Below, piece after piece: positions 1-64,000 of a DNA stretch of 64,000 bases (the stretch's first letter is position 1; every line of letters starts with the position of its first letter). Below the pieces are notes generated by a model. The model did no database searches. It saw only the letters and a list, made by a program, of their open reading frames with translations, and was not told the origin of the DNA. The position numbers and the translations under genes were made by a program. Location of the stretch: assembly GCA_001708385.1 (NCBI GenBank), contig CP012388.1, positions 1,054,001-1,118,000 on the forward strand, written 5' to 3'. This stretch comes from Flavobacterium psychrophilum. GTDB lineage: Bacteria > Bacteroidota > Bacteroidia > Flavobacteriales > Flavobacteriaceae.

Positions 1-101
1 AAATCTCATTTTCTCACTATAATGTTTTTCTTGTCCTAGTTCAATGCCGGGGTGTTTAATATACCGCAACTTTGCATAGTAATATTAAAACAACCACTAC
101 T

Positions 102-977
102 ATGGACAGAAAAGATTTTATCAGAAAAGGCCTTATGGGTACCGGAATGTTTATCACTTCGGCAGCCATAGGAGAAACCCTAACCAACGATATAGACGAG
201 ATTAAACCGTTAGAACCGATAGGCTACAACCACCTGCCAAACGAAAGCGCACTTGTATTAGAGAATACCGTTTTACATAAAGCCGGCAGCCGCGGACATG
301 CCAATCATGGCTGGCTGGACTCTCACCACTCTTTTAGTTTTGCCAATTATTATAATCCCGACAGAATGCACTTTGGTGTGCTTAGGGTATTAAATGACGA
401 CCGTGTAGATGCAGGTATGGGCTTTGGCACTCACCCACACGACAACATGGAGATTATCTCTATTCCGCTTGAGGGAGATTTAGAACATAAAGACAGCATG
501 GGCAATACTGCCGTTATTAAAAAAGGTGATATTCAGATAATGAGTGCCGGAACAGGTATTTACCATAGCGAATACAACAAGAACAAAGACCAGCTTACCA
601 AGTTCTTACAGATATGGGTATATCCCAACAAAAAGAATGTTACCCCACGTTACGACCAGATTTCGCTTAACGAAGCCGACCGCCACAACAAACTACAACA
701 GATACTTTCACCCAATGCTAACGACGAAGGCGTCTGGATCCATCAGGATGCATGGTTTCACTTAGGCAAGTTCGACAAAGACTTTACAACCGAATATAAA
801 CTTAACAAAAGCGGCAACGGTATTTATGCCTTTGTAATTAAAGGTGATATTACTATAGGTAGTGTTCAGCTAAATCAACGCGATGCCCTTGGTATTTGGG
901 ATACAGCAGCTATAAACATCACCGCAGCTTCTCAGGATGCAGAGCTTCTTCTTATAGAAGTGCCAATGTCAATATAA
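102..977 (+). CDS. Pirin family protein
   Basis: Bicupin of the pirin family. Counting from the ATG at 102 (291 aa), the four metal-ligand positions of pirins are visible: His111 and His113 in GTHPHDNME, and His155 and Glu157 in GIYHSEY. Family members bind Fe or another divalent metal and act as quercetinase-like dioxygenases or redox-sensing regulators; the substrate here is unknown. The frame stays open back to a TTG at 72, but the ATG is preferred because it begins a typical N-terminus, RKDFIRKGLMGTGMF followed by small hydrophobic residues. That segment looks like a weak Tat-type or membrane-directing signal but has RK rather than twin arginine, so export is uncertain. YceI follows 111 bp downstream with its own promoter. 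Confidence 0.9.
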   Translation: MDRKDFIRKGLMGTGMFITSAAIGETLTNDIDEIKPLEPIGYNHLPNESALVLENTVLHKAGSRGHANHGWLDSHHSFSFANYYNPDRMHFGVLRVLNDDRVDAGMGFGTHPHDNMEIISIPLEGDLEHKDSMGNTAVIKKGDIQIMSAGTGIYHSEYNKNKDQLTKFLQIWVYPNKKNVTPRYDQISLNEADRHNKLQQILSPNANDEGVWIHQDAWFHLGKFDKDFTTEYKLNKSGNGIYAFVIKGDITIGSVQLNQRDALGIWDTAAINITAASQDAELLLIEVPMSI

Positions 978-994
978 TTTTTTTCTAATAATCA

Positions 995-1036
995 ATTGCG
1001 TAACAAAATTTAATTCATAAATTTGTATATACAAAT
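995..1036 (+). promoter_or_regulatory. Promoter and operator-like palindrome of the YceI gene
   Basis: ATTG at 995-998, a 19-bp spacer, then TAAATTTG at 1018-1025 match the Bacteroidota -33/-7 promoter consensus (TTTG, about 19-21 bp, TAnnTTTG). A perfect 16-bp palindrome, ATTTGTATATACAAAT, at 1021-1036 overlaps the -7 element and the expected transcription start. That is a position where a dimeric repressor would block initiation. The regulator is not in the window. Confidence 0.65.
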
Positions 1037-1088
1037 ATTGTGCATACAATTAATTCCAACTTTTACAAATAATAAAAATCACTAGAAT

Positions 1089-1619
1089 ATGTCAACTACA
1101 AAATGGGCAGTAGACCCAACCCACTCAGAAATAGGATTTAAAGTAAAACACATGATGTTTACTAACGTATCCGGTAACTTTACAAAATTTACCGCAGAAG
1201 CAGATACAGAAGGTGATCATTTTGATAATGCTAAGTTTTCATTTAGTGCGGACATCGATTCTGTAAGCACAGGAAATGCAGATCGTGACGGACACCTTTT
1301 AAGCGGAGACTTTTTTGATTCTGCTCAATTCCCGAAAATCACATTTGAATCGACTTCATTTGATAAGAAAAACGAAGGAGAATATACACTTAACGGAAAC
1401 CTTAGCTTGCATGGCGAAACTAAAGCCGTAAGCCTTGATGTAGAGTTTGGCGGTATCGCTAAAGACCCTTGGGGTAACACAAAAGCAGGTTTTAGTATTA
1501 CAGGAAAACTAAACCGTAAAGATTTTGGCCTTACATGGAACTCTGCCCTTGAAACAGGTGGCGTACTTGTAGGTGAAGAAGTAAAACTGGCAATTGAATT
1601 GCAGTTTGTAAAACAATAA
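1089..1619 (+). CDS. YceI family protein (lipocalin-like fold)
   Basis: This 176-residue protein spans the whole YceI domain, from KWAVDPTHSEIGFKVKHMM at residues 5-23, through the conserved RDGHLLSGDFFD and FGLTWNSALETGG segments, to the C-terminus. YceI proteins form an extended beta-barrel that binds polyisoprenoid or other amphiphilic molecules and are often stress-induced. Most are periplasmic, but this one has no signal peptide (MSTTKWAVDP), so it is predicted to be cytoplasmic. The gene is monocistronic: it has its own promoter with an overlapping palindrome upstream and a hairpin terminator downstream. The pirin gene just upstream may belong to the same stress response; that link is an inference from position only. 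Confidence 0.93.
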   Translation: MSTTKWAVDPTHSEIGFKVKHMMFTNVSGNFTKFTAEADTEGDHFDNAKFSFSADIDSVSTGNADRDGHLLSGDFFDSAQFPKITFESTSFDKKNEGEYTLNGNLSLHGETKAVSLDVEFGGIAKDPWGNTKAGFSITGKLNRKDFGLTWNSALETGGVLVGEEVKLAIELQFVKQ

Positions 1620-1645
1620 TTATTGTTTGGTATATGTTTGGTTAA

Positions 1646-1679
1646 AAACCTGCAGTGCGAAAGTGCTGCAGGTTTTTTG
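1646..1679. terminator. Bidirectional terminator
   Basis: AAACCTGCAG (1646-1655) pairs with CTGCAGGTTT (1666-1675), with a 10-nt loop and a T-run on the plus strand. It separates the convergent YceI and 1682-2131 genes. Confidence 0.85.
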
Positions 1680-1681
1680 TT

Positions 1682-2131
1682 TTATGTTGTCTTGGAATAA
1701 GTAACAGGGCTGCACTGTGCAAATTTTTCCGGTGCCGAATTTCCGAATTTGTGGTCTTTCACATACTCATACAAAAGCCTTCTGAATTCTTTTTCCTTCT
1801 CTGCGGGAAGGTTTTTAAAGGAATACAGAAAATAATCAATTGTACCATCGGGCTTCATGTAAATCCTGTTCCACCCTTTGGTAACCTCTTCCCATTTAAA
1901 ATTATTTTTAAAAAGGTATCCTCCAAATGATTTCAGGAAATTATAGTACGTTTCAATATGTTTTTGCTGATCGGCTTCCGTTTTAAAGATACCATTATCA
2001 CCCAATGCTTCCTTATATTCCTTTTCGACTTTGATTAATAAGCCGTTTTGTTTTGCTTCTTCAACCGGCATTACCGTCTGGCTGTATCCAAAAACAGAAG
2101 CCAGGAGTAAAGTAGTCAGCAATAATTTCAT
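1682..2131 (-). CDS. Secreted hypothetical protein
   Basis: A 149-residue protein with a clear N-terminal signal peptide (MKLLLTTLLLASVFGYSQ), cleaved around residue 18, so it is predicted to be periplasmic or extracellular. I do not recognise the mature domain. It is charged, lysine-rich and probably helical, with aromatic patches (ETYYNFLKSFGGYLFKNNF) and a single cysteine near the end (KFAQCSPV). The frame extends further upstream, but the ATG at 2131 is chosen because it starts the signal peptide directly. It converges on YceI across a shared terminator and stands upstream of no other gene, so it is probably a single-gene unit. The function is unknown. Confidence 0.75.
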   Translation of the reverse strand: MKLLLTTLLLASVFGYSQTVMPVEEAKQNGLLIKVEKEYKEALGDNGIFKTEADQQKHIETYYNFLKSFGGYLFKNNFKWEEVTKGWNRIYMKPDGTIDYFLYSFKNLPAEKEKEFRRLLYEYVKDHKFGNSAPEKFAQCSPVTYSKTT

Positions 2132-2197
2132 AAGTAAATGATTTACGTTGTTAGTACAAGTAACGAAAATTATCACAGAAAAATTATTCGGCATCAA

Positions 2198-2227
2198 TAA
2201 AAAATCCCGAAGCTTTCACTTCGGGAT
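2198..2227 (-). terminator. Terminator of the PASTA-rluD operon
   Basis: ATCCCGAAG (2204-2212) and CTTCGGGAT (2219-2227) form a 9-bp stem with a 6-nt loop. On the minus strand it is followed by a T-run, 8 bp beyond the rluD stop codon. Confidence 0.88.
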
Positions 2228-2234
2228 CTCTAAT

Positions 2235-3281
2235 TTAATCTTCTTCCTCTTCTATAGTATGCGACTTAGAATAGGTGCGCCACTTCTCTATGCACTCCTG
2301 CATATCGTTTGGAATTTCGCTGTCAAAGCGCATAAACTCTTTTGTTGTTGGGTGTTCAAAGCCCAGTGTTTTTGCGTGTAGTGCCTGGCGTGGCAATATT
2401 TTAAAACAGTTGTCTATAAACTGTTTGTATTTAGTAAATGTAGTTCCCTTAAGTATAAGGTCTCCACCATAGCGGGCATCATTAAATAAGGTATGTCCTA
2501 TGTGTTTCATGTGTACACGTATCTGGTGTGTACGCCCTGTTTCCAGTTTACATGAAACCAAAGTCACATAACCCAGACGCTCAAGTACTTTGTAATGCGT
2601 TACAGCGTGTTTGCCTTGATCTCCATCAGGAAAAACAGCCATTTGCATACGGTCTTTTACGTGGCGGTCTATATTACCTTCAATAGTTCCTTCATCTTCG
2701 TCTACATTCCCCCAAACAATAGCAACATACTCCCTTTCAGAAGTTTTGTCGGCAAATTGTTTTGTAAGGTGGGTCATTGCTTGTTCAGTCTTTGCTATAA
2801 CCAGTAGACCCGATGTATCTTTATCGATACGGTGTACAAGACCCGGTCTTTCGCTACTGTTCATTGGTAGGTTCTCAAAGTGGTACGCAAGCGCATTTAC
2901 CAGGGTACCCGAATAATTTCCGTGTCCCGGGTGAACAACCATACCCGGCTCCTTATTTACAATAAGCAACTGGTCATCTTCGTAAACAATATTTAATGGA
3001 ATATTCTCCGGTTCAAGAAGGTATTCATAGGGTGGGTGCTCTAACAGTACCCTTACAATATCATTGGCCTTAACCTTATGGTTAGACTTTACAGCAACAT
3101 CGTTTACATAGATGTTTCCCGACTCTGCAGCCTTTTGTATCTTATTACGTGTAGCATTCTCTACCAGGTTCATAAGAAATTTATCAACCCTTAGGGGCGA
3201 TTGTCCTTTGCCTGCTTCAAAACGGAAATGTTCATATAACTCCTCGTCTGATTCCTGTTCTATAATTGGTATATTACTCAT
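2235..3281 (-). CDS. rluD: RluA/RluD-family 23S rRNA pseudouridine synthase
   Basis: This enzyme isomerises uridines to pseudouridine in large-subunit rRNA. An S4-type RNA-binding domain lies at about residues 30-80 (RVDKFLMNLVENATRNKIQK), followed by the RluA catalytic domain. The signature RPGLVHRIDKDTSGLLVIAK carries the catalytic Asp153, and a later RTHQIRVHMKHIGHTLFND is also typical of the family. The length of 348 aa is normal for RluD-type enzymes with an acidic C-terminal tail (EEEED). The start codon overlaps the end of the PASTA gene by 8 bp, so the two are co-transcribed. RluA, RluC and RluD paralogs are hard to separate by eye; the S4 domain and length favour RluD. Confidence 0.9.
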   Translation of the reverse strand: MSNIPIIEQESDEELYEHFRFEAGKGQSPLRVDKFLMNLVENATRNKIQKAAESGNIYVNDVAVKSNHKVKANDIVRVLLEHPPYEYLLEPENIPLNIVYEDDQLLIVNKEPGMVVHPGHGNYSGTLVNALAYHFENLPMNSSERPGLVHRIDKDTSGLLVIAKTEQAMTHLTKQFADKTSEREYVAIVWGNVDEDEGTIEGNIDRHVKDRMQMAVFPDGDQGKHAVTHYKVLERLGYVTLVSCKLETGRTHQIRVHMKHIGHTLFNDARYGGDLILKGTTFTKYKQFIDNCFKILPRQALHAKTLGFEHPTTKEFMRFDSEIPNDMQECIEKWRTYSKSHTIEEEED

Positions 3282-3894
3282 TTGTCTCCGTTTCTGTCCT
3301 GTCTTCTAATACTTTTACAGAATCTGTATCTGCTTCTTCATAACCTGTTTTCCCGTCGCCAAGCACAAGGTCAATTTTAGATGCTTTAAGCACCTTATCC
3401 CCTGCCTTAAGTTTTTTACCATTCTGCCATACTTCAAGAACAACATCTTTAGCTAAATAGGGCTTGTAGGTTTTTTTACCTTCATCAAGACCTACTGTTT
3501 TTAACGCCGGAAGAGCCGCCCTATATGTTTTCTGAATAATATCCGGTACACTAACCTGAGCATATCCTGCCGAGTTTATTTTAAGGTATACTTTTCTTCC
3601 GTCCTTTACATTTACCTTCGGAAGCGGGTCTTGCTGCACAATAGTATACGGCGGAAAATCTTTATTAAAGTCTATGGTGTCCAGTACCACATAATCAAGA
3701 TCTACTGCGTCAAGTGTTTCTTCTGCTTTTTCAACAGTCATTTTTCGTAAGTCAGGAACAGGTATTTCCTCTCCGTGATTTGTAGCATAACTAAGGTATT
3801 GCAGCAATAAAAATATCACTACAACTACAATTAAAAATGCAAATGCTAACTGTTTGAAAAAAACTTTACTCTGTAAAAAATCTTTAAGGGTCAT
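3274..3894 (-). CDS. PASTA domain-containing membrane protein
   Basis: A 206-residue protein with a short cytoplasmic N-terminus, one transmembrane helix at about residues 15-37 (LAFAFLIVVVVIFLLLQYLS), and an extracytoplasmic region with two PASTA modules (about 44-110, IPVPDLRKMTVEKAEETL; and about 112-180, VSVPDIIQKTYRAALPAL). PASTA domains bind peptidoglycan stem peptides or beta-lactams. There is no kinase or transpeptidase domain, so this is a stand-alone PASTA protein. It is first in an operon with rluD (8-bp overlap). In flavobacteria as I recall them, ddl usually sits immediately next to such a gene; here a four-gene cassette separates them. Confidence 0.88.
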   Translation of the reverse strand: MTLKDFLQSKVFFKQLAFAFLIVVVVIFLLLQYLSYATNHGEEIPVPDLRKMTVEKAEETLDAVDLDYVVLDTIDFNKDFPPYTIVQQDPLPKVNVKDGRKVYLKINSAGYAQVSVPDIIQKTYRAALPALKTVGLDEGKKTYKPYLAKDVVLEVWQNGKKLKAGDKVLKASKIDLVLGDGKTGYEEADTDSVKVLEDRTETETNE

Positions 3895-3911
3895 GTAGTA
3901 TGAATTTTGGG

Positions 3912-3919
3912 CAAAGATA
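3912..3919 (-). promoter_or_regulatory. -7 promoter element of the PASTA-rluD operon
   Basis: On the minus strand this reads TATCTTTG, an exact match to TAnnTTTG, 17 bp upstream of the PASTA start codon. No clear TTTG was found at the -33 spacing. Confidence 0.65.
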
Positions 3920-3975
3920 GGAATAATACCAAACCTTGCATATAAAAGAATAGCTGCCCGAAAAATAAAAACATC

Positions 3976-4770
3976 TTATTCCATGTTTTCCATTTCCTGT
4001 AACTTATCTAATATAGTCCGGGAATATTGATCTATAGTAACTTTTTTTCCTTTAACGGGTATTTTAATAGAAAAATTGTCTTTCCCGTTAAGGATTATCT
4101 TAGAACATAATATTGTTGATACCGGAGTATTTACCTCGAGTATAAGCCCTGGAAGACCCCAATACGCTTTAGGCCCTTGGTTTACAGGAATATCCGGCGT
4201 ATACCATGCGGTTATAATTTCAGAATTAGTATCTGATTCCTTAGCAAAAGTTTTATTTGAAGCTTTCATTTTTTTTCTTATAAAATCCTCAACTTCATTT
4301 CCTGTTACTTCTGCAACAGCTTTATAACATAAGTAATCACCTATTTGTTTTGTTTCATTTTTAAAAGTCCATTGCAATGGCTGTAAAGAATCTGAAACCA
4401 AAAAGCTCTTACCCAGAAAATCTTTTTCAATAAGAAGAATTTTATTTTTTATATCCTTATATATTTTACCTGACTGATCTTGCAGCGAGCTCGAAGTACG
4501 GGTAATCCTCATTTTACCAACCGGAGAGATAAGTGCCAAATCTTCCTGATATACCGATCTTGTCTTATCAAAATTGAGAATATAAAATTGTTTAGATGCA
4601 TCGCTTACCTTTTCTAAAAGTTTTTTCTTAGCATCGTCACTAACATCTTCTCCAAACTTTAGATCAGGGGTGTTATTTTTTAATATGTATACAGCACTTC
4701 CATGAAAGTCCTGAGCTTTGAGAGCCATAAACTGAATAAAAAAAAGAAATATAATTAAACCCTTTTTCAT
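3976..4770 (-). CDS. GLPGLI family protein
   Basis: A 264-residue exported protein of the Bacteroidota-specific GLPGLI family (TIGR01200). It has a signal peptide MKKGLIIFLFFIQFMALKAQ (residues 1-20) and the name-giving GLPGLI motif at residues 205-210, preceded by the usual AWYTPDIPVNQGPKAYW stretch. The family's function is unknown; members are often encoded beside CarboxypepD_reg-like or TonB-linked proteins, as here. It is the last gene of the cassette: its ATG overlaps the stop codon of the lipocalin-like gene (4-bp ATGA), so the two are translationally coupled. No hairpin terminator is seen between it and the PASTA promoter. Confidence 0.88.
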   Translation of the reverse strand: MKKGLIIFLFFIQFMALKAQDFHGSAVYILKNNTPDLKFGEDVSDDAKKKLLEKVSDASKQFYILNFDKTRSVYQEDLALISPVGKMRITRTSSSLQDQSGKIYKDIKNKILLIEKDFLGKSFLVSDSLQPLQWTFKNETKQIGDYLCYKAVAEVTGNEVEDFIRKKMKASNKTFAKESDTNSEIITAWYTPDIPVNQGPKAYWGLPGLILEVNTPVSTILCSKIILNGKDNFSIKIPVKGKKVTIDQYSRTILDKLQEMENME

Positions 4771-5168
4771 TTCGCTTTTACTTTAGGTGTCATGTGATAT
4801 TTAAATACTGTGCCATCATCATATTTGGTTTCGTATACAAATTCACTTACCGAAAGCTTAAGCACCTTTAGCTTAGTTTTAATTCCTAGTGCAGTAATAT
4901 CAAGTTCAAGCTGTTTTTTTGCTTCATTGTATTTCCAGGTTCCATTTAATTGCTGCCCTTCCTGGAACATAGTAAACCCAAAATTCTTCTGAAAAACAAT
5001 ACCGTCATTCACCTGGTTTTTTGATGGGATTTCCTTTTTACCATTTTCAAATAAATATTGAACTTTCCAGTTATTTATCAGCCACTTTTCTGCCTGTTGT
5101 TTATTTTGTCCGTTCATTGCGAAACCAATAATCATAAACAGAAATATATATTTTATTTTACTTTTCAT
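4767..5168 (-). CDS. Secreted lipocalin-like protein
   Basis: A 133-residue exported protein with a signal sequence (MKSKIKYIFLFMIIGFAMNG) and a beta-rich mature part resembling Lipocalin_4/5-type domains: WLINNWKVQYLFENGKK, then GIVFQKNFGFTMF, LNGTWKYNEAKKQLELDI and a final FKYHMTPK strand. The frame extends to a TTG at 5186, but the ATG at 5168 is preferred because it follows the upstream stop codon by 7 bp, has an A-rich leader typical of Bacteroidota, and starts the signal peptide. The family assignment rests on the alternating W/G strand pattern and is moderate. It is coupled with the GLPGLI gene downstream. Confidence 0.72.
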   Translation of the reverse strand: MKSKIKYIFLFMIIGFAMNGQNKQQAEKWLINNWKVQYLFENGKKEIPSKNQVNDGIVFQKNFGFTMFQEGQQLNGTWKYNEAKKQLELDITALGIKTKLKVLKLSVSEFVYETKYDDGTVFKYHMTPKVKAK

Positions 5169-5175
5169 ATTATTT

Positions 5176-6054
5176 TTATTTTTCAATTACAACATCAATT
5201 CCAAGAAGAAAATTTATAAAATCTTTTCTTACTCTTGACTTGTGCGTGTCTACATTCCATTTCTTATTCCTAAACCTGCTCCAGCTTACTATTTCCATTG
5301 GAGAATGTGTAAAGTTAATGCGAGGGCCTACTAATGCCATCGATTTCAGCTTGCCTGTATATTTGGTATTTATAATTTCCACACCTACACAAATACCATT
5401 TTTAGGAAATGCAATACCAAGACTATCAACTGGAATTTTTAATTTATAGGTTTTATTTTCAGGATATATAATTAAGTTTTTATCGTATAACTCGTTACCG
5501 GGCTTTTTAAGATTTTCATCATACTCATAGAATTTTATATTATATGTAGCTATATAATCAGCGTTCGACTCTTTCTGTAGGTCAAGCCAAATATTTTTAA
5601 GCAATCCTTTCTTATGATATGTATTTTTTATATAACTGCAAATTTCATTGCCAAACGGAAGCCCTGTGGATACTTTTGCTTTTTTAGGCAGACCTAAGCT
5701 TTTAACCCTCGAATATTTTGTTTTCTTATTATCAAGAACTATCTCATTTAATTCATTAGCTTTCTGAGATAATGCTACTATTATATTTGGATCACTAACC
5801 AATAACGAGATATCCAGTTCTTTTTCTTCGTAACCTATAGATGAAACAACAAGTAAGCCTGTTTCATTTTGCAAGTCAAATTCAAATTTTCCATCTATAG
5901 TAGCCGAAACACCAAGGTTTTTATCCCTTAAAACAATGTTAGCATAAGGTACTGGTTCATTAGTGTTATTGTCAAGCACCACACCTCTAATTGTTTGAGC
6001 AAATAAACAAAAATGAATGCCGGACAAAAAAAATAAAGAATATAAATATTTCAT
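5176..6054 (-). CDS. CarboxypepD_reg-like domain protein (exported)
   Basis: A 292-residue protein with a signal peptide ending at CLFAQ (residue 20), followed at once by a carboxypeptidase-regulatory-like beta-sandwich (about 21-95: TIRGVVLDNNTNEPVPYANI, then ATIDGKFEFDL, then VVSSIGYEEKELDIS). This is the domain that caps many SusC/TonB-dependent receptors, but no barrel follows. The remaining 190 residues are a lysine-rich beta region that I do not recognise (YNIKFYEYDENLKKPGNELY). Stand-alone proteins of this type occur beside GLPGLI proteins in Bacteroidota. It lies in the middle of a four-gene minus-strand cassette, 7 bp upstream of the lipocalin-like gene. Confidence 0.82.
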   Translation of the reverse strand: MKYLYSLFFLSGIHFCLFAQTIRGVVLDNNTNEPVPYANIVLRDKNLGVSATIDGKFEFDLQNETGLLVVSSIGYEEKELDISLLVSDPNIIVALSQKANELNEIVLDNKKTKYSRVKSLGLPKKAKVSTGLPFGNEICSYIKNTYHKKGLLKNIWLDLQKESNADYIATYNIKFYEYDENLKKPGNELYDKNLIIYPENKTYKLKIPVDSLGIAFPKNGICVGVEIINTKYTGKLKSMALVGPRINFTHSPMEIVSWSRFRNKKWNVDTHKSRVRKDFINFLLGIDVVIEK

Positions 6055-6104
6055 ATTATATTAGAGAAAGAGAGAGTGGGTAAAACCACTCTCCCCTTTA
6101 TAAA

Positions 6105-6344
6105 TTAAAAGTTGCTGTCGAAGCCTTCTTCAACTAGTCCGAAATCCACTGGACTTCCGTCACTGTTACAAAATTTAGTTTCATGATAGCTTGTCCTTAT
6201 ACCCAGGAAGTATGTTGCTTCCCAAACAATTAAACAACCTTCACTATTAACATAGTTACCATTACGAGGCTTACGCGCATCAGCTGGTAGAGAAAACATT
6301 AGGCACATCATTAATGCGCCAACTAAGATAGATTTTTTTTTCAT
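6105..6344 (-). CDS. Small secreted peptide, unknown function
   Basis: A 79-residue protein with a strong signal peptide (MKKKSILVGALMMCLMFSLPADA, residues 1-23), leaving a mature peptide of about 56 residues with two cysteines (SEGCLIVWE and ETKFCNSDG) that could form a disulfide. The C-terminus is acidic and aromatic (FGLVEEGFDSNF). I do not recognise a family. It is the first gene of the envelope cassette, 50 bp upstream of the CarboxypepD_reg gene, and the region before it contains no convincing TAnnTTTG element. The signal peptide and conserved spacing support a real gene despite its size. Confidence 0.65.
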   Translation of the reverse strand: MKKKSILVGALMMCLMFSLPADARKPRNGNYVNSEGCLIVWEATYFLGIRTSYHETKFCNSDGSPVDFGLVEEGFDSNF

Positions 6345-6575
6345 GGTTGGTTGAAAATTATAAATTACCTACTCTTTCGTTTTTCGGTTTACACGACAAC
6401 AATTTAATGGCCATAAAATTAAATGCAGGTAAACTTATCGAAAAAAAAGCCTCGCAATAATAAACTTACAAACTTTAACATATTCAGAAAATAACTACAA
6501 AAAATTCATTTTTTAACTGATATTAGTAAAATAGCTATTGGGAAATTAATTAGTTTACAGTTCGGGAAATAGTAA

Positions 6576-6583
6576 TACTTTTG
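6576..6583 (+). promoter_or_regulatory. -7 promoter element of ddl
   Basis: TACTTTTG matches TAnnTTTG, 25 bp before the ddl ATG. A TTTA at 6554-6557 lies at about the -33 spacing but is not a perfect TTTG. The 264 bp between the small-peptide gene and ddl hold nothing else recognisable. Confidence 0.65.
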
Positions 6584-6608
6584 TGATAGTATTAAATATC
6601 TAAAATAA

Positions 6609-7595
6609 ATGAATGTAGCAGTAGTAATGGGCGGATATTCAGACGAATCCGTTATTTCTATCCGAAGCGGCCAGCTTATATTAAAAAATCTTGACCGTAA
6701 TAAATATACCCCTTATGAGATACATATCCTTCCTGAAGGATGGAATGTGCTTGTAGATGGCAACAAATATCCTATAAACAAAGGAGATTTTTCTTTTGAA
6801 AAAGAGGGCGGCAAAGTTACTTTCGACGTTGCGGTAAATACTATTCACGGAACACCGGGCGAAGACGGACACATGCAATCGTATTGGGAACTGATAGACC
6901 TTCCATACACCGGATGCGGTTTTTACCAATCGGCACTTACATTCAATAAAAGAGATACCTTATCGGTACTTTCAAAATTCAATATACCCAAAGCAAAATC
7001 AATCTATCTTTCTAAAGGAGATGTTGTAACTGCCCAACAGATAGTCGAAACGCTTGGCCTGCCTTTTATGGTAAAGCCAAACCAAAGCGGAAGCAGCCTT
7101 GGCGTTTCTAAAGTAAATGAAATTTCAGAATTTGATAAAGCTTTGAATTTTGCATTTGCTGAAGATTCAGATATCCTTATCGAAGAATATATTAAAGGTA
7201 CAGAAGTATCTGTCGGGGTGCTTAACCTTAACGGAAAAACAACCGTTCTTGGTTTAACCGAAATTGTATCGCACAACGACTTTTTTGACTACGAGGCCAA
7301 ATACCAGGGAAAATCGGATGAAATAACACCTGCACGTATTGATGCCGAAACGGAAAGGAAAGTGCGCGAAACAGCAGCCAAAGCTTATGAAGCTTTGGGA
7401 ATGAGTGGCTTTTCCCGTACCGATTTTATAATCAGAAACGGCGAACCTCATTTTATAGAAATAAATACCAACCCGGGACTATCACAACAAAGTATTTTTC
7501 CGCAGCAAGCTCAGCATGCCGATATACCGTTTACTGAATTGCTCGACAGCGAAATTAAACTGGCGTTACAGCGTAAAGTACTTTGGAAGAAATAA
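6609..7595 (+). CDS. ddl: D-alanine--D-alanine ligase
   Basis: ATP-grasp ligase that joins two D-alanines for the peptidoglycan precursor; cytoplasmic. The 328-residue length is normal. The N-terminal MGGYSDESVISIRSG loop binds the first substrate. The ATP-grasp core shows MVKPNQSGSSLGVSKV (about residues 154-170) and EEYIKGTEVSVGVL, and the C-terminal GFSRTDFIIRNGEPHFIEIN carries the metal-binding Glu/Asn, followed by NPGLSQQSIFPQQA. It has its own Bacteroidota-type promoter and is followed 83 bp downstream by coaD in the same orientation. There is no partner murC, murF or mur cluster in the window. Confidence 0.97.
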   Translation: MNVAVVMGGYSDESVISIRSGQLILKNLDRNKYTPYEIHILPEGWNVLVDGNKYPINKGDFSFEKEGGKVTFDVAVNTIHGTPGEDGHMQSYWELIDLPYTGCGFYQSALTFNKRDTLSVLSKFNIPKAKSIYLSKGDVVTAQQIVETLGLPFMVKPNQSGSSLGVSKVNEISEFDKALNFAFAEDSDILIEEYIKGTEVSVGVLNLNGKTTVLGLTEIVSHNDFFDYEAKYQGKSDEITPARIDAETERKVRETAAKAYEALGMSGFSRTDFIIRNGEPHFIEINTNPGLSQQSIFPQQAQHADIPFTELLDSEIKLALQRKVLWKK

Positions 7596-7678
7596 ATCAG
7601 ACGGTTGCAGTGATTTCTCTTCCCGGCAAAAAAAAGCGGAGTCGAAGAATCTCATATTTTTAATCTAAAAAATATACA

Positions 7679-8137
7679 ATGAAAATAGCAGTATTTCCCG
7701 GATCATTCGATCCTATTACACTTGGCCATCACGACATTATTAAACGTGGTATAAGCCTGTTTGATAAGGTAATTATAGCTATTGGGGTTAATGCCGAAAA
7801 AAAATACATGTTTTCGCTGGAAGAGCGTAAGCGTTTTATTGAAAAATCGTTTGCAGGTGATCCTAAAGTGGAAGTGGTTACTTATGAAGGGCTAACTATC
7901 GACCTGTGCCGAAAAGTAGGTGCAGGCTTTATATTACGCGGACTACGTAATCCTGCCGACTTTGAATTTGAAAAAGCGATTGCGCATACTAACAGGCAGC
8001 TTTCTAAAATTGAAACGGTATTCTTACTTACTGCTGCCAGCACTTCTTACATCAGTTCGAGTATTGTACGCGACGTGCTTCGCAATGGCGGAGATTACAC
8101 CATATTGGTACCCGATGCTGTAAGGGTGGTTAAATAA
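7679..8137 (+). CDS. coaD: Phosphopantetheine adenylyltransferase
   Basis: Nucleotidyltransferase that makes dephospho-CoA from ATP and 4'-phosphopantetheine, the penultimate step of coenzyme A synthesis. It has 152 residues, full length. The (T/H)xGH signature is GSFDPITLGHHDII (residues 8-21), the second motif is LRGLRNPADFEFE, and the C-terminal ISSSIVRDVLRNGGD is the usual SSTxVR-type motif. It lies between ddl and an M14 peptidase, whose ATG comes 5 bp after the coaD stop codon, so ddl-coaD-peptidase is probably one operon. Confidence 0.97.
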   Translation: MKIAVFPGSFDPITLGHHDIIKRGISLFDKVIIAIGVNAEKKYMFSLEERKRFIEKSFAGDPKVEVVTYEGLTIDLCRKVGAGFILRGLRNPADFEFEKAIAHTNRQLSKIETVFLLTAASTSYISSSIVRDVLRNGGDYTILVPDAVRVVK

Positions 8138-8142
8138 TATTT

Positions 8143-9873
8143 ATGAAGCAATTTTTACTGTTATTGTTTTTTACCTGCTCACTTTCAGCACAAAAAAAGC
8201 CTATGTACCAAACCCCATATGAAAAAGGGAACGGGAACCAAACCGCTACCTATGCCGAAACAATAGCCTTTTTCAAGCTGTTGGATGAAAATTTTGAAAC
8301 CATACAAATGCTTGAAATGGGGCCTACTGACAGTGGGGAACCATTACATATTGTTATTTACAACCCTGACAAAAAATTTGATTTTAATCAGATACATAAA
8401 AATAAAGCTGTACTGCTTCTTAACAATGGTATTCATCCTGGTGAGCCGGACGGTATAGACGCTACGATGATGCTGTATCGCGATCTGGCAATAGGAAAAT
8501 TAAAAGCACCTTCCAACACAGTTCTCGTAAACATTCCTATATACAATATTGGAGGGGCCTTAAACCGAAACTCATACACAAGAGCCAATCAAAACGGACC
8601 TGAAAGCTATGGTTTTCGTGGCAACGAAAGAAATTACGACCTTAACCGTGACTTCCTGAAAAGCGACACCCGAAATGCCAGGAGCTTTGCTCAGATTTTT
8701 CATAAAGTAAATCCCGATGTTTTTATAGACAACCACGTTAGCAATGGTGCCGACTATCAATATGTATTTACCTATATAGCCACACATCATCAAAAACTTG
8801 GAGGAGAACTAGGTACCTATTTTAAAGAAGAGCTATTGCCGCAGGTGTTATCTGCAATGAAAGCAAAAGGTATTGAGGCGACACCGTACGTAAATGTACA
8901 TGACACTAAGCCCGATGCTGCAGGATTTGAACAATTTATGGACTATCCCCGTTATTCCACAGGATATGCATCTATGTTTAATGTTCCGGGATCTATGCCC
9001 GAGACACACATGCTTAAAGATTATGCTTCACGTGTAAAGGTTACTTACGAATATATGGCGGAGTCATTATCATATATCGATAAAAACCACAACAGGATAA
9101 AATTACTGCGATCTGAAAATCTGGAGAATTATAAACCGGGCTCACGCTACACATTGCAATGGGAGATAGACTCCACACAGGTTACTACCCTACCCTTTTT
9201 AGGATATCATGGCGATTATAAAACAAGTGAGGTTACCAGTAAACAAAGATTATATTATGATCGTAAAAAGCCATTTAGTAAAATGTTGCCTTATTACCAA
9301 ACATATCAGCCTGTTATAGAAGTTACCATTCCGCAAGCCTACATCATACCGAAATCATGGTGGAATGCTATTGAGCTGTTAAAGATCAACAATATCGTAA
9401 TGGAGTCACTTGCTAACAATACTGAAATAGAGGTTGAAAGCTACAGGATTAAAGATTTTAAAACATCTAAATCTGCTTATGAAGGGCATTATCCCCATAA
9501 TAGTATAACGCTGGAAACTGCAACACGAAAAGTACTGTTCCAAAAGGGCGATTTCGTTATTAATACACAACAGCCCGGAGTTAAATATCTTTTAGAAACT
9601 TTAGAGCCGCAAGGTGTAGATTCTTACTTTGCGTGGAACTTTTTTGATGCAATCCTTCAGCAGAAAGAATATTTCTCAGACTATGTTTTTGAAGACACCG
9701 CTGCTGAACTTCTAAAGAAAGACAAAGGTTTAAAAGCTAAATTCGAACAAAAAAAACAAGATGATAAAGCATTTGCAGATAATGCCGATGCCCAGTTAGA
9801 CTGGATTTACCGTCACTCTGTGTATTATGAAAAAACACATATGGAGTATCCGGTATACAGAAAGGTCAAATAA
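8143..9873 (+). CDS. M14 family zinc carboxypeptidase, secreted
   Basis: A 576-residue exported metallopeptidase. The signal peptide is MKQFLLLLFFTCSLSAQ. The M14 zinc ligands are His98 and Glu101 in GIHPGEPDG and His198 in FIDNHVSNGADYQY. Asn168-Arg169 in NYDLNRDF is the substrate-carboxylate clamp typical of carboxypeptidase A-like enzymes. About 250 residues of beta-rich C-terminal region follow the catalytic domain. It probably removes C-terminal residues from peptides in the periplasm or outside the cell; the specificity cannot be told from sequence. It is co-directional with coaD (5-bp gap) and its stop codon directly abuts a very long perfect hairpin. Confidence 0.9.
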   Translation: MKQFLLLLFFTCSLSAQKKPMYQTPYEKGNGNQTATYAETIAFFKLLDENFETIQMLEMGPTDSGEPLHIVIYNPDKKFDFNQIHKNKAVLLLNNGIHPGEPDGIDATMMLYRDLAIGKLKAPSNTVLVNIPIYNIGGALNRNSYTRANQNGPESYGFRGNERNYDLNRDFLKSDTRNARSFAQIFHKVNPDVFIDNHVSNGADYQYVFTYIATHHQKLGGELGTYFKEELLPQVLSAMKAKGIEATPYVNVHDTKPDAAGFEQFMDYPRYSTGYASMFNVPGSMPETHMLKDYASRVKVTYEYMAESLSYIDKNHNRIKLLRSENLENYKPGSRYTLQWEIDSTQVTTLPFLGYHGDYKTSEVTSKQRLYYDRKKPFSKMLPYYQTYQPVIEVTIPQAYIIPKSWWNAIELLKINNIVMESLANNTEIEVESYRIKDFKTSKSAYEGHYPHNSITLETATRKVLFQKGDFVINTQQPGVKYLLETLEPQGVDSYFAWNFFDAILQQKEYFSDYVFEDTAAELLKKDKGLKAKFEQKKQDDKAFADNADAQLDWIYRHSVYYEKTHMEYPVYRKVK

Positions 9874-9935
9874 AGTATACAATACAAAAAAGCAGGCTAC
9901 GTTAATCCGTAGCCTGCTTTTTTGTATTGTATACT
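9874..9935. terminator. Bidirectional terminator with 28-bp perfect arms
   Basis: The arms at 9874-9901 and 9908-9935 are perfect reverse complements (28 bp) around the 6-nt loop TTAATC. Runs of A and T in the arms provide the U-tract in both directions. The left arm begins at the base after the M14 stop codon, and the right arm ends two bases before the NUDIX stop codon. Confidence 0.92.
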
Positions 9936-9937
9936 AA

Positions 9938-10540
9938 CTATTTCTCTACCTCAGAAGGTTCAAATAGCAATTTAATATTGTCATACGAGTTCGTAAGAGC
10001 TTCTTTAATCTGATCAGGATTAAGCCACGCCACTTTTTCAATACCTTCTTCAAGCTGGCCCTGAAGCTTTCCGTCAAAGCTTGTTTTCATCTCAAACCAA
10101 TGGGTAATTTTTAACCTGTACGTACCATTACGTTTAAAAATATGGTAGGTTTTTTGAAGTTTGTTGGTAATTTTAAGTCCGCCTACACCGGTTTCCTCCT
10201 CTACTTCACGCATAGCGGTATCCTCAATTTCCTCGTGTTTTTCTATACCTCCCTTCGGAAGATCCCATTTTCCGTTACGGAAAATAAAAAGCACCTCGCC
10301 TTTCTTATTATAAACGAGTCCGCCCCCGGCCTTCGCCACAGGTATTTTCTCCTTTAATTTCTTAAGAGTTTCCTTCTCATCAGGATGGTAAAGAAATGCT
10401 TTCTTTACCTTGTTATTGAACATATTTACTATCAATTGCTCAATATCAACACTCTCCAGTAAAAACATCCTGAAATCAGTTTCTTTTTCAACAGTATTTG
10501 TCAAAAAAAGTGGTTTATCGTTTACAAAAACTTTATACAT
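9938..10540 (-). CDS. NUDIX hydrolase
   Basis: A 200-residue protein whose C-terminal half has a complete Nudix box, GX5EX7REUXEEXGU, seen as GGIEKHEEIEDTAMREVEEE followed by TGV. Nudix enzymes hydrolyse nucleoside diphosphates linked to another moiety; the substrate is not predictable. The 85 residues before the domain (MYKVFVNDKPLFLTN and on) form an extra N-terminal module found in Bacteroidota homologs. The frame extends to 10573, but the ATG at 10540 gives the conserved N-terminus and leaves only 7 bp to the divergent pyrE start. Promoters for the two genes must therefore overlap each other's coding regions. Confidence 0.9.
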   Translation of the reverse strand: MYKVFVNDKPLFLTNTVEKETDFRMFLLESVDIEQLIVNMFNNKVKKAFLYHPDEKETLKKLKEKIPVAKAGGGLVYNKKGEVLFIFRNGKWDLPKGGIEKHEEIEDTAMREVEEETGVGGLKITNKLQKTYHIFKRNGTYRLKITHWFEMKTSFDGKLQGQLEEGIEKVAWLNPDQIKEALTNSYDNIKLLFEPSEVEK

Positions 10541-10543
10541 TTG
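10536..10543 (+). promoter_or_regulatory. -7 element of pyrE, abutting its start codon
   Basis: TACATTTG (then C) matches TAnnTTTG, with its last base only 4 nt before the pyrE ATG at 10548. The transcription start should therefore fall at or within a base or two of the A of ATG, which predicts a leaderless mRNA. The element lies across the first codons of the divergent NUDIX gene. Confidence 0.6.
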
Positions 10544-10547
10544 CAAT

Positions 10548-11195
10548 ATGATTTTCAATATAGACACCGCCAAAAAAACAGCCGAATTGCTTTTACAAAT
10601 AAACGCAATTAAATTAAATCCTAAAAATCCTTTTACATGGGCTTCAGGATGGAAATCTCCTATTTACTGCGACAATAGGATAACTCTCTCATTTCCACCT
10701 ATTAGGAATTACATTCGTGAAGAATTTTCCAAACATATTGAGAAAGAATTTGGAAAACCAGACGTTATTGCAGGGGTTGCAACCGGTGCAATAGGCATTG
10801 GAATTCTTGTTGCGGAGTATATGGGGCTACCGTTTGTATACGTAAGGCCGGAAGCGAAAAAACACGGACGCCAAAACCAGGTCGAAGGTTTTCTTCAAAA
10901 AGGTCAGAACGTTGTAGTTGTAGAAGACCTTATAAGCACAGGAAACAGTAGCCTAATGGCTGTTGAAGCGCTTAAAGCAGCCGGAGCAAACGTAAAAGGC
11001 ATGGTAGCTATATTTACTTATGGTTTTGATATATCTGTAGAAAACTTTAAGAAAGCAAACGTTACCCTGCATACCCTTGGCAACTACGAAACACTTCTTG
11101 ACCTGGCTGTAGCAAAACAATATATCACTGAAGAAGAGCAGGAAACTCTTATAGAATGGAGCAAAAGCCCGTCTACATGGGGACAGGAAGTTTAG
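10548..11195 (+). CDS. pyrE: Orotate phosphoribosyltransferase
   Basis: Converts orotate and PRPP to orotidine monophosphate in pyrimidine synthesis; cytoplasmic. From the ATG at 10548 the protein has 215 residues, a normal PyrE length. Conserved features are the N-terminal KNPFTWASGWKSPIYCDNR, the loop VYVRPEAKKHGRQNQVEG with the catalytic lysines, and the PRPP-binding motif VVVVEDLISTGNS. The open frame runs upstream to 10410, but that extra stretch is antisense to NUDIX coding sequence and unlike PyrE, so the internal ATG is chosen. In flavobacteria as I recall them, pyrE is often followed by an SRPBCC gene and birA, as seen downstream here. Confidence 0.96.
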   Translation: MIFNIDTAKKTAELLLQINAIKLNPKNPFTWASGWKSPIYCDNRITLSFPPIRNYIREEFSKHIEKEFGKPDVIAGVATGAIGIGILVAEYMGLPFVYVRPEAKKHGRQNQVEGFLQKGQNVVVVEDLISTGNSSLMAVEALKAAGANVKGMVAIFTYGFDISVENFKKANVTLHTLGNYETLLDLAVAKQYITEEEQETLIEWSKSPSTWGQEV

Positions 11196-11328
11196 TATTT
11201 TCAATTAATTTAATTTAATCTTTACTCGCTTTTTTAGCGGGAAGGAATCCATTTCCATTTTTCTTACGATACAATTTTAACATATTAAACGATAATTTAA
11301 TTTAAACCAATTTTCACACAAACCAATC

Positions 11329-11796
11329 ATGAAAAAAATCACTTTATTATTAGTATTACTTACAACATCATTATCTTTTGCTCAGTTGAAAAAAGTTGAA
11401 AAAAGCGCTACAACAACTGAAACTATCGGTAAAGCTCAGCAGTTTGGCGCCCCTCTTGAAGCTGAAATAACTAAATCTGAGAATATTTACACCGTAAGAA
11501 TAAAAGATTCTAAATTCAAACAGCTTGAGCAATATGAAAGTTTTTCTTTTGAGGATGTAGACAACACTTTTAACGATCTTTATGCAGCAATTGAGGAGGG
11601 ATTCAAAACAATGCCAAAAGAAAGTGTAATGCTTGAACTACCAAACCGCTATCTTTGGCTTAGTTTTCAAAAATTCCTTGGTACACCAACTTTAAGGATT
11701 TCTTTTTCATCAGACAAAAACGAAAATGCTCAGGTTTACATGTCCAATGAAATAGGGAAGAAACAAGTTGAAAAACTTTTTGGAAAGAAAAAATAA
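11329..11796 (+). CDS. Secreted hypothetical protein
   Basis: A 155-residue exported protein with a classic signal peptide (MKKITLLLVLLTTSLSFAQ, cleaved after residue 19). The mature part is lysine-rich with mixed alpha/beta character (YESFSFEDVDNTFNDLYAAI, then LPNRYLWLSFQKFLGTPTLR) and no cysteine. I do not recognise the family. It sits between pyrE (133 bp upstream) and the SRPBCC gene (38 bp downstream), so it may share transcripts with the latter. Given the signal peptide it acts outside the cytoplasm, unlike its neighbours. The weak C/G stem at about 11226-11242 between pyrE and this gene is too short to call a terminator. Confidence 0.75.
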   Translation: MKKITLLLVLLTTSLSFAQLKKVEKSATTTETIGKAQQFGAPLEAEITKSENIYTVRIKDSKFKQLEQYESFSFEDVDNTFNDLYAAIEEGFKTMPKESVMLELPNRYLWLSFQKFLGTPTLRISFSSDKNENAQVYMSNEIGKKQVEKLFGKKK

Positions 11797-11834
11797 TAAC
11801 AAAAAGTATTATACATTAGCGATAAAACAATAGC

Positions 11835-12227
11835 ATGAATTTAGATAGTCCTAAAGTTACGGTAGAGAAACCCGCTCAATATATTTTCGAACAGCTTATT
11901 GATGTTAAAAATTTCGAGAAGTTAATGCCTGATAATATTGCAAAATTTGAAGTTACCGGAGAGGAATCTTTTATTTTTGCACTTAAAGGTATGCCGGAAA
12001 TAAAACTGAAACTGAAAGAAAAAACAGCACCAAACAAAGTGGTTCTTGGAGCTGCAAGTGATAAACTTCCGTTTACACTTACAGGAAAGATAAATTCAGT
12101 ATCAGATGCTTCGAGCGAAGTACAGCTTCATTTTGAAGGTGAATTCAATGCTATGATGGCTATGATGATAAAAGGCCCAATAACCAAATTTATTGAGACC
12201 TTAGCGCAAAACATGCACAAACTGTAA
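11835..12227 (+). CDS. SRPBCC (START/Bet v1-like) family protein
   Basis: A 130-residue cytoplasmic protein with the SRPBCC helix-grip pattern: PKVTVEKPAQYIFEQLIDVK at the N-terminus, central beta strands alternating with GMPEIKLKLKEK, and a long C-terminal helix (GPITKFIETLAQNMHKL). Such folds hold hydrophobic ligands in a cavity. In flavobacteria I recall orthologs beside pyrE and birA; no enzymatic role is established. The gene ends at a strong hairpin terminator, so it closes the pyrE-side unit. Confidence 0.8.
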   Translation: MNLDSPKVTVEKPAQYIFEQLIDVKNFEKLMPDNIAKFEVTGEESFIFALKGMPEIKLKLKEKTAPNKVVLGAASDKLPFTLTGKINSVSDASSEVQLHFEGEFNAMMAMMIKGPITKFIETLAQNMHKL

Positions 12228-12240
12228 ATCAGTATACTTC

Positions 12241-12282
12241 ATAAAAAAAGCCTTTTAGCATTTACTAAAAGGCTTTTTTTAT
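12241..12282. terminator. Terminator after the SRPBCC gene
   Basis: Arms 12241-12258 and 12265-12282 are 18-bp perfect reverse complements around a 6-nt loop, with A- and T-runs at the outer ends. Confidence 0.88.
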
Positions 12283-12313
12283 ATTTTTATGCGATAAAAC
12301 ATTGTATATAAAA

Positions 12314-12847
12314 ATGAAAAAAAAATTAATGATACTACTCATCCTTTTGGCACTACCCTTAGCTGTAATGGCTCAGGACGATACTGCTATGGTAACAAAA
12401 ATGCTGCAGCAGGCAGATGATATGGGTAAAAAATTCATTGCTAAAGATTATAAAGCATTTCTTAAGTACAGCCACCCTGCCGTTATTAAATCTATGGGAG
12501 GCGAAGACAGAGTTTACGACCAAACCGTTCGTGACCTTAAAGATCTGGAAAATAAGGAGGTTACTTTTGCAGCTATAAAATTTGGAGTTCCATCTAAAAT
12601 TATTGCTGTTGGCGATGAGCGACAGGCAGTAATACCTGAGATAATAGAGATGTATATTCCCGGCGGCAAGCTAACAAATACCGCAAGCATGCTGGCGATT
12701 TCTTTAGATAAAGGTGCGAACTGGTATTTTGTAGACACCGGAGGCCACAACCTTTTAAACATGAAAGCTTTATTACCCTCATTATCAGAAGAACTTGTCA
12801 TACCCGAACCGCAGGACGCTTCTTTTGAAGAAATAAAAGCAGAGTAA
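12314..12847 (+). CDS. Secreted hypothetical protein, possible NTF2-like fold
   Basis: A 177-residue exported protein. The signal peptide MKKKLMILLILLALPLAVMAQ ends near residue 21. The mature protein begins with a long helix (MVTKMLQQADDMGKKFIAKD) followed by YKAFLKYSHPAVIKSMGG, and it ends in alternating strands with SLDKGANWYFVDTG. That order resembles NTF2/SnoaL-like small cone-shaped domains, but the match is by pattern only. The frame extends to a TTG at 12302; the ATG at 12314 starts the signal peptide. It lies 81 bp before the DUF4241 gene with no hairpin between. Confidence 0.72.
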   Translation: MKKKLMILLILLALPLAVMAQDDTAMVTKMLQQADDMGKKFIAKDYKAFLKYSHPAVIKSMGGEDRVYDQTVRDLKDLENKEVTFAAIKFGVPSKIIAVGDERQAVIPEIIEMYIPGGKLTNTASMLAISLDKGANWYFVDTGGHNLLNMKALLPSLSEELVIPEPQDASFEEIKAE

Positions 12848-12928
12848 TAAAACAGCCGTTAAAGATTTTATAAAAACGCCTTTCATGATAAAGCTTTTGA
12901 GTACATTTAAGCATCAAAAAAAACATCC

Positions 12929-13660
12929 ATGAAAGACATAAACGACTTTGAATTGCACTATGACCTAGATGATGAGATGAACTCTCAGGAACTCACAGAA
13001 ATTCACATAGGCGATCTAAATCTACCAACTGGAAAGATTATCGTTTCCGACCCATTTTTCTCATTAGAACAAAGACCTTTTTCAAGAACAGTAGAACCTG
13101 ATAAATACCCAGTATTTATTTACGTTTCTGAAATTGACAAACTTCACCACAGGATTGCGTATGCAAAAATAAAATTCAGGTCTGAAGAAGCTAAAAAATG
13201 GATTCTCGCACTTACAGACGATCTTACGAATGAAGAACTTACCGACTTAGGTGAAGATGAGTTTTATGGTTTCCCTGTAGAATCGGGTCTTGCGTGTTTT
13301 CTTGATGAAGAAACGAATGTACGTTTTATTGCTAAAATGGATGAACTACAGGAGAAAAACCCTGAATCGAATTATTATGATGATGTGTTATCAAAAGAAT
13401 TCATTGAATACTCGGGTAAAAATAACTTTTCGAGAGAATTAGGCGACTGGAATGACCACCGCCCAGATGCTGACTCCGACAATAATGTCGTAATGTTTGC
13501 TTCAGGCTGGGGAGATGGTTACTACCCTGCTTACTGGGGACTTGATGAAAATGGAGACACCGTAGAATTGGTTGTTGATTTCCTTATTAATGAGTTTGAC
13601 CCCGAAGGTGATGATGAAGAATTTGACGAAGAAGAAAATGATGGCTTAAAAATAGTATAA
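12929..13660 (+). CDS. DUF4241 domain-containing protein
   Basis: A 243-residue acidic cytoplasmic protein. It shows the DUF4241 (PF14025) hallmarks: an N-terminal LPTGKIIVSDPFFSLE block, a middle GFPVESGLACFLDEE block, and the diagnostic FASGWGDGYYPAYWGLDENG (about residues 190-209) followed by VELVVDFLIN. The last 20 residues are almost all Asp/Glu. DUF4241 proteins are widespread and some are encoded in polymorphic-toxin immunity clusters, but no toxin gene is adjacent here. It converges on birA across a shared terminator. Confidence 0.87.
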   Translation: MKDINDFELHYDLDDEMNSQELTEIHIGDLNLPTGKIIVSDPFFSLEQRPFSRTVEPDKYPVFIYVSEIDKLHHRIAYAKIKFRSEEAKKWILALTDDLTNEELTDLGEDEFYGFPVESGLACFLDEETNVRFIAKMDELQEKNPESNYYDDVLSKEFIEYSGKNNFSRELGDWNDHRPDADSDNNVVMFASGWGDGYYPAYWGLDENGDTVELVVDFLINEFDPEGDDEEFDEEENDGLKIV

Positions 13661-13681
13661 GCCAAAATAATATCAATATTT

Positions 13682-13715
13682 AAAAAGCCGGCTCATGAAT
13701 ATGAGCCGGCTTTTT
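13682..13715. terminator. Bidirectional terminator between DUF4241 and birA
   Basis: Arms 13682-13696 and 13701-13715 are 15-bp perfect reverse complements (GCCGGCTCAT core) with a 4-nt loop and A/T runs on both sides. Confidence 0.92.
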
Positions 13716-13733
13716 GTACTGTCTATATTCGGA

Positions 13734-14462
13734 TTAATAAAGAAGCTGAACTTCTTTAAGTCCATATTCTGAAATAGAATCATCTTCAAGCTGTACTATT
13801 AGGTTACCACCATTAGAGACTCCTTTTATGATTCCCATAAAACGAACTCCTTCTTTTTCAAAAGGCATTGGAGTGTTTTTTTTATATAATTTTTTATGGT
13901 ATTTCTGCCAAATAACATTTGTATTCTTATTAAGAATTGCCGCTACATTGCGTTTTAAGTTTTCGGCAATAGCAAACATAATTTCTTCTTTGTCATATTC
14001 CCTGCCAGACAATACAGCAAGTGAACAAGCTTTAGAAAGCCCATCAAATTTTTTCTGATTGACATTCAACCCTATACCAACAACAGAGTAAATCTCTCCG
14101 TTGTTTTTAATGCTGTTCTCTATTAGTATGCCACCAATTTTTTTGTTTCCTGCCAAAATGTCGTTAGGCCATTTTATACAAATATCAGACAGATGAAGAC
14201 CGTCCAATGCATCGGCAACACTCACTGCGACAGCTGCATTCAGGTTAAAAATCTCATCGATCTGCAACAACAAATCTTTAATTAAAACACTAAATGTAAG
14301 GTTCTTACCCGGCTCGACACTCCACTCCGCCCCCATTTGCCCACGTCCGGCAGTTTGATTCTCGGCAGTTACGAGGGTAAAGTTCTCTACATACTGCCTT
14401 GAAGATAGTTCTTTTAAGTAGTCGTTTGTGGAGTTAATGGCACTGAGTTTGATGATATTCAT
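13734..14462 (-). CDS. birA: Biotin--[acetyl-CoA-carboxylase] ligase
   Basis: Attaches biotin to carboxylase carrier domains through biotinyl-AMP; cytoplasmic. The 242-residue catalytic and C-terminal domains are present: the biotin/ATP loop TAGRGQMGAEW, then NLTFSVLIK, the IKWPNDILAGNKKIGGILIE core with the catalytic Lys, and the small C-terminal SH3-like domain (GVRFMGIIKGVSNGGNLIVQ). There is no N-terminal DNA-binding helix-turn-helix, so it is a mono-functional ligase and not a repressor. It is transcribed away from rsfS from a divergent promoter pair. Confidence 0.95.
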   Translation of the reverse strand: MNIIKLSAINSTNDYLKELSSRQYVENFTLVTAENQTAGRGQMGAEWSVEPGKNLTFSVLIKDLLLQIDEIFNLNAAVAVSVADALDGLHLSDICIKWPNDILAGNKKIGGILIENSIKNNGEIYSVVGIGLNVNQKKFDGLSKACSLAVLSGREYDKEEIMFAIAENLKRNVAAILNKNTNVIWQKYHKKLYKKNTPMPFEKEGVRFMGIIKGVSNGGNLIVQLEDDSISEYGLKEVQLLY

Positions 14463-14514
14463 TACAAATAACTTTGTATTGCTTTTTTATGCAGTAATCT
14501 TTGATGTAAAAGGT

Positions 14515-14522
14515 CAAAAGTA
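14515..14522 (-). promoter_or_regulatory. -7 element of birA
   Basis: On the minus strand this reads TACTTTTG, an exact TAnnTTTG match 52 bp upstream of the birA ATG. It lies back to back with the rsfS element at 14537-14544. Confidence 0.6.
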
Positions 14523-14536
14523 AATACAAAAAATGA

Positions 14537-14544
14537 TAACTTTG
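14537..14544 (+). promoter_or_regulatory. -7 element of rsfS-ftsH
   Basis: TAACTTTG followed by C matches TAnnTTTG exactly, 19 bp before the rsfS ATG. Only 14 bp separate it from the opposing birA element, so the two polymerases would occupy overlapping DNA. Confidence 0.68.
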
Positions 14545-14563
14545 CGAAAACACATAATTTTAA

Positions 14564-14935
14564 ATGGCGAAAAAAAATGTAAGTAATGATGATTTATTAG
14601 CCTCTATCATCAAAGGTATTGAAGAAGTGAAAGGAAATGATATTGATATTCTTGATCTTAGAGATATAGACAATACTGTTTGTGACTACTTTGTAATATG
14701 TAACGGTACCTCTAATACTCAGGTGAACGCTATTGTTCACTCCATCCAAAAAACTGTTTCCAAAGCATTGAAAGATAAGCCATGGCATGTTGAAGGCACC
14801 GAGAACGGTGAATGGGTTCTTATGGATTACGTAAACATTGTTGTACACGTGTTCCAGAAACACATTCGTGAATACTACAACATAGAAAGCCTTTGGGGAG
14901 ATGCACGCATCACATCAATAGGAAACAACTATTAA
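14564..14935 (+). CDS. rsfS: Ribosome silencing factor RsfS
   Basis: A 123-residue Iojap/RsfS protein that binds ribosomal protein uL14 and prevents 30S-50S joining when nutrients are scarce. Typical family segments are LLASIIKGIEEVKGNDI near the N-terminus, NTVCDYFVICNGTSNTQVNA in the middle, and WVLMDYVNIVVHVF then REYYNIESLWGDA at the end. The length is usual. It is followed 12 bp later by ftsH in the same orientation, a pairing I recall from other Bacteroidota, so the two form an operon driven by the promoter at 14537. Confidence 0.96.
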   Translation: MAKKNVSNDDLLASIIKGIEEVKGNDIDILDLRDIDNTVCDYFVICNGTSNTQVNAIVHSIQKTVSKALKDKPWHVEGTENGEWVLMDYVNIVVHVFQKHIREYYNIESLWGDARITSIGNNY

Positions 14936-14947
14936 TAAAACAAATTC

Positions 14948-16873
14948 ATGTCAAAAGATAATAAACCTACAAAGTTTAGAATAAGCCCGTTGTTTATTTA
15001 CGCCGGGATTATACTCATATTCGTAGCTATAAATTTTGTAGCAAGCGGATCGAGCTGGAATGACCCTAAACCTATCTCTCTCGCGAGATTTTATAAATAT
15101 CTGGACGAAGGAGAAATTAATAAAGTTACATACACAAAAACCAATGCAGAGGTATACCTTAAGTCGGACGCACTTAAGTTGCCTGAGCACGAAAAAGTAC
15201 AAAAAGATATATTCGACAAGCCTAACAAAGGCCCTCATTACACATTACAGACTGGTAATGCTGAAGAGTTTCAGAAAAGGCTTGACCTTGCCCGTGAATC
15301 AGGCAAGCTAAACGATTATGATCCGCAGGCAGACAGTAACTGGGGTGAACTTTTATTAACGCTTTTACCAATACTCGTAATTGTTGGAATTTGGATTTTC
15401 ATGATGCGACGTATGTCAGGTGGCGGTGCAGGTGGCGGTGGCGGCCAGATATTTAATATCGGTAAGTCTAAAGCCAAACTGTTTGACGAAAAGAACGACA
15501 TCAAAGTAACATTTAAAGATGTTGCAGGCCTTGAAGGTGCTAAGGAAGAGATCCAGGAGATCGTTGAATTCCTTAGAAACCCTGAAAAGTACACCAGCAT
15601 TGGTGGTAAAATACCTAAAGGTGCGTTACTTGTAGGCCCTCCGGGAACAGGCAAAACCCTACTGGCTAAAGCTGTTGCAGGTGAAGCCAAAGTTCCATTC
15701 TTCTCGCTGTCAGGTTCTGACTTCGTAGAGATGTTTGTAGGTGTTGGTGCATCACGTGTACGTGACCTGTTCAAACAAGCTAAAGAAAAATCTCCGGCTA
15801 TTATCTTCATCGATGAAATTGATGCCGTAGGTCGTGCCCGTGGAAAAAACAACTTCTCAGGATCTAATGACGAACGTGAAAACACCCTTAACCAGCTTCT
15901 TACAGAGATGGATGGTTTTGGAACTAACACTAACGTTATTGTTCTTGCAGCGACTAACCGCGCCGATGTACTTGATAAAGCACTTATGCGTGCAGGTCGT
16001 TTTGACAGGCAGATTTATGTTGACCTTCCGGACATTCGTGAAAGAAGGGAAATATTTGAAGTACATTTAAAACCTCTTAAAAAAGGTGACGATCTTGATA
16101 CCGAATTCCTTGCTAAACAAACACCTGGCTTCTCGGGTGCAGACATTGCAAATGTTTGTAACGAAGCTGCCCTTGTAGCTGCAAGAAAAGACAAGAAACT
16201 GGTAGAGAAACAGGATTTCCTTGATGCGGTTGACCGTATTGTAGGTGGTCTTGAGAAGAAAAACAAGATTGTTTCGCCTGAAGAAAAAAGAGCTATTGCT
16301 ATACACGAAGCAGGACATGCAACTGTTAGCTGGATGCTTGAGCATGCTGCGCCTCTTGTAAAAGTTACTATTGTACCACGAGGCCAAAGCCTTGGTGCTG
16401 CATGGTATTTACCTGAAGAAAGGCTTATTGTAAGACCTGACCAGATGATGGACGAAATGTGTGCTACAATGGGTGGGCGTGCTGCTGAGAAAGTAATTTT
16501 CAACAGGATATCTACCGGTGCATTAAGCGATCTTGAAAAGGTAACAAAACAGGCCCGTGCCATGGTTACCGTTTACGGTCTTAATGAGAAGATAGGGAAC
16601 GTTACATATTATGACTCATCAGGGCAAAGTGAATACAACTTCTCTAAGCCCTACTCCGAGGATACTGCAAAGCTAATAGACCAGGAAATCTCTACTCTTA
16701 TAGAAGACCAGTACAAAAGAGCAATACAATTGCTTGAGGATAATAAAGACAAGTTACTTAAGCTTGCCGACATACTTATTGAGAAAGAAGTTATTTTTAA
16801 AGATGACCTTGAGGAAATTTTTGGGAAAAGACCTTTCGACAAACATGAGCATGAGGTAATTACAGAAGCATAA
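14948..16873 (+). CDS. ftsH: ATP-dependent zinc metalloprotease FtsH
   Basis: Membrane-anchored AAA+ protease that degrades misfolded and regulatory membrane and cytoplasmic proteins. It has 641 residues. The first transmembrane helix is at about 13-33, a periplasmic domain follows, and the second helix is at about 135-153. Next come a Gly-rich linker, the Walker A motif GPPGTGKT at 230-237, Walker [10 protein letters not shown] at 285-293, the second region of homology around [18 protein letters not shown], and the zinc site HEAGH at 453-457. Everything needed for activity is present. It lies in an operon with rsfS and ends at a hairpin terminator just before the LUD-cdsA promoter. Confidence 0.98.
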
Positions 16874-16896
16874 CCAAAATTTTTGCTAATATTTAT

Positions 16897-16936
16897 AAAA
16901 ATCTTAATTCAATCCCCAAATTGAATTAAGATTTTT
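16897..16936 (+). terminator. Terminator of rsfS-ftsH
   Basis: The 17-bp AT-rich arms at 16897-16913 and 16920-16936 are perfect reverse complements around CCCCAA, with a T-run. The right arm ends one base before the next promoter's -7 element at 16938. Confidence 0.85.
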
Positions 16937-16937
16937 T

Positions 16938-16945
16938 TATCTTTG
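16938..16945 (+). promoter_or_regulatory. -7 element of the LUD-cdsA-psd operon
   Basis: TATCTTTG is an exact TAnnTTTG match 31 bp before the LUD start codon. Its -33 region would fall inside the ftsH terminator hairpin. Confidence 0.65.
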
Positions 16946-16976
16946 AGCATATCAGGAGTAATAAGGGATTGAAGGT

Positions 16977-17579
16977 ATGAGTCTTTTCAAGAAAATTTTT
17001 GGCGCTGTTAACGATGTTTCTAACGAGGAAAGGAACCCTGACGGGAACCCTTATCTTCCGGAACAACAACTTCCTGTTGACGAGCTTTTTATGCTTAATT
17101 TCAAGAAGAACGGCGGTAAATTTATTTACTGTGATAACCTTACCGAAGTACACGAACAGTTTCTTAATGTACTTGAAGAAAACGACTGGTTTGAATGTGA
17201 AGCCATGTGCCTTGAGCCTAAACTTTACAGCCTGCTCGACGAAAACAAGCTAAATTACACAAAACCGGTAAATCCTAAGTTCATCTTAGCATCATGCGAA
17301 AACCTGATTGCCGACGAAGGTTCTATACTGTTTTCATCTAACCAGATAAAACAAAATAAGCCTAATGAGTTACCTGCAAATATTGTAATATTTGCCACTA
17401 CAAGCCAGATTCTTGCTAATAAGAGCGATGGTCTTAGGGAAATCAAAAAGAAATACGACAAAGATTACCCTACCAATATTACCACCATTAAATATTTTGA
17501 AAAAGTAAAAGAAGAAGATTTCCTGCATTACGGTAGTTCTGCTAAAAATCTCTACCTGTTACTTTTAGAAGACCTGTAG
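16977..17579 (+). CDS. LUD domain protein (LutC/YkgG-like)
   Basis: A 200-residue protein of the LUD (lactate utilisation) superfamily. It is recognised by FECEAMCLEPKLYSLL, the ILASCENLIADEGSILFSSN stretch and PANIVIFATTSQILANKSDG, which are usual in flavobacterial members. In other bacteria LUD proteins take part in L-lactate oxidation (LutABC), but no lutA or lutB lies nearby. The consistent position here, 1 bp before cdsA and downstream of ftsH, suggests a role linked to the membrane or phospholipid synthesis rather than lactate; that is an inference. It is the first gene of a tight operon. Confidence 0.85.
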   Translation: MSLFKKIFGAVNDVSNEERNPDGNPYLPEQQLPVDELFMLNFKKNGGKFIYCDNLTEVHEQFLNVLEENDWFECEAMCLEPKLYSLLDENKLNYTKPVNPKFILASCENLIADEGSILFSSNQIKQNKPNELPANIVIFATTSQILANKSDGLREIKKKYDKDYPTNITTIKYFEKVKEEDFLHYGSSAKNLYLLLLEDL

Positions 17580-17580
17580 T

Positions 17581-18408
17581 ATGAATGAAAGCATCGTCAG
17601 GGCGCTGTCAGGCATAGTATATATAGTACTCCTTATAGGTGCTACCCTCTTCCACCCTTTTAGTTACATTGCGTTATTTGGCATTTTTATGTTAATAGCT
17701 ATTGTTGAATTCTGCCGACTGGTAAATCTTCAACAAACAACACCGATTATTTTAGGAGTAGCCGGTATTATTTTATTCTCTCCGTTTATACAGGCCGATA
17801 TATACACAAACCTTCTTTTAGATGCGGGTGCATTGCTTATAGCGATATCATTACTTGTAGAATTGTTTGGAAAGGCTAAACCGACACCACGAGACAATAC
17901 AGGAAAACTGGCTAAGTTGATAGGTTATGTAATTCTACCATTTATTTTAATAATAAGACTGCCTTTTTTAATAGCCGACGTTTATACTCCCCATGTAATT
18001 ATTGGAAGTTTTATCCTTATATGGTCTAACGACACTTTTGCCTACATTGTAGGTAAAACTATGGGTAAACGTAAGCTGTTTGAACGCATATCTCCCAAAA
18101 AAACTGTCGAAGGCTTTTTAGGGGGAATGATTTTCGCGATAGCTGCTGCTTATATCCTTAGTCAGTTTGACGTATTTATAACACCTGTTTTCAACTCTCC
18201 CGCCACATGGATGGGAGCCGCTATACTACTTGTAATCTTTGGTACGCTTGGCGATTTGGTTGAATCGCAGCTTAAAAGAAAAGCAGGTGTAAAAGACAGT
18301 GGAAAAATTATGCCAGGCCATGGAGGTATATTAGACAGGCTGGATAGTATTATATTTGCAATACCTTTTCTATTTTTGTATTACCAAATCTTAACGTATG
18401 TTTCATAA
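17581..18408 (+). CDS. cdsA: Phosphatidate cytidylyltransferase
   Basis: Integral membrane enzyme that makes CDP-diacylglycerol from phosphatidic acid and CTP, the branch point of phospholipid synthesis. It has 275 residues with about eight hydrophobic helices. The family signature is at the C-terminal end: LVESQLKRKAGVKDSGKIMP followed by GHGGILDRLDS, with the catalytic Asp and Lys residues, and the earlier KTVEGFLGG loop is also typical. It starts 1 bp after the LUD stop codon and overlaps psd by 11 bp, so translation is likely coupled. The order cdsA-psd groups two steps of phosphatidylethanolamine synthesis; pssA is not in the window. Confidence 0.97.
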   Translation: MNESIVRALSGIVYIVLLIGATLFHPFSYIALFGIFMLIAIVEFCRLVNLQQTTPIILGVAGIILFSPFIQADIYTNLLLDAGALLIAISLLVELFGKAKPTPRDNTGKLAKLIGYVILPFILIIRLPFLIADVYTPHVIIGSFILIWSNDTFAYIVGKTMGKRKLFERISPKKTVEGFLGGMIFAIAAAYILSQFDVFITPVFNSPATWMGAAILLVIFGTLGDLVESQLKRKAGVKDSGKIMPGHGGILDRLDSIIFAIPFLFLYYQILTYVS

Positions 18409-19051
18409 AGAAGGAGCTAAACTTATTTTTATCGGGTTATTTGTAACAGTAGCCATTGCATTGCTTGCAGAACGTTTTATACCAAGTGCAACGCTTAAAC
18501 TTATCGTTCAGCTTGTAGCTGTAGCGTTTTTAATTCTAATCCTGCAATTTTTCAGGAATCCAAAACGCTATGTTCAGGCCGCTGACCACAACATTATTGC
18601 ACCAGTAGACGGTAAAGTAGTTGTTATCGAAGAGGTGTATGAGCCGGAATACTTTAAAGACAAACGTCTTCAGGTTTCTATTTTCATGTCACCCATCAAC
18701 GTTCACGTTACGCGTTACGCCGTAAACGGACTTATAAAATTCAGTAAATACCACCCTGGTAAATACCTTGTGGCGTGGCATCCAAAAGCCAGCGAAGAAA
18801 ACGAGCGTACAACCATCGTTATCGAAAACGTGCTTTTTGGCGAGATACTATACAGGCAAATTGCAGGAGCTCTTGCAAGGCGTATTGTAAATTATGCTCA
18901 GGAAGGCATGCAGGTAGTTCAGGGGACAGATGCCGGATTTATTAAATTTGGCTCGAGAGTAGATTTATTCTTACCTTTAGGTACAGAGGTAAATGTAAAG
19001 CTTGGTGAAAAAGCTATTGGCGGTAAAACAATAATTGCAACAAAAGCTTAA
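18398..19051 (+). CDS. psd: Phosphatidylserine decarboxylase (small, soluble-like type)
   Basis: Makes phosphatidylethanolamine from phosphatidylserine at the membrane. It has 217 residues, the short PSD class, with two hydrophobic helices at the N-terminus (about 8-25 and 32-52). The proenzyme cleaves itself at a Gly-Ser bond to create a pyruvoyl cofactor; the site is Gly185-Ser186 in FIKFGSRVDLFLP, matching the usual GSR-type motif. Other conserved parts are the APVDGKV loop (69-75) and MSPINVHVTRYAVNG (97-111), which contains the catalytic His. It overlaps cdsA by 11 bp, and its stop codon shares a base with the next start (TAATG). Confidence 0.95.
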   Translation: MFHKEGAKLIFIGLFVTVAIALLAERFIPSATLKLIVQLVAVAFLILILQFFRNPKRYVQAADHNIIAPVDGKVVVIEEVYEPEYFKDKRLQVSIFMSPINVHVTRYAVNGLIKFSKYHPGKYLVAWHPKASEENERTTIVIENVLFGEILYRQIAGALARRIVNYAQEGMQVVQGTDAGFIKFGSRVDLFLPLGTEVNVKLGEKAIGGKTIIATKA

Positions 19052-19314
19052 TGCAGGAAAAAGATCTGGACACCTTGTTTCAGGAAGCTTATGAAAAAGC
19101 ATCCGGTATGACCGAAGCGCTTCCGCAAGATGTCATGCTGCGTATTTATGCTTATTATAAGCAGGCGACACAAGGGATGGCCTATATGAACCATTACCAA
19201 AGTTTCGACTTACGTAACGCCTTTAAAATGAACGCATGGATGCAGGTAAGGCACCTTACCGCAGATGAAGCAAAAGAATTATACATAGAGACAATAAATT
19301 CTATAATTAAATAA
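19051..19314 (+). CDS. Acyl-CoA-binding protein
   Basis: An 87-residue four-helix ACBP domain. The pattern is complete: [34 protein letters not shown] with the ligand-binding Tyr/Lys pair, [17 protein letters not shown] with the third-helix Lys, and [12 protein letters not shown]. ACBPs carry long-chain acyl-CoA esters and are common in eukaryotes but patchy in bacteria. Its start codon overlaps the psd stop codon by one base (TAATG), so it is coupled to phospholipid synthesis. This suggests it delivers or buffers acyl-CoA for membrane lipid acylation; that role is inferred from position. Confidence 0.92.
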
Positions 19315-19325
19315 AATTTCGTATT

Positions 19326-20102
19326 ATGAAAAAAGTAAGAATACTACTTTCGGCTTTTGTAGTAATGACAGCATTACAGTCATGTAAGGACAAGAACAAC
19401 CTTGAAGAAGTGGTTGCTGTACCAGAACCTCAAAAAGAAACGGCAGCACCAATTGGTAGTCCTGATGATGTTAAGGCAGAAGGCGGTCCTTTTCAGGTTG
19501 CTAAACTAGGTTACGCTTATGATGCCCTTGCACCTCACATTGATGCTAAAACAATGGAAGTACACTATTCTAAGCATTATAAAAAATATACAGACGAGCT
19601 AAACAAGGCTATAAAAGGTACCGATCTTGAAAAGAAAACAATCGAGGAGATATTAGCAACCCTAAATCCGGAAAATAAAACTGTTAGAAATAACGGTGGT
19701 GGTTTTTACAACCATACTTTCTTTTGGGAAGTTATGGGACCAAATGGTGGCGGTACTCCAAAAGGTGCTCTAGCAGAAGCTATCAATAAAGATTTTGGTT
19801 CTTACGAGAATTTTAAAACGCAATTTACTGAAGCTGCTACAAAACAGTTTGGTTCAGGATGGGCATGGTTGGTACTGGACAAAACTGGCAAGCTTGTTAT
19901 TGGCAGTACTCCTAACCAGGATAACCCGCTAATGCCTAACACAGGTATTTCGGGCAAACCCGTTCTTGCACTTGATGTATGGGAACACGCTTATTATTTA
20001 GAATACCAAAACAAAAGACCTGACTATATTACCGCTTTTTTTAATGTAATTAACTGGGATGCAGTTAGCAAAAAATATGATGCTGCAGTAGCTGTAAAGT
20101 AA
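19326..20102 (+). CDS. Lipoprotein Fe/Mn superoxide dismutase
   Basis: A 258-residue superoxide dismutase with a lipoprotein signal: lipobox ALQSC with Cys20, then a roughly 30-residue charged linker. The SOD domain starts at about residue 50 ([18 protein letters not shown]). Metal ligands are visible in [23 protein letters not shown] and [20 protein letters not shown] carries the Gln more typical of Mn or cambialistic enzymes, so the metal is uncertain. It is tethered to a membrane facing the periplasm or cell surface, not cytoplasmic like most SODs. It follows the ACBP gene by 11 bp, at the end of the phospholipid operon, which suggests protection of membrane lipids. Confidence 0.93.
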
Positions 20103-20125
20103 TCGCAGGCATTTAATTTATATTT

Positions 20126-20156
20126 AATCCGCCCTAATGTAACATTAGGGCGGATT
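20126..20156 (+). terminator. Terminator of the LUD-cdsA-psd-ACBP-SOD operon
   Basis: AATCCGCCCTAATG (20126-20139) pairs perfectly with CATTAGGGCGGATT (20143-20156), followed by TTGTTTTT. Confidence 0.9.
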
Positions 20157-20272
20157 TTGTTTTTATCCATTATTTAAATACCAGTCCAACATTTCAAAAC
20201 TTGCCTGTTTCAAAAAAAATACCCATTTTTGAAACCTTTAACAAAAATCCATAAAACTAACGATACAAATAA

Positions 20273-21355
20273 ATGAAGTACTTCTACCCCTTTATAGCTT
20301 TACTAATTTTAGCTTCATGCCAAAAAGATGAAAAGAAAATAATTGACCATAAAGACACAGACTGGGCATTTTACAAGCTTAACGCAAATGTAAAAAGCAT
20401 CAGCACACAATCATGGCAGGTTAACGAAAAACTTGAAAAGCTAAAGACACTTCATGAAGATCATAGCAGCCGGAATTCAGATTTAAACTTTGATGAAGAT
20501 GGCCTTCTTACAAATGAAAAATTATACATTACTGAAGCTCCACTTGAAACCATCAAATACAGAGGACGCAACAAAAAGCTGGAAGTTGTACAGTACATAA
20601 ATAATTCACCTGCAATTAAAACCTCTTATGATTGGGATGCATCCGGAGAGAACAATATTGCCATTACCCGCCGTAATGCCGATAACTCTCAAATAGACAG
20701 GGTTGAAATGGAGTATCAAAAAGATAAGCTTGCAAAAAAAACAACATTATCGTCACAAAATACACTTAATGAAAAAACCACCTATATATATGATGGTAAA
20801 GGAAATGTAATTGAAGAAAGTTTTTACAATTCTACAGGCGAAGTTCAATATAAGGCTGTATTTAAATACGATAAAAAAGGTAATAAAATTTCTGATGCGC
20901 GATATACCGGAGATGGCAAAAAGAGCTATGAGACAATCTCAAATTATGATGGTGACAACCTAACGCGAAAATTTGTTAATAACAGTAACGGTGAAATAGA
21001 ATTTTCTGAAGATTTTACCTATGATAAAAAAGGTAATATGCTTACACATCTTACCTACGAAAATATTGATAAAACTAAAACACTTGAGAAGTTTGGTTAT
21101 GATGACAAGGGCAACAGGCTTGAATGGCAAGTTTATAAGAATGATATCCCTTTTATGGCAGGAAGATTTACTTATGACAGCCATAGCAACCAAATATCTG
21201 TAATTGGAGTTGATGCTAATAACAAAGAAGTCGATAAAAGAGAATATGCATATACATATGATGCCAAAGGCAACTGGACAAAGAAAATAGTAAAAATAAA
21301 TGGTATTCCTCAATTCGTTGCAGAAAGAACAATAACTTATTTCGACAAAAAATAG
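20273..21355 (+). CDS. Lipoprotein with YD-type repeats
   Basis: A 360-residue predicted lipoprotein: MKYFYPFIALLILASC gives a lipobox Cys16. From about residue 170 onward it has recurring Y-D-x-K-G-N units (YDGKGN, YDKKGNK, YDKKGNM, YDDKGNR, YDAKGN) spaced about 25-40 residues apart. That is the pattern of the YD/RHS beta-hairpin family, which forms a wound beta-sheet. It lacks the long RHS core and any C-terminal toxin, so it is not a polymorphic toxin. It probably lies on the periplasmic or outer face of the envelope. It is a single-gene unit between two terminators; function unknown. Confidence 0.78.
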   Translation: MKYFYPFIALLILASCQKDEKKIIDHKDTDWAFYKLNANVKSISTQSWQVNEKLEKLKTLHEDHSSRNSDLNFDEDGLLTNEKLYITEAPLETIKYRGRNKKLEVVQYINNSPAIKTSYDWDASGENNIAITRRNADNSQIDRVEMEYQKDKLAKKTTLSSQNTLNEKTTYIYDGKGNVIEESFYNSTGEVQYKAVFKYDKKGNKISDARYTGDGKKSYETISNYDGDNLTRKFVNNSNGEIEFSEDFTYDKKGNMLTHLTYENIDKTKTLEKFGYDDKGNRLEWQVYKNDIPFMAGRFTYDSHSNQISVIGVDANNKEVDKREYAYTYDAKGNWTKKIVKINGIPQFVAERTITYFDKK

Positions 21356-21370
21356 TTACCCTATAAAGCA

Positions 21371-21399
21371 AAAAAAGTCGGCCATAGGCCGACTTTTTT
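21371..21399. terminator. Bidirectional terminator before valS
   Basis: AAAAAAGTCGGCC (21371-21383) and GGCCGACTTTTTT (21387-21399) form a 13-bp stem with a 3-nt loop. It serves the YD-repeat gene and, on the other strand, valS. Confidence 0.92.
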
Positions 21400-21413
21400 A
21401 ATATCATGAATGA

Positions 21414-24044
21414 CTATCTTAAGCTTTCAAGACTTTGCTCGATTGTTGCAATTTTAGCTAACGCATCAGCCTCTTTTTGCCTCTCCATAGCTACAACTTT
21501 TTCCGGAGCACTACCTACAAACTTTTCATTTGAAAGCTTTGCCTGAACCGATTTTAAGAACCCACGGTTATAATTTAGTTCTTCGGTAAGTTTAGCTATT
21601 TCTTCCTCAACATTTACAGAACCGGTTACAGGAACAAAGTACTCGTTAGATCGTACCCTGAACGTTAGTGCTCCCGAAACTTTTTCTGCAACATATTCTA
21701 AGTCCGAAATATTACCAAGCTTAACAATAATACTGTCATACTCACTTGGTAAACCTTCGTTATTAACAACTTTAAGCTCTATAGCATCTTTCTGAGGGAT
21801 ATTTTTCTCTTTTCTGATGGTACGGATACCTGCAATGACTTCAGCAGCCACATCAAAGCCTGAGATAAGTCTTTCATCAGCTTGTTTTAGCGTAGGCCAT
21901 TTAGAAATAATCAATGCCTCATCAGTACTTCTTTCCGCAATATGATGCCATATTTCCTCTGTAAGGAAAGGCATAAACGGATGCAGCAATTTCAGGTTAT
22001 TCTCAAGCATTTCTATAGCGCTGTTAAAAGTAACCCTGTCAATAGGCTGCTGATAAGCCGGCTTGATCATTTCAAGGAACCACGAACAGAAGTCATCCCA
22101 AACCAGTTTATAGATTGCCATAAGCGCATCTGATATCCTGTATTTTTCAAAATGATCATCAATTTCCGCAAGTGTTTTATTCACCTTCGCTTCATACCAG
22201 TTAACTGCTTTTCTAGCGTAATCCGGTTGTTCAATATCAGCTACTTCCCACCCTTTTATCAGTCGGAAAGCATTCCATATTTTATTTGTAAACGCTTTAC
22301 CCTGATTACAAAGTTCTTCATCAAAAAGAATATCATTACCGGCAGCAGCACTTAACAATAATCCTACACGAACGCCATCTGCACCAAATTTCTCAATAAG
22401 ATCTAAAGGATCAGGTGAATTACCTAATGATTTAGACATTTTTCGGCGTTGGCTATCACGAACAAGTCCGGTAAGGTAAACATTGCTAAAAGGTTTTTCG
22501 CCCGCAAATTCATAACCTGCCATAACCATTCTTGCTACCCAGAAGAATAAAATATCCGGACCGGTTACAAGGTCGTTAGTTGGGTAATAGTATTTAAAAT
22601 CTTCATTTTCAGGATTAACAACACCATCAAAAACCGACATTGGCCATAACCATGCAGAGAACCATGTATCAAGCGTATCGGGATCCTGTCTTAAATTCTC
22701 AACAGTAAGATTTTGATTTCCTGTAGTTTGTTTCGCCAAAACCAATGCGTCTTCAGCCGTTTGCGCTACAACAAAATCTTCTTTTCCTTCACCATAATAG
22801 TAAGCAGGAATCTGCTGGCCCCACCAAAGCTGACGTGAAATATTCCAGTCACGGATGTTTTCCATCCAATGGCGGTAGGTATTATTAAAACGGTTGGGGT
22901 ATAATTTTACTTCTTCCGACTCAAGCACAGCTTTGATAGCAGGCTTAGCAAGGTCTTCCATTTTAAGGAACCACTGGTCCGAAAGTCTTGGCTCAATAAC
23001 CGCTTTAGTTCTTTCAGAAGTACCTACCTTATTAATATGGTTTTCTATTTTTTCAAGATTCCCAATTGTCTCAAGATCTTTCGCAATTTCATCTCTTACA
23101 ACAAAACGGTCTTTACCGGCATACTGAAGCCCAAAGCTGTTCAGTGTAGCATCGTCATTAAAAATATCTATTATTTCAAGATTGTGTCTTTCGCCAAGTT
23201 CTTTATCGTTTACATCATGCGCAGGTGTAACTTTAAGACAGCCTGTACCAAACTCCATATCCACATACTCATCAAAGATGATAGGTATAACACGGTTAGC
23301 AATAGGTACGATGGCTTTTTTACCTTTAAGGTGCGTATAACGCTCATCGTTAGGATTAATACATATAGCAGTATCACCTAAAATAGTTTCAGGACGTGTA
23401 GTAGCTACAATTACAAAATCTTCTGTACCTTCAATCTGATACTTCAAATGGTATAACTTACCCTGTCTTTCTTCATAAATAACTTCTTCGTCCGAAAGTG
23501 TAGTTTTCGCTTCCGGATCCCAGTTCACCATACGGTAACCGCGATAAATAAGCCCTTTATTATAAAAATCAACAAACGATTTTATAACCGCTGCCGACAT
23601 ATCATCATCCATTGTAAACTTAGTACGCTCCCAATCGCATGAAGCACCCAGCTTTTTAAGCTGCTCCAGGATAACACCTCCATACTTATGAGTCCAGTCC
23701 CAGGCATGCGTAAGAAACTCTTCACGGGTAAGGTCATTTTTATTAATGCCTTCTTCTTTAAGCTTCGCTACAACCTTAGCCTCTGTTGCAATAGAAGCGT
23801 GATCTGTTCCAGGTACCCAGCAGGCATTATAGCCTCTAAGGCGCGCGCGTCTTATAAGTACATCCTGAATTGTATTGTTAAGCATATGCCCCATGTGCAG
23901 CACCCCTGTTACGTTAGGTGGTGGTATTACAATTGTATACGGCGTTCTATGGTCCGGTTCTGAGTGAAAATAATTATTTTTCATCCAGTAGCCGTACCAT
24001 TTGCTTTCAGCTGTTTTGGCGTCAAATTGAGATGGGATCGTCAT
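21414..24044 (-). CDS. valS: Valine--tRNA ligase
   Basis: Class I aminoacyl-tRNA synthetase charging tRNA-Val, with an editing domain against threonine. It has 876 residues, full length. The HIGH-type motif is [15 protein letters not shown] around residues 40-53, the editing domain includes [12 protein letters not shown], and the KMSKS motif is at about 534-538 ([11 protein letters not shown]). The C-terminal tRNA-binding arm (about 830-876) is the usual coiled coil ([20 protein letters not shown]). It is transcribed alone from a divergent region shared with the DUF1573 gene. Confidence 0.98.
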
Positions 24045-24104
24045 AGCTTATAGTGGTATATATTATTCCAAAAAAATATTGGTATGTTTTTTGCAAATTG
24101 TATG

Positions 24105-24112
24105 CAAAAGTA
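24105..24112 (-). promoter_or_regulatory. -7 element of valS
   Basis: On the minus strand this reads TACTTTTG followed by C, an exact TAnnTTTG match 60 bp upstream of valS. No T-box-like leader is apparent. Confidence 0.6.
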
Positions 24113-24201
24113 ACTATATAAGTACAATTTTAAAAAAACATACACCAATATTTGCACTTTAATTTAAACTCAGTATTTTTACTAAATCAAAATAATTTAT
24201 C

Positions 24202-24630
24202 ATGAAAAGAATTTTAAGCCTTATCGCAGTTATCCTTATTACTACAGCCACTTATGCGCAGTCGGGCGCTAAACTGGATTTAAAGTCTGACACTGTAGAC
24301 TACGGCACGACAAACAAGGATGATGATAACGGATTAAGGACATTTGAATTCAAAAACACAGGAGACGCTCCTCTGGTTATTAAAGACGTGAAATCTACAT
24401 GCGGATGCACTGTACCTACATGGACTAAAGACCCTATACCACCGGGAAAAACAGGAAAAATCGATGTTAAATACAATATGGGCTTAGGTCCAATACGTAA
24501 AACTATCACAGTTCAATCTAATGCGGTTAACTATCCTGATGGTGTTGTGGCTCTTAAATTAAAAGGTGAAGTTGTTAAAAAAGACGAGGTTAATATTCTT
24601 GAAAAAAAGAAAACACTTCCTAATCAGTAA
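24202..24630 (+). CDS. DUF1573 domain protein, secreted
   Basis: A 142-residue exported protein with signal peptide MKRILSLIAVILITTATYAQ and a single DUF1573 Ig-like beta-sandwich (about 22-130). Hallmarks are the DYGTTNKDDDNGLRTFEFKN opening, the KSTCGCTVPTW cysteine pair, and FKNTGDAPLVIKDV. This ASH/HYDIN-related domain is very common in Bacteroidota periplasmic proteins; no molecular function is established. It is a monocistronic unit ending at a perfect 22-bp palindromic terminator. Confidence 0.9.
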   Translation: MKRILSLIAVILITTATYAQSGAKLDLKSDTVDYGTTNKDDDNGLRTFEFKNTGDAPLVIKDVKSTCGCTVPTWTKDPIPPGKTGKIDVKYNMGLGPIRKTITVQSNAVNYPDGVVALKLKGEVVKKDEVNILEKKKTLPNQ

Positions 24631-24652
24631 TACCAATTTTTAAAATATACCC

Positions 24653-24674
24653 AAGCCCTGCAATTGCAGGGCTT
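24653..24674 (+). terminator. Terminator after the DUF1573 gene
   Basis: The perfect 22-bp palindrome AAGCCCTGCAATTGCAGGGC followed by TTTTTT, 22 bp after the stop codon. Confidence 0.9.
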
Positions 24675-24794
24675 TTTTATTTATAACTTTTTTATTATCA
24701 ATTGTTATGCTATAAAAAATTTGACACTATCAAAATTATTAAATCTCTAAAAAAAGTTGCAAATTTGCGCCAATCATTATAAAATTAAAATACA

Positions 24795-25988
24795 ATGCCT
24801 CAAGTATCTAATAAAGGCAGGCAAATGCCTGAATCTCCTATCAGGAAACTGGTTCCTTATGCAGAAATAGCAAAAAAGAAAGGTAATAAGGTATACCACC
24901 TTAATATTGGCCAGCCAGATATTAAAACTCCCGAAGTGGCGCTGGAAGCTATTAAAAACAATACTGTAAAAATATTAGAATACAGCCACTCTGCGGGCTT
25001 TGAAAGCTACAGGACTAAACTGGCTGATTATTATACAAACCATGGTGTTAGCGTTAGCACACCGGACATCATAATTACAACCGGCGGATCTGAAGCACTT
25101 ATGTTTGCTTTAGGAAGCACTATGGATGCAGGCGATGAAATTATTATCCCTGAACCGTTTTATGCAAATTACAACGGATTTTCTGTAGCATCGGGGGTAA
25201 CTGTTGTACCGGTTATTTCAACGATAGACGAAGGTTTTGCCCTTCCTCCTATTGCTGATTTTGAAAAACTTATCACTCCTAAAACCAAAGCCATACTTAT
25301 CTGTAATCCGGGTAACCCAACAGGATACTTATATACCCAGGAAGAAATACACCAATTGGCAGAACTGGTTAAAAAACACGACCTTTTCCTAATTGCAGAT
25401 GAAGTATACCGTGAGTTTACTTACGATGGCGACCAGCATTACTCTGTAATGAATGTTCCGGGTATTGAAAACAATGCTATAATGATTGATTCAGTATCTA
25501 AACGTTACAGTATGTGTGGCGCAAGGATAGGCTGTATCGTTTCTAAAAATAAAGATGTGATGGCTACTGCAATGAAATTTGCACAGGCGCGTCTTAGCCC
25601 TCCTACCTTTGCACAAATTGCAAGTGAGGCAGCCCTTGAAACACCTCAGAGTTATTTCGATGAAGTAATCGAAGAATATAAAGAACGAAGAGACACCTTA
25701 ATCGCCGAGCTTAATAAGATTGAAGGCGTTAAAGTTGCAACTCCAAAAGGAGCTTTCTACTGTATAGCAAAGCTGCCTATAGCAAATGCAGATGCATTCG
25801 CGCAATGGCTTCTTGAATCTTACGATTTAAATGGAGAAACAGTAATGGTTGCTCCTGCGGCTGGCTTTTACTCTACACCAAACGTTGGCCTTGACGAAAT
25901 AAGAATTGCTTACGTTCTTAAAAAAGAAGATCTGGTACGATCAGTAGAAATACTTGCCGACGCTCTTAAAAAATACAACAGCAAATAA
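24795..25988 (+). CDS. PLP-dependent class I/II aminotransferase (AspB-like)
   Basis: A 397-residue fold-type I aminotransferase, probably acting on aspartate or another amino acid with 2-oxoglutarate. Key positions are IGQPDIKTP near residue 37, TTGGSEALMFALG for cofactor phosphate binding, CNPGNPTGYLY with the substrate-binding Asn, DEVYREFTYDG, and the Schiff-base Lys236 in SVSKRYSMCGARIG. The conserved C-terminal Arg lies in DEIRIAYV. Substrate specificity within the family cannot be told by eye. It is single, between two terminators. Confidence 0.92.
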   Translation: MPQVSNKGRQMPESPIRKLVPYAEIAKKKGNKVYHLNIGQPDIKTPEVALEAIKNNTVKILEYSHSAGFESYRTKLADYYTNHGVSVSTPDIIITTGGSEALMFALGSTMDAGDEIIIPEPFYANYNGFSVASGVTVVPVISTIDEGFALPPIADFEKLITPKTKAILICNPGNPTGYLYTQEEIHQLAELVKKHDLFLIADEVYREFTYDGDQHYSVMNVPGIENNAIMIDSVSKRYSMCGARIGCIVSKNKDVMATAMKFAQARLSPPTFAQIASEAALETPQSYFDEVIEEYKERRDTLIAELNKIEGVKVATPKGAFYCIAKLPIANADAFAQWLLESYDLNGETVMVAPAAGFYSTPNVGLDEIRIAYVLKKEDLVRSVEILADALKKYNSK

Positions 25989-26003
25989 TATTGCTTACTC
26001 TTT

Positions 26004-26027
26004 AAAGCCTCACAATTGTGAGGCTTT
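26004..26027 (+). terminator. Terminator after the aminotransferase gene
   Basis: A perfect 24-bp palindrome built on AAAGCCTCACAA and its complement, followed by a T-run, 16 bp after the stop codon. Confidence 0.9.
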
Positions 26028-26064
26028 TTTATTACATTTATATTAAATATTTAAATTTAATATC

Positions 26065-26571
26065 GTGTATAGCAAGCAGTATCAATTAAATAAAGTAATC
26101 AATTTTCTTAAATCTATAGGCATAGAAGTTATTGAAAAAGAGTTAACGCAGACAACTTTCCTGCCGGGGTTAATGCTTGGGCCTAATACTATATATATTG
26201 ATATGAAGAAGCTGTTATATCCCGGGGATATTCTTCACGAAGCAGGCCATATTGCAGTAACCCCACTGCTACAAAGGCAACTTATAGGAAGTGATGAGAT
26301 GCCTGCCGACTGGCCTACAATGGGTGATGAAATTACAGCGATCTTATGGTCATTTGCAGCCGTTACGCATTTAGATTTGCCACCTGAATTTGTGTTTCAT
26401 GGAAATGGTTATAAAGATAGCTCCGATTGGTTTATTGAGAATTTCACTAGCGGTAATTATATCGGACTACCTCTTTTACAATATTTTAAAATGGCAAATT
26501 CTCCCGAAGAATCATTACAAAATTCGGAAACTGCATTTCCTTATATGGTAAACTGGCTGAGACCAGAATAA
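26065..26571 (+). CDS. HEAGH-motif protein, uncharacterised
   Basis: A 168-residue cytoplasmic protein with a GTG start codon; no in-frame ATG occurs before residue 37. Residues 58-62 read HEAGH within DILHEAGHIAVTP, a zinc-peptidase-type HExxH that also matches the FtsH site. A following helix with GDEITAILWSFAAVTHLDLP could supply a third ligand (Glu or His). There is no signal peptide, AAA domain or membrane helix, so it would be a free-standing small metalloprotein. Peptidase activity is an inference; the surroundings give no clue. Confidence 0.72.
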   Translation: MYSKQYQLNKVINFLKSIGIEVIEKELTQTTFLPGLMLGPNTIYIDMKKLLYPGDILHEAGHIAVTPLLQRQLIGSDEMPADWPTMGDEITAILWSFAAVTHLDLPPEFVFHGNGYKDSSDWFIENFTSGNYIGLPLLQYFKMANSPEESLQNSETAFPYMVNWLRPE

Positions 26572-26617
26572 ACCTAAGCAAGATATTTTTTATAAAGCCC
26601 ATCTAAGCGCATTTATT

Positions 26618-26693
26618 AAAAGCTATTTCCTGCTATCGGCTGTATCTGCCCTTTGGCCTTGCCGGGCAGGATGCCGCCTCTATCAGGGCTAGG
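26618..26693 (+). ncRNA. Candidate structured RNA or dispersed intergenic element
   Basis: The stretch folds into one long interrupted hairpin of five nested helices: AGC/GCT (26621-26623 with 26688-26690), CCTG/CAGG (26629-26632 with 26684-26687), CGGC/GCCG (26637-26640 with 26673-26676), CTGCCC/GGGCAG (26646-26651 with 26664-26669) and an apical GGC/GCC (26555-offset pair at 26655-26657 with 26661-26663). That is 20 Watson-Crick pairs, with CTAT repeated in the internal loops. It is G+C-richer than its surroundings and lies outside any gene. I recall similar sequences between genes in other Flavobacterium genomes, and the named Bacteroidota motif Flavo-1 is a candidate match; neither is verified here. 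Confidence 0.5.
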
Positions 26694-26756
26694 CACAAAC
26701 TGTAACACTTTCTTTAAACTTTTTTTCTGCCGTTTTAACTTTTACATTACTTATAA

Positions 26757-26791
26757 AAACAAACCCCGGGCAGCTTTCGCTGTCCGGGGTT
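26757..26791 (-). terminator. Terminator of the giant repeat-protein gene
   Basis: AACCCCGG (26762-26769) pairs with CCGGGGTT (26784-26791), extended by CAGC/GCTG around the loop TTTC. On the minus strand a T-rich run follows. It lies 26 bp beyond the stop codon. Confidence 0.85.
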
Positions 26792-26817
26792 CTTAGTTAT
26801 TATGGTTTTCTATTTGT

Positions 26818-29800
26818 TTATCTCTTCAGTGAGAAATGCGATTTAAATTCTTTGGTTACCGTTGTGGTGCCATCAAACTCAGGGTAGGTAACGGTGAACC
26901 AGTAGTCCGTTGCCGGTACCGGGGTACCGTTTAGTGTTCCGTCCCATCCGCTGCTCTCAAGGTCCGGGCTTATCTGTTTGATAAGCTTGCCATAGCGGTC
27001 AAAGATATAGATCACCGATCCTGTACCACTCAACCCTATGATGTTCCACGTGTCATGGAAACCATCACCGTTAGGGGTAAAGAAGTTAGGGTAGTCTACA
27101 ATGCTTACCCCATTTAAGATTAGCTCCTGGCATGGAAAATCTGTTTTCTCATCCCATACCGTAACCGTGTGGTAGCCCGGGGATACATTGGTGAATACCG
27201 GAGATTCCTGCCTTGGGCCGTTATCCAGCTGGTAGGTGTACTCCCCGTTTCCTTCTATGGTTACCGTTATGGTCTGGTTATCGCTAAAGTAGTTGGTTAC
27301 ATAGTACCCCTGGCCTATTGCTGATGCCTGCCCTGATTCGATTACCGTAAAGCCTGCCGATTCATCCGACACACATTCCAGTGGCGCAGGGCCCGTTACT
27401 ACTACGGTGTATACGCCGCCTGTTTTGGCGATGTAGCTTCCTGAGTCATCACTATCGGTTAGCAGTACCCCGTCTTTGTACCAAAGATAGGTGTGCCCGT
27501 TTGGTACTACACCACTGTTAAGTTCCAGCTCGCCTTCGCTTGCCCCCCATTCGATACATACTGTATCGCTGCCATCTGCTGTGGTGATAACAGGCTCTGC
27601 CCTGCGCTCTACCCTTAGGGTTACCGTAGTGGTGGCACTGCATGGAGTGTCCTGTACCGTATCGCTGTTGGTTACTACGATCCAGATCACCTGGCTCTCC
27701 GGAGTCTGGTTGGTATAGTTTTCAGGGTCTTGTATCGGTTGCGGTGCAGGTACTGTAGACGGGTCAATATCGTAATAGCTTACAAGGAACACAGCCGGGT
27801 CCTGAGCGCCAAGTACTTCAGGTGCAAGTAGGGTTAAATCCCATCCTGAGGCCCTGCCGTCATTCTGGTCGTCGGTATCACATACCGCCGCAGGGTCTGC
27901 CACAGGGTTGGCTACTGCCTGCTGCTCTACGATAAGCTCAAGCTCTTTTACGATCCTGCACCCTGTGTCGTTGTTCACTACTTCTATGTATACCGTTGCA
28001 CTGCCTGTTACTACATACCCTGTTATTGGCGTGGCACGTGTGGTAAGGGCTGCATCGCTAAAGTAGCCTATAGTGTAAATGGTACCTGTATTACCGCCAA
28101 GGGCTGTCTCTACATACTCCTTCAGGTTAAAGGCTGTCGGGGATGCAGGGGTGTCGTTACAGATACCATAGTCGGCAAGGTCGGCTATCGGTGGCAGTGG
28201 GTTCACTATTAGTTCAAGCTCCACTATCTGGAAGCACCTCAAATCAGATGGGTTATTGGTATTGGCCTCAACCCTTACCCATACACTGCCACTGGCACTG
28301 TTGTGGCTGGTTGGGTCAGGTATCGCATTGGTGCCTGCCTGGGCATCCTCTTCTGTGGTATAATAGCTGAACAGGTAGTTAGTACCGTTGTTGCGGATAT
28401 CATCCTGTGCAAGGGTCAGGTCAAAGGGCTCACTGCCTACCTCTGTAGTATCCTGGTCGCATACCTCAAGTGGGGCTGGGTTAAAGTTGGGTACAGGTAG
28501 CGGAAGCACCCTTATGGTTAGGGTGGTATAGCTAACACACCCTTGGGTGGTGGTTACCCTTACCCAGATCGTTCTTGGGTTTTGGGCTGCTCCATTGCTG
28601 TCTGTATTTACATACGCCTTAGGGTCAGCGATTGCCACGGCGGTGCTGTCTGTTTTTGGGTCGGTGGTAAAGTAGTCTACAACGTAGTCCATGCCTACCC
28701 CATCAGGGCCCAGTATCTCATCGTCTTTTTGTGTAAGGTCAAATTCTGCAATACCGTCATTTGGCAGTGCCTCGTTACATACGGCAAGGGGTGTTGGGGT
28801 TACCAACTGGTGTGGCTTGTTGATATGGATGGTAAAGCTCGTAAGGCTATAGCAGCCTGCGGTATTCTCTACCCTTACCCAGATCACCTGCCCATCCCTG
28901 GCAATGTGCCTTGCAGGGCTGGCAATACCGTTACTACCCGCATCAGCATCAGCCTTGGAAAGGTAATAGGTGATTGTTACTTCCACAGGGGCTACTGCTT
29001 CTTTTATCTGTGTTTCATATACTGTAAGGTCTGTCCTTAGCGCCCCGTCCTGCCCATTGTTGTCGGTATCATCACAAAGGGTGATATCCTGTAGCTTTGG
29101 TGCCTGCGGTGCAGGGGTTACTATAAGGGTAACCGGGAATGGCGTGGTGTTAAAGCAGCCTGTAGTACTGCTCACTGCCCTTACCCAAAGGGTTTGTGTG
29201 CCCGGGTGGTCATTCCTGTAGTCGGTCGTATTACCGATCGGGTTGGCCCCCGATAGTGCTTCCTCCGCCGTTAGGTGGAAGGTGATCACAAGGCTTGTAT
29301 CACCATTGGCAAGGGTTTCTTTTAAGGCTTCAAGGTTAAACTCACCGATACCGTTGCCATCGGTATCACATACCGTTAGCTCATCCTGTGAGGGAAGGGT
29401 AAGTACCGGCTGCGGCTCTACCCTGATATCAAGGTAGCCAAGCCTGAAGCAGCCTGTAGTGGTTACCGTAAAGCGCACATAAAGGCTCTGTACCTGTGAA
29501 GTGTTCTCATACGCCTGTGCCTGGGCGTCGGTAAGGGCATTGGTGCCCCCTTGCGCATCGGCAAGGGTGGTATGGAAGGTTACCGCTACACCGTTTAGGT
29601 TTTCATCGGTGATGAATTTATCGATGGTAGTGGTAAGGTCAAAGGTCTCTTTGTTGGCCGGCAGTGTGGTATCACACAGCGAGTAGCTGTACTCATTGGT
29701 AATAAGCACCGGAAGGGCATTCACCACAAGGCGTACCGCTACGATATAGAAACAGCCTGTGGCTGTATTGGTTACTTTGGCATACACCGTAGCTGTTGCC

Positions 29801-32800
29801 GATGGGTAGTTGCCCGGTGTACCGATAAGGCTGGCAGGTGTAGCTGCAGCGTCGGTGTAATAGTCTACTGTGTACTGCGCAGGGTCTAAGCCTGCAAGTA
29901 TCTCAGCACTCTGGCTGTTCAGGTTAAAATGGGCTATGCCATCAGTATCGCTGGTACCGTCATCACACAGCGCATAAGGCTGCGCCGGGCTGTGGGCATC
30001 AGGCCTTGGGTTTACAATCAGCACAAGGGTTACCGTATCATAGCAGTCCGTAAGGTCCGACTGTACCCTTAGGTACAGGGTCTGGGTACCTGCTACGATA
30101 TTGTCATAGGCCTCGGGTGACGGTATCGCATTTACATTTAGGTCGGCATCGCTCTGGGTCTCAAAGGCGCTTACCGTTACATCGGGGATAGCAGCCTCAA
30201 TAGCCTGCATTGTAGGTACAAGGTTAAACCTTGCAAAGCCGTCGTTGTTGTCATCACACTCTGCAATGGGCGCAGGGGTGGTGGCAATAGGTGCAGGGAT
30301 GACATTTAACTCCACACGGGCTACCCTTACGCAGTTCGTGGTAGGGTTAATTACCCTGGCCCAGATATCGGCATCGCCTGACAGGTAGGTTGGGCCCGGT
30401 TCAAAATCAGCGCCACCGGCCAGTGCCTGGGCTTCTGTCTGGTAGAAATACACCACATAGCTTGCTGAGCCTGCCGTTACCGCTGTTGCAATTTCATCAA
30501 GGTCAAAATCAGCCTCGCCAGGCAGTTCTTCACACTCGGTGGCAATGAAGTCTGCAGGGTCGGTGCTTAATACAGGTAACGGGTTTACTAAAATGGTAAA
30601 TGAAGATACACTGCGGCAGCCAAAGGTTGTTGCTACCCCTACCCAGATTGTCTGCTGGTTAGGGGTTGCATTTGGATAGTTCTGCGGTGTTGTTATCGGG
30701 CTGGTATTGTTTTGTGCGTCTGCCTGGGTAAGGTAATACTGAACCGTAAGGCTCGCATCCCCGCCCCTTGCTGCATCGTCGTTTAAGGTTAAGTCAAATT
30801 CTTCTATACCGTCAGGTGAATTGTTGTCATCACACAGGGTAAGCTGGCTTACAACAGGTACAGCCGGGCGTGGGTGTACTATCAGTGTCAGCGGTACTAT
30901 GCTGCGGCAGCCTGTTGTGGTGCCTTCCTGTACTACACCTGCATATACCACTGTCGAGTTGCTGTAATGGCTCGATGGGTCCGGGATGGCATTTACATTT
31001 AGCTGTGCATCACTCAATGTTGGGTACCATGTAATAGTTAATCCCGACTGACCGTTTAGCACTTCGGCATTTCTTTGGGTCAGATCAAAAGTGGCAAAAC
31101 CTGCATTGTCAACTTCGCATGCTTCTAATACAGTGGGCTCAACTATGGTTGGGGCATTATTTATCGTAACTACGAAATCAGAATCATCTGTACAAACCGT
31201 AGTAGCATCTCCGGTTACAGCATGAATATAAACTGTCTGGGTTTCGGTTATGATAGTTCCTGCAGGAAGAAGGTCTCCCGTTCCTCCTGGGCCGGTGTAG
31301 TAATTACCAACAGTTAATGGCTGTAATTCATATCCGTCACAAGCAGCAACATCTGCAAGTTCCTGAACAACAGGTGCAGGATAAATAGTTACAACAAAAC
31401 TGTCTTCACTTGTACAATTTTCAGGTGTTGAGTTAGAAGCTGCAAAAACATATACGGTTTGAGAAGTATATAAAGTAGAATTTGCTGCTAACTGAGTACC
31501 GGCTCCTCCGGGAGCGGTAAAATAATTTCCTGTTGCAAGAACAGGTAAGGTATAACCAACATTACTACAAGCAAATGCATCATCAGGCGCAACAGCCTGT
31601 GGTGTTGGTGTAAGTATAAGATCTAACGATGTTACATCGAAACAAGTTGTACTCTTAGTATTGCTAACACGTGCGAAAACAGTACCACCTGTAGAAGTAT
31701 AAGCCGTTGGATCCGGAATTGAAAGATCATTATCATTAGCTCCCGGCAAAGTAGTGTGATAGGTAACCGCATAGTCCGTTGCAGGAGTAAGGGCACTTAA
31801 GATAGCGGCATTCCTAATTGTTAAGTCAAACACTTCAGAACCACTATTGTCTGTATCACATTTCTGGATATCGACTGGTTCTGTAGCTGTAGGATAATTG
31901 CTTACCTTAACTTTATATTCGAAATACACACGGCAGCCGGTTGCAATTTCGTCCGAAATTCTACCATATAACGTACGTTCTTCACCTTGATTAATAACGT
32001 AATTCTGCATCTCAGCAGTACTCATAGGAGGCCAACCAATCTGCGCCTCTTCAGCCGTAGCATAAAGAGTTAGCATATAATAATCAGGATCAAGTCCGTT
32101 AAGTACCTGATCATTAATTTCCGTTAAATCTACAGTCGCCACAGGTTCATCAGTACAGATCACAACATCATCGACATCATTAAACTCAAATGGAACAGTT
32201 TCTACATCCACCTCGTCTTCAACAACATAAGTAGAAAGATCACACATAGTGTAAGTAGCTCGTCCTATATAAGTAGTTGGCTCTGTAGGGCAAACCTCAA
32301 AAGGCATCCCCGATCCTATCGATACTGTAGGATTTGCAGCGTCATACCATTTGATATCAACAACACTGGGACCATCAGGAGTAAACCTCATTGCCCTATT
32401 ATGCGCGGTAAAATTAATATTGTTCATTCCTGGAGCGTATAGAGATGTAGTTGCATCCTTACGTACACCAACAGCAGCTCTTCCCTCATTCCAGGTACAA
32501 CCGGTGCTAAACTCTCTATCCTTAATATAAACTTCGATAACATTAGTGGTTTCATACAACACCATCATACTTGTCATCGTATTACCGTCTGGACAACTAA
32601 AATGTTTTGTATTAAAAATACTGAATACAAGAACCCTGTTGGGTGCCGCACCTTTAACACTCCAAAGGATATTGTGATCAACCGGATTTTTTATGCTGGG
32701 TTCATCGCCGGGTTGCGTATCCTGTAAAACTCCAAAAATAGAATAATTAGTTATCGCCGGAGGATTAGCACCCTGTAAATTCCATGGTGCCTGAGAGTTA

Positions 32801-33231
32801 ACAGCAGGAATTGGCGGAATAGCTGTAGGATCACCCGGAAGGGATGGCTGATACTGCCCACCAGGCACAACGCCTGCAATACTAAAAGTAATAGCTCCAT
32901 TAGTATTTATAAGTGCCTTATCATACATCTGCCCGTAAAAGCAAAATTTAAAAGGTAAATCCAGCACACGAGACCATATATCATCAATTTTAATAGACTC
33001 TACTGCCCCACCATCTGTACCGTCAAATTTAAAAGGCGGCGACCATGGTATCTCATCAACCTTGTACTGTGTTGTAGCCCCTGTATCAAAATAAACAGCA
33101 TTTAGGGTTGTACAGTCACCGGGTTTACAAATCGGAGCTCCCGTGTATACAGTAACATCTGGTTGCGGCTGGGCAAACATGTTTAAACTAATGAAACTGA
33201 ACAAAAGCAATAATAGGTACTTATTCTTCAT
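26818..33231 (-). CDS. Giant repeat protein with gliding-motility/T9SS type B C-terminal domain
   Basis: A 2137-residue secreted protein. The signal peptide is MKNKYLLLLLFSFISLNMFAQ. Residues about 22-345 form a non-repeat head with a GAITFSIAG-type fold. About 16 units of 75-105 residues follow (about 345-1880), most with a CD/CDD start, a FDLT element, a YY or YF strand, an SxDA element, and an IWVRV...TGC end. Units at about 548-694 are a different, shorter type with NYFTAPGG and NYYTGPGG. An Ig-like region (about 1880-2045) and a CHU_C/TIGR04131 domain (YPNFFTPNGDGFHDTWNI, then FDRYGKLIKQISP) end the protein, marking it as T9SS cargo anchored or released at the surface. It is probably an adhesin. 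Its 3' two-thirds is much richer in G+C than its 5' third. Confidence 0.93.
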   Translation of the reverse strand: MKNKYLLLLLFSFISLNMFAQPQPDVTVYTGAPICKPGDCTTLNAVYFDTGATTQYKVDEIPWSPPFKFDGTDGGAVESIKIDDIWSRVLDLPFKFCFYGQMYDKALINTNGAITFSIAGVVPGGQYQPSLPGDPTAIPPIPAVNSQAPWNLQGANPPAITNYSIFGVLQDTQPGDEPSIKNPVDHNILWSVKGAAPNRVLVFSIFNTKHFSCPDGNTMTSMMVLYETTNVIEVYIKDREFSTGCTWNEGRAAVGVRKDATTSLYAPGMNNINFTAHNRAMRFTPDGPSVVDIKWYDAANPTVSIGSGMPFEVCPTEPTTYIGRATYTMCDLSTYVVEDEVDVETVPFEFNDVDDVVICTDEPVATVDLTEINDQVLNGLDPDYYMLTLYATAEEAQIGWPPMSTAEMQNYVINQGEERTLYGRISDEIATGCRVYFEYKVKVSNYPTATEPVDIQKCDTDNSGSEVFDLTIRNAAILSALTPATDYAVTYHTTLPGANDNDLSIPDPTAYTSTGGTVFARVSNTKSTTCFDVTSLDLILTPTPQAVAPDDAFACSNVGYTLPVLATGNYFTAPGGAGTQLAANSTLYTSQTVYVFAASNSTPENCTSEDSFVVTIYPAPVVQELADVAACDGYELQPLTVGNYYTGPGGTGDLLPAGTIITETQTVYIHAVTGDATTVCTDDSDFVVTINNAPTIVEPTVLEACEVDNAGFATFDLTQRNAEVLNGQSGLTITWYPTLSDAQLNVNAIPDPSSHYSNSTVVYAGVVQEGTTTGCRSIVPLTLIVHPRPAVPVVSQLTLCDDNNSPDGIEEFDLTLNDDAARGGDASLTVQYYLTQADAQNNTSPITTPQNYPNATPNQQTIWVGVATTFGCRSVSSFTILVNPLPVLSTDPADFIATECEELPGEADFDLDEIATAVTAGSASYVVYFYQTEAQALAGGADFEPGPTYLSGDADIWARVINPTTNCVRVARVELNVIPAPIATTPAPIAECDDNNDGFARFNLVPTMQAIEAAIPDVTVSAFETQSDADLNVNAIPSPEAYDNIVAGTQTLYLRVQSDLTDCYDTVTLVLIVNPRPDAHSPAQPYALCDDGTSDTDGIAHFNLNSQSAEILAGLDPAQYTVDYYTDAAATPASLIGTPGNYPSATATVYAKVTNTATGCFYIVAVRLVVNALPVLITNEYSYSLCDTTLPANKETFDLTTTIDKFITDENLNGVAVTFHTTLADAQGGTNALTDAQAQAYENTSQVQSLYVRFTVTTTGCFRLGYLDIRVEPQPVLTLPSQDELTVCDTDGNGIGEFNLEALKETLANGDTSLVITFHLTAEEALSGANPIGNTTDYRNDHPGTQTLWVRAVSSTTGCFNTTPFPVTLIVTPAPQAPKLQDITLCDDTDNNGQDGALRTDLTVYETQIKEAVAPVEVTITYYLSKADADAGSNGIASPARHIARDGQVIWVRVENTAGCYSLTSFTIHINKPHQLVTPTPLAVCNEALPNDGIAEFDLTQKDDEILGPDGVGMDYVVDYFTTDPKTDSTAVAIADPKAYVNTDSNGAAQNPRTIWVRVTTTQGCVSYTTLTIRVLPLPVPNFNPAPLEVCDQDTTEVGSEPFDLTLAQDDIRNNGTNYLFSYYTTEEDAQAGTNAIPDPTSHNSASGSVWVRVEANTNNPSDLRCFQIVELELIVNPLPPIADLADYGICNDTPASPTAFNLKEYVETALGGNTGTIYTIGYFSDAALTTRATPITGYVVTGSATVYIEVVNNDTGCRIVKELELIVEQQAVANPVADPAAVCDTDDQNDGRASGWDLTLLAPEVLGAQDPAVFLVSYYDIDPSTVPAPQPIQDPENYTNQTPESQVIWIVVTNSDTVQDTPCSATTTVTLRVERRAEPVITTADGSDTVCIEWGASEGELELNSGVVPNGHTYLWYKDGVLLTDSDDSGSYIAKTGGVYTVVVTGPAPLECVSDESAGFTVIESGQASAIGQGYYVTNYFSDNQTITVTIEGNGEYTYQLDNGPRQESPVFTNVSPGYHTVTVWDEKTDFPCQELILNGVSIVDYPNFFTPNGDGFHDTWNIIGLSGTGSVIYIFDRYGKLIKQISPDLESSGWDGTLNGTPVPATDYWFTVTYPEFDGTTTVTKEFKSHFSLKR
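27600..32200 (-). repeat. Tandem 75-105-residue repeat array within the giant gene
   Basis: Repeat units are recognisable at DNA level on the plus strand, for example ACCCTTACCCAGATC at the same place in units near 28555 and 28870, and close variants near 28275, 29176 and 30640. The array runs through the base-composition change at about 31.05 kb. It is a protein-coding repeat, not CRISPR. Confidence 0.8.
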
Positions 33232-33536
33232 TTGGGCTAAATTTTTGGAACGCGAAAATTACACAAATTTGACACAAAAAAAACAAAAAAAGTTTTATTT
33301 TTTTATATGATAACAGGTAAGCGGTTAAATACCCTACCTAAAGCTCAAAAAAAGTTATAATTTTTTGTAAAGTATATTTATATGGACTTTACCTTTTCTT
33401 AATAATTAGACAAGACTATCAACTACATTTTAGGCGTAAGTACAGAATAACCTATATATGTATCAATTTAGAATCAACTTTTATAGTTATCTTTGCCCCC
33501 ATTAATTTTCACAATACCGTATATAAACATTATATA
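33232..33536. other. 305-bp divergent intergenic region
   Basis: Between the giant gene (minus) and folE (plus). It is very A+T-rich with A-tracts near 33270-33300. It holds the folE promoter at its right end and, on the minus strand near 33268-33275, a CAAATTTG that resembles TAnnTTTG with one mismatch and may serve the giant gene. No ORF, terminator or RNA gene is seen. Confidence 0.6.
33488..33495 (+). promoter_or_regulatory. -7 element of folE
   Basis: TATCTTTG followed by C is an exact TAnnTTTG match 41 bp before the folE ATG. A TTTA at 33467-33470 lies at about the -33 spacing. Confidence 0.68.
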
Positions 33537-34208
33537 ATGACCCATAACGACGATACTAAAGACGAGATTGGAGATAACCATTTTGCTACAAGCGCTCAAA
33601 CTCCTTTACGTGATGATGCTTTTGAAATGTCTGATGATGACAAGATTGCTGCTATTAAGCAGGATGTTGAAAGCATATTAAGAACCCTGGGCATGGATCT
33701 TACCGATGATAGCATTAAAGGCACACCCAACCGTGTTGCAAAAATGTTTGTAAAAGAAATATTCGGCGGACTTAACCCAGCGAAAAAACCGGGATCATCT
33801 ACCTTTGAAAATAAATATAAGTACAACGAAATGCTGGTTGAGAAAAACATTACCGTGTACTCTACCTGCGAACACCACCTTTTACCTATAGTAGGCAGAG
33901 CTCACGTTGCTTATATTTCTAATGGTAATGTTGTTGGACTTAGTAAAATGAACCGTATTGTTGATTATTTTGCTAAAAGACCGCAAGTTCAGGAAAGGCT
34001 AACAATACAAATTGTTCAGGAACTTAAAAAAGTACTTAACACTGAAGACGTTGCCTGCGTGATTGATGCGAAACACCTTTGCGTTAACTCCCGCGGAATA
34101 CGCGATATCGAAAGCAGCACTGTTACTTCTGAATTTGGAGGCAGATTTAAAGAAGAAAGTGTAAGAAGGGAATTTTTAGATTATATTAAACTGGATACAC
34201 AGTTTTAA
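33537..34208 (+). CDS. folE: GTP cyclohydrolase I
   Basis: First enzyme of tetrahydrofolate (and tetrahydrobiopterin) synthesis, making 7,8-dihydroneopterin triphosphate from GTP. It has 223 residues, with a 40-residue acidic N-terminal extension. The zinc ligands Cys111 and His114 lie in STCEHHLLP, and Cys182 in KHLCVNSRG. The GLSKMNRIVDYFAKRPQVQE segment is the usual oligomer core. It has its own promoter and is followed by cysS, 39 bp downstream, which has a separate -7 element. Confidence 0.97.
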   Translation: MTHNDDTKDEIGDNHFATSAQTPLRDDAFEMSDDDKIAAIKQDVESILRTLGMDLTDDSIKGTPNRVAKMFVKEIFGGLNPAKKPGSSTFENKYKYNEMLVEKNITVYSTCEHHLLPIVGRAHVAYISNGNVVGLSKMNRIVDYFAKRPQVQERLTIQIVQELKKVLNTEDVACVIDAKHLCVNSRGIRDIESSTVTSEFGGRFKEESVRREFLDYIKLDTQF

Positions 34209-34209
34209 A

Positions 34210-34217
34210 TATCTTTG
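34210..34217 (+). promoter_or_regulatory. -7 element of cysS
   Basis: TATCTTTG is an exact TAnnTTTG match 30 bp before the cysS ATG, starting one base after the folE stop codon. Confidence 0.62.
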
Positions 34218-34247
34218 AGAATATATTAGTCTTCAATCTAACAAACT

Positions 34248-35732
34248 ATGCATTTATACCAAAATCAGGCTTTAAAGCTTTACAATACACTAAGTGGTGA
34301 AAAAGAAACATTTGTTCCCCTGCATGAAGGTGCTGTGGGTATGTATGTGTGCGGACCAACCGTATACAGTAATGTTCACTTAGGAAACTGTAGAACTTTT
34401 ATTTCTTTTGACCTGATATTTAGATACCTTAAGCATTTAGGCTTTAAGGTAAGATACGTGCGTAACATTACCGATGTAGGCCACATTGAAGACGATGCTG
34501 ATGAAGGCGAAGACAAAATCGCTAAAAAAGCAAGACTTGAAAAACTTGAGCCAATGGAGATTGTACAACAGTATTCGGTAGATTTTCACCAGATACTGGA
34601 ATTGTTCAACAATCTTCTTCCAAGCATAGAGCCTACCGCTACAGGACATATTATAGAGCAGATAGAAACGGTAAAGCAAATTATTGCAAATGGTTATGCT
34701 TACGAGTCTAACGGGTCTGTTTATTTCGACGTAGTAAAATTCAACGAAACTCACGATTACGGAAGGCTAAGCGGAAGAAATCTGGAAGATATGATTTCTA
34801 ATACCCGCGACCTTAGCGGACAGGACGAAAAAAGAAACCCTCAGGATTTCGCACTTTGGAAAAAGGCAGAACCGGAACATATAATGCGCTGGCCATCGCC
34901 GTGGGGAGACGGTTTTCCGGGATGGCACCTGGAATGTACAGCTATGAGCACCAAATATCTTGGTAATCATTTTGATATACATGGCGGAGGTATGGATCTT
35001 AAGTTCCCTCACCATGAATGTGAAATTGCACAAAACGAAGCATGTACAGGACAAGCTCCGGTGAATTACTGGATGCATGCCAATATGCTTACGCTTAACG
35101 GCAAAAAAATGTCTAAATCTACTGGAAATAATATCCTCCCAAGGGAGATATTTTCCGGAAACAATGATAAGCTTAGTAAATCGTTTACGCCATCGGTAAC
35201 ACGTTTCTTTATTCTTCAGGCACACTACCGTAGTATACTTGATTTCTCTAACGATGCTATTGTAGCAGCCGAAAAAGGTTTTAACCGCCTTATGGATTCT
35301 TTAGAGAACATAAAAGAGGTACAGGATTCAGCAACTTCAACATTAAACATTGCAGCGTGGAAGCAATCGTGCTATGATGCCATGAATGATGACTTTAACA
35401 GCCCTATACTTATCGCTCAGTTGTTTGAAGCTGTTAAATATATCAACCTTCTAAAGGATGGAAAAGAAACACTTACCGCACAGGATATTGAGACACTATC
35501 TAAAGCGATGAATGCCTTTGTTTTTGATATATTAGGCCTTAAAAACGAAGCTGCCGGAGAAGGAAGTAACGACAAACTTGAAAGTGTGGTAAACATGCTT
35601 ATAGGCATGCGTAATGAAGCGCGTGCCAATAAAGATTTTGCCTTATCCGACCAAATAAGAAACAAACTTACCGATCTTGGCATAGAACTGAAAGACTCTA
35701 AGGAAGGTACTACGTTTTCTGTAAATCAATAA
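34248..35732 (+). CDS. cysS: Cysteine--tRNA ligase
   Basis: Class I synthetase charging tRNA-Cys; cytoplasmic. It has 494 residues, normal for the family. The zinc Cys35 and the HIGH-type HLGN (44-47) lie in [15 protein letters not shown]. Other zinc ligands are in WHLECTAMS and [10 protein letters not shown], and KMSKS is at 287-291. The C-terminal helical domain closes the protein. yidD starts 2 bp after its stop codon, so the two are co-transcribed. Confidence 0.98.
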
Positions 35733-35734
35733 TT

Positions 35735-35986
35735 TTGACTATCAAAAGCTTACTTACAGCTCCTTTTATAGGTTTGGTTCGCTTTTATCAGGTGGCTATA
35801 TCGCCCTTAACTCCCGGCGTATGCCGTTACTCCCCTACCTGCTCTCAATACACTATTGAAGCATTACGGATGCACGGACTATTTAAAGGGAGCTGGCTTA
35901 GCCTAAAACGAATTGCAAGCTGCAATCCCTGGGGTGGCAGCGGTTATGATCCGGTTCCGCAGAAAGAATGTAATCATAACCATTAG
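35735..35986 (+). CDS. yidD: Membrane protein insertion efficiency factor YidD
   Basis: An 83-residue amphipathic protein that helps YidC insert membrane proteins. The family pattern is complete: [20 protein letters not shown], then [19 protein letters not shown], then [21 protein letters not shown]. The start is a TTG at 35735; no ATG or GTG occurs in frame between the preceding stop and the conserved core. It sits 2 bp downstream of cysS, so translation is probably coupled by reinitiation. No rnpA or yidC is nearby, unlike the common rpmH-rnpA-yidD-yidC order. Confidence 0.93.
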
Positions 35987-35996
35987 TTGAAGTTAT

Positions 35997-36004
35997 TAAC
36001 TTTG
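35997..36004 (+). promoter_or_regulatory. -7 element of the first lgt
   Basis: TAACTTTG is an exact TAnnTTTG match 45 bp before the lgt ATG. Confidence 0.62.
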
Positions 36005-36049
36005 GAGACGGACACATTTACTTAAATTTACAGCACAAATATAAATTAC

Positions 36050-36991
36050 ATGATACATAGTTTAAGCATCATATGGAATCAGCCTGAAGGCTTTAACCTT
36101 GGGCCAATTATGCTACGTTACTATAGCCTGGGCTTTGTTATAGCATTTGGACTTGGATGGTACGTAATGAAAAAGATCTACGACCGTGAGGGAGAATCGG
36201 TTGAAAAACTGGATAAGTTATTTATTTACACTCTTATCGCTACACTCTTAGGCGCAAGACTTGGACATGTATTTTTCTATGATTGGGCTTACTTTAGCCA
36301 GCACCCTGCCGAAATACTTTTACCGGTACGTTTTAAACCTGAATTTGAGTTTACAGGATTTGCCGGGCTTGCAAGCCACGGAGCCGCTATAGCGATAATA
36401 CTTGCAATGATATGGTACAGTAAAAAAATTATTCACCGACCATTGTTATGGATGCTTGACAGGGTTGTAATCCCTGTAACCAGCGGAGGTATTTTTGTTA
36501 GGCTGGGTAATTTCTTTAATAGTGAAATACTTGGTAAAGAAACAACTGCAGATACACCAACTTCCATAAAATTCATACGTGGTGAAGAATGGTTAGGCAA
36601 ACGCGAGGTCGTTGCTCGAACCAAAATAGAGGACTACAACGCAGCATACGAAGCTGTGGAGAAAAACCCTCAGTTTACCGATATATTTGCAAAGATACCT
36701 TTCAGGCATCCTGCCCAGCTTTACGAGGCAGCAGGTTACGTAGTTGTATTTGCAATTATCTATTATATGTACTGGAAAACCGATGCACGTAAAAAACACG
36801 GTCTTATTTTCGGTGTATTCCTTGTACTACTTTGGGCTGTACGTTTTTTTGTTGAATTCGTTAAGGAAAGTCAGGGTGGTTTTGAAGGAGAAAACCCAAT
36901 ATTACTAACGGGCCAGTGGTTAAGCATACCGTTTATCCTTGCAGGTTTTTACCTGATATTTACCGCAAAGAACAGGACAGAGACTTTATAA
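36050..36991 (+). CDS. lgt: Prolipoprotein diacylglyceryl transferase, copy 1
   Basis: Inner-membrane enzyme that adds diacylglycerol to the lipobox Cys, the first step of lipoprotein maturation. It has 313 residues and about seven membrane helices. The catalytic landmarks are present: GLASHGAA (essential His), RLGNFFNSEILG (essential Arg and Asn), HPAQLYEA, and RFFVEFVKESQGG. It has its own promoter and terminator and is followed 94 bp later by a second full lgt. Two lipoproteins are encoded in this window alone (SOD, YD-repeat). Confidence 0.96.
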   Translation: MIHSLSIIWNQPEGFNLGPIMLRYYSLGFVIAFGLGWYVMKKIYDREGESVEKLDKLFIYTLIATLLGARLGHVFFYDWAYFSQHPAEILLPVRFKPEFEFTGFAGLASHGAAIAIILAMIWYSKKIIHRPLLWMLDRVVIPVTSGGIFVRLGNFFNSEILGKETTADTPTSIKFIRGEEWLGKREVVARTKIEDYNAAYEAVEKNPQFTDIFAKIPFRHPAQLYEAAGYVVVFAIIYYMYWKTDARKKHGLIFGVFLVLLWAVRFFVEFVKESQGGFEGENPILLTGQWLSIPFILAGFYLIFTAKNRTETL

Positions 36992-36996
36992 GATAC

Positions 36997-37022
36997 AAAA
37001 CCGCCACGAGGCGGTTTTTTTT
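36997..37022 (+). terminator. Terminator between the two lgt genes
   Basis: AAAACCGCC (36997-37005) pairs with GGCGGTTTT (37010-37018) around ACGA, followed by TTTT. It separates the two lgt transcripts. Confidence 0.88.
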
Positions 37023-37085
37023 ATGCCTTCAAGCCTTTCATATCTATCGGCTTTACCTATTTTTACCGAAAATCTTACTATTAAA

Positions 37086-38030
37086 ATGACACACGCTTTA
37101 AGCATTGTATGGAATCCTCCTAAGGGGATCGATCTGGGTTTTATAACAATCCACTTTTACAGCCTTTTATGGATGGCCGCCTTTGCCCTTGGATGGTTTA
37201 TTATGAAGAAAGTCTTCGACCGTGAAGGTGAATCTACCGAAAAACTTGACAAACTATTTATCTACACTTTGGTCGCTACAATGATTGGAGCACGTTTGGG
37301 CCATGTGATCTTTTACGAATCTGAACTGTTCACTAAAGATTTTTTCAGTGTGTTTCTGCCCGTTAGTTTTAATCCGAAATTCGAATTTACAGGCTTTAGA
37401 GGACTTGCCAGTCACGGCGCTGCAATAGGCGTTGTCCTGGCAATGATATGGTTTAGCCGAAAAGTAATCCATCGCCCTTTTTTGTGGGTAATGGACAGGG
37501 TTGCTTTACCTGTTACCAGTGGTGGAGTTTTGATACGCCTTGCTAACTTTGTAAACTCTGAAATACTGGGTAGCGAAACCACAAAAGATGTTCCTACAGC
37601 CGTTAAATTTATAAGAGGCGAAGACAGATTATCAGAAAGCCATGCTATGCAGATTACAGGAGAGCAAAATGCAAATGCAGCTTATGAAATGATAGAGCAC
37701 AACCCCAAATTTACATCTATACTGGAACAAATTCCTTACAGACACCCTGCGCAGTTGTACGAAGCATTCGGATACGTTATTGTTTTCGCAATTGTTTACT
37801 ATATGTACTGGAAAACTGATGCCCGAAAAAAACACGGACTTATCTTTGGTGTATTCCTTATTCTTCTTTGGGCCGTACGCTTTATCGTTGAATTTGTAAA
37901 ACAAAGCCAGGGAGGTATAGAAAGCGACCTTCCGGGTGGACTATTAACAGGACAATGGTTAAGCATACCATTTATACTGGTAGGATTCTATTTGGTATTT
38001 ACCGCGAAGAACAGAACCGAAACATTATAA
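37086..38030 (+). CDS. lgt: Prolipoprotein diacylglyceryl transferase, copy 2
   Basis: A 314-residue paralog of the upstream lgt, about two-thirds identical by eye, highest in the last third (YYMYWKTDARKKHGLIFGVF is shared exactly). The essential motifs are kept: GLASHGAA, the Arg and Asn of RLANFVNSEILG (one Gly to Ala change versus copy 1), HPAQLYEA and RFIVEFVKQSQGG. Both copies therefore look active. The frame is open back to 37023, but the ATG at 37086 starts at the same residue as copy 1 and is preferred. It has no obvious promoter of its own beyond the 60 bp after the terminator. Confidence 0.93.
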   Translation: MTHALSIVWNPPKGIDLGFITIHFYSLLWMAAFALGWFIMKKVFDREGESTEKLDKLFIYTLVATMIGARLGHVIFYESELFTKDFFSVFLPVSFNPKFEFTGFRGLASHGAAIGVVLAMIWFSRKVIHRPFLWVMDRVALPVTSGGVLIRLANFVNSEILGSETTKDVPTAVKFIRGEDRLSESHAMQITGEQNANAAYEMIEHNPKFTSILEQIPYRHPAQLYEAFGYVIVFAIVYYMYWKTDARKKHGLIFGVFLILLWAVRFIVEFVKQSQGGIESDLPGGLLTGQWLSIPFILVGFYLVFTAKNRTETL

Positions 38031-38044
38031 GTATTACATTCCGG

Positions 38045-38083
38045 AAAACAAATAAGCCACGCAATGCGTGGCTTATTTGTTTT
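38045..38083. terminator. Bidirectional terminator after lgt copy 2
   Basis: Arms 38045-38062 and 38066-38083 are 18-bp perfect reverse complements (AATAAGCCACGC core) with a 3-nt loop, shared with the TonB gene on the other strand. Confidence 0.92.
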
Positions 38084-38099
38084 ATATCCTCAATAAGAG

Positions 38100-39011
38100 T
38101 TAATCCGTCAATTTAAAGTTGTAGATAATTTTACCTACCTGCGTATCCGGAGCTGAAGCACTGCTTTCAAATTTAGTATCTAAAGCAGCCTGTTTCGCCT
38201 GGTCAAAAAGACATTGTGCTGAATTGGTAGTACCTCTTCCACGCTCTGCTTTTATAACCCTTCCGCTTTTATCCACCGTAATTGTTATTACTACAGTACC
38301 TTCTTCGTTACATCTGTACTGCGGCTTAGGCGTATTCAGGTTTTTTCTTCCTGCCAGTTGATAGTTACCTACCCCTGTACCACGACCAGCACCACTACCA
38401 CCACCGGAACCGCTTCCTGAACCCGGACCTGTACCTGTTCCGTTACCGGAACCATTACCGCCACCTGTTCCTCCGCCGCTTCCGCCATCGCCGTAATAAC
38501 TGCCTGAGTTTTTATCACCCCCGGCTTTACCTTTATTGCCTGCAACGCCATCATCACCATCGCCACCTTTATTGTTTCCGTTAAGAATACTTGACAAGGC
38601 ATCAGAAGTAGTTTTAGATGGGTGTGGCTTCTCTTTTATAGCAACCGGCTTCGTCTCTACCTTTTTCGGTTCTTTCTTCTCTACAGGCTTTGTTTTTACA
38701 ACCGTAGGCGCATCATCAAGGTCACTTGCAACAACTTCCTCTTCATCTGCAGGTGTCGATGCCTGAGGTACCTGTTTTACCTTCTCGGTCACGTTAAGCA
38801 CCTCACTGCGAAAATCCGCACCAGATCCGACATCGCTGTCGCCGAAGTTAACGGTTACACCGCCACCTCCACCTCCGCCTTCAAGTTCTGAAAGATCGAC
38901 AAGGTCGGCTTTTTGCGTATATTTTATAATAAAAAGCAATAGCAATAACACCCCGAAACTTATCGTGGTAATTACTAATGATTTTTTTTCTTCTCCTGTT
39001 AAGTTAGCCAT
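38100..39011 (-). CDS. TonB-like energy transducer with Gly-rich linker
   Basis: A 303-residue inner-membrane-anchored protein: one helix near the N-terminus (about 12-30), a long extracytoplasmic linker, and a C-terminal TonB-like domain (about 215-303: KPQYRCNEEGTVVITITVDK, then KAERGRGTTNSAQCL). The linker has a Pro/Lys stretch (EKKEPKKVETKPVAIKEKPH) and then about 65 residues almost wholly Gly, Ser, Thr and Asn, where classical TonB is Pro-rich. It is the last of three genes, after ExbB and ExbD (7-bp gap), and would transmit their proton-motive energy to outer-membrane receptors. Confidence 0.88.
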   Translation of the reverse strand: MANLTGEEKKSLVITTISFGVLLLLLFIIKYTQKADLVDLSELEGGGGGGGVTVNFGDSDVGSGADFRSEVLNVTEKVKQVPQASTPADEEEVVASDLDDAPTVVKTKPVEKKEPKKVETKPVAIKEKPHPSKTTSDALSSILNGNNKGGDGDDGVAGNKGKAGGDKNSGSYYGDGGSGGGTGGGNGSGNGTGTGPGSGSGSGGGSGAGRGTGVGNYQLAGRKNLNTPKPQYRCNEEGTVVITITVDKSGRVIKAERGRGTTNSAQCLFDQAKQAALDTKFESSASAPDTQVGKIIYNFKLTD

Positions 39012-39018
39012 AACTCAA

Positions 39019-39411
39019 TTATTTAGTAGTAGCGATGGAAAACTTCAGTTTATTCTTCTGTCCTATCTGCAATATATCTACCATATCCTGCACCTGAAGC
39101 TCCTTAGGCAGCCTCACGATAACCACATTATCTCCGCTTTCGCTAATCCTGGCCATAAGCGTACCTTCCAATTCTTCAAAAGGCACCTGCTGCTTATCTA
39201 TAAAATACAACTTCTCAGGCGTTACAGATATTGTAACGTGCGCTTTGTCTGTTGTTTTATTAGAATCTGCTTTTGGCAAAGCCAGATCAATTACGTTAGG
39301 GTTTGCCAGTGTAGAGATAATAAGAAAGAACAGTAGCAAAAAGAACATGATGTCGCTAAGTGCCGACGCAGCAATTTCCGCATGAAAACGTTTATTTCTT
39401 TTAACTCTCAT
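39019..39411 (-). CDS. exbD: ExbD/TolR family biopolymer transport protein
   Basis: A 130-residue single-pass membrane protein; the helix at about 19-37 (LSDIMFFLLLFFLIIS) carries the conserved Asp that forms the proton path. The N-terminal RVKRNKRFHAEIAASALSDI and the periplasmic ITVTPEKLYFIDKQQVP-type domain are usual. It starts 1 bp after the ExbB stop codon and ends 7 bp before the TonB gene. ExbD and TolR are hard to separate by sequence; the adjacent TonB-like gene favours ExbD. Confidence 0.92.
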   Translation of the reverse strand: MRVKRNKRFHAEIAASALSDIMFFLLLFFLIISTLANPNVIDLALPKADSNKTTDKAHVTISVTPEKLYFIDKQQVPFEELEGTLMARISESGDNVVIVRLPKELQVQDMVDILQIGQKNKLKFSIATTK

Positions 39412-39412
39412 C

Positions 39413-40114
39413 TTATTTTCCTGTTGTAATTACATTAACAAACTGTATTACCTGTTTTTGCACTTTTAATGCAAATCCGTCAATCAACATATTAAAAAAG
39501 TGGTAGCCCGAATAAGCAATAACACCAACAATAAGTCCCAAACCGGAACTGATCATCTTTTCATAAAGTCCACCCGAAATACTACCAATACTAATGTTCT
39601 CTGTAATAGAGATCGTATAGAATATCTTGATAACTCCGGAGATCGTACCAATGAAACCAAGAATCGGAGCAATACCGGCCACAAGACCTAACCATCCCAG
39701 TTTCTTTTCCATAAGACCAATCTCTACGTTGGTTGTTTTTTCCATCATACCCTCAATTTCACTCAAAGGCCTTCCCACTAAAGCAATACCGCTTTCAAGG
39801 ATATTACCAAAAGCTGTACCCGATTTACTGGCAGTAATTTGAGCTGCCTCTATTTTTCCTGAATTTAACTGGTAACGCACATCATTTATAAGTCCTGTAT
39901 CTTCTTTACTGTGTTTACTGATATACAAAGCTCTTTCTATGATCACATATACGGTAAAAAACAAAAGTATAAGGATTGGTACAACCATAACCCCACCTTT
40001 CATAAGCATAGAAAAGAAATTAATAGATTGCTCTGTACCTGCTGCAGCTGCATCAACAGGAGCATCCTTAGCAACTGCAAGAGAGTCCTGAAGTAAGAAA
40101 ATTAAGTTTGTCAT
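39413..40114 (-). CDS. exbB: MotA/TolQ/ExbB proton channel family protein
   Basis: A 233-residue membrane protein with three helices (about 35-60, 135-160 and 180-210). The conserved GLVAGIAPILGFIGTISGVI and SSGLGLIVGVIAYSGYHFF segments form the proton channel with ExbD. It is first in an exbB-exbD-tonB operon that would energise TonB-dependent uptake. A TonB-dependent barrel lies elsewhere in the window (49109-50869) but is not adjacent. No exact TAnnTTTG element is seen in the 160 bp upstream. Confidence 0.93.
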   Translation of the reverse strand: MTNLIFLLQDSLAVAKDAPVDAAAAGTEQSINFFSMLMKGGVMVVPILILLFFTVYVIIERALYISKHSKEDTGLINDVRYQLNSGKIEAAQITASKSGTAFGNILESGIALVGRPLSEIEGMMEKTTNVEIGLMEKKLGWLGLVAGIAPILGFIGTISGVIKIFYTISITENISIGSISGGLYEKMISSGLGLIVGVIAYSGYHFFNMLIDGFALKVQKQVIQFVNVITTGK

Positions 40115-40221
40115 GTTCTGAAAAAGATTTCTTTTAGATGTAAAATGTGCCCTCCGGCTGTAATTGTTGTTTATAAATGATAACGAATATATGCTTTTTT
40201 GAGTATGCGCAAAAGCAAAAT

Positions 40222-40255
40222 AAAAAAAACCTGCCCATTTTCATGAGCAGGTTTT
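40222..40255 (-). terminator. Terminator of secDF
   Basis: AAAACCTGC (40226-40234) pairs with GCAGGTTTT (40247-40255) with an inner CAT/ATG pair. On the minus strand a T-run follows; it is 21 bp beyond the secDF stop codon. Confidence 0.88.
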
Positions 40256-40276
40256 GGTATAATTTAACAGATAATA

Positions 40277-43222
40277 TTAAACCTCTTCATTGTGTTGTTT
40301 CACAATCAGGTCTTTATCTTTTCTTGACATTGAATCTACAAGTACCGGCGTAGCGATAAATAGTGAAGAATATGTTCCGACTATAATACCGATTAGCATT
40401 GCAAATATGAATCCACGGATAGAATCACCACCAAAGATGAACATAATTGCCAATACAAGGATCATCGTTAATGATGTGTTGATCGTTCTTGACATTGTAG
40501 TATTTACCGACTGGTTAACGATTTGCTCGAAGTTACCTTTTGTATGACCTGCAAGGTATTCCCTTACCCTGTCAAATACAATTACGGTATCATTCATCGA
40601 GTATCCAATAACCGTTAGGATAGCCGCGATAAAGTGCTGGTCCATTTCCATATGGAAAGGCATGAATTTGTAGCAAAGTGAGTAGATACCCAGAACGAAT
40701 ATAACGTCGTGCGCTACAGCCGCGATAGCACCTAAGCTATACTGCCATTTTCTAAAACTTAACATCAGGTAGATAAATACGATAGCCATTGAACCTAATA
40801 CTGCCCAAACTGAGTTAGCTTTGATATCATCAGCTACCACACCACTCACTTTAGAAGCAGATACAATCCCTAGTTGTTTACCTTCGTAAGTATTAACAAA
40901 CTGATCGTAAGTTAATTCTTTTGTGTAATATTTCTTAAGACCTTCGTAAAGCATTTTGTTTACTTCAGTATCAGCAGCAACAGTATTCTGGTCAACTTTA
41001 TATTTAGTTGTAATTCTTAACTGAGAATCGTTACCAAAGATTTTAGCATCTACAGTTCCGCCAAAAACCTCTCCTAGTTCATTTTTAACATCCTCAGTCG
41101 AAACTGATTTGTCAAATTTCACCTGGAATGTTCTACCTCCGGCAAAATCGATACCTTCATCAAGACCGTTAAAGTAGAAAGAAGCACAGCTTACAATAAC
41201 TACTAAAGAAGAGAAGATGTAAGTAAATTTCTTAGCTCCAAGGAAGTTAAAATGGAAGTTTGTAAACCAGTTTTTAGACATTGGTGTTACAAATGTAAGT
41301 TTATCACCTCTTCTTACACTCCAGTCAAGCATAAGTCTTGTAATGAAGATAGATGTAAATAATGATGTGAATATACCTATAAGTAGTGTAGTCGCGAAAC
41401 CTTTAACAGGACCTGTACCAAAAATCAATAGTACTAAACCTGTAAGAACGTGTGTCACGTTAGCATCTGTAATAGATGACATTGCACCTCTCCAGCTGAA
41501 TGACGTTTTAATAGCCTCATCTAATGTTTTACCATGACGCAGCTCTTCTTTAGCACGTTCGTAGATAATGATGTTAGCATCTACTGCTGTACCCATTGTT
41601 AATACGATACCCGCAATACCCGGTAGTGTTAATACAGCACCAATACTTGCAAGGAAACCAAAAAGGAATAGTAAGTTAACTATAAGGGCAACGTTAGCAT
41701 ACCAACCTGATTTACCATAATAAATAACCATCCAAAGCGATACTAAAAGTAAACCTGCAATAGATGAAAGGATACCATTATCAATAGCTTCCTGACCTAA
41801 TGACGGACCTACTACTTCTGACTGAACGATATCAGCAGACGCAGGAAGTTTACCAGCTCTTAGGATGTTAGCTAAATCTTTTGTTTCAGTTACGTCAAAC
41901 GCACCTGATATCTGAGAGTTACCACCTGCAATAGGACCTGTAGATACACCCGGTGCAGAATATACAATGTTATCAAGAACAATAGCAATGTAACCTTGCT
42001 CCCTGTATGCTTTACCTGTCATTTCTTCCCAGGTCTGAGCACCTTTACTGTTCATCTGCATTTCTACTGACGGTTTACCCATTTGGTCAAACGCAGCATT
42101 AGCACCTGTAATTACGTTACCTGCAAGATCAGGAATACCTTCTCTATTAGTTTTAAGCGCATATAGTTCAAGAATACCTTTCGATTTTCTTGCATCTTCT
42201 TTACCCCATGCAAAACGCGCATAACGCATATCGCCTGAAAGTAATGAACGTATATCAGATCTTTTTAACCATCCGTTAATAGCAGCAGTATCTTTTACAG
42301 AAGCCATACCAATAACCGGACCTCCCTGGCTAGGGATAAGTTTATCAAATAATGGGTTAGCACCTTTAACCGGAGCAACCGCAGAATCTTTAGCTTTATT
42401 TGTAAGTAATGTATCTGTAGCAGAAGTTACAGTAGCTTCAGTTTTCACTTCAGCTTTTTCTGTTTTCTTAAGAATCTCATTAGCACCCATCAGGAAGCCC
42501 TGAAGGTCGTTAATTTTATAAGCTTCCCAGAATTCAAGCTGAGCAGTACTCTGTAATAGTTTTTTTACACGGTCGATATCTTTAGCACCTGGTAATTCTA
42601 CCATGATACGTCCAGACTCACCCAATTTCTGGATGTTTGGCTGAACTACACCAAATTTATCAATACGCTCAGTTAATACACCGAAAGCACTGTCAATAGA
42701 CTCACTTACTTTCTTTCTGATAACCGCTTTAACCTGGTCGTCAGTCATTTTTGTATTAACCGCTTCACCCATTATCCTGTTAGTGAATAATTCAGGAGAA
42801 GCAAGTTTCAGACCGTTAGACTCTTTATCAAACGCAATGAAAAACGCTTCAAGAAAGTCCTGGTTACCCTGCCTGTTTTTCTTAGCGTCTTCAAGAGCTT
42901 TGTTTAAAACAGGATTTTTAGAATTGTTCGCAAGGCCTTTAACGATATCTTTTACAGATATCTCAAGCATTACGTTGATTCCTCCTTCAAGGTCAAGACC
43001 TTTGTTGATTTGTTTGTTCCTTACTTCATCGTATGTATAACCTAGATATACAACTGAATCCTTCAATGATTCAAGATAAGCAACTTCTTTATCAGAGTCG
43101 CCACCTGCATGAGCCTTAGCATCATCTTCGATGCCATTTGAGACAAATGTGAAGGAAAGCTGGTAAATACATACTAACGCAAATAGTATTGCGAAAAATT
43201 TAATGAGTCCCTTATTCTGCAT
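40277..43222 (-). CDS. secDF: Fused protein translocase subunit SecDF
   Basis: A 981-residue fusion of SecD and SecF that uses proton-motive force to pull proteins through SecYEG. The SecD part has a first helix at about 8-27, a large periplasmic region (GLDLEGGINVMLEISV, PSVEMQMNSKGAQ) and the membrane block with VDANIIIYERAKEELRHGK. SecF follows from about residue 640 with YSMNDTVIVFDRVREYL. The two modules are joined without a break, as in many Bacteroidota. An alternating Thr/Ala/Lys insert at about 250-285 of SecD is less conserved. It is a single-gene transcript from a strong promoter. Confidence 0.97.
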   Translation of the reverse strand: MQNKGLIKFFAILFALVCIYQLSFTFVSNGIEDDAKAHAGGDSDKEVAYLESLKDSVVYLGYTYDEVRNKQINKGLDLEGGINVMLEISVKDIVKGLANNSKNPVLNKALEDAKKNRQGNQDFLEAFFIAFDKESNGLKLASPELFTNRIMGEAVNTKMTDDQVKAVIRKKVSESIDSAFGVLTERIDKFGVVQPNIQKLGESGRIMVELPGAKDIDRVKKLLQSTAQLEFWEAYKINDLQGFLMGANEILKKTEKAEVKTEATVTSATDTLLTNKAKDSAVAPVKGANPLFDKLIPSQGGPVIGMASVKDTAAINGWLKRSDIRSLLSGDMRYARFAWGKEDARKSKGILELYALKTNREGIPDLAGNVITGANAAFDQMGKPSVEMQMNSKGAQTWEEMTGKAYREQGYIAIVLDNIVYSAPGVSTGPIAGGNSQISGAFDVTETKDLANILRAGKLPASADIVQSEVVGPSLGQEAIDNGILSSIAGLLLVSLWMVIYYGKSGWYANVALIVNLLFLFGFLASIGAVLTLPGIAGIVLTMGTAVDANIIIYERAKEELRHGKTLDEAIKTSFSWRGAMSSITDANVTHVLTGLVLLIFGTGPVKGFATTLLIGIFTSLFTSIFITRLMLDWSVRRGDKLTFVTPMSKNWFTNFHFNFLGAKKFTYIFSSLVVIVSCASFYFNGLDEGIDFAGGRTFQVKFDKSVSTEDVKNELGEVFGGTVDAKIFGNDSQLRITTKYKVDQNTVAADTEVNKMLYEGLKKYYTKELTYDQFVNTYEGKQLGIVSASKVSGVVADDIKANSVWAVLGSMAIVFIYLMLSFRKWQYSLGAIAAVAHDVIFVLGIYSLCYKFMPFHMEMDQHFIAAILTVIGYSMNDTVIVFDRVREYLAGHTKGNFEQIVNQSVNTTMSRTINTSLTMILVLAIMFIFGGDSIRGFIFAMLIGIIVGTYSSLFIATPVLVDSMSRKDKDLIVKQHNEEV

Positions 43223-43264
43223 TATTTGTAAAAATTAATTTATGTTCAATTTTTTAAAAACGAG

Positions 43265-43272
43265 CAAATATA
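43265..43272 (-). promoter_or_regulatory. -7 element of secDF
   Basis: On the minus strand this reads TATATTTG followed by C, with TTG (43095-offset: plus-strand CAA at 43293-43295) 20 bp upstream. It matches both the -7 and -33 positions. It lies 42 bp before the ATG. Confidence 0.72.
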
Positions 43273-43314
43273 TAATTTACGATAAGATTAACCAATTTAT
43301 TTACTAATTATATC

Positions 43315-43341
43315 ATAAAAAAAAGACTGCCTGTGGCAGTC
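43315..43341 (-). terminator. Terminator of mdh
   Basis: GACTGCC (43325-43331) and GGCAGTC (43335-43341) form a 7-bp stem with a 3-nt loop, followed on the minus strand by a T-run. It lies 23 bp beyond the stop codon. Confidence 0.85.
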
Positions 43342-43364
43342 TCCTTATTTTACTGGTCATTTCG

Positions 43365-44300
43365 TTATACAAGTACCGATTTCAGATCGGCATTCATGCT
43401 TCTTACAGCGTCTGCGCTTTTAGCAAAAAGGGCTTTTTCGTTGTCGTTAAGCTTAATATCTACAATTTCCTCAATTCCGTTTTTACCGATAATACATGGT
43501 ACACCAAGGCAGATATCTTCCTGTCCATATTCCCCTTCAAGCAATACCGAACAAGCAATCATTTTCTTTTGGTCATTAAGAATACTATCCACAAGATATG
43601 CCACAGAAGCACCCGGCGCATACCATGCCGAAGTACCTAAAAGCCCTGTTAACGTAGCTCCACCAACCATAGTATCGGCTGCTACCTTATCCAGCGCTTC
43701 CTGCGATAGGAAATTAGAAACCGGACTACCATTGTACGAAGCAAGCCTTGTAAGCGGTATCATTGTTGTATCGCCATGCCCTCCTATTACCATACCCTGA
43801 ACATCATTTAATGGCTTATCAAGTGCCTTACCTAAAAAGTATTTAAAACGTGAACTATCCAACGCTCCACCCATACCAATAATCCTGTGTTTAGGCACTC
43901 CGGTGGCTTTTAAGGTAAGATATGTCATTGTATCCATTGGGTTAGATACGACAACAATTATAGCTTTAGGCGAGTGTTTAAGCACATTTTCAGCCACCGA
44001 CTTAACAATACCTGCATTTATCCCGATAAGCTCTTCGCGTGTCATCCCCGGTTTCCTGGGAACACCCGACGTTATCACTACTACATTACTATCTGCTGTT
44101 TTAGAAAAATCATTTGTTACTCCCGAAACACGGGTATTAAAACCTGTAGTAGTAGTACACTGAGAAATATCCATAGCTTTACCTTCGGCAAAACCTTCTT
44201 TAATATCCAGTAATACCACCTCGCTGGCAATTCCCCTGTAAGAGATCACATCGGCACAGGTAGCGCCTACGTTGCCGGCGCCTACTATTGTTACTTTCAT
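43365..44300 (-). CDS. mdh: Malate dehydrogenase (LDH-like class)
   Basis: NAD-dependent malate/oxaloacetate interconversion in the citric acid cycle. It has 311 residues. The dinucleotide fold opens with VTIVGAGNVGATCADV, and Asp32 in LLDIKEG selects NAD. GVPRKPGMTREEL carries the Arg that gives malate specificity over lactate, and the catalytic His is in IGGHGDTTMIP with its Asp partner in the helix before. It is a lone gene between gyrB and secDF on the minus strand. A short inverted repeat upstream (44370-44389) could be regulatory. Confidence 0.97.
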   Translation of the reverse strand: MKVTIVGAGNVGATCADVISYRGIASEVVLLDIKEGFAEGKAMDISQCTTTTGFNTRVSGVTNDFSKTADSNVVVITSGVPRKPGMTREELIGINAGIVKSVAENVLKHSPKAIIVVVSNPMDTMTYLTLKATGVPKHRIIGMGGALDSSRFKYFLGKALDKPLNDVQGMVIGGHGDTTMIPLTRLASYNGSPVSNFLSQEALDKVAADTMVGGATLTGLLGTSAWYAPGASVAYLVDSILNDQKKMIACSVLLEGEYGQEDICLGVPCIIGKNGIEEIVDIKLNDNEKALFAKSADAVRSMNADLKSVLV

Positions 44301-44369
44301 AAAATAATCGTTTTATTAGGTTAGTTTGTTGTTGTTTTAAAATCCTAAGAACGTATTGCTTTTAAACGA

Positions 44370-44389
44370 TTGTGCAAAAAAATGCACAA
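44370..44389 (-). promoter_or_regulatory. Short inverted repeat upstream of mdh
   Basis: TTGTGCA (44370-44376), six A residues, TGCACAA (44383-44389): a perfect 7-bp inverted repeat about 70 bp upstream of the mdh start. It could be an operator or a hairpin in the leader. No regulator is nearby and no exact TAnnTTTG is seen in the region. Confidence 0.35.
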
Positions 44390-44483
44390 CCAGGGTTTAA
44401 AAACACCAATTTACTAAATTATTTCGGCAGTTTTGTACTATTTCCTTTAAATATTTACCTTGACATATTATAAAACGAACCCA

Positions 44484-44517
44484 ATAAAAAAAGGGCACTC
44501 TAAAATAGAATGCCCTT
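44484..44517 (-). terminator. Terminator of gyrB
   Basis: AAGGGCA (44491-44497) pairs with TGCCCTT (44511-44517), extended by TCTA/TAGA. On the minus strand it is followed by a T-run, 28 bp beyond the stop codon. Confidence 0.85.
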
Positions 44518-44544
44518 GTGTGTTTGTTTTGTATAATGAAGCTA

Positions 44545-46578
<2,034 letters not shown>

Positions 46579-46646
46579 TTATCAACAACTTATCAAAACC
46601 CTACATACCTTGCTATAAAGCCATTAAAGTGTTAAATACAGTGCAT

Positions 46647-46674
46647 AAAAAATGCCCCAGAAAGGGGCATTTTC
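46647..46674 (-). terminator. Terminator of asnB
   Basis: AAAATGCCCC (46649-46658) and GGGGCATTTT (46664-46673) form a 10-bp stem with a 5-nt loop. It lies 45 bp beyond the asnB stop codon. Confidence 0.85.
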
Positions 46675-46718
46675 TTTTTACAAACAAACAAACTAAATTC
46701 CAAAATAAATTACTGAAA

Positions 46719-48335
46719 TTATACTTCTTCCCTAATCTGGGCTATTTCTGTATCTGCCTGAACATGTGCTGCATTAGCACGTCCGCTCGGATCTGTATTT
46801 TCCTGCCATTTTGGTATCCATTTACGCACGGTCTGCGCTGCACTTACCTGCGGAAAATGCCTGTGGAACAATGTCCTGTAAAAGTAGGCTTCTTTGGTTG
46901 CAGGAGTATTGTAAGGAAAACGTTCTTCGGCAGTTTCCAGTTCCTCGTCCGATACCTGAAAAGCACAGTAGTCAATCAGTGTATCTATCCAGTTGTAGCC
47001 CACCCCATCGCTAAATTGTTCTTTTTGCCTCCAAAGTACTTCATTTGGCAGATAAGGATTTTCGGGTGTATCAAACGCTTTACGCAATATGTATTTCTCT
47101 ACACCATTATATGTTTTTGGCTGCTTTTCTTCCGGCTTTATTTTTATAGCCATTTCCAGGAACTTCTTGTCCAAAAACGGTACACGAGCTTCAAGGCCGT
47201 GCGCCATGGTAGACTTGTCCGCCCTTAGTAAATCTGCAGTAAAAAGCTTTTGCACCCTTTCTATAGTTTCCTTCTGAAATTCTGCCGCAGATGGCGCGTT
47301 TCTAAAGTACAGATAGCCTCCGAAAATTTCATCGGCTCCTTCTCCCGAAAGCACTACTTTAATCCCTAAATCTGTAATTGCTTTGCTTAAAAAGTACATC
47401 GGAGTACTTGCCCTTATAGATGTAACATCATATGTTTCAAGGTGCCAAACCAATTTGTCAAGTATTTCTATGCCCTCCTCTATAGTAAAATGAATCTCGT
47501 GATGTTCTGTTCCTAAAAACTCTGCTACTTTTCGCGCAGCAACAGCATCGGGAGCATCAGGCGTAAGCCCAATAGAAAATGAATGCAGCTTCTTACCCGA
47601 ATCTTTTAGCAGTCTTGAAGCTATAGACGACGTAAGCGAAGAATCCAGTCCACCTGATAGCAGTACGCCGATTGGCACATCACTCATAAGTCTTTTTTCT
47701 ACAGCCTGTGTAAGTGTGTCTCTTACTACCTCATAATCTACCGCCTCAGCCGCTTTTGATGCATCTTCCCACTCCGGCCTGTAATATTTCACAAAACCTG
47801 TTTGTGGTGTATAATAATGCCCGGGAGGGAAGGTTGAAAAACTACGGCACTGATCGGTTATTGCTTTCATTTCAGATGAAAAGTAAATCCTTCCTCTTTC
47901 GTCAAGCCCGTAATAAAGGGGCTTAACACCCAGCGGATCGCGTCCTGCAATATAATCGTCGCCACTGATGACTACAAAGGCAAAGATACCGTCGAGCATA
48001 TCGCAGAATTCATACCCGAATTCTTCATAAAGATGAACAATAACTTCAGAATCAGATGTTGTCCTGAACGTATGGTGGCTTAATACGGTATCTCGTAAAT
48101 TCTGATGGTTATAAATTTCACCGTTGTGTACCATCCAGGCTTTAGATGTTCCCTGAATAGGCTGCCTTCCCGTATGAAGATCGATAATGGATAAACGTTC
48201 GTGGCTTAGTATATGCCCCTTTTCTGTTACAAAAAGATCACTTTCGTCTGGCCCACGGTGTGACATCCTTTTAGAAAGTTGTTTTACTAATGCCTCGTCT
48301 TTTCCTTTACCTATAATTGCTAATATTCCACACAT
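46719..48335 (-). CDS. asnB: Asparagine synthase B (glutamine-hydrolysing)
   Basis: Makes asparagine from aspartate, glutamine and ATP. It has 538 residues. The N-terminal glutaminase domain begins MCGILAII, with Cys2 as the nucleophile after Met removal, and SHRGPDESD, GEIYNHQNLR and SDSEVIVH are the usual pocket residues. The synthetase domain has the PP-loop VLLSGGLDSSLT (about 230-241) and the later SGEGADEIFGGYLYF. It is complete. The leader contains a CAAATTTG that differs from the -7 consensus at one base, and a small TATGCT/AGCATA hairpin close to the start. Confidence 0.96.
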   Translation of the reverse strand: MCGILAIIGKGKDEALVKQLSKRMSHRGPDESDLFVTEKGHILSHERLSIIDLHTGRQPIQGTSKAWMVHNGEIYNHQNLRDTVLSHHTFRTTSDSEVIVHLYEEFGYEFCDMLDGIFAFVVISGDDYIAGRDPLGVKPLYYGLDERGRIYFSSEMKAITDQCRSFSTFPPGHYYTPQTGFVKYYRPEWEDASKAAEAVDYEVVRDTLTQAVEKRLMSDVPIGVLLSGGLDSSLTSSIASRLLKDSGKKLHSFSIGLTPDAPDAVAARKVAEFLGTEHHEIHFTIEEGIEILDKLVWHLETYDVTSIRASTPMYFLSKAITDLGIKVVLSGEGADEIFGGYLYFRNAPSAAEFQKETIERVQKLFTADLLRADKSTMAHGLEARVPFLDKKFLEMAIKIKPEEKQPKTYNGVEKYILRKAFDTPENPYLPNEVLWRQKEQFSDGVGYNWIDTLIDYCAFQVSDEELETAEERFPYNTPATKEAYFYRTLFHRHFPQVSAAQTVRKWIPKWQENTDPSGRANAAHVQADTEIAQIREEV

Positions 48336-48527
48336 AAAATTCCTGTTTAAAATTTATGCTAAAAAGCATATTTTCGTTATTTTCAACAAGACAAATTTGA
48401 CATATTACTTTAAATTATAAAACTTAAAACAGTAATTAGGTTTTAAATTGAAACAAAATACTAAGTAATTATGTAAATCTATAAGATTAGTAGGTAATTT
48501 CTTTAGAGAGAAGTTACAAATCATAAA

Positions 48528-48553
48528 AAAACCATTCTTAAAAGAATGGTTTT
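48528..48553 (-). terminator. Terminator of the GreA-like gene
   Basis: AAAACCATTCTT (48528-48539) pairs with AAGAATGGTTTT (48542-48553), with a T-run on the minus strand, 3 bp beyond the stop codon. Confidence 0.88.
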
Positions 48554-48556
48554 AGG

Positions 48557-49003
48557 TTAGTGTATAGCTTCAATTACATATTTCGTACCGCTTATATCAA
48601 ATTCGCCACCGGTTTCCATACCCATTAGCTTAGTTCCTAATGGAGACTGTGGCGACAACGCTATGACAGTAACGCTATCTATCGTTATCTTAGGCAGTGC
48701 GGCACTTACAAACAAATACATAGTATTTGCCTTTACAAGGCTGCCAACCGCCACTTTTGTATTTAACGCATCGGGATTTATTTTATCCAGAATATTTTTG
48801 TGAGCAATAAACTCTCCCAGTTTATGATTGAGTTTTTCCTGCTCCAGATGCATCATAGACAAGGCTGTTTCATGCTTATCCCCGGCTGATCCTTTTGCAT
48901 CGTTAGCAGCATCTTCTGTAAGCGCAGCGATCATATCCCTGAAAGCATCAATACGGTCATCCGTCTGCTGTTTATAATAATTAAGTACTTTTTGTTTTAG
49001 CAC
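48557..49003 (-). CDS. GreA/GreB-like coiled-coil protein
   Basis: A 148-residue protein with the two-part layout of GreA: an N-terminal helical hairpin (about 1-75, with SAGDKHETALSMMHLEQEKL) and a C-terminal FKBP-like domain (about 85-148, SPLGTKLMGMETGGEFDISG). Gre factors rescue backtracked RNA polymerase, using acidic residues at the coiled-coil tip. Here the tip region reads AALTEDAANDAKGSAGDKHE, which does contain acidic residues, but it is not a standard GreA DFEEA motif. Orthologs in flavobacteria are often mislabelled as 3-oxoacyl-ACP synthase. Anti-pausing activity is therefore inferred and could be lost. Confidence 0.75.
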   Translation of the reverse strand: MLKQKVLNYYKQQTDDRIDAFRDMIAALTEDAANDAKGSAGDKHETALSMMHLEQEKLNHKLGEFIAHKNILDKINPDALNTKVAVGSLVKANTMYLFVSAALPKITIDSVTVIALSPQSPLGTKLMGMETGGEFDISGTKYVIEAIH

Positions 49004-49108
49004 TGATTTAATAAATTTAAGGATTGAAAATCAAAAGATTCCCTTTCCTGGATAGCTATATGGCTTCGCCGAAAAGAGAATCTCAATATAATTATTTTTA
49101 AATACCTG

Positions 49109-50869
49109 TTAGAAATTAAACTTATATGATGCTCCAACCAAAAACTGGAACCCCTGTACCGGATAATTCACCCAACGCTGGTAATCCTGGTTTGCTATAT
49201 TGTTCAGTTTAAGGAAACCTGTAAGGCGCTCGCTGTATTTATACCCTACATGCGCATTTACATCAAAATAGTTTTTAAGGGTAACCACCTGAGTATTATA
49301 TTCGCCTGCCAGTTGTACAAACGTATTATTTGGCAGCACTAAATCTTTTCTGTCTCCAACAAAGAACACATTGGCCCCTGCATACCATTTTTCTGTAATA
49401 TCTACATCCAACGTGGCTCCTACCTGCAATTCAGGAAGGTTCCATGCCTCTGCCTGATTGTCCATTGAGTAGCTGTTGTAAGTACCGTTAATTCCAAAGC
49501 TTACACTTTTAGAGAAATCGGCTTTAAGCTCCCCAAAGAAGCTTACAGTTTGCACCTGATCATAGATTACACTAAAAGAGTTTCCATACTGAAATCCTTG
49601 CAGATCTGCTCCCGGACCCGGTAGTGACGAAGGGTTAAAGTTTACAAACAACGATTTGTTATCTTCATTCATATACGACCCGCGGATGTTGTACGAAACC
49701 GCATCCGCCAGTTTACCCTTTAGACCAACATAAATATCATACTGCTGGTTGGTAGGCGTAACAACCTGCATTGGAGAAATAAACTGATTCTGACTAACAA
49801 AATCGGCGTATGAATTTTGCTTTAGCGCACCTTCTGCACCAGCGTACGCTACCATAAGGTCGCCCACAACTTTGTATGATGCTTTTATCTGCGGATAAAC
49901 GTAGAATTTGTTATTGGTCTCATCGCCTATTTTACCCATACTGTAGAATAAGCCTGCACCAAGCTGTACAGAGAAATCATCTTCCTGAAATACAACACTT
50001 GGCTGAAGGCCAATATTAAAGTTGCTGTATTCTGAAGGGAATTCTGTATCATCTGCCAAAGTGCCTCCAACATAATCAGCGACAAAATCAACTTTTATTC
50101 TTTGCTCTGCTACATCTACATCCAGTGACGGCTTAATAAAGAAGCGGTTTTCGGCAGATCCGTAAGCATCCCAAAAACGCTTGTACTGCGCCGATGCATC
50201 TCTGAAGAAACTATCTTCAGCAGCAATTTTACCACCTATATAAAATGTATTATAGGTCTGTTTAGGATCAATAGACCTGATAACGTCAGCATCAAATATC
50301 TGGTATTCTAACGGAAGTCCATACCAGTTATACACCTGGTTTTGGAAACCTAAATCGGTATTCCAGCTATAAGCCTTCTGGCGGTTACCATAGGTAAGGT
50401 CTATAGATGTGTTATAGTACTTATCGTCCAATGCAACCTCATCTAACCCTCCCTGCGATGAAAGGTGACGGAACATTCCGCCAACATACTCGTTACGGTT
50501 AAGATTTTCGGTAACAAAAAGTTCTGCGTTTACCGTACCATAATTACCAATACCTAATGCAGCATAGTTATTATAAAGGGTTTCGCGCTTGGCCTTGTCT
50601 ACCCCTGCAGCCCTTCCTTTAGAAGGCGTAAATGTGGAAGCAACCGGAAATGAGAATATGTTATATTCTATATTTTCCTTCTGAGTGTTGTCTTCGTCCT
50701 CGATAACAGGTGTTTCTTTTACTTTAAATGCATCAGATATAGTAGGTGTGTACGGTTTTACCACATTTACCACTTCTGTACCTATGTTTTCGTCTTTCTT
50801 TTGCGCATAAGCCCCGCTTGCCGAAGCAAATGCCGCTATTATGGCTATATATTGAAATTTGATCTTCAT
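49109..50869 (-). CDS. TonB-dependent receptor-like outer-membrane barrel
   Basis: A 586-residue exported protein (signal peptide MKIKFQYIAIIAAFASASGAYAQ) that looks like a beta-barrel over most of its length: alternating aromatic strands, for example FDVNAHVGYKYSERLTGFLK, and the final Phe-ended strand GFQFLVGASYKFNF that the BAM machinery recognises. The first 100 residues are short and do not contain a TonB plug domain, so it is a plug-less barrel related to TonB-dependent receptors. It starts 8 bp after the TPR gene, so the two form an operon; the TPR partner probably docks beneath it. Confidence 0.85.
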   Translation of the reverse strand: MKIKFQYIAIIAAFASASGAYAQKKDENIGTEVVNVVKPYTPTISDAFKVKETPVIEDEDNTQKENIEYNIFSFPVASTFTPSKGRAAGVDKAKRETLYNNYAALGIGNYGTVNAELFVTENLNRNEYVGGMFRHLSSQGGLDEVALDDKYYNTSIDLTYGNRQKAYSWNTDLGFQNQVYNWYGLPLEYQIFDADVIRSIDPKQTYNTFYIGGKIAAEDSFFRDASAQYKRFWDAYGSAENRFFIKPSLDVDVAEQRIKVDFVADYVGGTLADDTEFPSEYSNFNIGLQPSVVFQEDDFSVQLGAGLFYSMGKIGDETNNKFYVYPQIKASYKVVGDLMVAYAGAEGALKQNSYADFVSQNQFISPMQVVTPTNQQYDIYVGLKGKLADAVSYNIRGSYMNEDNKSLFVNFNPSSLPGPGADLQGFQYGNSFSVIYDQVQTVSFFGELKADFSKSVSFGINGTYNSYSMDNQAEAWNLPELQVGATLDVDITEKWYAGANVFFVGDRKDLVLPNNTFVQLAGEYNTQVVTLKNYFDVNAHVGYKYSERLTGFLKLNNIANQDYQRWVNYPVQGFQFLVGASYKFNF

Positions 50870-50877
50870 GGCTCTAA

Positions 50878-53800
50878 TTAATTTTGGATGGATGAATTAC
50901 GTTTCGCTTCTTCGGCTTTAATAGTATCAAGTTCTTTTTGCGCTTCGGCAACCACGTCCTGGTAAGACGTAAAGTTCTTAATAACACTTTCCAGTATGTA
51001 TGTTGCCTGGAAGCTGTCTTTTAATCCGTAGAAGTTTTTAGCCATTACAACAAGGCCTTTGGCACCAAAATATTTGTAGCCCGAATAATCTTTAGAAAGC
51101 TTTTGCACCGCAGTGTTAGAAGCTTCATATTTACCGTCTTTATTTTTAAAGTAAGCATCATAATACAATGCTTCCGCAGCAAGTTCGCCTTTAGCAATAG
51201 TCTGTAACTTAGCATAAACTTCTTTTGCTTTGCCTTCGTTACTTGTTTTGATAGCCGAACGCGCTACAATAATCTGCGCATCACTCTTAACCCTGTCTTC
51301 CGTTTTGTTGTTAGCAAGTACTTTATCGGCATAGACCACAGCATTAGCATAATCCTGCTGATCGTAGTACGCCTTCATAAGATTAGATTGCGCAAATGTT
51401 ACGTTCTGAGGGAAGTCAGCTTCTGCCTCCAGGCGTTTTAATACCGGGGTTGCCTTAGTATAATCGTTTTTCTTTAAGAAAATCTGCGACAATCTTGCCA
51501 ACGCCTGCTCTGTAAACTCACTTCTCGATTTACCAATTACAAATTCGTAATGAGGTATAGCATTGCTTTCCAATCCTTCTGCATAGTATGCCTGTGCAAG
51601 GTAGAAGTTTGCTTTAAGCGATGAAACTCCGTTAGGGAATTTACTAACATAGCCGCTAAGTGAAGAGATAGCCTGTTTGTTGTTGTTTTGCAGGTATTGT
51701 TTTTCTGCAGCTTCAAATGCTGTATTATCAAGATCGGCATCGCTTACATCAACAAAGTCAAGTGTTTTAACCCACGAAGCGTACTCATCTGTACGGCCGT
51801 TATCTACATAGATAAGACGTGCCGTAGAAACTGCTTCCATAGCCTCCGGCGTATTAGGAAATTCTGCCACTACTTTCTTGAACTTAGACAGCGCCTGTTC
51901 ATCTTTTTCTGCGTTATAATAAATAAGCGCCTGACGCATAATTGCTTTAGACACATACGAACTCGTCTTATATTCGTTTATAAGCCTGTCGTAAGCCGCG
52001 ATACCTTTGTCGGTTTGTTTTTCGGTTACATAGGTGTTCCCTATTTCGTATAAGGCATCGTCTGCATATTTAGATTTAGGATACGTAGCAACAAATTTGG
52101 TAAGGTCTTCTATCTTTTTCTCGTTTCTAGCCACAAAACCATAGCTGATACCTTTCTGGAAGAACGCATAATCGGCGTCAATGCCCTTCATCTCTATAGC
52201 TTTGTTGTAAGCCTCCATCGCAGGCCAGTATTTACCACCAACAAAGTTACTGTCTCCTAAACGCAGGTAGGCATCATTAAGGCGTACTGTATCAGCTTTC
52301 GCTGCTGCCGAAGACACATACTCCTGAAAATATTTAGCAGCATTGTCATACTCCTTCAGTTTAAAGTAGGTGTAAGCAATGTTGTAATTATAATTTTTAA
52401 ACTCCGGAGTGTTTTTGGCTTCTGCCGATCCTCCAAACTGTTTGTAGCTTAGTAATGCTTCGCTAAACGCATTAAGCACATATTCTGTTTCGGCTTTCCA
52501 ATAGGTAGCGCGTGCAGTAATCTTAGTATCGCGGGGTTCTGCTATCGATTTTTTAAACATAGCCATTGCCTCCTGATAATTACCATCAGTATACAATTCT
52601 AATCCCCTGTAGAAAGTTACCTTTTGATATGCCGGCCTGTTTGCTGCCGATTTATCTTTTTCAAGAAGCACTAGCGCCTCTTTATAATTTTTAGAAGTAA
52701 TGTATGAGTTGATTAGTAATGTCTGTACTTCCTGCTTAAATGGCGTTGCAGGATATTTTTGAAGAAATGACCCCAATACTTCAGGTACACTTTGGTATGG
52801 GTTACCAATCTCGTAGCTAAGCTTAGCATAATTTAAATAAGCATCTTCCTGAATTTTCAGGTCGTATTCTTTTTCCGAAGCATTTTTAAAGGCATTGAGT
52901 GCCTCCTGCTTTTTACCCGATTTAAGGTAACTTTCTCCTAAATGATAGTAAGCATTTTGAGCTACAACATCATCTCCGCCGATAATCTTATTGAATTCGG
53001 CAATAGCATTGTTATAGTCGCCTTGCTTATAGTGAGCATACCCTAACTGATAGAAATCGGTGTTATTCCATTTTCCTTTTTTGCCACGGTATTCTTTAAG
53101 GTAAGGTATTGCCTTGTCATACTTGCCAAGGTTAAAATAGCTCTCCCCTATTATCTTGTTAAGCTCTGATTTCTCGTTAGCGTCTGACTTTGCCAGCTGA
53201 GGCACACCAAGATCTATTGCCTTTTGAAAATTGCCCAGCTTAAAGTTCATGTCTGCCTGAAAATACGACATTTTCTCTTTGTACTTATCCTGGTCTTCCA
53301 CTTGCTCGAACAACTGGGTTGCCTTTTTATAATCGTCGCTTTCGTACGACATAAATCCTAGATAGTACTTTGCCTGAGAACCATACTCTTTAGAATTGAT
53401 TACTTTATTCAGGTATTTTTCAGCCTGTTTTTTATCGCCTGCGCTAAAGTAGCTATAGCCTTTTTGGAAGTTATAACGCTCCCTGTCGGCCACACTCATA
53501 TTGTTTTCGTCTACTTTGTCATACCACTGCAAAGCCTGCGGATATTTACCCTGGCTAAAATAATAACCCGCAACCTCAACATAGGCCTGATTTTGCTTTG
53601 TACTTGTTGGATAATCTTCTACAAAGTTTTCCATTAGCATATCGGCATTCATCTGGTCAAGGCGAATGGCACAATTGGCAATATAGTAAGCACAGTCTGC
53701 CTGTACTTCCATTTCTTTGTTTTCGCCTTTTGTCTTCTCAAAAAGTATTTGCGCGGCCTGGTATTGCTTGTCGTTATACAGCGTAACAGCCTTGTCATAA

Positions 53801-53898
53801 TCCTTTAGTGGATGTGTGTAAATAGTAGATTGCTGTGCCGAAAGGCTTAAGCCCCAAAGGGGTACAGAAAATAGGAGTAGCCTGTTTAGTCTGCGCAT
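50878..53898 (-). CDS. Large periplasmic TPR protein
   Basis: A 1006-residue exported protein (signal peptide MRRLNRLLLFSVPLWGLSLSAQ) made of a very long run of tetratricopeptide-type helical pairs from about residue 25 to 990, such as YYLGFMSYESDDYKKATQLF, FQLGYAHYKQGDYNNAIAEF-like units and AYYHLGESYLKSGKKQEALN. TPR superhelices are protein-docking scaffolds. It is first in a two-gene operon with the plug-less barrel, driven by a good promoter. The pair is expected to form a periplasm-to-outer-membrane assembly; what it moves is unknown. Confidence 0.9.
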   Translation of the reverse strand: MRRLNRLLLFSVPLWGLSLSAQQSTIYTHPLKDYDKAVTLYNDKQYQAAQILFEKTKGENKEMEVQADCAYYIANCAIRLDQMNADMLMENFVEDYPTSTKQNQAYVEVAGYYFSQGKYPQALQWYDKVDENNMSVADRERYNFQKGYSYFSAGDKKQAEKYLNKVINSKEYGSQAKYYLGFMSYESDDYKKATQLFEQVEDQDKYKEKMSYFQADMNFKLGNFQKAIDLGVPQLAKSDANEKSELNKIIGESYFNLGKYDKAIPYLKEYRGKKGKWNNTDFYQLGYAHYKQGDYNNAIAEFNKIIGGDDVVAQNAYYHLGESYLKSGKKQEALNAFKNASEKEYDLKIQEDAYLNYAKLSYEIGNPYQSVPEVLGSFLQKYPATPFKQEVQTLLINSYITSKNYKEALVLLEKDKSAANRPAYQKVTFYRGLELYTDGNYQEAMAMFKKSIAEPRDTKITARATYWKAETEYVLNAFSEALLSYKQFGGSAEAKNTPEFKNYNYNIAYTYFKLKEYDNAAKYFQEYVSSAAAKADTVRLNDAYLRLGDSNFVGGKYWPAMEAYNKAIEMKGIDADYAFFQKGISYGFVARNEKKIEDLTKFVATYPKSKYADDALYEIGNTYVTEKQTDKGIAAYDRLINEYKTSSYVSKAIMRQALIYYNAEKDEQALSKFKKVVAEFPNTPEAMEAVSTARLIYVDNGRTDEYASWVKTLDFVDVSDADLDNTAFEAAEKQYLQNNNKQAISSLSGYVSKFPNGVSSLKANFYLAQAYYAEGLESNAIPHYEFVIGKSRSEFTEQALARLSQIFLKKNDYTKATPVLKRLEAEADFPQNVTFAQSNLMKAYYDQQDYANAVVYADKVLANNKTEDRVKSDAQIIVARSAIKTSNEGKAKEVYAKLQTIAKGELAAEALYYDAYFKNKDGKYEASNTAVQKLSKDYSGYKYFGAKGLVVMAKNFYGLKDSFQATYILESVIKNFTSYQDVVAEAQKELDTIKAEEAKRNSSIQN

Positions 53899-53921
53899 GT
53901 GTGTTCTAGTTTTATGTAAGC

Positions 53922-53929
53922 CAAATATA
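53922..53929 (-). promoter_or_regulatory. -7 element of the TPR-barrel operon
   Basis: On the minus strand this reads TATATTTG, an exact TAnnTTTG match 23 bp before the ATG of the TPR gene. Confidence 0.65.
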
Positions 53930-54175
53930 TCAATTCTTATTGTATTTTAACGGATGTTATTTTCGTTTAGTATTGCCGTATACAGGATAGTTTTGTACCC
54001 AAAAACCGCAAACCTGCTAATTATGTGAGGCATTACAATAAAATTTTAACCCAACTTTAACCGTTTCTGCCAACAATACGCTAAAAACAGTAAAGCATAT
54101 ACCCATAGCGGGAAATAAAATTTTGAATACAGGCGTTATCTTATTACTTTTACCAAAACAAACACATATATTCTT

Positions 54176-54859
54176 ATGCCGCAACCTGTATTGTCTTTAA
54201 AAAATGTTACTATTTTTCAGGATAGCAATGCCGTTTTAACCGATATTAACCTTGAAGTTAACCACGGTGAGTTTATTTATATAATTGGTAAAACAGGATC
54301 GGGAAAAAGTAGTTTGTTAAAAACCCTGTATGCCGACCTTAAACTTAAAGAAGGCGAAGGCTCTTTTGTCGATTACGACCTAAAAACACTTAGGGAAAGA
54401 GATATCCCATACCTACGCAGAAAAATAGGTATAGTATTCCAGGATTTTAAACTTTTACCGGACAGAGATGTTCATGATAACCTTTTATTTGTACTTAAAG
54501 CGACAGGCTGGAGTGAAAAACAGGAAATGGAAGTCAAAATAAACGAAGTACTTGACAAGGTTGGACTTAAGAGCGCAGCACATAAAATGCCGCATCAGGT
54601 TTCTGGTGGAGAGCAGCAAAGAATTGCCGTTGCCCGAGCCCTGCTAAATGATGCCGAGATCATTCTTGCCGATGAACCCACCGGTAATCTTGACCCGCAA
54701 ACCAGTGTAGAGATTATGCAGTTGCTTCGTGACATTAACCAAAATGGTAAAACCATTATTATGGCGACACACGATTATGCCCTGCTAATGAAGTTTCCGA
54801 GCAAAACGCTGAAATGTGAAGGTGGTAAAATATTTGAAGTAGTACAGAGAACAGTGTAA
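54176..54859 (+). CDS. ftsE: Cell-division ABC transporter ATPase FtsE
   Basis: A 227-residue ABC ATPase. Walker A is GKTGSGKSS (about 38-46), the Q-loop is FQDFKLLPDRDV, the signature is VSGGEQQRIAVARALL, Walker B is IILADEPTGNLDP, and the switch His is in MATHDY. The FtsE-type RRKIGIVFQDFKLL sequence is characteristic. FtsE works with FtsX to activate peptidoglycan hydrolases at the septum. No ftsX is adjacent, as is common in Bacteroidota where the two genes are split. It lies divergent from the TPR gene, with a perfect palindromic terminator downstream. Confidence 0.92.
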   Translation: MPQPVLSLKNVTIFQDSNAVLTDINLEVNHGEFIYIIGKTGSGKSSLLKTLYADLKLKEGEGSFVDYDLKTLRERDIPYLRRKIGIVFQDFKLLPDRDVHDNLLFVLKATGWSEKQEMEVKINEVLDKVGLKSAAHKMPHQVSGGEQQRIAVARALLNDAEIILADEPTGNLDPQTSVEIMQLLRDINQNGKTIIMATHDYALLMKFPSKTLKCEGGKIFEVVQRTV

Positions 54860-54893
54860 AAACAATTATTGGATTTTTAGATTCTTCATATAA

Positions 54894-54915
54894 AAAGGCT
54901 CCCATGGGAGCCTTT
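54894..54915. terminator. Bidirectional terminator between ftsE and the oxygenase gene
   Basis: A perfect 22-bp palindrome centred on AAAGGCTCCCA/TGGGAGCCTTT, with A- and T-runs. It serves ftsE and, on the minus strand, the oxygenase gene 4 bp away. Confidence 0.9.
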
Positions 54916-54919
54916 ACTT

Positions 54920-55756
54920 TTATATTTTATCTTTATCATCTTTTTTGTACACATGAGGGTTATCCACTATACCCTTTTTAAATACTTTTCTAACCCCCAT
55001 CCTTAGCCATGTATCAACCTGTAAAACTGCATCGGTCAACCTGTTTTCCGGTCTCCCCCTAAACGAGGTTACGTGAAACGTATCGGTTTCGTGTATCGGG
55101 AATTTGGAAAAATAATAATTAGACACACAACACCTGAAACCGTCCTTAATTACCGGCGAAACAGAATGCAATGATTTATTATGGGTAGCCATTACCGCAA
55201 GACGGTTAAATTTACTGTGTATTGTTACTTGTGGCTGACGCAGTCCGTCCGGCCATAATTCAAGATTACCTCCATAGCTTTCTTCCCATTCCGGAGTTAC
55301 GTAGTATAGCAGGTTTAAGACACGCCATAACTCTCTATCTTTATCATGTGAATTATCAAGGTGCGGATTTAAGAACTGCTTATGCCCCATCATAGAGATA
55401 CCTCCAGCATAAAGGTTGTCATCGGGAACAATATCGGTTAGGTGGCATATTTCTGAAACAAGAGCTACTATTTTATCTTCCTGGAAAGCGTAAATAATTT
55501 CTTCAAGCAACGGATTATATAAATTCATCTGGGCTGCTACATACTTATCTTCCTTCATACTTTTTTTAAGCAACATCTGGTCTGCCTTAGGAAACGCATT
55601 GGTTATTTCTAAAGCCAGTTCTTCCGGCAAAAGATTATCGAGGTAAAAATAGCCTATTTGTTTTCGGCTCAAATTATATTGTTCCTTTAATGCTTCTTTA
55701 TTCTGAAGAAGGGAATTATATATAATCTCAGCGTAAAATTTTCTGTCTTTACTCAT
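54920..55756 (-). CDS. 2OG-Fe(II) oxygenase family protein
   Basis: A 278-residue protein with the double-stranded beta-helix facial triad: the HxD of FLNPHLDNSHDKDR (about residues 130-143), a distal His in SLHSVSPV, and an Arg in FRCCVSNYYFS that would bind 2-oxoglutarate. Family members hydroxylate proteins, lipids or sugars. It ends the minus-strand pair with the glycosyltransferase gene just upstream (8-bp overlap), so its substrate may be a surface glycan or its carrier; this is positional inference only. Confidence 0.8.
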   Translation of the reverse strand: MSKDRKFYAEIIYNSLLQNKEALKEQYNLSRKQIGYFYLDNLLPEELALEITNAFPKADQMLLKKSMKEDKYVAAQMNLYNPLLEEIIYAFQEDKIVALVSEICHLTDIVPDDNLYAGGISMMGHKQFLNPHLDNSHDKDRELWRVLNLLYYVTPEWEESYGGNLELWPDGLRQPQVTIHSKFNRLAVMATHNKSLHSVSPVIKDGFRCCVSNYYFSKFPIHETDTFHVTSFRGRPENRLTDAVLQVDTWLRMGVRKVFKKGIVDNPHVYKKDDKDKI

Positions 55757-56876
55757 CGTTTTCAGAAATTAATTTGTCAATAAGTGTTGCGTTATGCAAA
55801 TCGTTAAGATAATGCTCAAGAATATCTGCTCGTTGTTTTGCGCCATTAAAAGGTGAAAGCTTCAATCTGTTTACAGCTTCAACTAATTGGTTCTCTGTGT
55901 TGGCTCTTTCACACAAACCTGCTACCGCTGCATCATCAATAATATTATCATTGATAATACAATGCCTGCTGTGAAAAAGTGCGTTTATTAATTTAAGCTT
56001 GGTACCCGATCGCTGCAGTGACCATATTATATTTATATGAGCCTGATTTAGCAGTTCCTTTAAATGCGAAAATCCCTGCAATTTAATAAATTTTATATTC
56101 GATGCATCTCCTGCCAATCGTTTAATGTAAGCTTCGTTAGAACTGGACGCTATAATTAATGAGTAGTCTTTAATTTCTTTGAATATTGCTATTATTGCGG
56201 CAGCCGCCAGCCGGTTATCGGGCGTTTTAAGATCTCCGTGATACAGTGCGTAGCCTCCTGTTCCAGATAATTGCTCAACCTTACTATTACCGTGAAAAAC
56301 GGGAATGTAGTGCGAGTTACCAAATAAATCACTTACATGCTCGTGTTCAAAATGAGATAAGGTAAGAACATCATCAAATTCAGAGATTATACTCTCATAC
56401 TTTTTAAATTTAATACCTTCCAGCCTGTATAATAACTTTTTTATGGGATCTTTTTCACTGCTTGCAATTCCTTTAAAATAATCCTGCTCAACATTATGAA
56501 GACGCAAAATTTTTGTATACTCCTTTAGTTGGCCCTTTTTAACCAAGAGGGTTGTTTTTAAGCTTTCGAAAAGTATGGGTGCCTTTACTTTCTTAATATT
56601 AGTAAGTAAAGCAGTACTATTTCTTGACACTACAGAAAAAGGCAATTTACTTAAAAGCTTAAAAGGATTGTAGCTATACTTATAAAAATACACCTCAGCT
56701 GTAATTGCTTTAAGTTCCTCGGAAACCTGAGTTTCTTTTAAAATAAAGCAATGCAGATGGATAGTATAACCCAATTCGCTTAACGCCTTTATTTTATAAT
56801 AAACCTCAATTGTTCCTCCATATTTAGGCGGATAAGGGTTATCAAAGCTAATAATGTGTAGCGGCTTTAAATGCAT
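55749..56876 (-). CDS. GT-B glycosyltransferase, group 1-like
   Basis: A 375-residue cytoplasmic glycosyltransferase. The N-terminus has FDNPYPPKYGGTIEVYYKIK, the GG-type acceptor/nucleotide loop of GT4-like enzymes. The C-terminal half has weak donor-site features (YALYHGDLKTPDNRLAAAAI, then HINIIWSLQRSGTKLKLINA) rather than the classic EGxxxxxxE. The sugar donor is not predictable. Its stop codon overlaps the oxygenase start by 8 bp. A -7 element lies almost at its start codon (56882-56889). Confidence 0.78.
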   Translation of the reverse strand: MHLKPLHIISFDNPYPPKYGGTIEVYYKIKALSELGYTIHLHCFILKETQVSEELKAITAEVYFYKYSYNPFKLLSKLPFSVVSRNSTALLTNIKKVKAPILFESLKTTLLVKKGQLKEYTKILRLHNVEQDYFKGIASSEKDPIKKLLYRLEGIKFKKYESIISEFDDVLTLSHFEHEHVSDLFGNSHYIPVFHGNSKVEQLSGTGGYALYHGDLKTPDNRLAAAAIIAIFKEIKDYSLIIASSSNEAYIKRLAGDASNIKFIKLQGFSHLKELLNQAHINIIWSLQRSGTKLKLINALFHSRHCIINDNIIDDAAVAGLCERANTENQLVEAVNRLKLSPFNGAKQRADILEHYLNDLHNATLIDKLISENDE

Positions 56877-56881
56877 AGTAG

Positions 56882-56889
56882 CAAAAATA
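56882..56889 (-). promoter_or_regulatory. -7 element of the 55749-56876 glycosyltransferase gene
   Basis: On the minus strand this reads TATTTTTG followed by C, an exact TAnnTTTG match whose last base is only 5 bp before the ATG at 56876. The mRNA leader would be at most a few bases. Confidence 0.55.
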
Positions 56890-56921
56890 CAATTATTAAA
56901 ATTCTATCTCGTAAAATATAG

Positions 56922-56929
56922 TAATTTTG
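56922..56929 (+). promoter_or_regulatory. -7 element of the GT2 gene
   Basis: TAATTTTG is an exact TAnnTTTG match 32 bp before the ATG at 56962. It is back to back with the opposing element at 56882-56889. Confidence 0.6.
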
Positions 56930-56961
56930 AAAACTATAATTGTAACGGATATTAAATCCTC

Positions 56962-57906
56962 ATGAAAAACCCTTTCTTTTCTGTAATTATTCCGCTCTAC
57001 AATAAAGAGAACCATATACAGGCTACTCTACAGAGTGTTCTCGCGCAAACCTTTACTGATTTTGAAGTAATTATAGTTGATGATGTTTCAACAGATAACA
57101 GCCTTAACTTGGTTGGGCAAGTTAAAGATGAGAGGATACAGATAATAAACCACCCCGTAAACAAAGGCCTTTCTGCATCACGCAATACAGGTGTAACTTA
57201 TGCCAAGGCAGATATGATAGCCTTTCTTGATGCCGATGACTTATGGAAACCCCGTTTTTTAGAAAGAATATCTTTTTTAATTGATGCTTATCCTGACGCT
57301 TCAATATTTGCAACACAATATGAAGAGTTTCATCAAAGAAATATTACAGTGCCAATTAAAATTGATCGATTACCGGTTACAGAAAATAAAACATACCTGT
57401 TAGACTTTTTCCCTGTTAATATGGGAAAATTGATTGTTAGCTTTTCCAGTATCTGCATCCGAAGGGAAGTTTTTGAAAAAAGTGGTATGTTTAATGAAGA
57501 AGTTACCTTCGCTGAAGATGTAGATTTTTATATCAGGGCATTTTCTAATAATCAGTTGGCCTATTATAATGAATCATTAGCAATCTATATGATCTATGAC
57601 AGCCAGCAGATGTCTTTAGCAGGTTTAGAAAATAGGGTAATCCCAGATTTCGATTCCTACGAATACATGGCACAAAACAGGCCCGACATAAAGCGATTTC
57701 TTGATTTTTACCGTTATGTAATGGCGAAACACTACAAACTTTCGGGGGATAGTGTCAACTACAGTAAAATGCTGAGAGGAATTAGATTAGATAGTCTTAA
57801 TTATAAACAAAGAATACTGCTTTATGCTCCCATCTATATTTTAAAATTAATTAAAAGATTAAAAGGGGCGCTAATGAAAAAAGGTATAAGCCCTAATTCT
57901 TATTAG
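56962..57906 (+). CDS. Family 2 glycosyltransferase
   Basis: A 314-residue GT-A enzyme. The start FFSVIIPLYNKENHIQATLQ, the VIIVDDVSTDNS nucleotide-sugar loop and the metal-binding FLDADDLWKPRF (DxD-like) are classic for GT2. A later FAEDVDFYIRAF supplies the ED catalytic base. It is presumably cytoplasmic, adding a sugar to a lipid-linked surface glycan. It has its own promoter, and its last 14 bp overlap the convergent end of the fdtA gene. No terminator separates the two. Confidence 0.92.
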   Translation: MKNPFFSVIIPLYNKENHIQATLQSVLAQTFTDFEVIIVDDVSTDNSLNLVGQVKDERIQIINHPVNKGLSASRNTGVTYAKADMIAFLDADDLWKPRFLERISFLIDAYPDASIFATQYEEFHQRNITVPIKIDRLPVTENKTYLLDFFPVNMGKLIVSFSSICIRREVFEKSGMFNEEVTFAEDVDFYIRAFSNNQLAYYNESLAIYMIYDSQQMSLAGLENRVIPDFDSYEYMAQNRPDIKRFLDFYRYVMAKHYKLSGDSVNYSKMLRGIRLDSLNYKQRILLYAPIYILKLIKRLKGALMKKGISPNSY

Positions 57907-58297
57907 CTTTTACATATTTTAAATAGTCATCATAATTTCTTATGTAATCGTCTTCGGAGTAAATTTCCGATGCGACTACCATGCAAACTGCTCCTTCAGA
58001 AAAATTACTAAGTTCACTCCATAATCCTTCATGTATTAGTACTCCTTCATCCGGTTTACTTAGCTTAACAGTCTGCACATTTACACCATCATTAATCTCA
58101 ACTTCAAAACTGCCTGATATAGCTATAAGAAATTGCTTTAATTCTTTATGAGCATGCCTCCCCCTGGTAGAGTTACCCTGAATGTCATATAAATAAAAGA
58201 TTCTTTTAATATTAAAAGGCAAACAATCACCTTCAATTACCCCTACATTACCTGTAAAATCTTCAATTTTTGGAATCGTTATTTTTTCTATGTTCAT
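57893..58297 (-). CDS. fdtA: FdtA/QdtA-type dTDP-4-keto-6-deoxyhexose isomerase (WxcM-like cupin)
   Basis: A 134-residue single cupin. The family signature STRGRHAHKELKQFLIAISG (His-rich, residues about 42-61) and IHEGLWSELSNFS are conserved. FdtA and QdtA move the keto group of dTDP-4-keto-6-deoxyglucose from C4 to C3, on the way to dTDP-3-amino-3,6-dideoxyhexoses (Fuc3NAc or Qui3NAc) in O-antigens. Which isomer is made cannot be told here. The aminotransferase (FdtB) and acetyltransferase (FdtC) are not in the window and may lie past 64 kb. It lies 3 bp downstream of the GT4 gene in the same operon. Confidence 0.85.
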   Translation of the reverse strand: MNIEKITIPKIEDFTGNVGVIEGDCLPFNIKRIFYLYDIQGNSTRGRHAHKELKQFLIAISGSFEVEINDGVNVQTVKLSKPDEGVLIHEGLWSELSNFSEGAVCMVVASEIYSEDDYIRNYDDYLKYVKANKN

Positions 58298-58300
58298 TTT

Positions 58301-59404
58301 CTATTGATTAATTTTGAGGAATTTCATCCATTGCCCACCAATATTTTCTAAAGAAAATTTGGATATACTCGTTTGTGCATTTTCCTTACATCTGGCGTAA
58401 AGCTCTTGGTCTTTAAACATCATATCTATTCCTTTTATAAGTTCCTCAATATCTTGGTCTTTAATGAGTAGTCCGTTTTCCTTGTGAACAATAATTTCCG
58501 AAGGTCCGGTAAAACAATCAAAGGAAACAACGGGAGTTCCATTTGCTAACGACTCCAGCAGTACCATTGGCAATCCTTCATTTTTGCTTGAAAGAACATA
58601 AAAAAGAGCATTACGCATATAAACATACGGATTTTCCTGAAATCCTTTAAAGATTACTTTATCCTTTAGACCTAGTTTTTCAGAAAAATCCTCCAGTATA
58701 TGTTTTCGGCTTCCTTCTCCCAAAATTAAAAGTTTTACATTATTTCTAGGAAGTCCAGATTTTGCATATGCTTCTATAAGCTTGTCAAATTGTTTTATGT
58801 TGTGTTCAGGCATGCTACCTGCTGCCAAAATATAATTGTAGCCTGGGTCTGTAAAAGTTTCATGAGACCTTCTGTCAATATAATTTGGATTTACAGGATT
58901 ATATATATTTTTTACATTCTTAAGATGGTAATGATTTTCAATATGTGTTTTCATCCTATTGGTAATACTTATAACTCCATATGCTTTGCCATAAATTAGC
59001 TTTGTAAGCCATACTTCTTTAGGCATGTACCATTTTAAAACACCACTATGTATAGTATATATTGTTGGAACTGTGTAAACAAACTTTGATATAAGTAAAT
59101 CCTGTATATATTTTTTACGCATTCTAAAGTCTATTACATAATCAAAATTATGTCCTTTTATGTAATTTCGCAGTACCCTGAAACGTTTTATTTTATTAAT
59201 GATTCCGTTTTTATCATCTTTAAGCAACCCAAGGTTGAGTAGCTCTCCTGAAAAATTATAACTAATACTATCCTGAACCAACACGTTGTAAACTTCTATT
59301 CCCTTACTGCTAAAATATTCCGAAAGCAACGCATGAACCCTTTCCGCCCCCCCGCCGGAAAGAGCGTCACCTACAAGACATATTTTAATTTTTCGGGGTT
59401 GCAT
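58301..59404 (-). CDS. Family 4 glycosyltransferase
   Basis: A 367-residue GT-B enzyme. The N-terminal ALSGGGAERVHALLSEYF has the glycine-rich acceptor loop of GT4. The C-terminal half has LILGEGSRKHILEDFSEKLG and the diagnostic SSKNEGLPMVLLESLANGTP, which contains EGxxxxxxE. It is a complete, inverting- or retaining-type nucleotide-sugar enzyme of unknown donor. It leads an operon with fdtA (3-bp gap), which suggests it transfers the FdtA-derived amino sugar; that is inferred from position. Its promoter is at 59433-59440. Confidence 0.92.
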   Translation of the reverse strand: MQPRKIKICLVGDALSGGGAERVHALLSEYFSSKGIEVYNVLVQDSISYNFSGELLNLGLLKDDKNGIINKIKRFRVLRNYIKGHNFDYVIDFRMRKKYIQDLLISKFVYTVPTIYTIHSGVLKWYMPKEVWLTKLIYGKAYGVISITNRMKTHIENHYHLKNVKNIYNPVNPNYIDRRSHETFTDPGYNYILAAGSMPEHNIKQFDKLIEAYAKSGLPRNNVKLLILGEGSRKHILEDFSEKLGLKDKVIFKGFQENPYVYMRNALFYVLSSKNEGLPMVLLESLANGTPVVSFDCFTGPSEIIVHKENGLLIKDQDIEELIKGIDMMFKDQELYARCKENAQTSISKFSLENIGGQWMKFLKINQ

Positions 59405-59432
59405 GGTTAGAGTTTATTGGTTATTTTCACAA

Positions 59433-59440
59433 CAAATATA
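59433..59440 (-). promoter_or_regulatory. -7 element of the GT4-fdtA operon
   Basis: On the minus strand this reads TATATTTG, an exact TAnnTTTG match 28 bp before the GT4 ATG. Confidence 0.65.
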
Positions 59441-59447
59441 AACATTC

Positions 59448-60620
59448 ATGCGGATTTTACTTATTGGCGAATATAGCAGGCTTCACAATTCTTTAAAGGA
59501 AGGTTTACAGGCTTTAGGTCATGAAGTTACCCTGGTTAGCGACGGCGATGCCTTCAAGAAATATCCCTCTGACTATTTTTATATCCCAAAAAGCACTACA
59601 AAAGGTATATTAAATATCGCCAGGCAGGCAATATTCAGGATATTTAAACATGATATTTCATATTGGGAAAGGGGTATCCGGTTTTACAGACTACTACCAA
59701 AACTTAAAAATTATGATGTAGTACAACTAATTAATGAAGCTCCTATAAAAACAGTTCCACGTTTTGAAAAATTTCTTTTAAATAAAGTAATAGTGCAGAA
59801 CGGTAAAACCTTTATGCTTTGCTGCGGAATAGACTATACAGTAGTAAAATATATGCTCGATAAAAAGCCTAGATATTCATTAATGGATCCCTATTTTAAG
59901 GATAAATCATTATTACCTGAGTATCGATTTATTTTTGAACACATCAGTAAGTCACATAAAAAACTTCATGATTTTATTTATCAGAAAGTAAATGGTGTTA
60001 TTGCTTCTGATATGGACTACACCTTGCCTTTAAAGGGAAACCGTTCTTTTATTGGTCTGATACCTAATCCGGTAAATCTTAAGAAGTTGAATTATACAGA
60101 ACCCTATGTCGATGATAAAATAATTATTTTTCTTGGTTTTAACCAATGGACTTACAATCATAAAGGAATTCCTTATTTTGAAAAAGCATTAGAAACAATC
60201 AAGGAAATTTATTCTGATAAAATTGAGATTATTATTGCAAAAACATTACCATACAACGAATATATAAACATATACAATAAAGCTCATATACTTTTAGATC
60301 AGGTATATTCATACGACCAGGGCTATAATGCATTGGAAGCTATGGCTAAAGGCAAGGTAGTTTTTACAGGTGCCGAAGAGGAATTCATGCAGCATTATAA
60401 CCTTGATGAAAGAGTAGCCATAAATGCATTACCTAATTTAGATGCATTGGTAAATGAGTTATCCCACCTGATAGAAAATCCTAATGAAATCATAGCCATA
60501 GGAAAAAGAGCGCATGACTTTGTAGTTAAAGAGCATGAATACGTAACAGTAGCAGGAAAATATCTAGAAAATTGGCACAATTCCTCCATATACAAACGTA
60601 ATCAGAATTTGAATTTATAA
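59448..60620 (+). CDS. Glycosyltransferase (GT-B type)
   Basis: A 390-residue protein beginning MRILLIGEYSRLHNSLKEGL, the typical Rossmann opening of glycosyltransferases that bind a sugar nucleotide. The second domain contains FLGFNQWTYNHKGIPYFEKA and a donor-site helix VYSYDQGYNALEAMAKGKVV (a GYxALEAMA variant of the GT4 motif), then FTGAEEEFMQHY. It is more divergent than the GT4 at 58301. It is divergent from that gene, and its last 19 bp overlap the convergent acyltransferase gene. The donor and acceptor are unknown. Confidence 0.85.
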   Translation: MRILLIGEYSRLHNSLKEGLQALGHEVTLVSDGDAFKKYPSDYFYIPKSTTKGILNIARQAIFRIFKHDISYWERGIRFYRLLPKLKNYDVVQLINEAPIKTVPRFEKFLLNKVIVQNGKTFMLCCGIDYTVVKYMLDKKPRYSLMDPYFKDKSLLPEYRFIFEHISKSHKKLHDFIYQKVNGVIASDMDYTLPLKGNRSFIGLIPNPVNLKKLNYTEPYVDDKIIIFLGFNQWTYNHKGIPYFEKALETIKEIYSDKIEIIIAKTLPYNEYINIYNKAHILLDQVYSYDQGYNALEAMAKGKVVFTGAEEEFMQHYNLDERVAINALPNLDALVNELSHLIENPNEIIAIGKRAHDFVVKEHEYVTVAGKYLENWHNSSIYKRNQNLNL

Positions 60621-61609
60621 AATAATCTTTCGAAATAGCGGTTACATATATAAGCAGCTATAACAGCTACTATAAAGCAAAATATATAATATAACAGACC
60701 TTGTTGCAGCTGAAAATTTCTTTTATTGATTAATTCAAAATAACGTAACACTAAATGGTGTAACATATAAAAACTAAAACTTATCCTTCCAAGCCTAGAC
60801 ATAAATGGAGTAGAAAGTATTTTTTTTGAGATGAACCCTTTTTCAAAATAAAAAGTTACAATTACTAGGCCAACTGGCAACCAGAGCAATAAGGAATATA
60901 AATAAGGCCGGAATAAATCTGGATAAACATTGAGTATTGCAAACCATGTAGCTAAAAAAACTAGAGCAACAACTTCTAACAAGGATCCCAATTTATAACT
61001 AACATGAATCTCCCTATATTTTATGATCCTGTATAAGTATATACCAAATATAAAATCTAATATTCTGAGGGGGCTTATATAAAAGAGAAAATGGTGATAC
61101 GCTTCAGAAACGAAATTCATCAATATCACTAAAAATAATACAATGCAAATCATAACAATAGTAAAAGCCTTATTACTAAAATCTGAAAGCCATTTTATTA
61201 AAAACGGAAAACATGCATAAAAAAGCATTAGGTCTGCAGCATTCCATGATACACCATTAAATGAAAAATAGTAATTGATATCAGGAACAAATGTCTGTAA
61301 AAAAAACGCGTTTAATAAAAGTGCCGAAAACCATTTTAAATGACTCTCATTAAAAAAAAATATCGTTAACGGCAATGAAAGCAACAGCGTAAGCAGATGT
61401 AAAGGATAGATGCGTACCAATCTTTTCAAAAAAAAAGTTTTTGGTAGAATCTGTTGATTTAGTATACTAGTTTGATATACCATCGATAAGATAAACCCAC
61501 TTAGGACGATAAAAAAAGCATGCCCAATTGCTACGGTAAATACCTCTATGTGTACCAAAAAAACCAGAATTGCGAAAAAAAACCTTAATGATGAAAGAGA
61601 TTTAATCAT
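60602..61609 (-). CDS. Acyltransferase family 3 membrane protein
   Basis: A 335-residue polytopic membrane protein with about ten helices. The N-terminal SLSSLRFFFAILVFLVHIEV and AFFIVLSGFILSMVYQ are the acyltransferase-3 (OafA/WecH-like) signature, with the conserved His in the first helix. These enzymes usually O-acetylate surface sugars. The start is set at the ATG at 61609; the frame extends two codons further to a TTG. A -7 promoter element ends 3 bp before that ATG, so the mRNA is likely leaderless. Its 3' end overlaps the convergent glycosyltransferase by 19 bp. Confidence 0.9.
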   Translation of the reverse strand: MIKSLSSLRFFFAILVFLVHIEVFTVAIGHAFFIVLSGFILSMVYQTSILNQQILPKTFFLKRLVRIYPLHLLTLLLSLPLTIFFFNESHLKWFSALLLNAFFLQTFVPDINYYFSFNGVSWNAADLMLFYACFPFLIKWLSDFSNKAFTIVMICIVLFLVILMNFVSEAYHHFLFYISPLRILDFIFGIYLYRIIKYREIHVSYKLGSLLEVVALVFLATWFAILNVYPDLFRPYLYSLLLWLPVGLVIVTFYFEKGFISKKILSTPFMSRLGRISFSFYMLHHLVLRYFELINKRNFQLQQGLLYYIFCFIVAVIAAYICNRYFERLFYKFKF

Positions 61610-61612
61610 GTG

Positions 61613-61620
61613 CAAATTTA
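61613..61620 (-). promoter_or_regulatory. -7 element of the acyltransferase gene, abutting the start codon
   Basis: On the minus strand this reads TAAATTTG followed by C, an exact TAnnTTTG match. Only 3 nt (CAC) separate it from the ATG at 61609, so transcription should start at or next to the A of ATG. Confidence 0.6.
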
Positions 61621-61634
61621 TTAAAGAAAAAACT

Positions 61635-61642
61635 TATTTTTG
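61635..61642 (+). promoter_or_regulatory. -7 element of the HTTM-like gene
   Basis: TATTTTTG is an exact TAnnTTTG match 11 bp before the TTG start at 61654. It lies 14 bp from the opposing acyltransferase element, making a compact divergent promoter pair. Confidence 0.58.
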
Positions 61643-61653
61643 TTAAAAAAACT

Positions 61654-62991
61654 TTGATTTTTAACAAAATAAAATTTCAGCCCTCTGTACTTATATTACT
61701 CTGTTTGTTTAGTTGTGCACTACTTATACACATCGGAAATGGCTACCCTAAGACCACGGCGTTAATTACAGTACTAACTGCCCTGCAATTTATAAATTTT
61801 AAATTGTGGTGGCCTACACTATTTACAATTCTAATATTTCTGTCTACCGAGTTAATTAAATTTCCGCGTATTCCAAATCATGCCAATCTCGAAATTTTTA
61901 TAAGCCTTATTATTATATTCTTCATTTGCCTATTGTTGTCAGGAAAAAAAACAAAGTATATAACCGCAGAAAATCTCCCTCTAATATTTAGATATTCTCT
62001 TATTACAATTTACTTTATTGCAGGTTTTCATAAGCTTAATAGTGGCTTTTTTGATGTAAATGGCAGCTGTATAACACATATAGGAAAAGAATTGAACCAA
62101 CTTGTTTTTGGCAGAGATTTTATACTATCTCAAAATACGGCTTTGTTCTTTAAGGTAGCAATACTAATCATAGAAATGATTGTTCCGTTTGGACTTCTAT
62201 TTTACAATACACGTAAAGCAACAGCTTATTTATTAGCAGTATTCCACATATACTTAAGCCTTTGTGGTTTCGCTAATTTTAGTTCACTGGCAGGATTTTT
62301 TCTTGCAGGATGTATACTGGATTTTTCAAATGCTAATCTTCAATCAGTTATTCTTAAAGGACTAAGATGGTATATTTTTTTTACTATCATATCCTGCGTA
62401 GCAATACATGTAGCATCCCGATTGAAAATACTTGATGATAATATGGAACTTCGTTTTCTAAACGGCATTATTTTTAACATCGGATGGTCATACTTTTTTA
62501 TCAAACTGTTAAATAATCATCCATTTATAAAAGCTAAATATTTTCCCTCATTAATACCTGTAATGGCTTCTTTAGTTATTAGTTTGTGGGGTATGCAATG
62601 TTATATAGGTTTATCGTCAGCTGGAAACCTTAGTATGTTTAGCAATCTAATTACTGAAAAGAGTAGGCAAAATCATTATATAGTAAATGGTGATATAACT
62701 AAAATATGGAATTTCGAAGAAGATTTTGTTACTATTTTAGAACTTCCTGAAAATTTAAAGTGGCAGGGAATATTAGATTTAAAAGGATGTGATCTTCCTT
62801 TAATTGAATTTAAGGTGCAAACAGAGAGATGGCTGACAGAAGATTCTAAAACAATAAAGTGTAAATTATTATACAAAGGCGAAGTAGTGCAAATAGACGA
62901 CCTAAGGAACTCAGAATTCGGAAAAGCCAAATGGTGGTATAAATATCTACTATATAGAAAAATACCTGCTAAAAATGAATGTTTATGGTAA
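61654..62991 (+). CDS. HTTM-like polytopic membrane protein
   Basis: A 445-residue protein with about ten predicted membrane helices in the first 330 residues and a soluble C-terminal region (about 335-445) with several Trp and Lys. The segment RYSLITIYFIAGFHKLNSGF resembles the HTTM (vitamin K gamma-carboxylase-like) N-terminal helices, where a Lys/His in this helix is conserved. The start is a TTG; no in-frame ATG occurs for about 240 codons. HTTM proteins are mostly of unknown function in bacteria. Its position inside a surface-glycan locus is suggestive but proves nothing. Confidence 0.7.
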   Translation: MIFNKIKFQPSVLILLCLFSCALLIHIGNGYPKTTALITVLTALQFINFKLWWPTLFTILIFLSTELIKFPRIPNHANLEIFISLIIIFFICLLLSGKKTKYITAENLPLIFRYSLITIYFIAGFHKLNSGFFDVNGSCITHIGKELNQLVFGRDFILSQNTALFFKVAILIIEMIVPFGLLFYNTRKATAYLLAVFHIYLSLCGFANFSSLAGFFLAGCILDFSNANLQSVILKGLRWYIFFTIISCVAIHVASRLKILDDNMELRFLNGIIFNIGWSYFFIKLLNNHPFIKAKYFPSLIPVMASLVISLWGMQCYIGLSSAGNLSMFSNLITEKSRQNHYIVNGDITKIWNFEEDFVTILELPENLKWQGILDLKGCDLPLIEFKVQTERWLTEDSKTIKCKLLYKGEVVQIDDLRNSEFGKAKWWYKYLLYRKIPAKNECLW

Positions 62992-63113
62992 ATAAAAAAA
63001 GGCTGGTTAAACCTAGTCATCGTTGGAAGAAATTCCGACCATTTTCATTTGATATTTTGAATACCTTCAAAGAGTACCAACAATAGGCAAACCATAAATA
63101 TCTGAGCAAATAC

Positions 63114-64000
63114 TTACAATAAATATTTTCTAAAATAAACCGAAAGCACAATCCAGTACACAAAGTAAGTCAGTGCATATCCCATAACAGCACCTTCAGC
63201 TCCATGATTTTCTATGAGTAAAGTGCATGATATGTACAACAACAAAGAAGATAGAACTTCTGTAATTATAAAAGCTTTGGTAAGCTTCTTTGCAAAAAAC
63301 TGATACGCTAAAATAAGCGACCCTACTTTGAAAAAATCGCCTAATAGCTGCCAGAAAAATAATTCTGTCATCGGTAAAAAGTCTCTTTTAAATATAACAA
63401 GTATCACAAACTCTCTGAGAATATACAGAACAATAAAGCCAACGGCAAATAATGGCAACATTGATTTATAGTAATCCCAAAAAACCTTTTTTGTTTCGGT
63501 ACGGCTTTGTGCCTGAGCGAGTTTCGGTAAAAAATAAATAGAGAGCATGGTCGAAGCAAACATAAGGTAAAATGAAGCCAGCCTGTTCACAGCTTCCCAG
63601 TGCCCTGCAGTATCGAGGCTATAATTGCTCATTAAATTGCTACGTATGCTGTGGTATATAAGCGGACTCAAAAGTGCTGTAATCAGGCTCATAAAGCTAT
63701 AAGCTAACAGGCTTCGCAGTATTGTGGTATCGAAATATTTTAAATTTAAAAAAGAGAATCCGGGAAATCGCTGCCATACATTATAAAATGCAAAAACAAA
63801 AAATAAGGCCTGAAAAAGTATAAGTGCCAGCAAAGCCCCATTGGTTTGAAACTTCCACATTAGCAACACCGATAACACAACTCCTATAACATTCCCGCTA
63901 ATATTTAACCATATAACCTTTTTATAATCTCCAAGACCATTTAGCACCGCCATAAAAACAAGGCTGCCTGCATACCATGGTAAAGAAAGTGCCAATACTT
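63114..64000 (-). CDS. Polysaccharide flippase, WzxE-like (partial, N-terminus outside window)
   Basis: The C-terminal 295 or so residues of a multi-pass transporter (about eight helices seen). The frame stays open to the window edge, so the start lies beyond 64000. The sequence WEAVNRLASFYLMFASTMLS followed by YFLPKLAQAQSRTETKKVFW is the MVF/MATE-type core of WzxE-like O-antigen translocases, which flip lipid-linked oligosaccharide across the inner membrane. It lies beside glycosyltransferases, an FdtA isomerase and an acyltransferase, which supports a surface-polysaccharide role. Confidence 0.82.
   Translation of the reverse strand, partial: VLALSLPWYAGSLVFMAVLNGLGDYKKVIWLNISGNVIGVVLSVLLMWKFQTNGALLALILFQALFFVFAFYNVWQRFPGFSFLNLKYFDTTILRSLLAYSFMSLITALLSPLIYHSIRSNLMSNYSLDTAGHWEAVNRLASFYLMFASTMLSIYFLPKLAQAQSRTETKKVFWDYYKSMLPLFAVGFIVLYILREFVILVIFKRDFLPMTELFFWQLLGDFFKVGSLILAYQFFAKKLTKAFIITEVLSSLLLYISCTLLIENHGAEGAVMGYALTYFVYWIVLSVYFRKYLL

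Follow-up and report, generated by a model that had tools for sequence, protein, structure and literature searches.

Gene Organization and Domain Content

The analysed window comprises 64,000 nt of the Flavobacterium psychrophilum genome (GCA_001708385.1, CP012388.1, positions 1,054,001-1,118,000, forward strand), designated G000 as the genome bearing the focal gene. This gene is a single open frame of 2137 aa on the minus strand, in which a stalk, a chain of ~90-aa Ig-like repeats, lies between an N-terminal head and a C-terminal sorting domain. The features are listed below in window coordinates; GC3 denotes third-position G+C.

26818-33231, minus: focal T9SS type B cargo gene, adhesin-like, 2137 aa; own head, Ig-like repeats and C-terminal sorting domain
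31156-33231, minus: 5' part, codons 1-692, GC3 0.27; unshared apart from codons 605-692
31156-31417, minus: codons 605-692, GC3 still low at 0.20; ~88-99% alike, only with the 2.81 Mb copy
30981-31095, minus: composition change point, codons 712-750 (GC3 change-point analysis)
26818-31155, minus: shared block, GC3 0.52; near-identical at seven other loci
29662-30279, minus: two modelled repeats, beta-rich Ig-like modules in the predicted structure, pLDDT 95
27608-29132, minus: inner tract of 1525 bp, codons 1367-1875; 96.6% identity to the 1.20 Mb copy
26821-27099, minus: T9SS type B sorting domain (TIGR04131, 1.5e-30; CHU_C, PF13585)
26589-26817, minus: shared noncoding DNA 3' of the stop codon, G+C 0.42-0.43 (window spacers average 0.32)

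The sorting domain scored above the cut-offs of both models (105 bits versus 35 for TIGR04131; 41 versus 27 for CHU_C), which places the product among the T9SS type B sorting domain proteins. Codons 1-692 gave no Pfam match. The top Foldseek match of the modelled repeats was the Grappling hook protein A of Aureispira (PDB 9fls and others), likewise a Bacteroidota surface protein (E 2.4e-6, TMq 0.42, 14% identity); the fold similarity is moderate, and a PDB sequence search with the focal repeats at E 0.1 returned no hits.

Within-Gene Change in Composition

A single change point was placed at codon 747, with GC3 of 0.278 before and 0.526 after it. The two-log-unit interval covers codons 712-750 (window 30981-31095) and overlaps the switch that the initial annotation had put at about 31.0-31.15 kb, near residues 700-745; the 60-base G+C counts given there (19 at 32521-32580, 38 at 29521-29580, and 28 at 28561-28620) were exact. 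The log-likelihood gain was 61.9, whereas 1000 permutations gave at most 9.4, and the step is real. With two changes allowed, a low stretch appeared as well, at codons 497-716 (GC3 0.19). Among the 52 other window ORFs of at least 150 aa, 35 were measured and none exceeded a GC3 of 0.40. In the related species G033, the contig ends at codon 746 of the orthologous gene; the last ~46 codons before that have GC3 0.50 after ~0.2, so the rise is already present at the same place, which speaks against the import proposed in the initial annotation.

Shared Blocks in the Genome of the Focal Gene

The focal 3' block (~4.4 kb), with ~220 bp of noncoding DNA, is found again behind differing heads at seven other G000 loci, with DNA identities to the focal copy of 95.4-98.7%. 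Sharing begins at focal codons 605, 693, 698, 805, 878, 878, and 977. The eighth other locus, the 1.20 Mb copy, has only the inner tract in common (96.6% over 1525 bp), its 3' flank being 70% alike, which marks the shared piece as a conversion tract. Two smaller neighbours of that copy have GC3 values of 0.35 and 0.40. The focal gene is one of several for T9SS-type surface proteins in which a common stalk and sorting domain follow N-terminal heads that differ; the stalk may display and anchor interchangeable adhesive heads.

Long matches among the G000 copies are 94-99.8% alike, and identical runs of up to 3549 bp adjoin stretches of 87-97%, a pattern of non-reciprocal mosaic tracts. The matching pieces of G000 and G033 reach 64-75% identity, with ValS and CysS of the two genomes at 92 and 89% aa identity, respectively; paralogues of the stalk family are more alike than orthologues, as is characteristic of concerted evolution. 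Sequence comparison shows that non-reciprocal recombination keeps the stalk and tail DNA of scattered loci in one genome nearly identical. A system of antigenic variation by silent cassettes involves a single expressed locus plus silent donor cassettes; the long open genes at seven of the nine G000 copies would argue against such a system.

GC3 stepped up in all nine G000 genes, from 0.25-0.35 to 0.49-0.53. The change point lay at most 30 codons from a homology junction in six of them and was not near a junction in the remaining three, which counts against a reading by GC-biased gene conversion (gBGC). Along the focal gene, GC3 was 0.28, 0.20, 0.43, 0.47, 0.49, and 0.53 where one, two, four, five, seven, and eight copies, respectively, share the sequence. 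The gene downstream of two G000 copies is common to both and has a GC3 of only 0.26. Since this gene and focal codons 605-692 are shared without being G+C-rich, time must be assumed for the rise.

Comparison Across Genera

Ten pairs, one per further genus, were picked by near-equal search scores and not by G+C. Block GC3 exceeded that of the head by 0.07-0.52 in all ten, and total G+C was higher in the block in 11 of 11 genomes including G000; in most cases, then, copied tails of related bacteria surpass the heads in G and C. At the third base, both G and C rose in G000, G099, G177, G216, and G313, and weakly in G127. C alone was gained in G230, G342, and G353 (T to C), and G alone in G137 and G257 (A to G); plain gBGC does not predict such strand-asymmetric shifts.

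The 27 control ORFs (1350-1750 aa, presumed single-copy, from 20 loci fetched for weak matches) showed a GC3 difference, rest minus head, of 0.003 (range -0.04 to 0.05). G146, first taken as single-copy, showed a step, and a second copy was then found. Some genomes count against gBGC. The G127 block is 99.6% identical between copies with a GC3 of 0.20, at the background level of 0.19. Two loci of Flavobacterium G022 are 98.0% identical over 4.6 kb, with GC3 of ~0.33 in the block, ~0.25 in the head, and a similar level to the block in the neighbours. Both homogenised blocks exceed their own heads yet not their own background. G354 and G064 have mild GC3 rises without a shown second copy. Apart from G127 and G022, G+C was raised where recombination is frequent and not in matched non-recombining DNA, as gBGC predicts.

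The rise also follows homology out of the reading frame, as expected of gBGC, which should affect every gene in a tract as well as DNA that is not coding: it passes the stop codon into noncoding DNA in G000 and reaches a PorP gene in G313. PorP copy number was searched in G000 as the sole genome.

Distribution Within Genus g47

In genus g47, block GC3 was 0.45-0.86 in 14 multi-copy genomes and 0.20-0.36 in 6 genomes with a single or diverged copy. Of the 28 genomes, 20 enter these counts. Six gave no match at E 1e-60, and two were dropped: G362 is ambiguous (GC3 0.26, but 0.56 in its first 100 codons, with the gene truncated at a contig end), and G372 has a tail only (GC3 0.80, heads at contig ends). 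The multi-copy calls for G358, G359, G360, G366, G376, G379, G380, G381, G086, and G370 rest on contig ends inside the block. G370 was an apparent exception with one copy at GC3 0.80; a second head there runs into the block before the contig stops, and its final 1127 bp match the first copy exactly.

G+C-rich and G+C-poor blocks fall on one tree and are 48-74% identical to the G313 block, excepting G370 (98%) and the ambiguous G362 (42%); they are related by descent. The tree, in which G370 is labelled single, left out G372, the second copies of G313, G364, G361, and G369, and the partial G378 gene. The genus gives only three independent contrasts, too few for significance alone. Across these comparisons, raised GC3 evidently accompanies membership in a recombining block.

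Evaluation of Possible Explanations

Concerted evolution with gBGC is the best explanation and a probable one, and the raised GC3 would be its product; that the substitutions are unpolarised by an outgroup counts against it. Copies at scattered loci would pair, and heteroduplex mismatches would be resolved more often towards G:C. Over many rounds of conversion the block would drift above unshared DNA in synonymous G+C, and the GC3 step would mark the edge of homology. The initial annotation had proposed replacement from a G+C-richer relative, joined within homologous repeats. Two histories joined by recombination inside the repeats were indeed found; the supposed source was not supported, as the G+C-rich part is a multicopy block of the same genome. 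That a foreign G+C-rich block took the place of the native one and then spread by copying to the other loci is improbable, even though block codon usage differs by genus and from that of the own genome, and the edges in G313 and G364 are sharp. The nearest outside block, among 120 of 1864 matches listed, is only 54% identical in protein. Rich and poor g47 blocks share one tree, and the PorP adjoining the G313 block shares 90-92% identity with the G+C-poorer PorP of G382 and G363. Rare third-position variants among eight copies, with minor alleles unpolarised, number 40 S>W and 36 W>S. These numbers are close to balance for a GC3 of 0.50 and do not fit a decay to 0.28-0.33 (p 6e-5 and 0.0025). 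A separate event would moreover be required in each of 11 genera. Import was dropped for the lack of a donor among the matches listed, the common descent in g47, and the repeated occurrence.

Another recombination-linked process altering third-base usage without mismatch-repair bias, such as mutagenic break repair with lineage- and strand-specific spectra, is unlikely but would suit the genus-specific, strand-asymmetric shifts; the higher total G+C of the block in 11 of 11 genomes and the joint rise of G and C in five genomes speak against it. Selection on stalk codon usage or mRNA has a very slim chance of being the cause. It could be stronger on stalk codons, which would be translated from several genes, but block codons are farther than head codons from ribosomal-protein usage in 11 of 11 genomes (in G230 by only 0.02). 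Translational selection was therefore rejected, the rise being unrelated to optimal codons. Noncoding DNA and PorP share the rise, and related stalks of single-copy genomes lack it. Association alone does not give direction, and blocks G+C-rich for other reasons might stay homogenised because such DNA pairs and recombines better. This reversal is highly improbable, given raised GC3 in none of the 27 controls or the six single- or diverged-copy g47 genomes and the low-G+C blocks still homogenised in G353, G127, and G022. A founder effect of internal repeat expansion was discarded: at the protein level the repeats are 29-43% alike, with a codon concordance 0.01-0.09 over expectation. The controls, together with ten other large adhesin-like G000 ORFs (GC3 0.24-0.30), also speak against a general effect of long adhesins.

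Relation to Known Systems and Implications

The existence of gBGC in bacteria is disputed. Rhs elements, present in several copies per genome, combine a large conserved G+C-rich core with an A+T-rich variable part and encode a YD-repeat protein with a variable C-terminal tip. The G000 genes are their mirror image, variable at the 5' and constant at the 3' end, and are not Rhs members: the variable part is N-terminal, and in two of nine heads RHS_repeat (PF05593) reached 21.6-21.9 bits, which is below the cut-off of 22. Lassalle et al. (2015; PMC4450053) tied bacterial G+C to recombination independently of optimal codons, as in the present blocks, and included an intergenic section. Recombination was detected per gene there and compared with gene G+C, and the main text contains no word beginning with "paralog" or "duplicat"; here, conversion would act between paralogues of one genome, with GC3 contrasts of up to ~0.5 within a gene. 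Among the titles listed in literature searches of one library, none concerned gBGC between bacterial paralogues. Primate X-chromosome palindromes are described as having long arms >99% identical through gene conversion with GC bias (PMC8981503), in a eukaryote and over whole arms rather than gene parts. Dispersed bacterial rRNA operons are reported to be homogenised by gene conversion in concerted evolution (PMC8022953, PMC6002687); here, the genes are protein-coding, one part only is homogenised, and the composition is changed.

We lean towards the view that GC-biased intragenomic conversion acts between surface-protein genes across the Flavobacteriaceae, in places raising synonymous G+C from ~0.3 to >0.8 inside one gene, and that the within-gene GC3 step is a readable mark of the recombining-block edge. 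If true, this would be a replicated within-gene demonstration of gBGC in bacteria. Recombining and non-recombining DNA lie side by side in one gene, and in related species, related gene pairs have homogenisation on or off; many confounders are thereby removed, and the question becomes directly testable. The gene set offers a powerful natural test of gBGC in bacteria. It also warns that composition steps inside genes should not be read as horizontal transfer.

Composition Break in the Focal Gene

The focal gene occupies the following position in the window:
26818–33231, minus strand, one open frame of 2137 residues with a T9SS type B sorting domain at the end

The three G+C counts made by hand in the initial annotation agreed exactly with our recount, and the composition break it described was confirmed: third-position G+C (GC3) rose sharply from 0.28 to 0.53 at codons 712–750, with only small shifts at position 1 (0.51 to 0.56) and position 2 (0.45 to 0.46). 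Codons 497–716 (window 31085–31743) had an unusually low GC3 of 0.19, below that of the head, i.e., the unshared 5' part. The neighbouring membrane-protein genes at window positions 36050–36991 and 37023–38030 are alike and form a tandem pair, which we take to be Lgt-like.

Copies of the Block in the F. psychrophilum Genome

In a search of the same genome (G000; 4.14 Mb, one contig), the 3' part of the focal protein recurred at eight other loci on different 5' parts. Protein identity was 89–98% where the match was long and 72% at a locus that shared only part of it. At the DNA level, nine loci gave long matches. Seven copies of this block (stalk repeats and sorting domain) were 95.4–98.7% identical to the focal one over 3.7–4.6 kb, their 5' ends falling at differing focal positions, and an eighth shared the inner tract only (1525 bp at 96.6%), its 3' flank being 70% alike. 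The heads had no mutual DNA match over 250 bp, except for about 300 bp adjoining the block in one pair; some were related in protein (25–47%). The longest identical runs adjoin stretches of 87–97%, making the copies mosaic; the 2.81-Mb copy matched the focal gene without a difference for 3005 bp and the 4.14-Mb copy for 3549 bp. They were far closer to each other than to the matching pieces of another Flavobacterium genome, G033 (64–75% DNA identity), reference proteins of the two genomes being 92% (ValS) and 89% (CysS) identical in amino acids. The mosaic structure, the inner tract, and this closeness mark the block as evolving in concert through gene conversion.

Two of the nine copies, L066 at 1.94 Mb and L067 at 3.84 Mb, were interrupted, both in the shared block. 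Another two (L062:12433–15131 and L064:12902–15600) have an identical pair of genes downstream, equal in lengths and ends, and a segmental duplication of recent date seems to lie behind this; the nearer gene of the pair has a GC3 of 0.26.

GC3 rises stepwise in all nine genes, and the step follows the homology edge, the change point lying near a junction in six of them. In five, the change point/junction codons were 847/848, 929/935, 545/555, 760/734, and 1067/1059; in the sixth, the change point was at 631 and a second-level junction at about 632. The change point was less close to the junction in the focal gene (747, sharing beginning at codons 605–698) and in the 2.81-Mb copy, and in the 3.94-Mb copy it was not at the junction but earlier (codon 444). 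Focal GC3 climbs with the number of sharing copies, a trend that is equally a gradient along the gene. Past the stop codon, the shared noncoding stretch has a G+C content of 0.41–0.46. Where the corresponding or immediately following DNA is not shared, G+C is 0.20–0.34 (mean of window spacers, 0.32).

Occurrence in Other Flavobacteriaceae

Among other Flavobacterium genomes, G033 carried six heads and seven tails of the family, all ending at contig ends as a collapsed repeat would give, with a GC3 per 100 codons of 0.1–0.4 in the heads and about 0.4–0.6 in the block pieces measured. GC3 rose from about 0.27 to 0.5 ahead of a contig end in G016, from about 0.17 to 0.33 in G028, where the gene is also cut by a contig end, and from about 0.14 to 0.2 in the one long match of G013. 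In G022, the loci L089 and L090 had a DNA identity of 98.0% across 4.6 kb, and GC3 rose only mildly, from about 0.25 in the head to 0.33 in the block, no higher than in the neighbours; this homogenised pair shows almost no rise over background, unlike the congeners G000 and G033.

Relatives of the block were present in 161 of 299 genomes of the family. Ten genomes from ten different genera were fetched for having two loci with near-equal scores. In all ten, a 3' block was common to both genes (91–100% DNA identity over 3.4–5.4 kb), the heads being unmatched or only 66–75% alike, and block GC3 exceeded head GC3 by 0.07–0.52. With G000 included, the block was higher than the head in 11/11 genomes (sign test, p 0.001) and higher than the neighbouring genes in 10, being equal in G127. 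The extreme was G313 (GC3 of 0.30 in heads, 0.82 in the block, and 0.41 in neighbours), with copies identical over 5420 bp. No GC3 step was found in 27 presumed single-copy control ORFs from 20 genomes.

A further 17 genomes, for which the family search had suggested no twin, were fetched. Twelve had no GC3 rise; the rise was strong in G146, clear in G112, and mild in G064, G088, and G354. Twins were searched for again in 12 of the 17 genomes. G146 proved to have a second copy (98–100% amino acid identity; 95.5% DNA identity over 4.1 kb), the genes of G112 and G088 reach contig ends, and no twin was shown for G064 and G354. The seven re-searched genomes without a rise had no equal-scoring twin among the matches listed. 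In the draft genome G354 (L277), codons of about 1800–2200 had a GC3 of 0.48–0.61, and no second copy was found.

Copy State and GC3 in the Genus of G313

Within the genus of G313, 28 species were searched, and the blocks found fell on one tree. Block GC3 was 0.45–0.86 in 14/14 genomes with homogenised or collapsed copies and 0.20–0.36 in 6/6 genomes with one copy or a diverged pair (Fisher p 2.6e-5, relatedness not corrected for). No more than three contrasts on the tree were clean and independent, and each of them went the expected way. The diverged pairs were those of G365 and G383 (two copies, about 64–66% DNA identity), whose heads fall into two types that both recur in the collapsed G360 pair; one of these types is also found on one homogenised gene each of G313 and G361.

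The shared segment of G313 extends across the whole adjacent gene, encoding a PorP/SprF family membrane protein, with two identical copies and a GC3 of 0.68. This gene was sought in 39 loci, and 18 carried it besides the two of G313; its GC3 was 0.61 in the multi-copy G370 and 0.14–0.45 in the other 17, including G382 (90% amino acid identity, 0.45) and G363 (92%, 0.34). G000 has a second small homogenised family of three PorP/SprF-like genes with 98–100% DNA identity and a raised GC3 of 0.43–0.45, which behaves like the adhesin block:
L068:5987–6922, PorP/SprF-like copy at 2.40 Mb
L072:4636–5571, PorP/SprF-like copy at 2.11 Mb
L263, PorP/SprF-like copy at 2.67 Mb
For the OmpA-like gene next to this family, GC3 is 0.45–0.47 where the two copies are homogenised, against 0.36 for their diverged paralogue.

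Origin of the GC3 Rise

The initial annotation suggested that the break arose by recombinational import of the block from a G+C-richer relative. This explanation fails because no donor was found (the nearest was at 54% among the matches listed), G+C-rich and G+C-poor blocks share common descent, and rare variants are balanced at a GC3 of about 0.50 rather than decaying, the last being a weak point, as minor alleles were unpolarised. In 11/11 genomes, the heads resembled ribosomal proteins in codon usage more closely than the block did; translational selection is therefore unlikely as the cause, and internal repeat expansion is likewise not likely. This leaves a process linked to recombination as such, the known one being GC-biased gene conversion, which would raise the GC3 of shared blocks. 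Against GC-biased gene conversion, the homogenised blocks of G127 and G022 do not exceed background, and in several genera the third-base shift is strand-asymmetric, involving G only in G137 and G257 and C only in G230, G342, and G353. Such asymmetry could possibly come from polarity of exchange or another repair-linked bias. The G137 and G257 blocks (L126, L127, L142, and L143) shifted from A to G only, with 84–92% of NNR codons G-ending and C-ending NNY codons not raised.

Protein Architecture

Two stalk repeats were modelled confidently (pLDDT 95) as beta-rich modules, the top structural match being the Aureispira grappling hook protein, followed by immunoglobulin and cadherin domains. Among the nine G000 heads, Pfam families over the cut-off were DUF11 and NPCBM_assoc in one and PKD in three; the remaining five had none. 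The G000 set likely comprises adhesins, a function that we infer, in which a common recombining stalk carries heads that can be exchanged.
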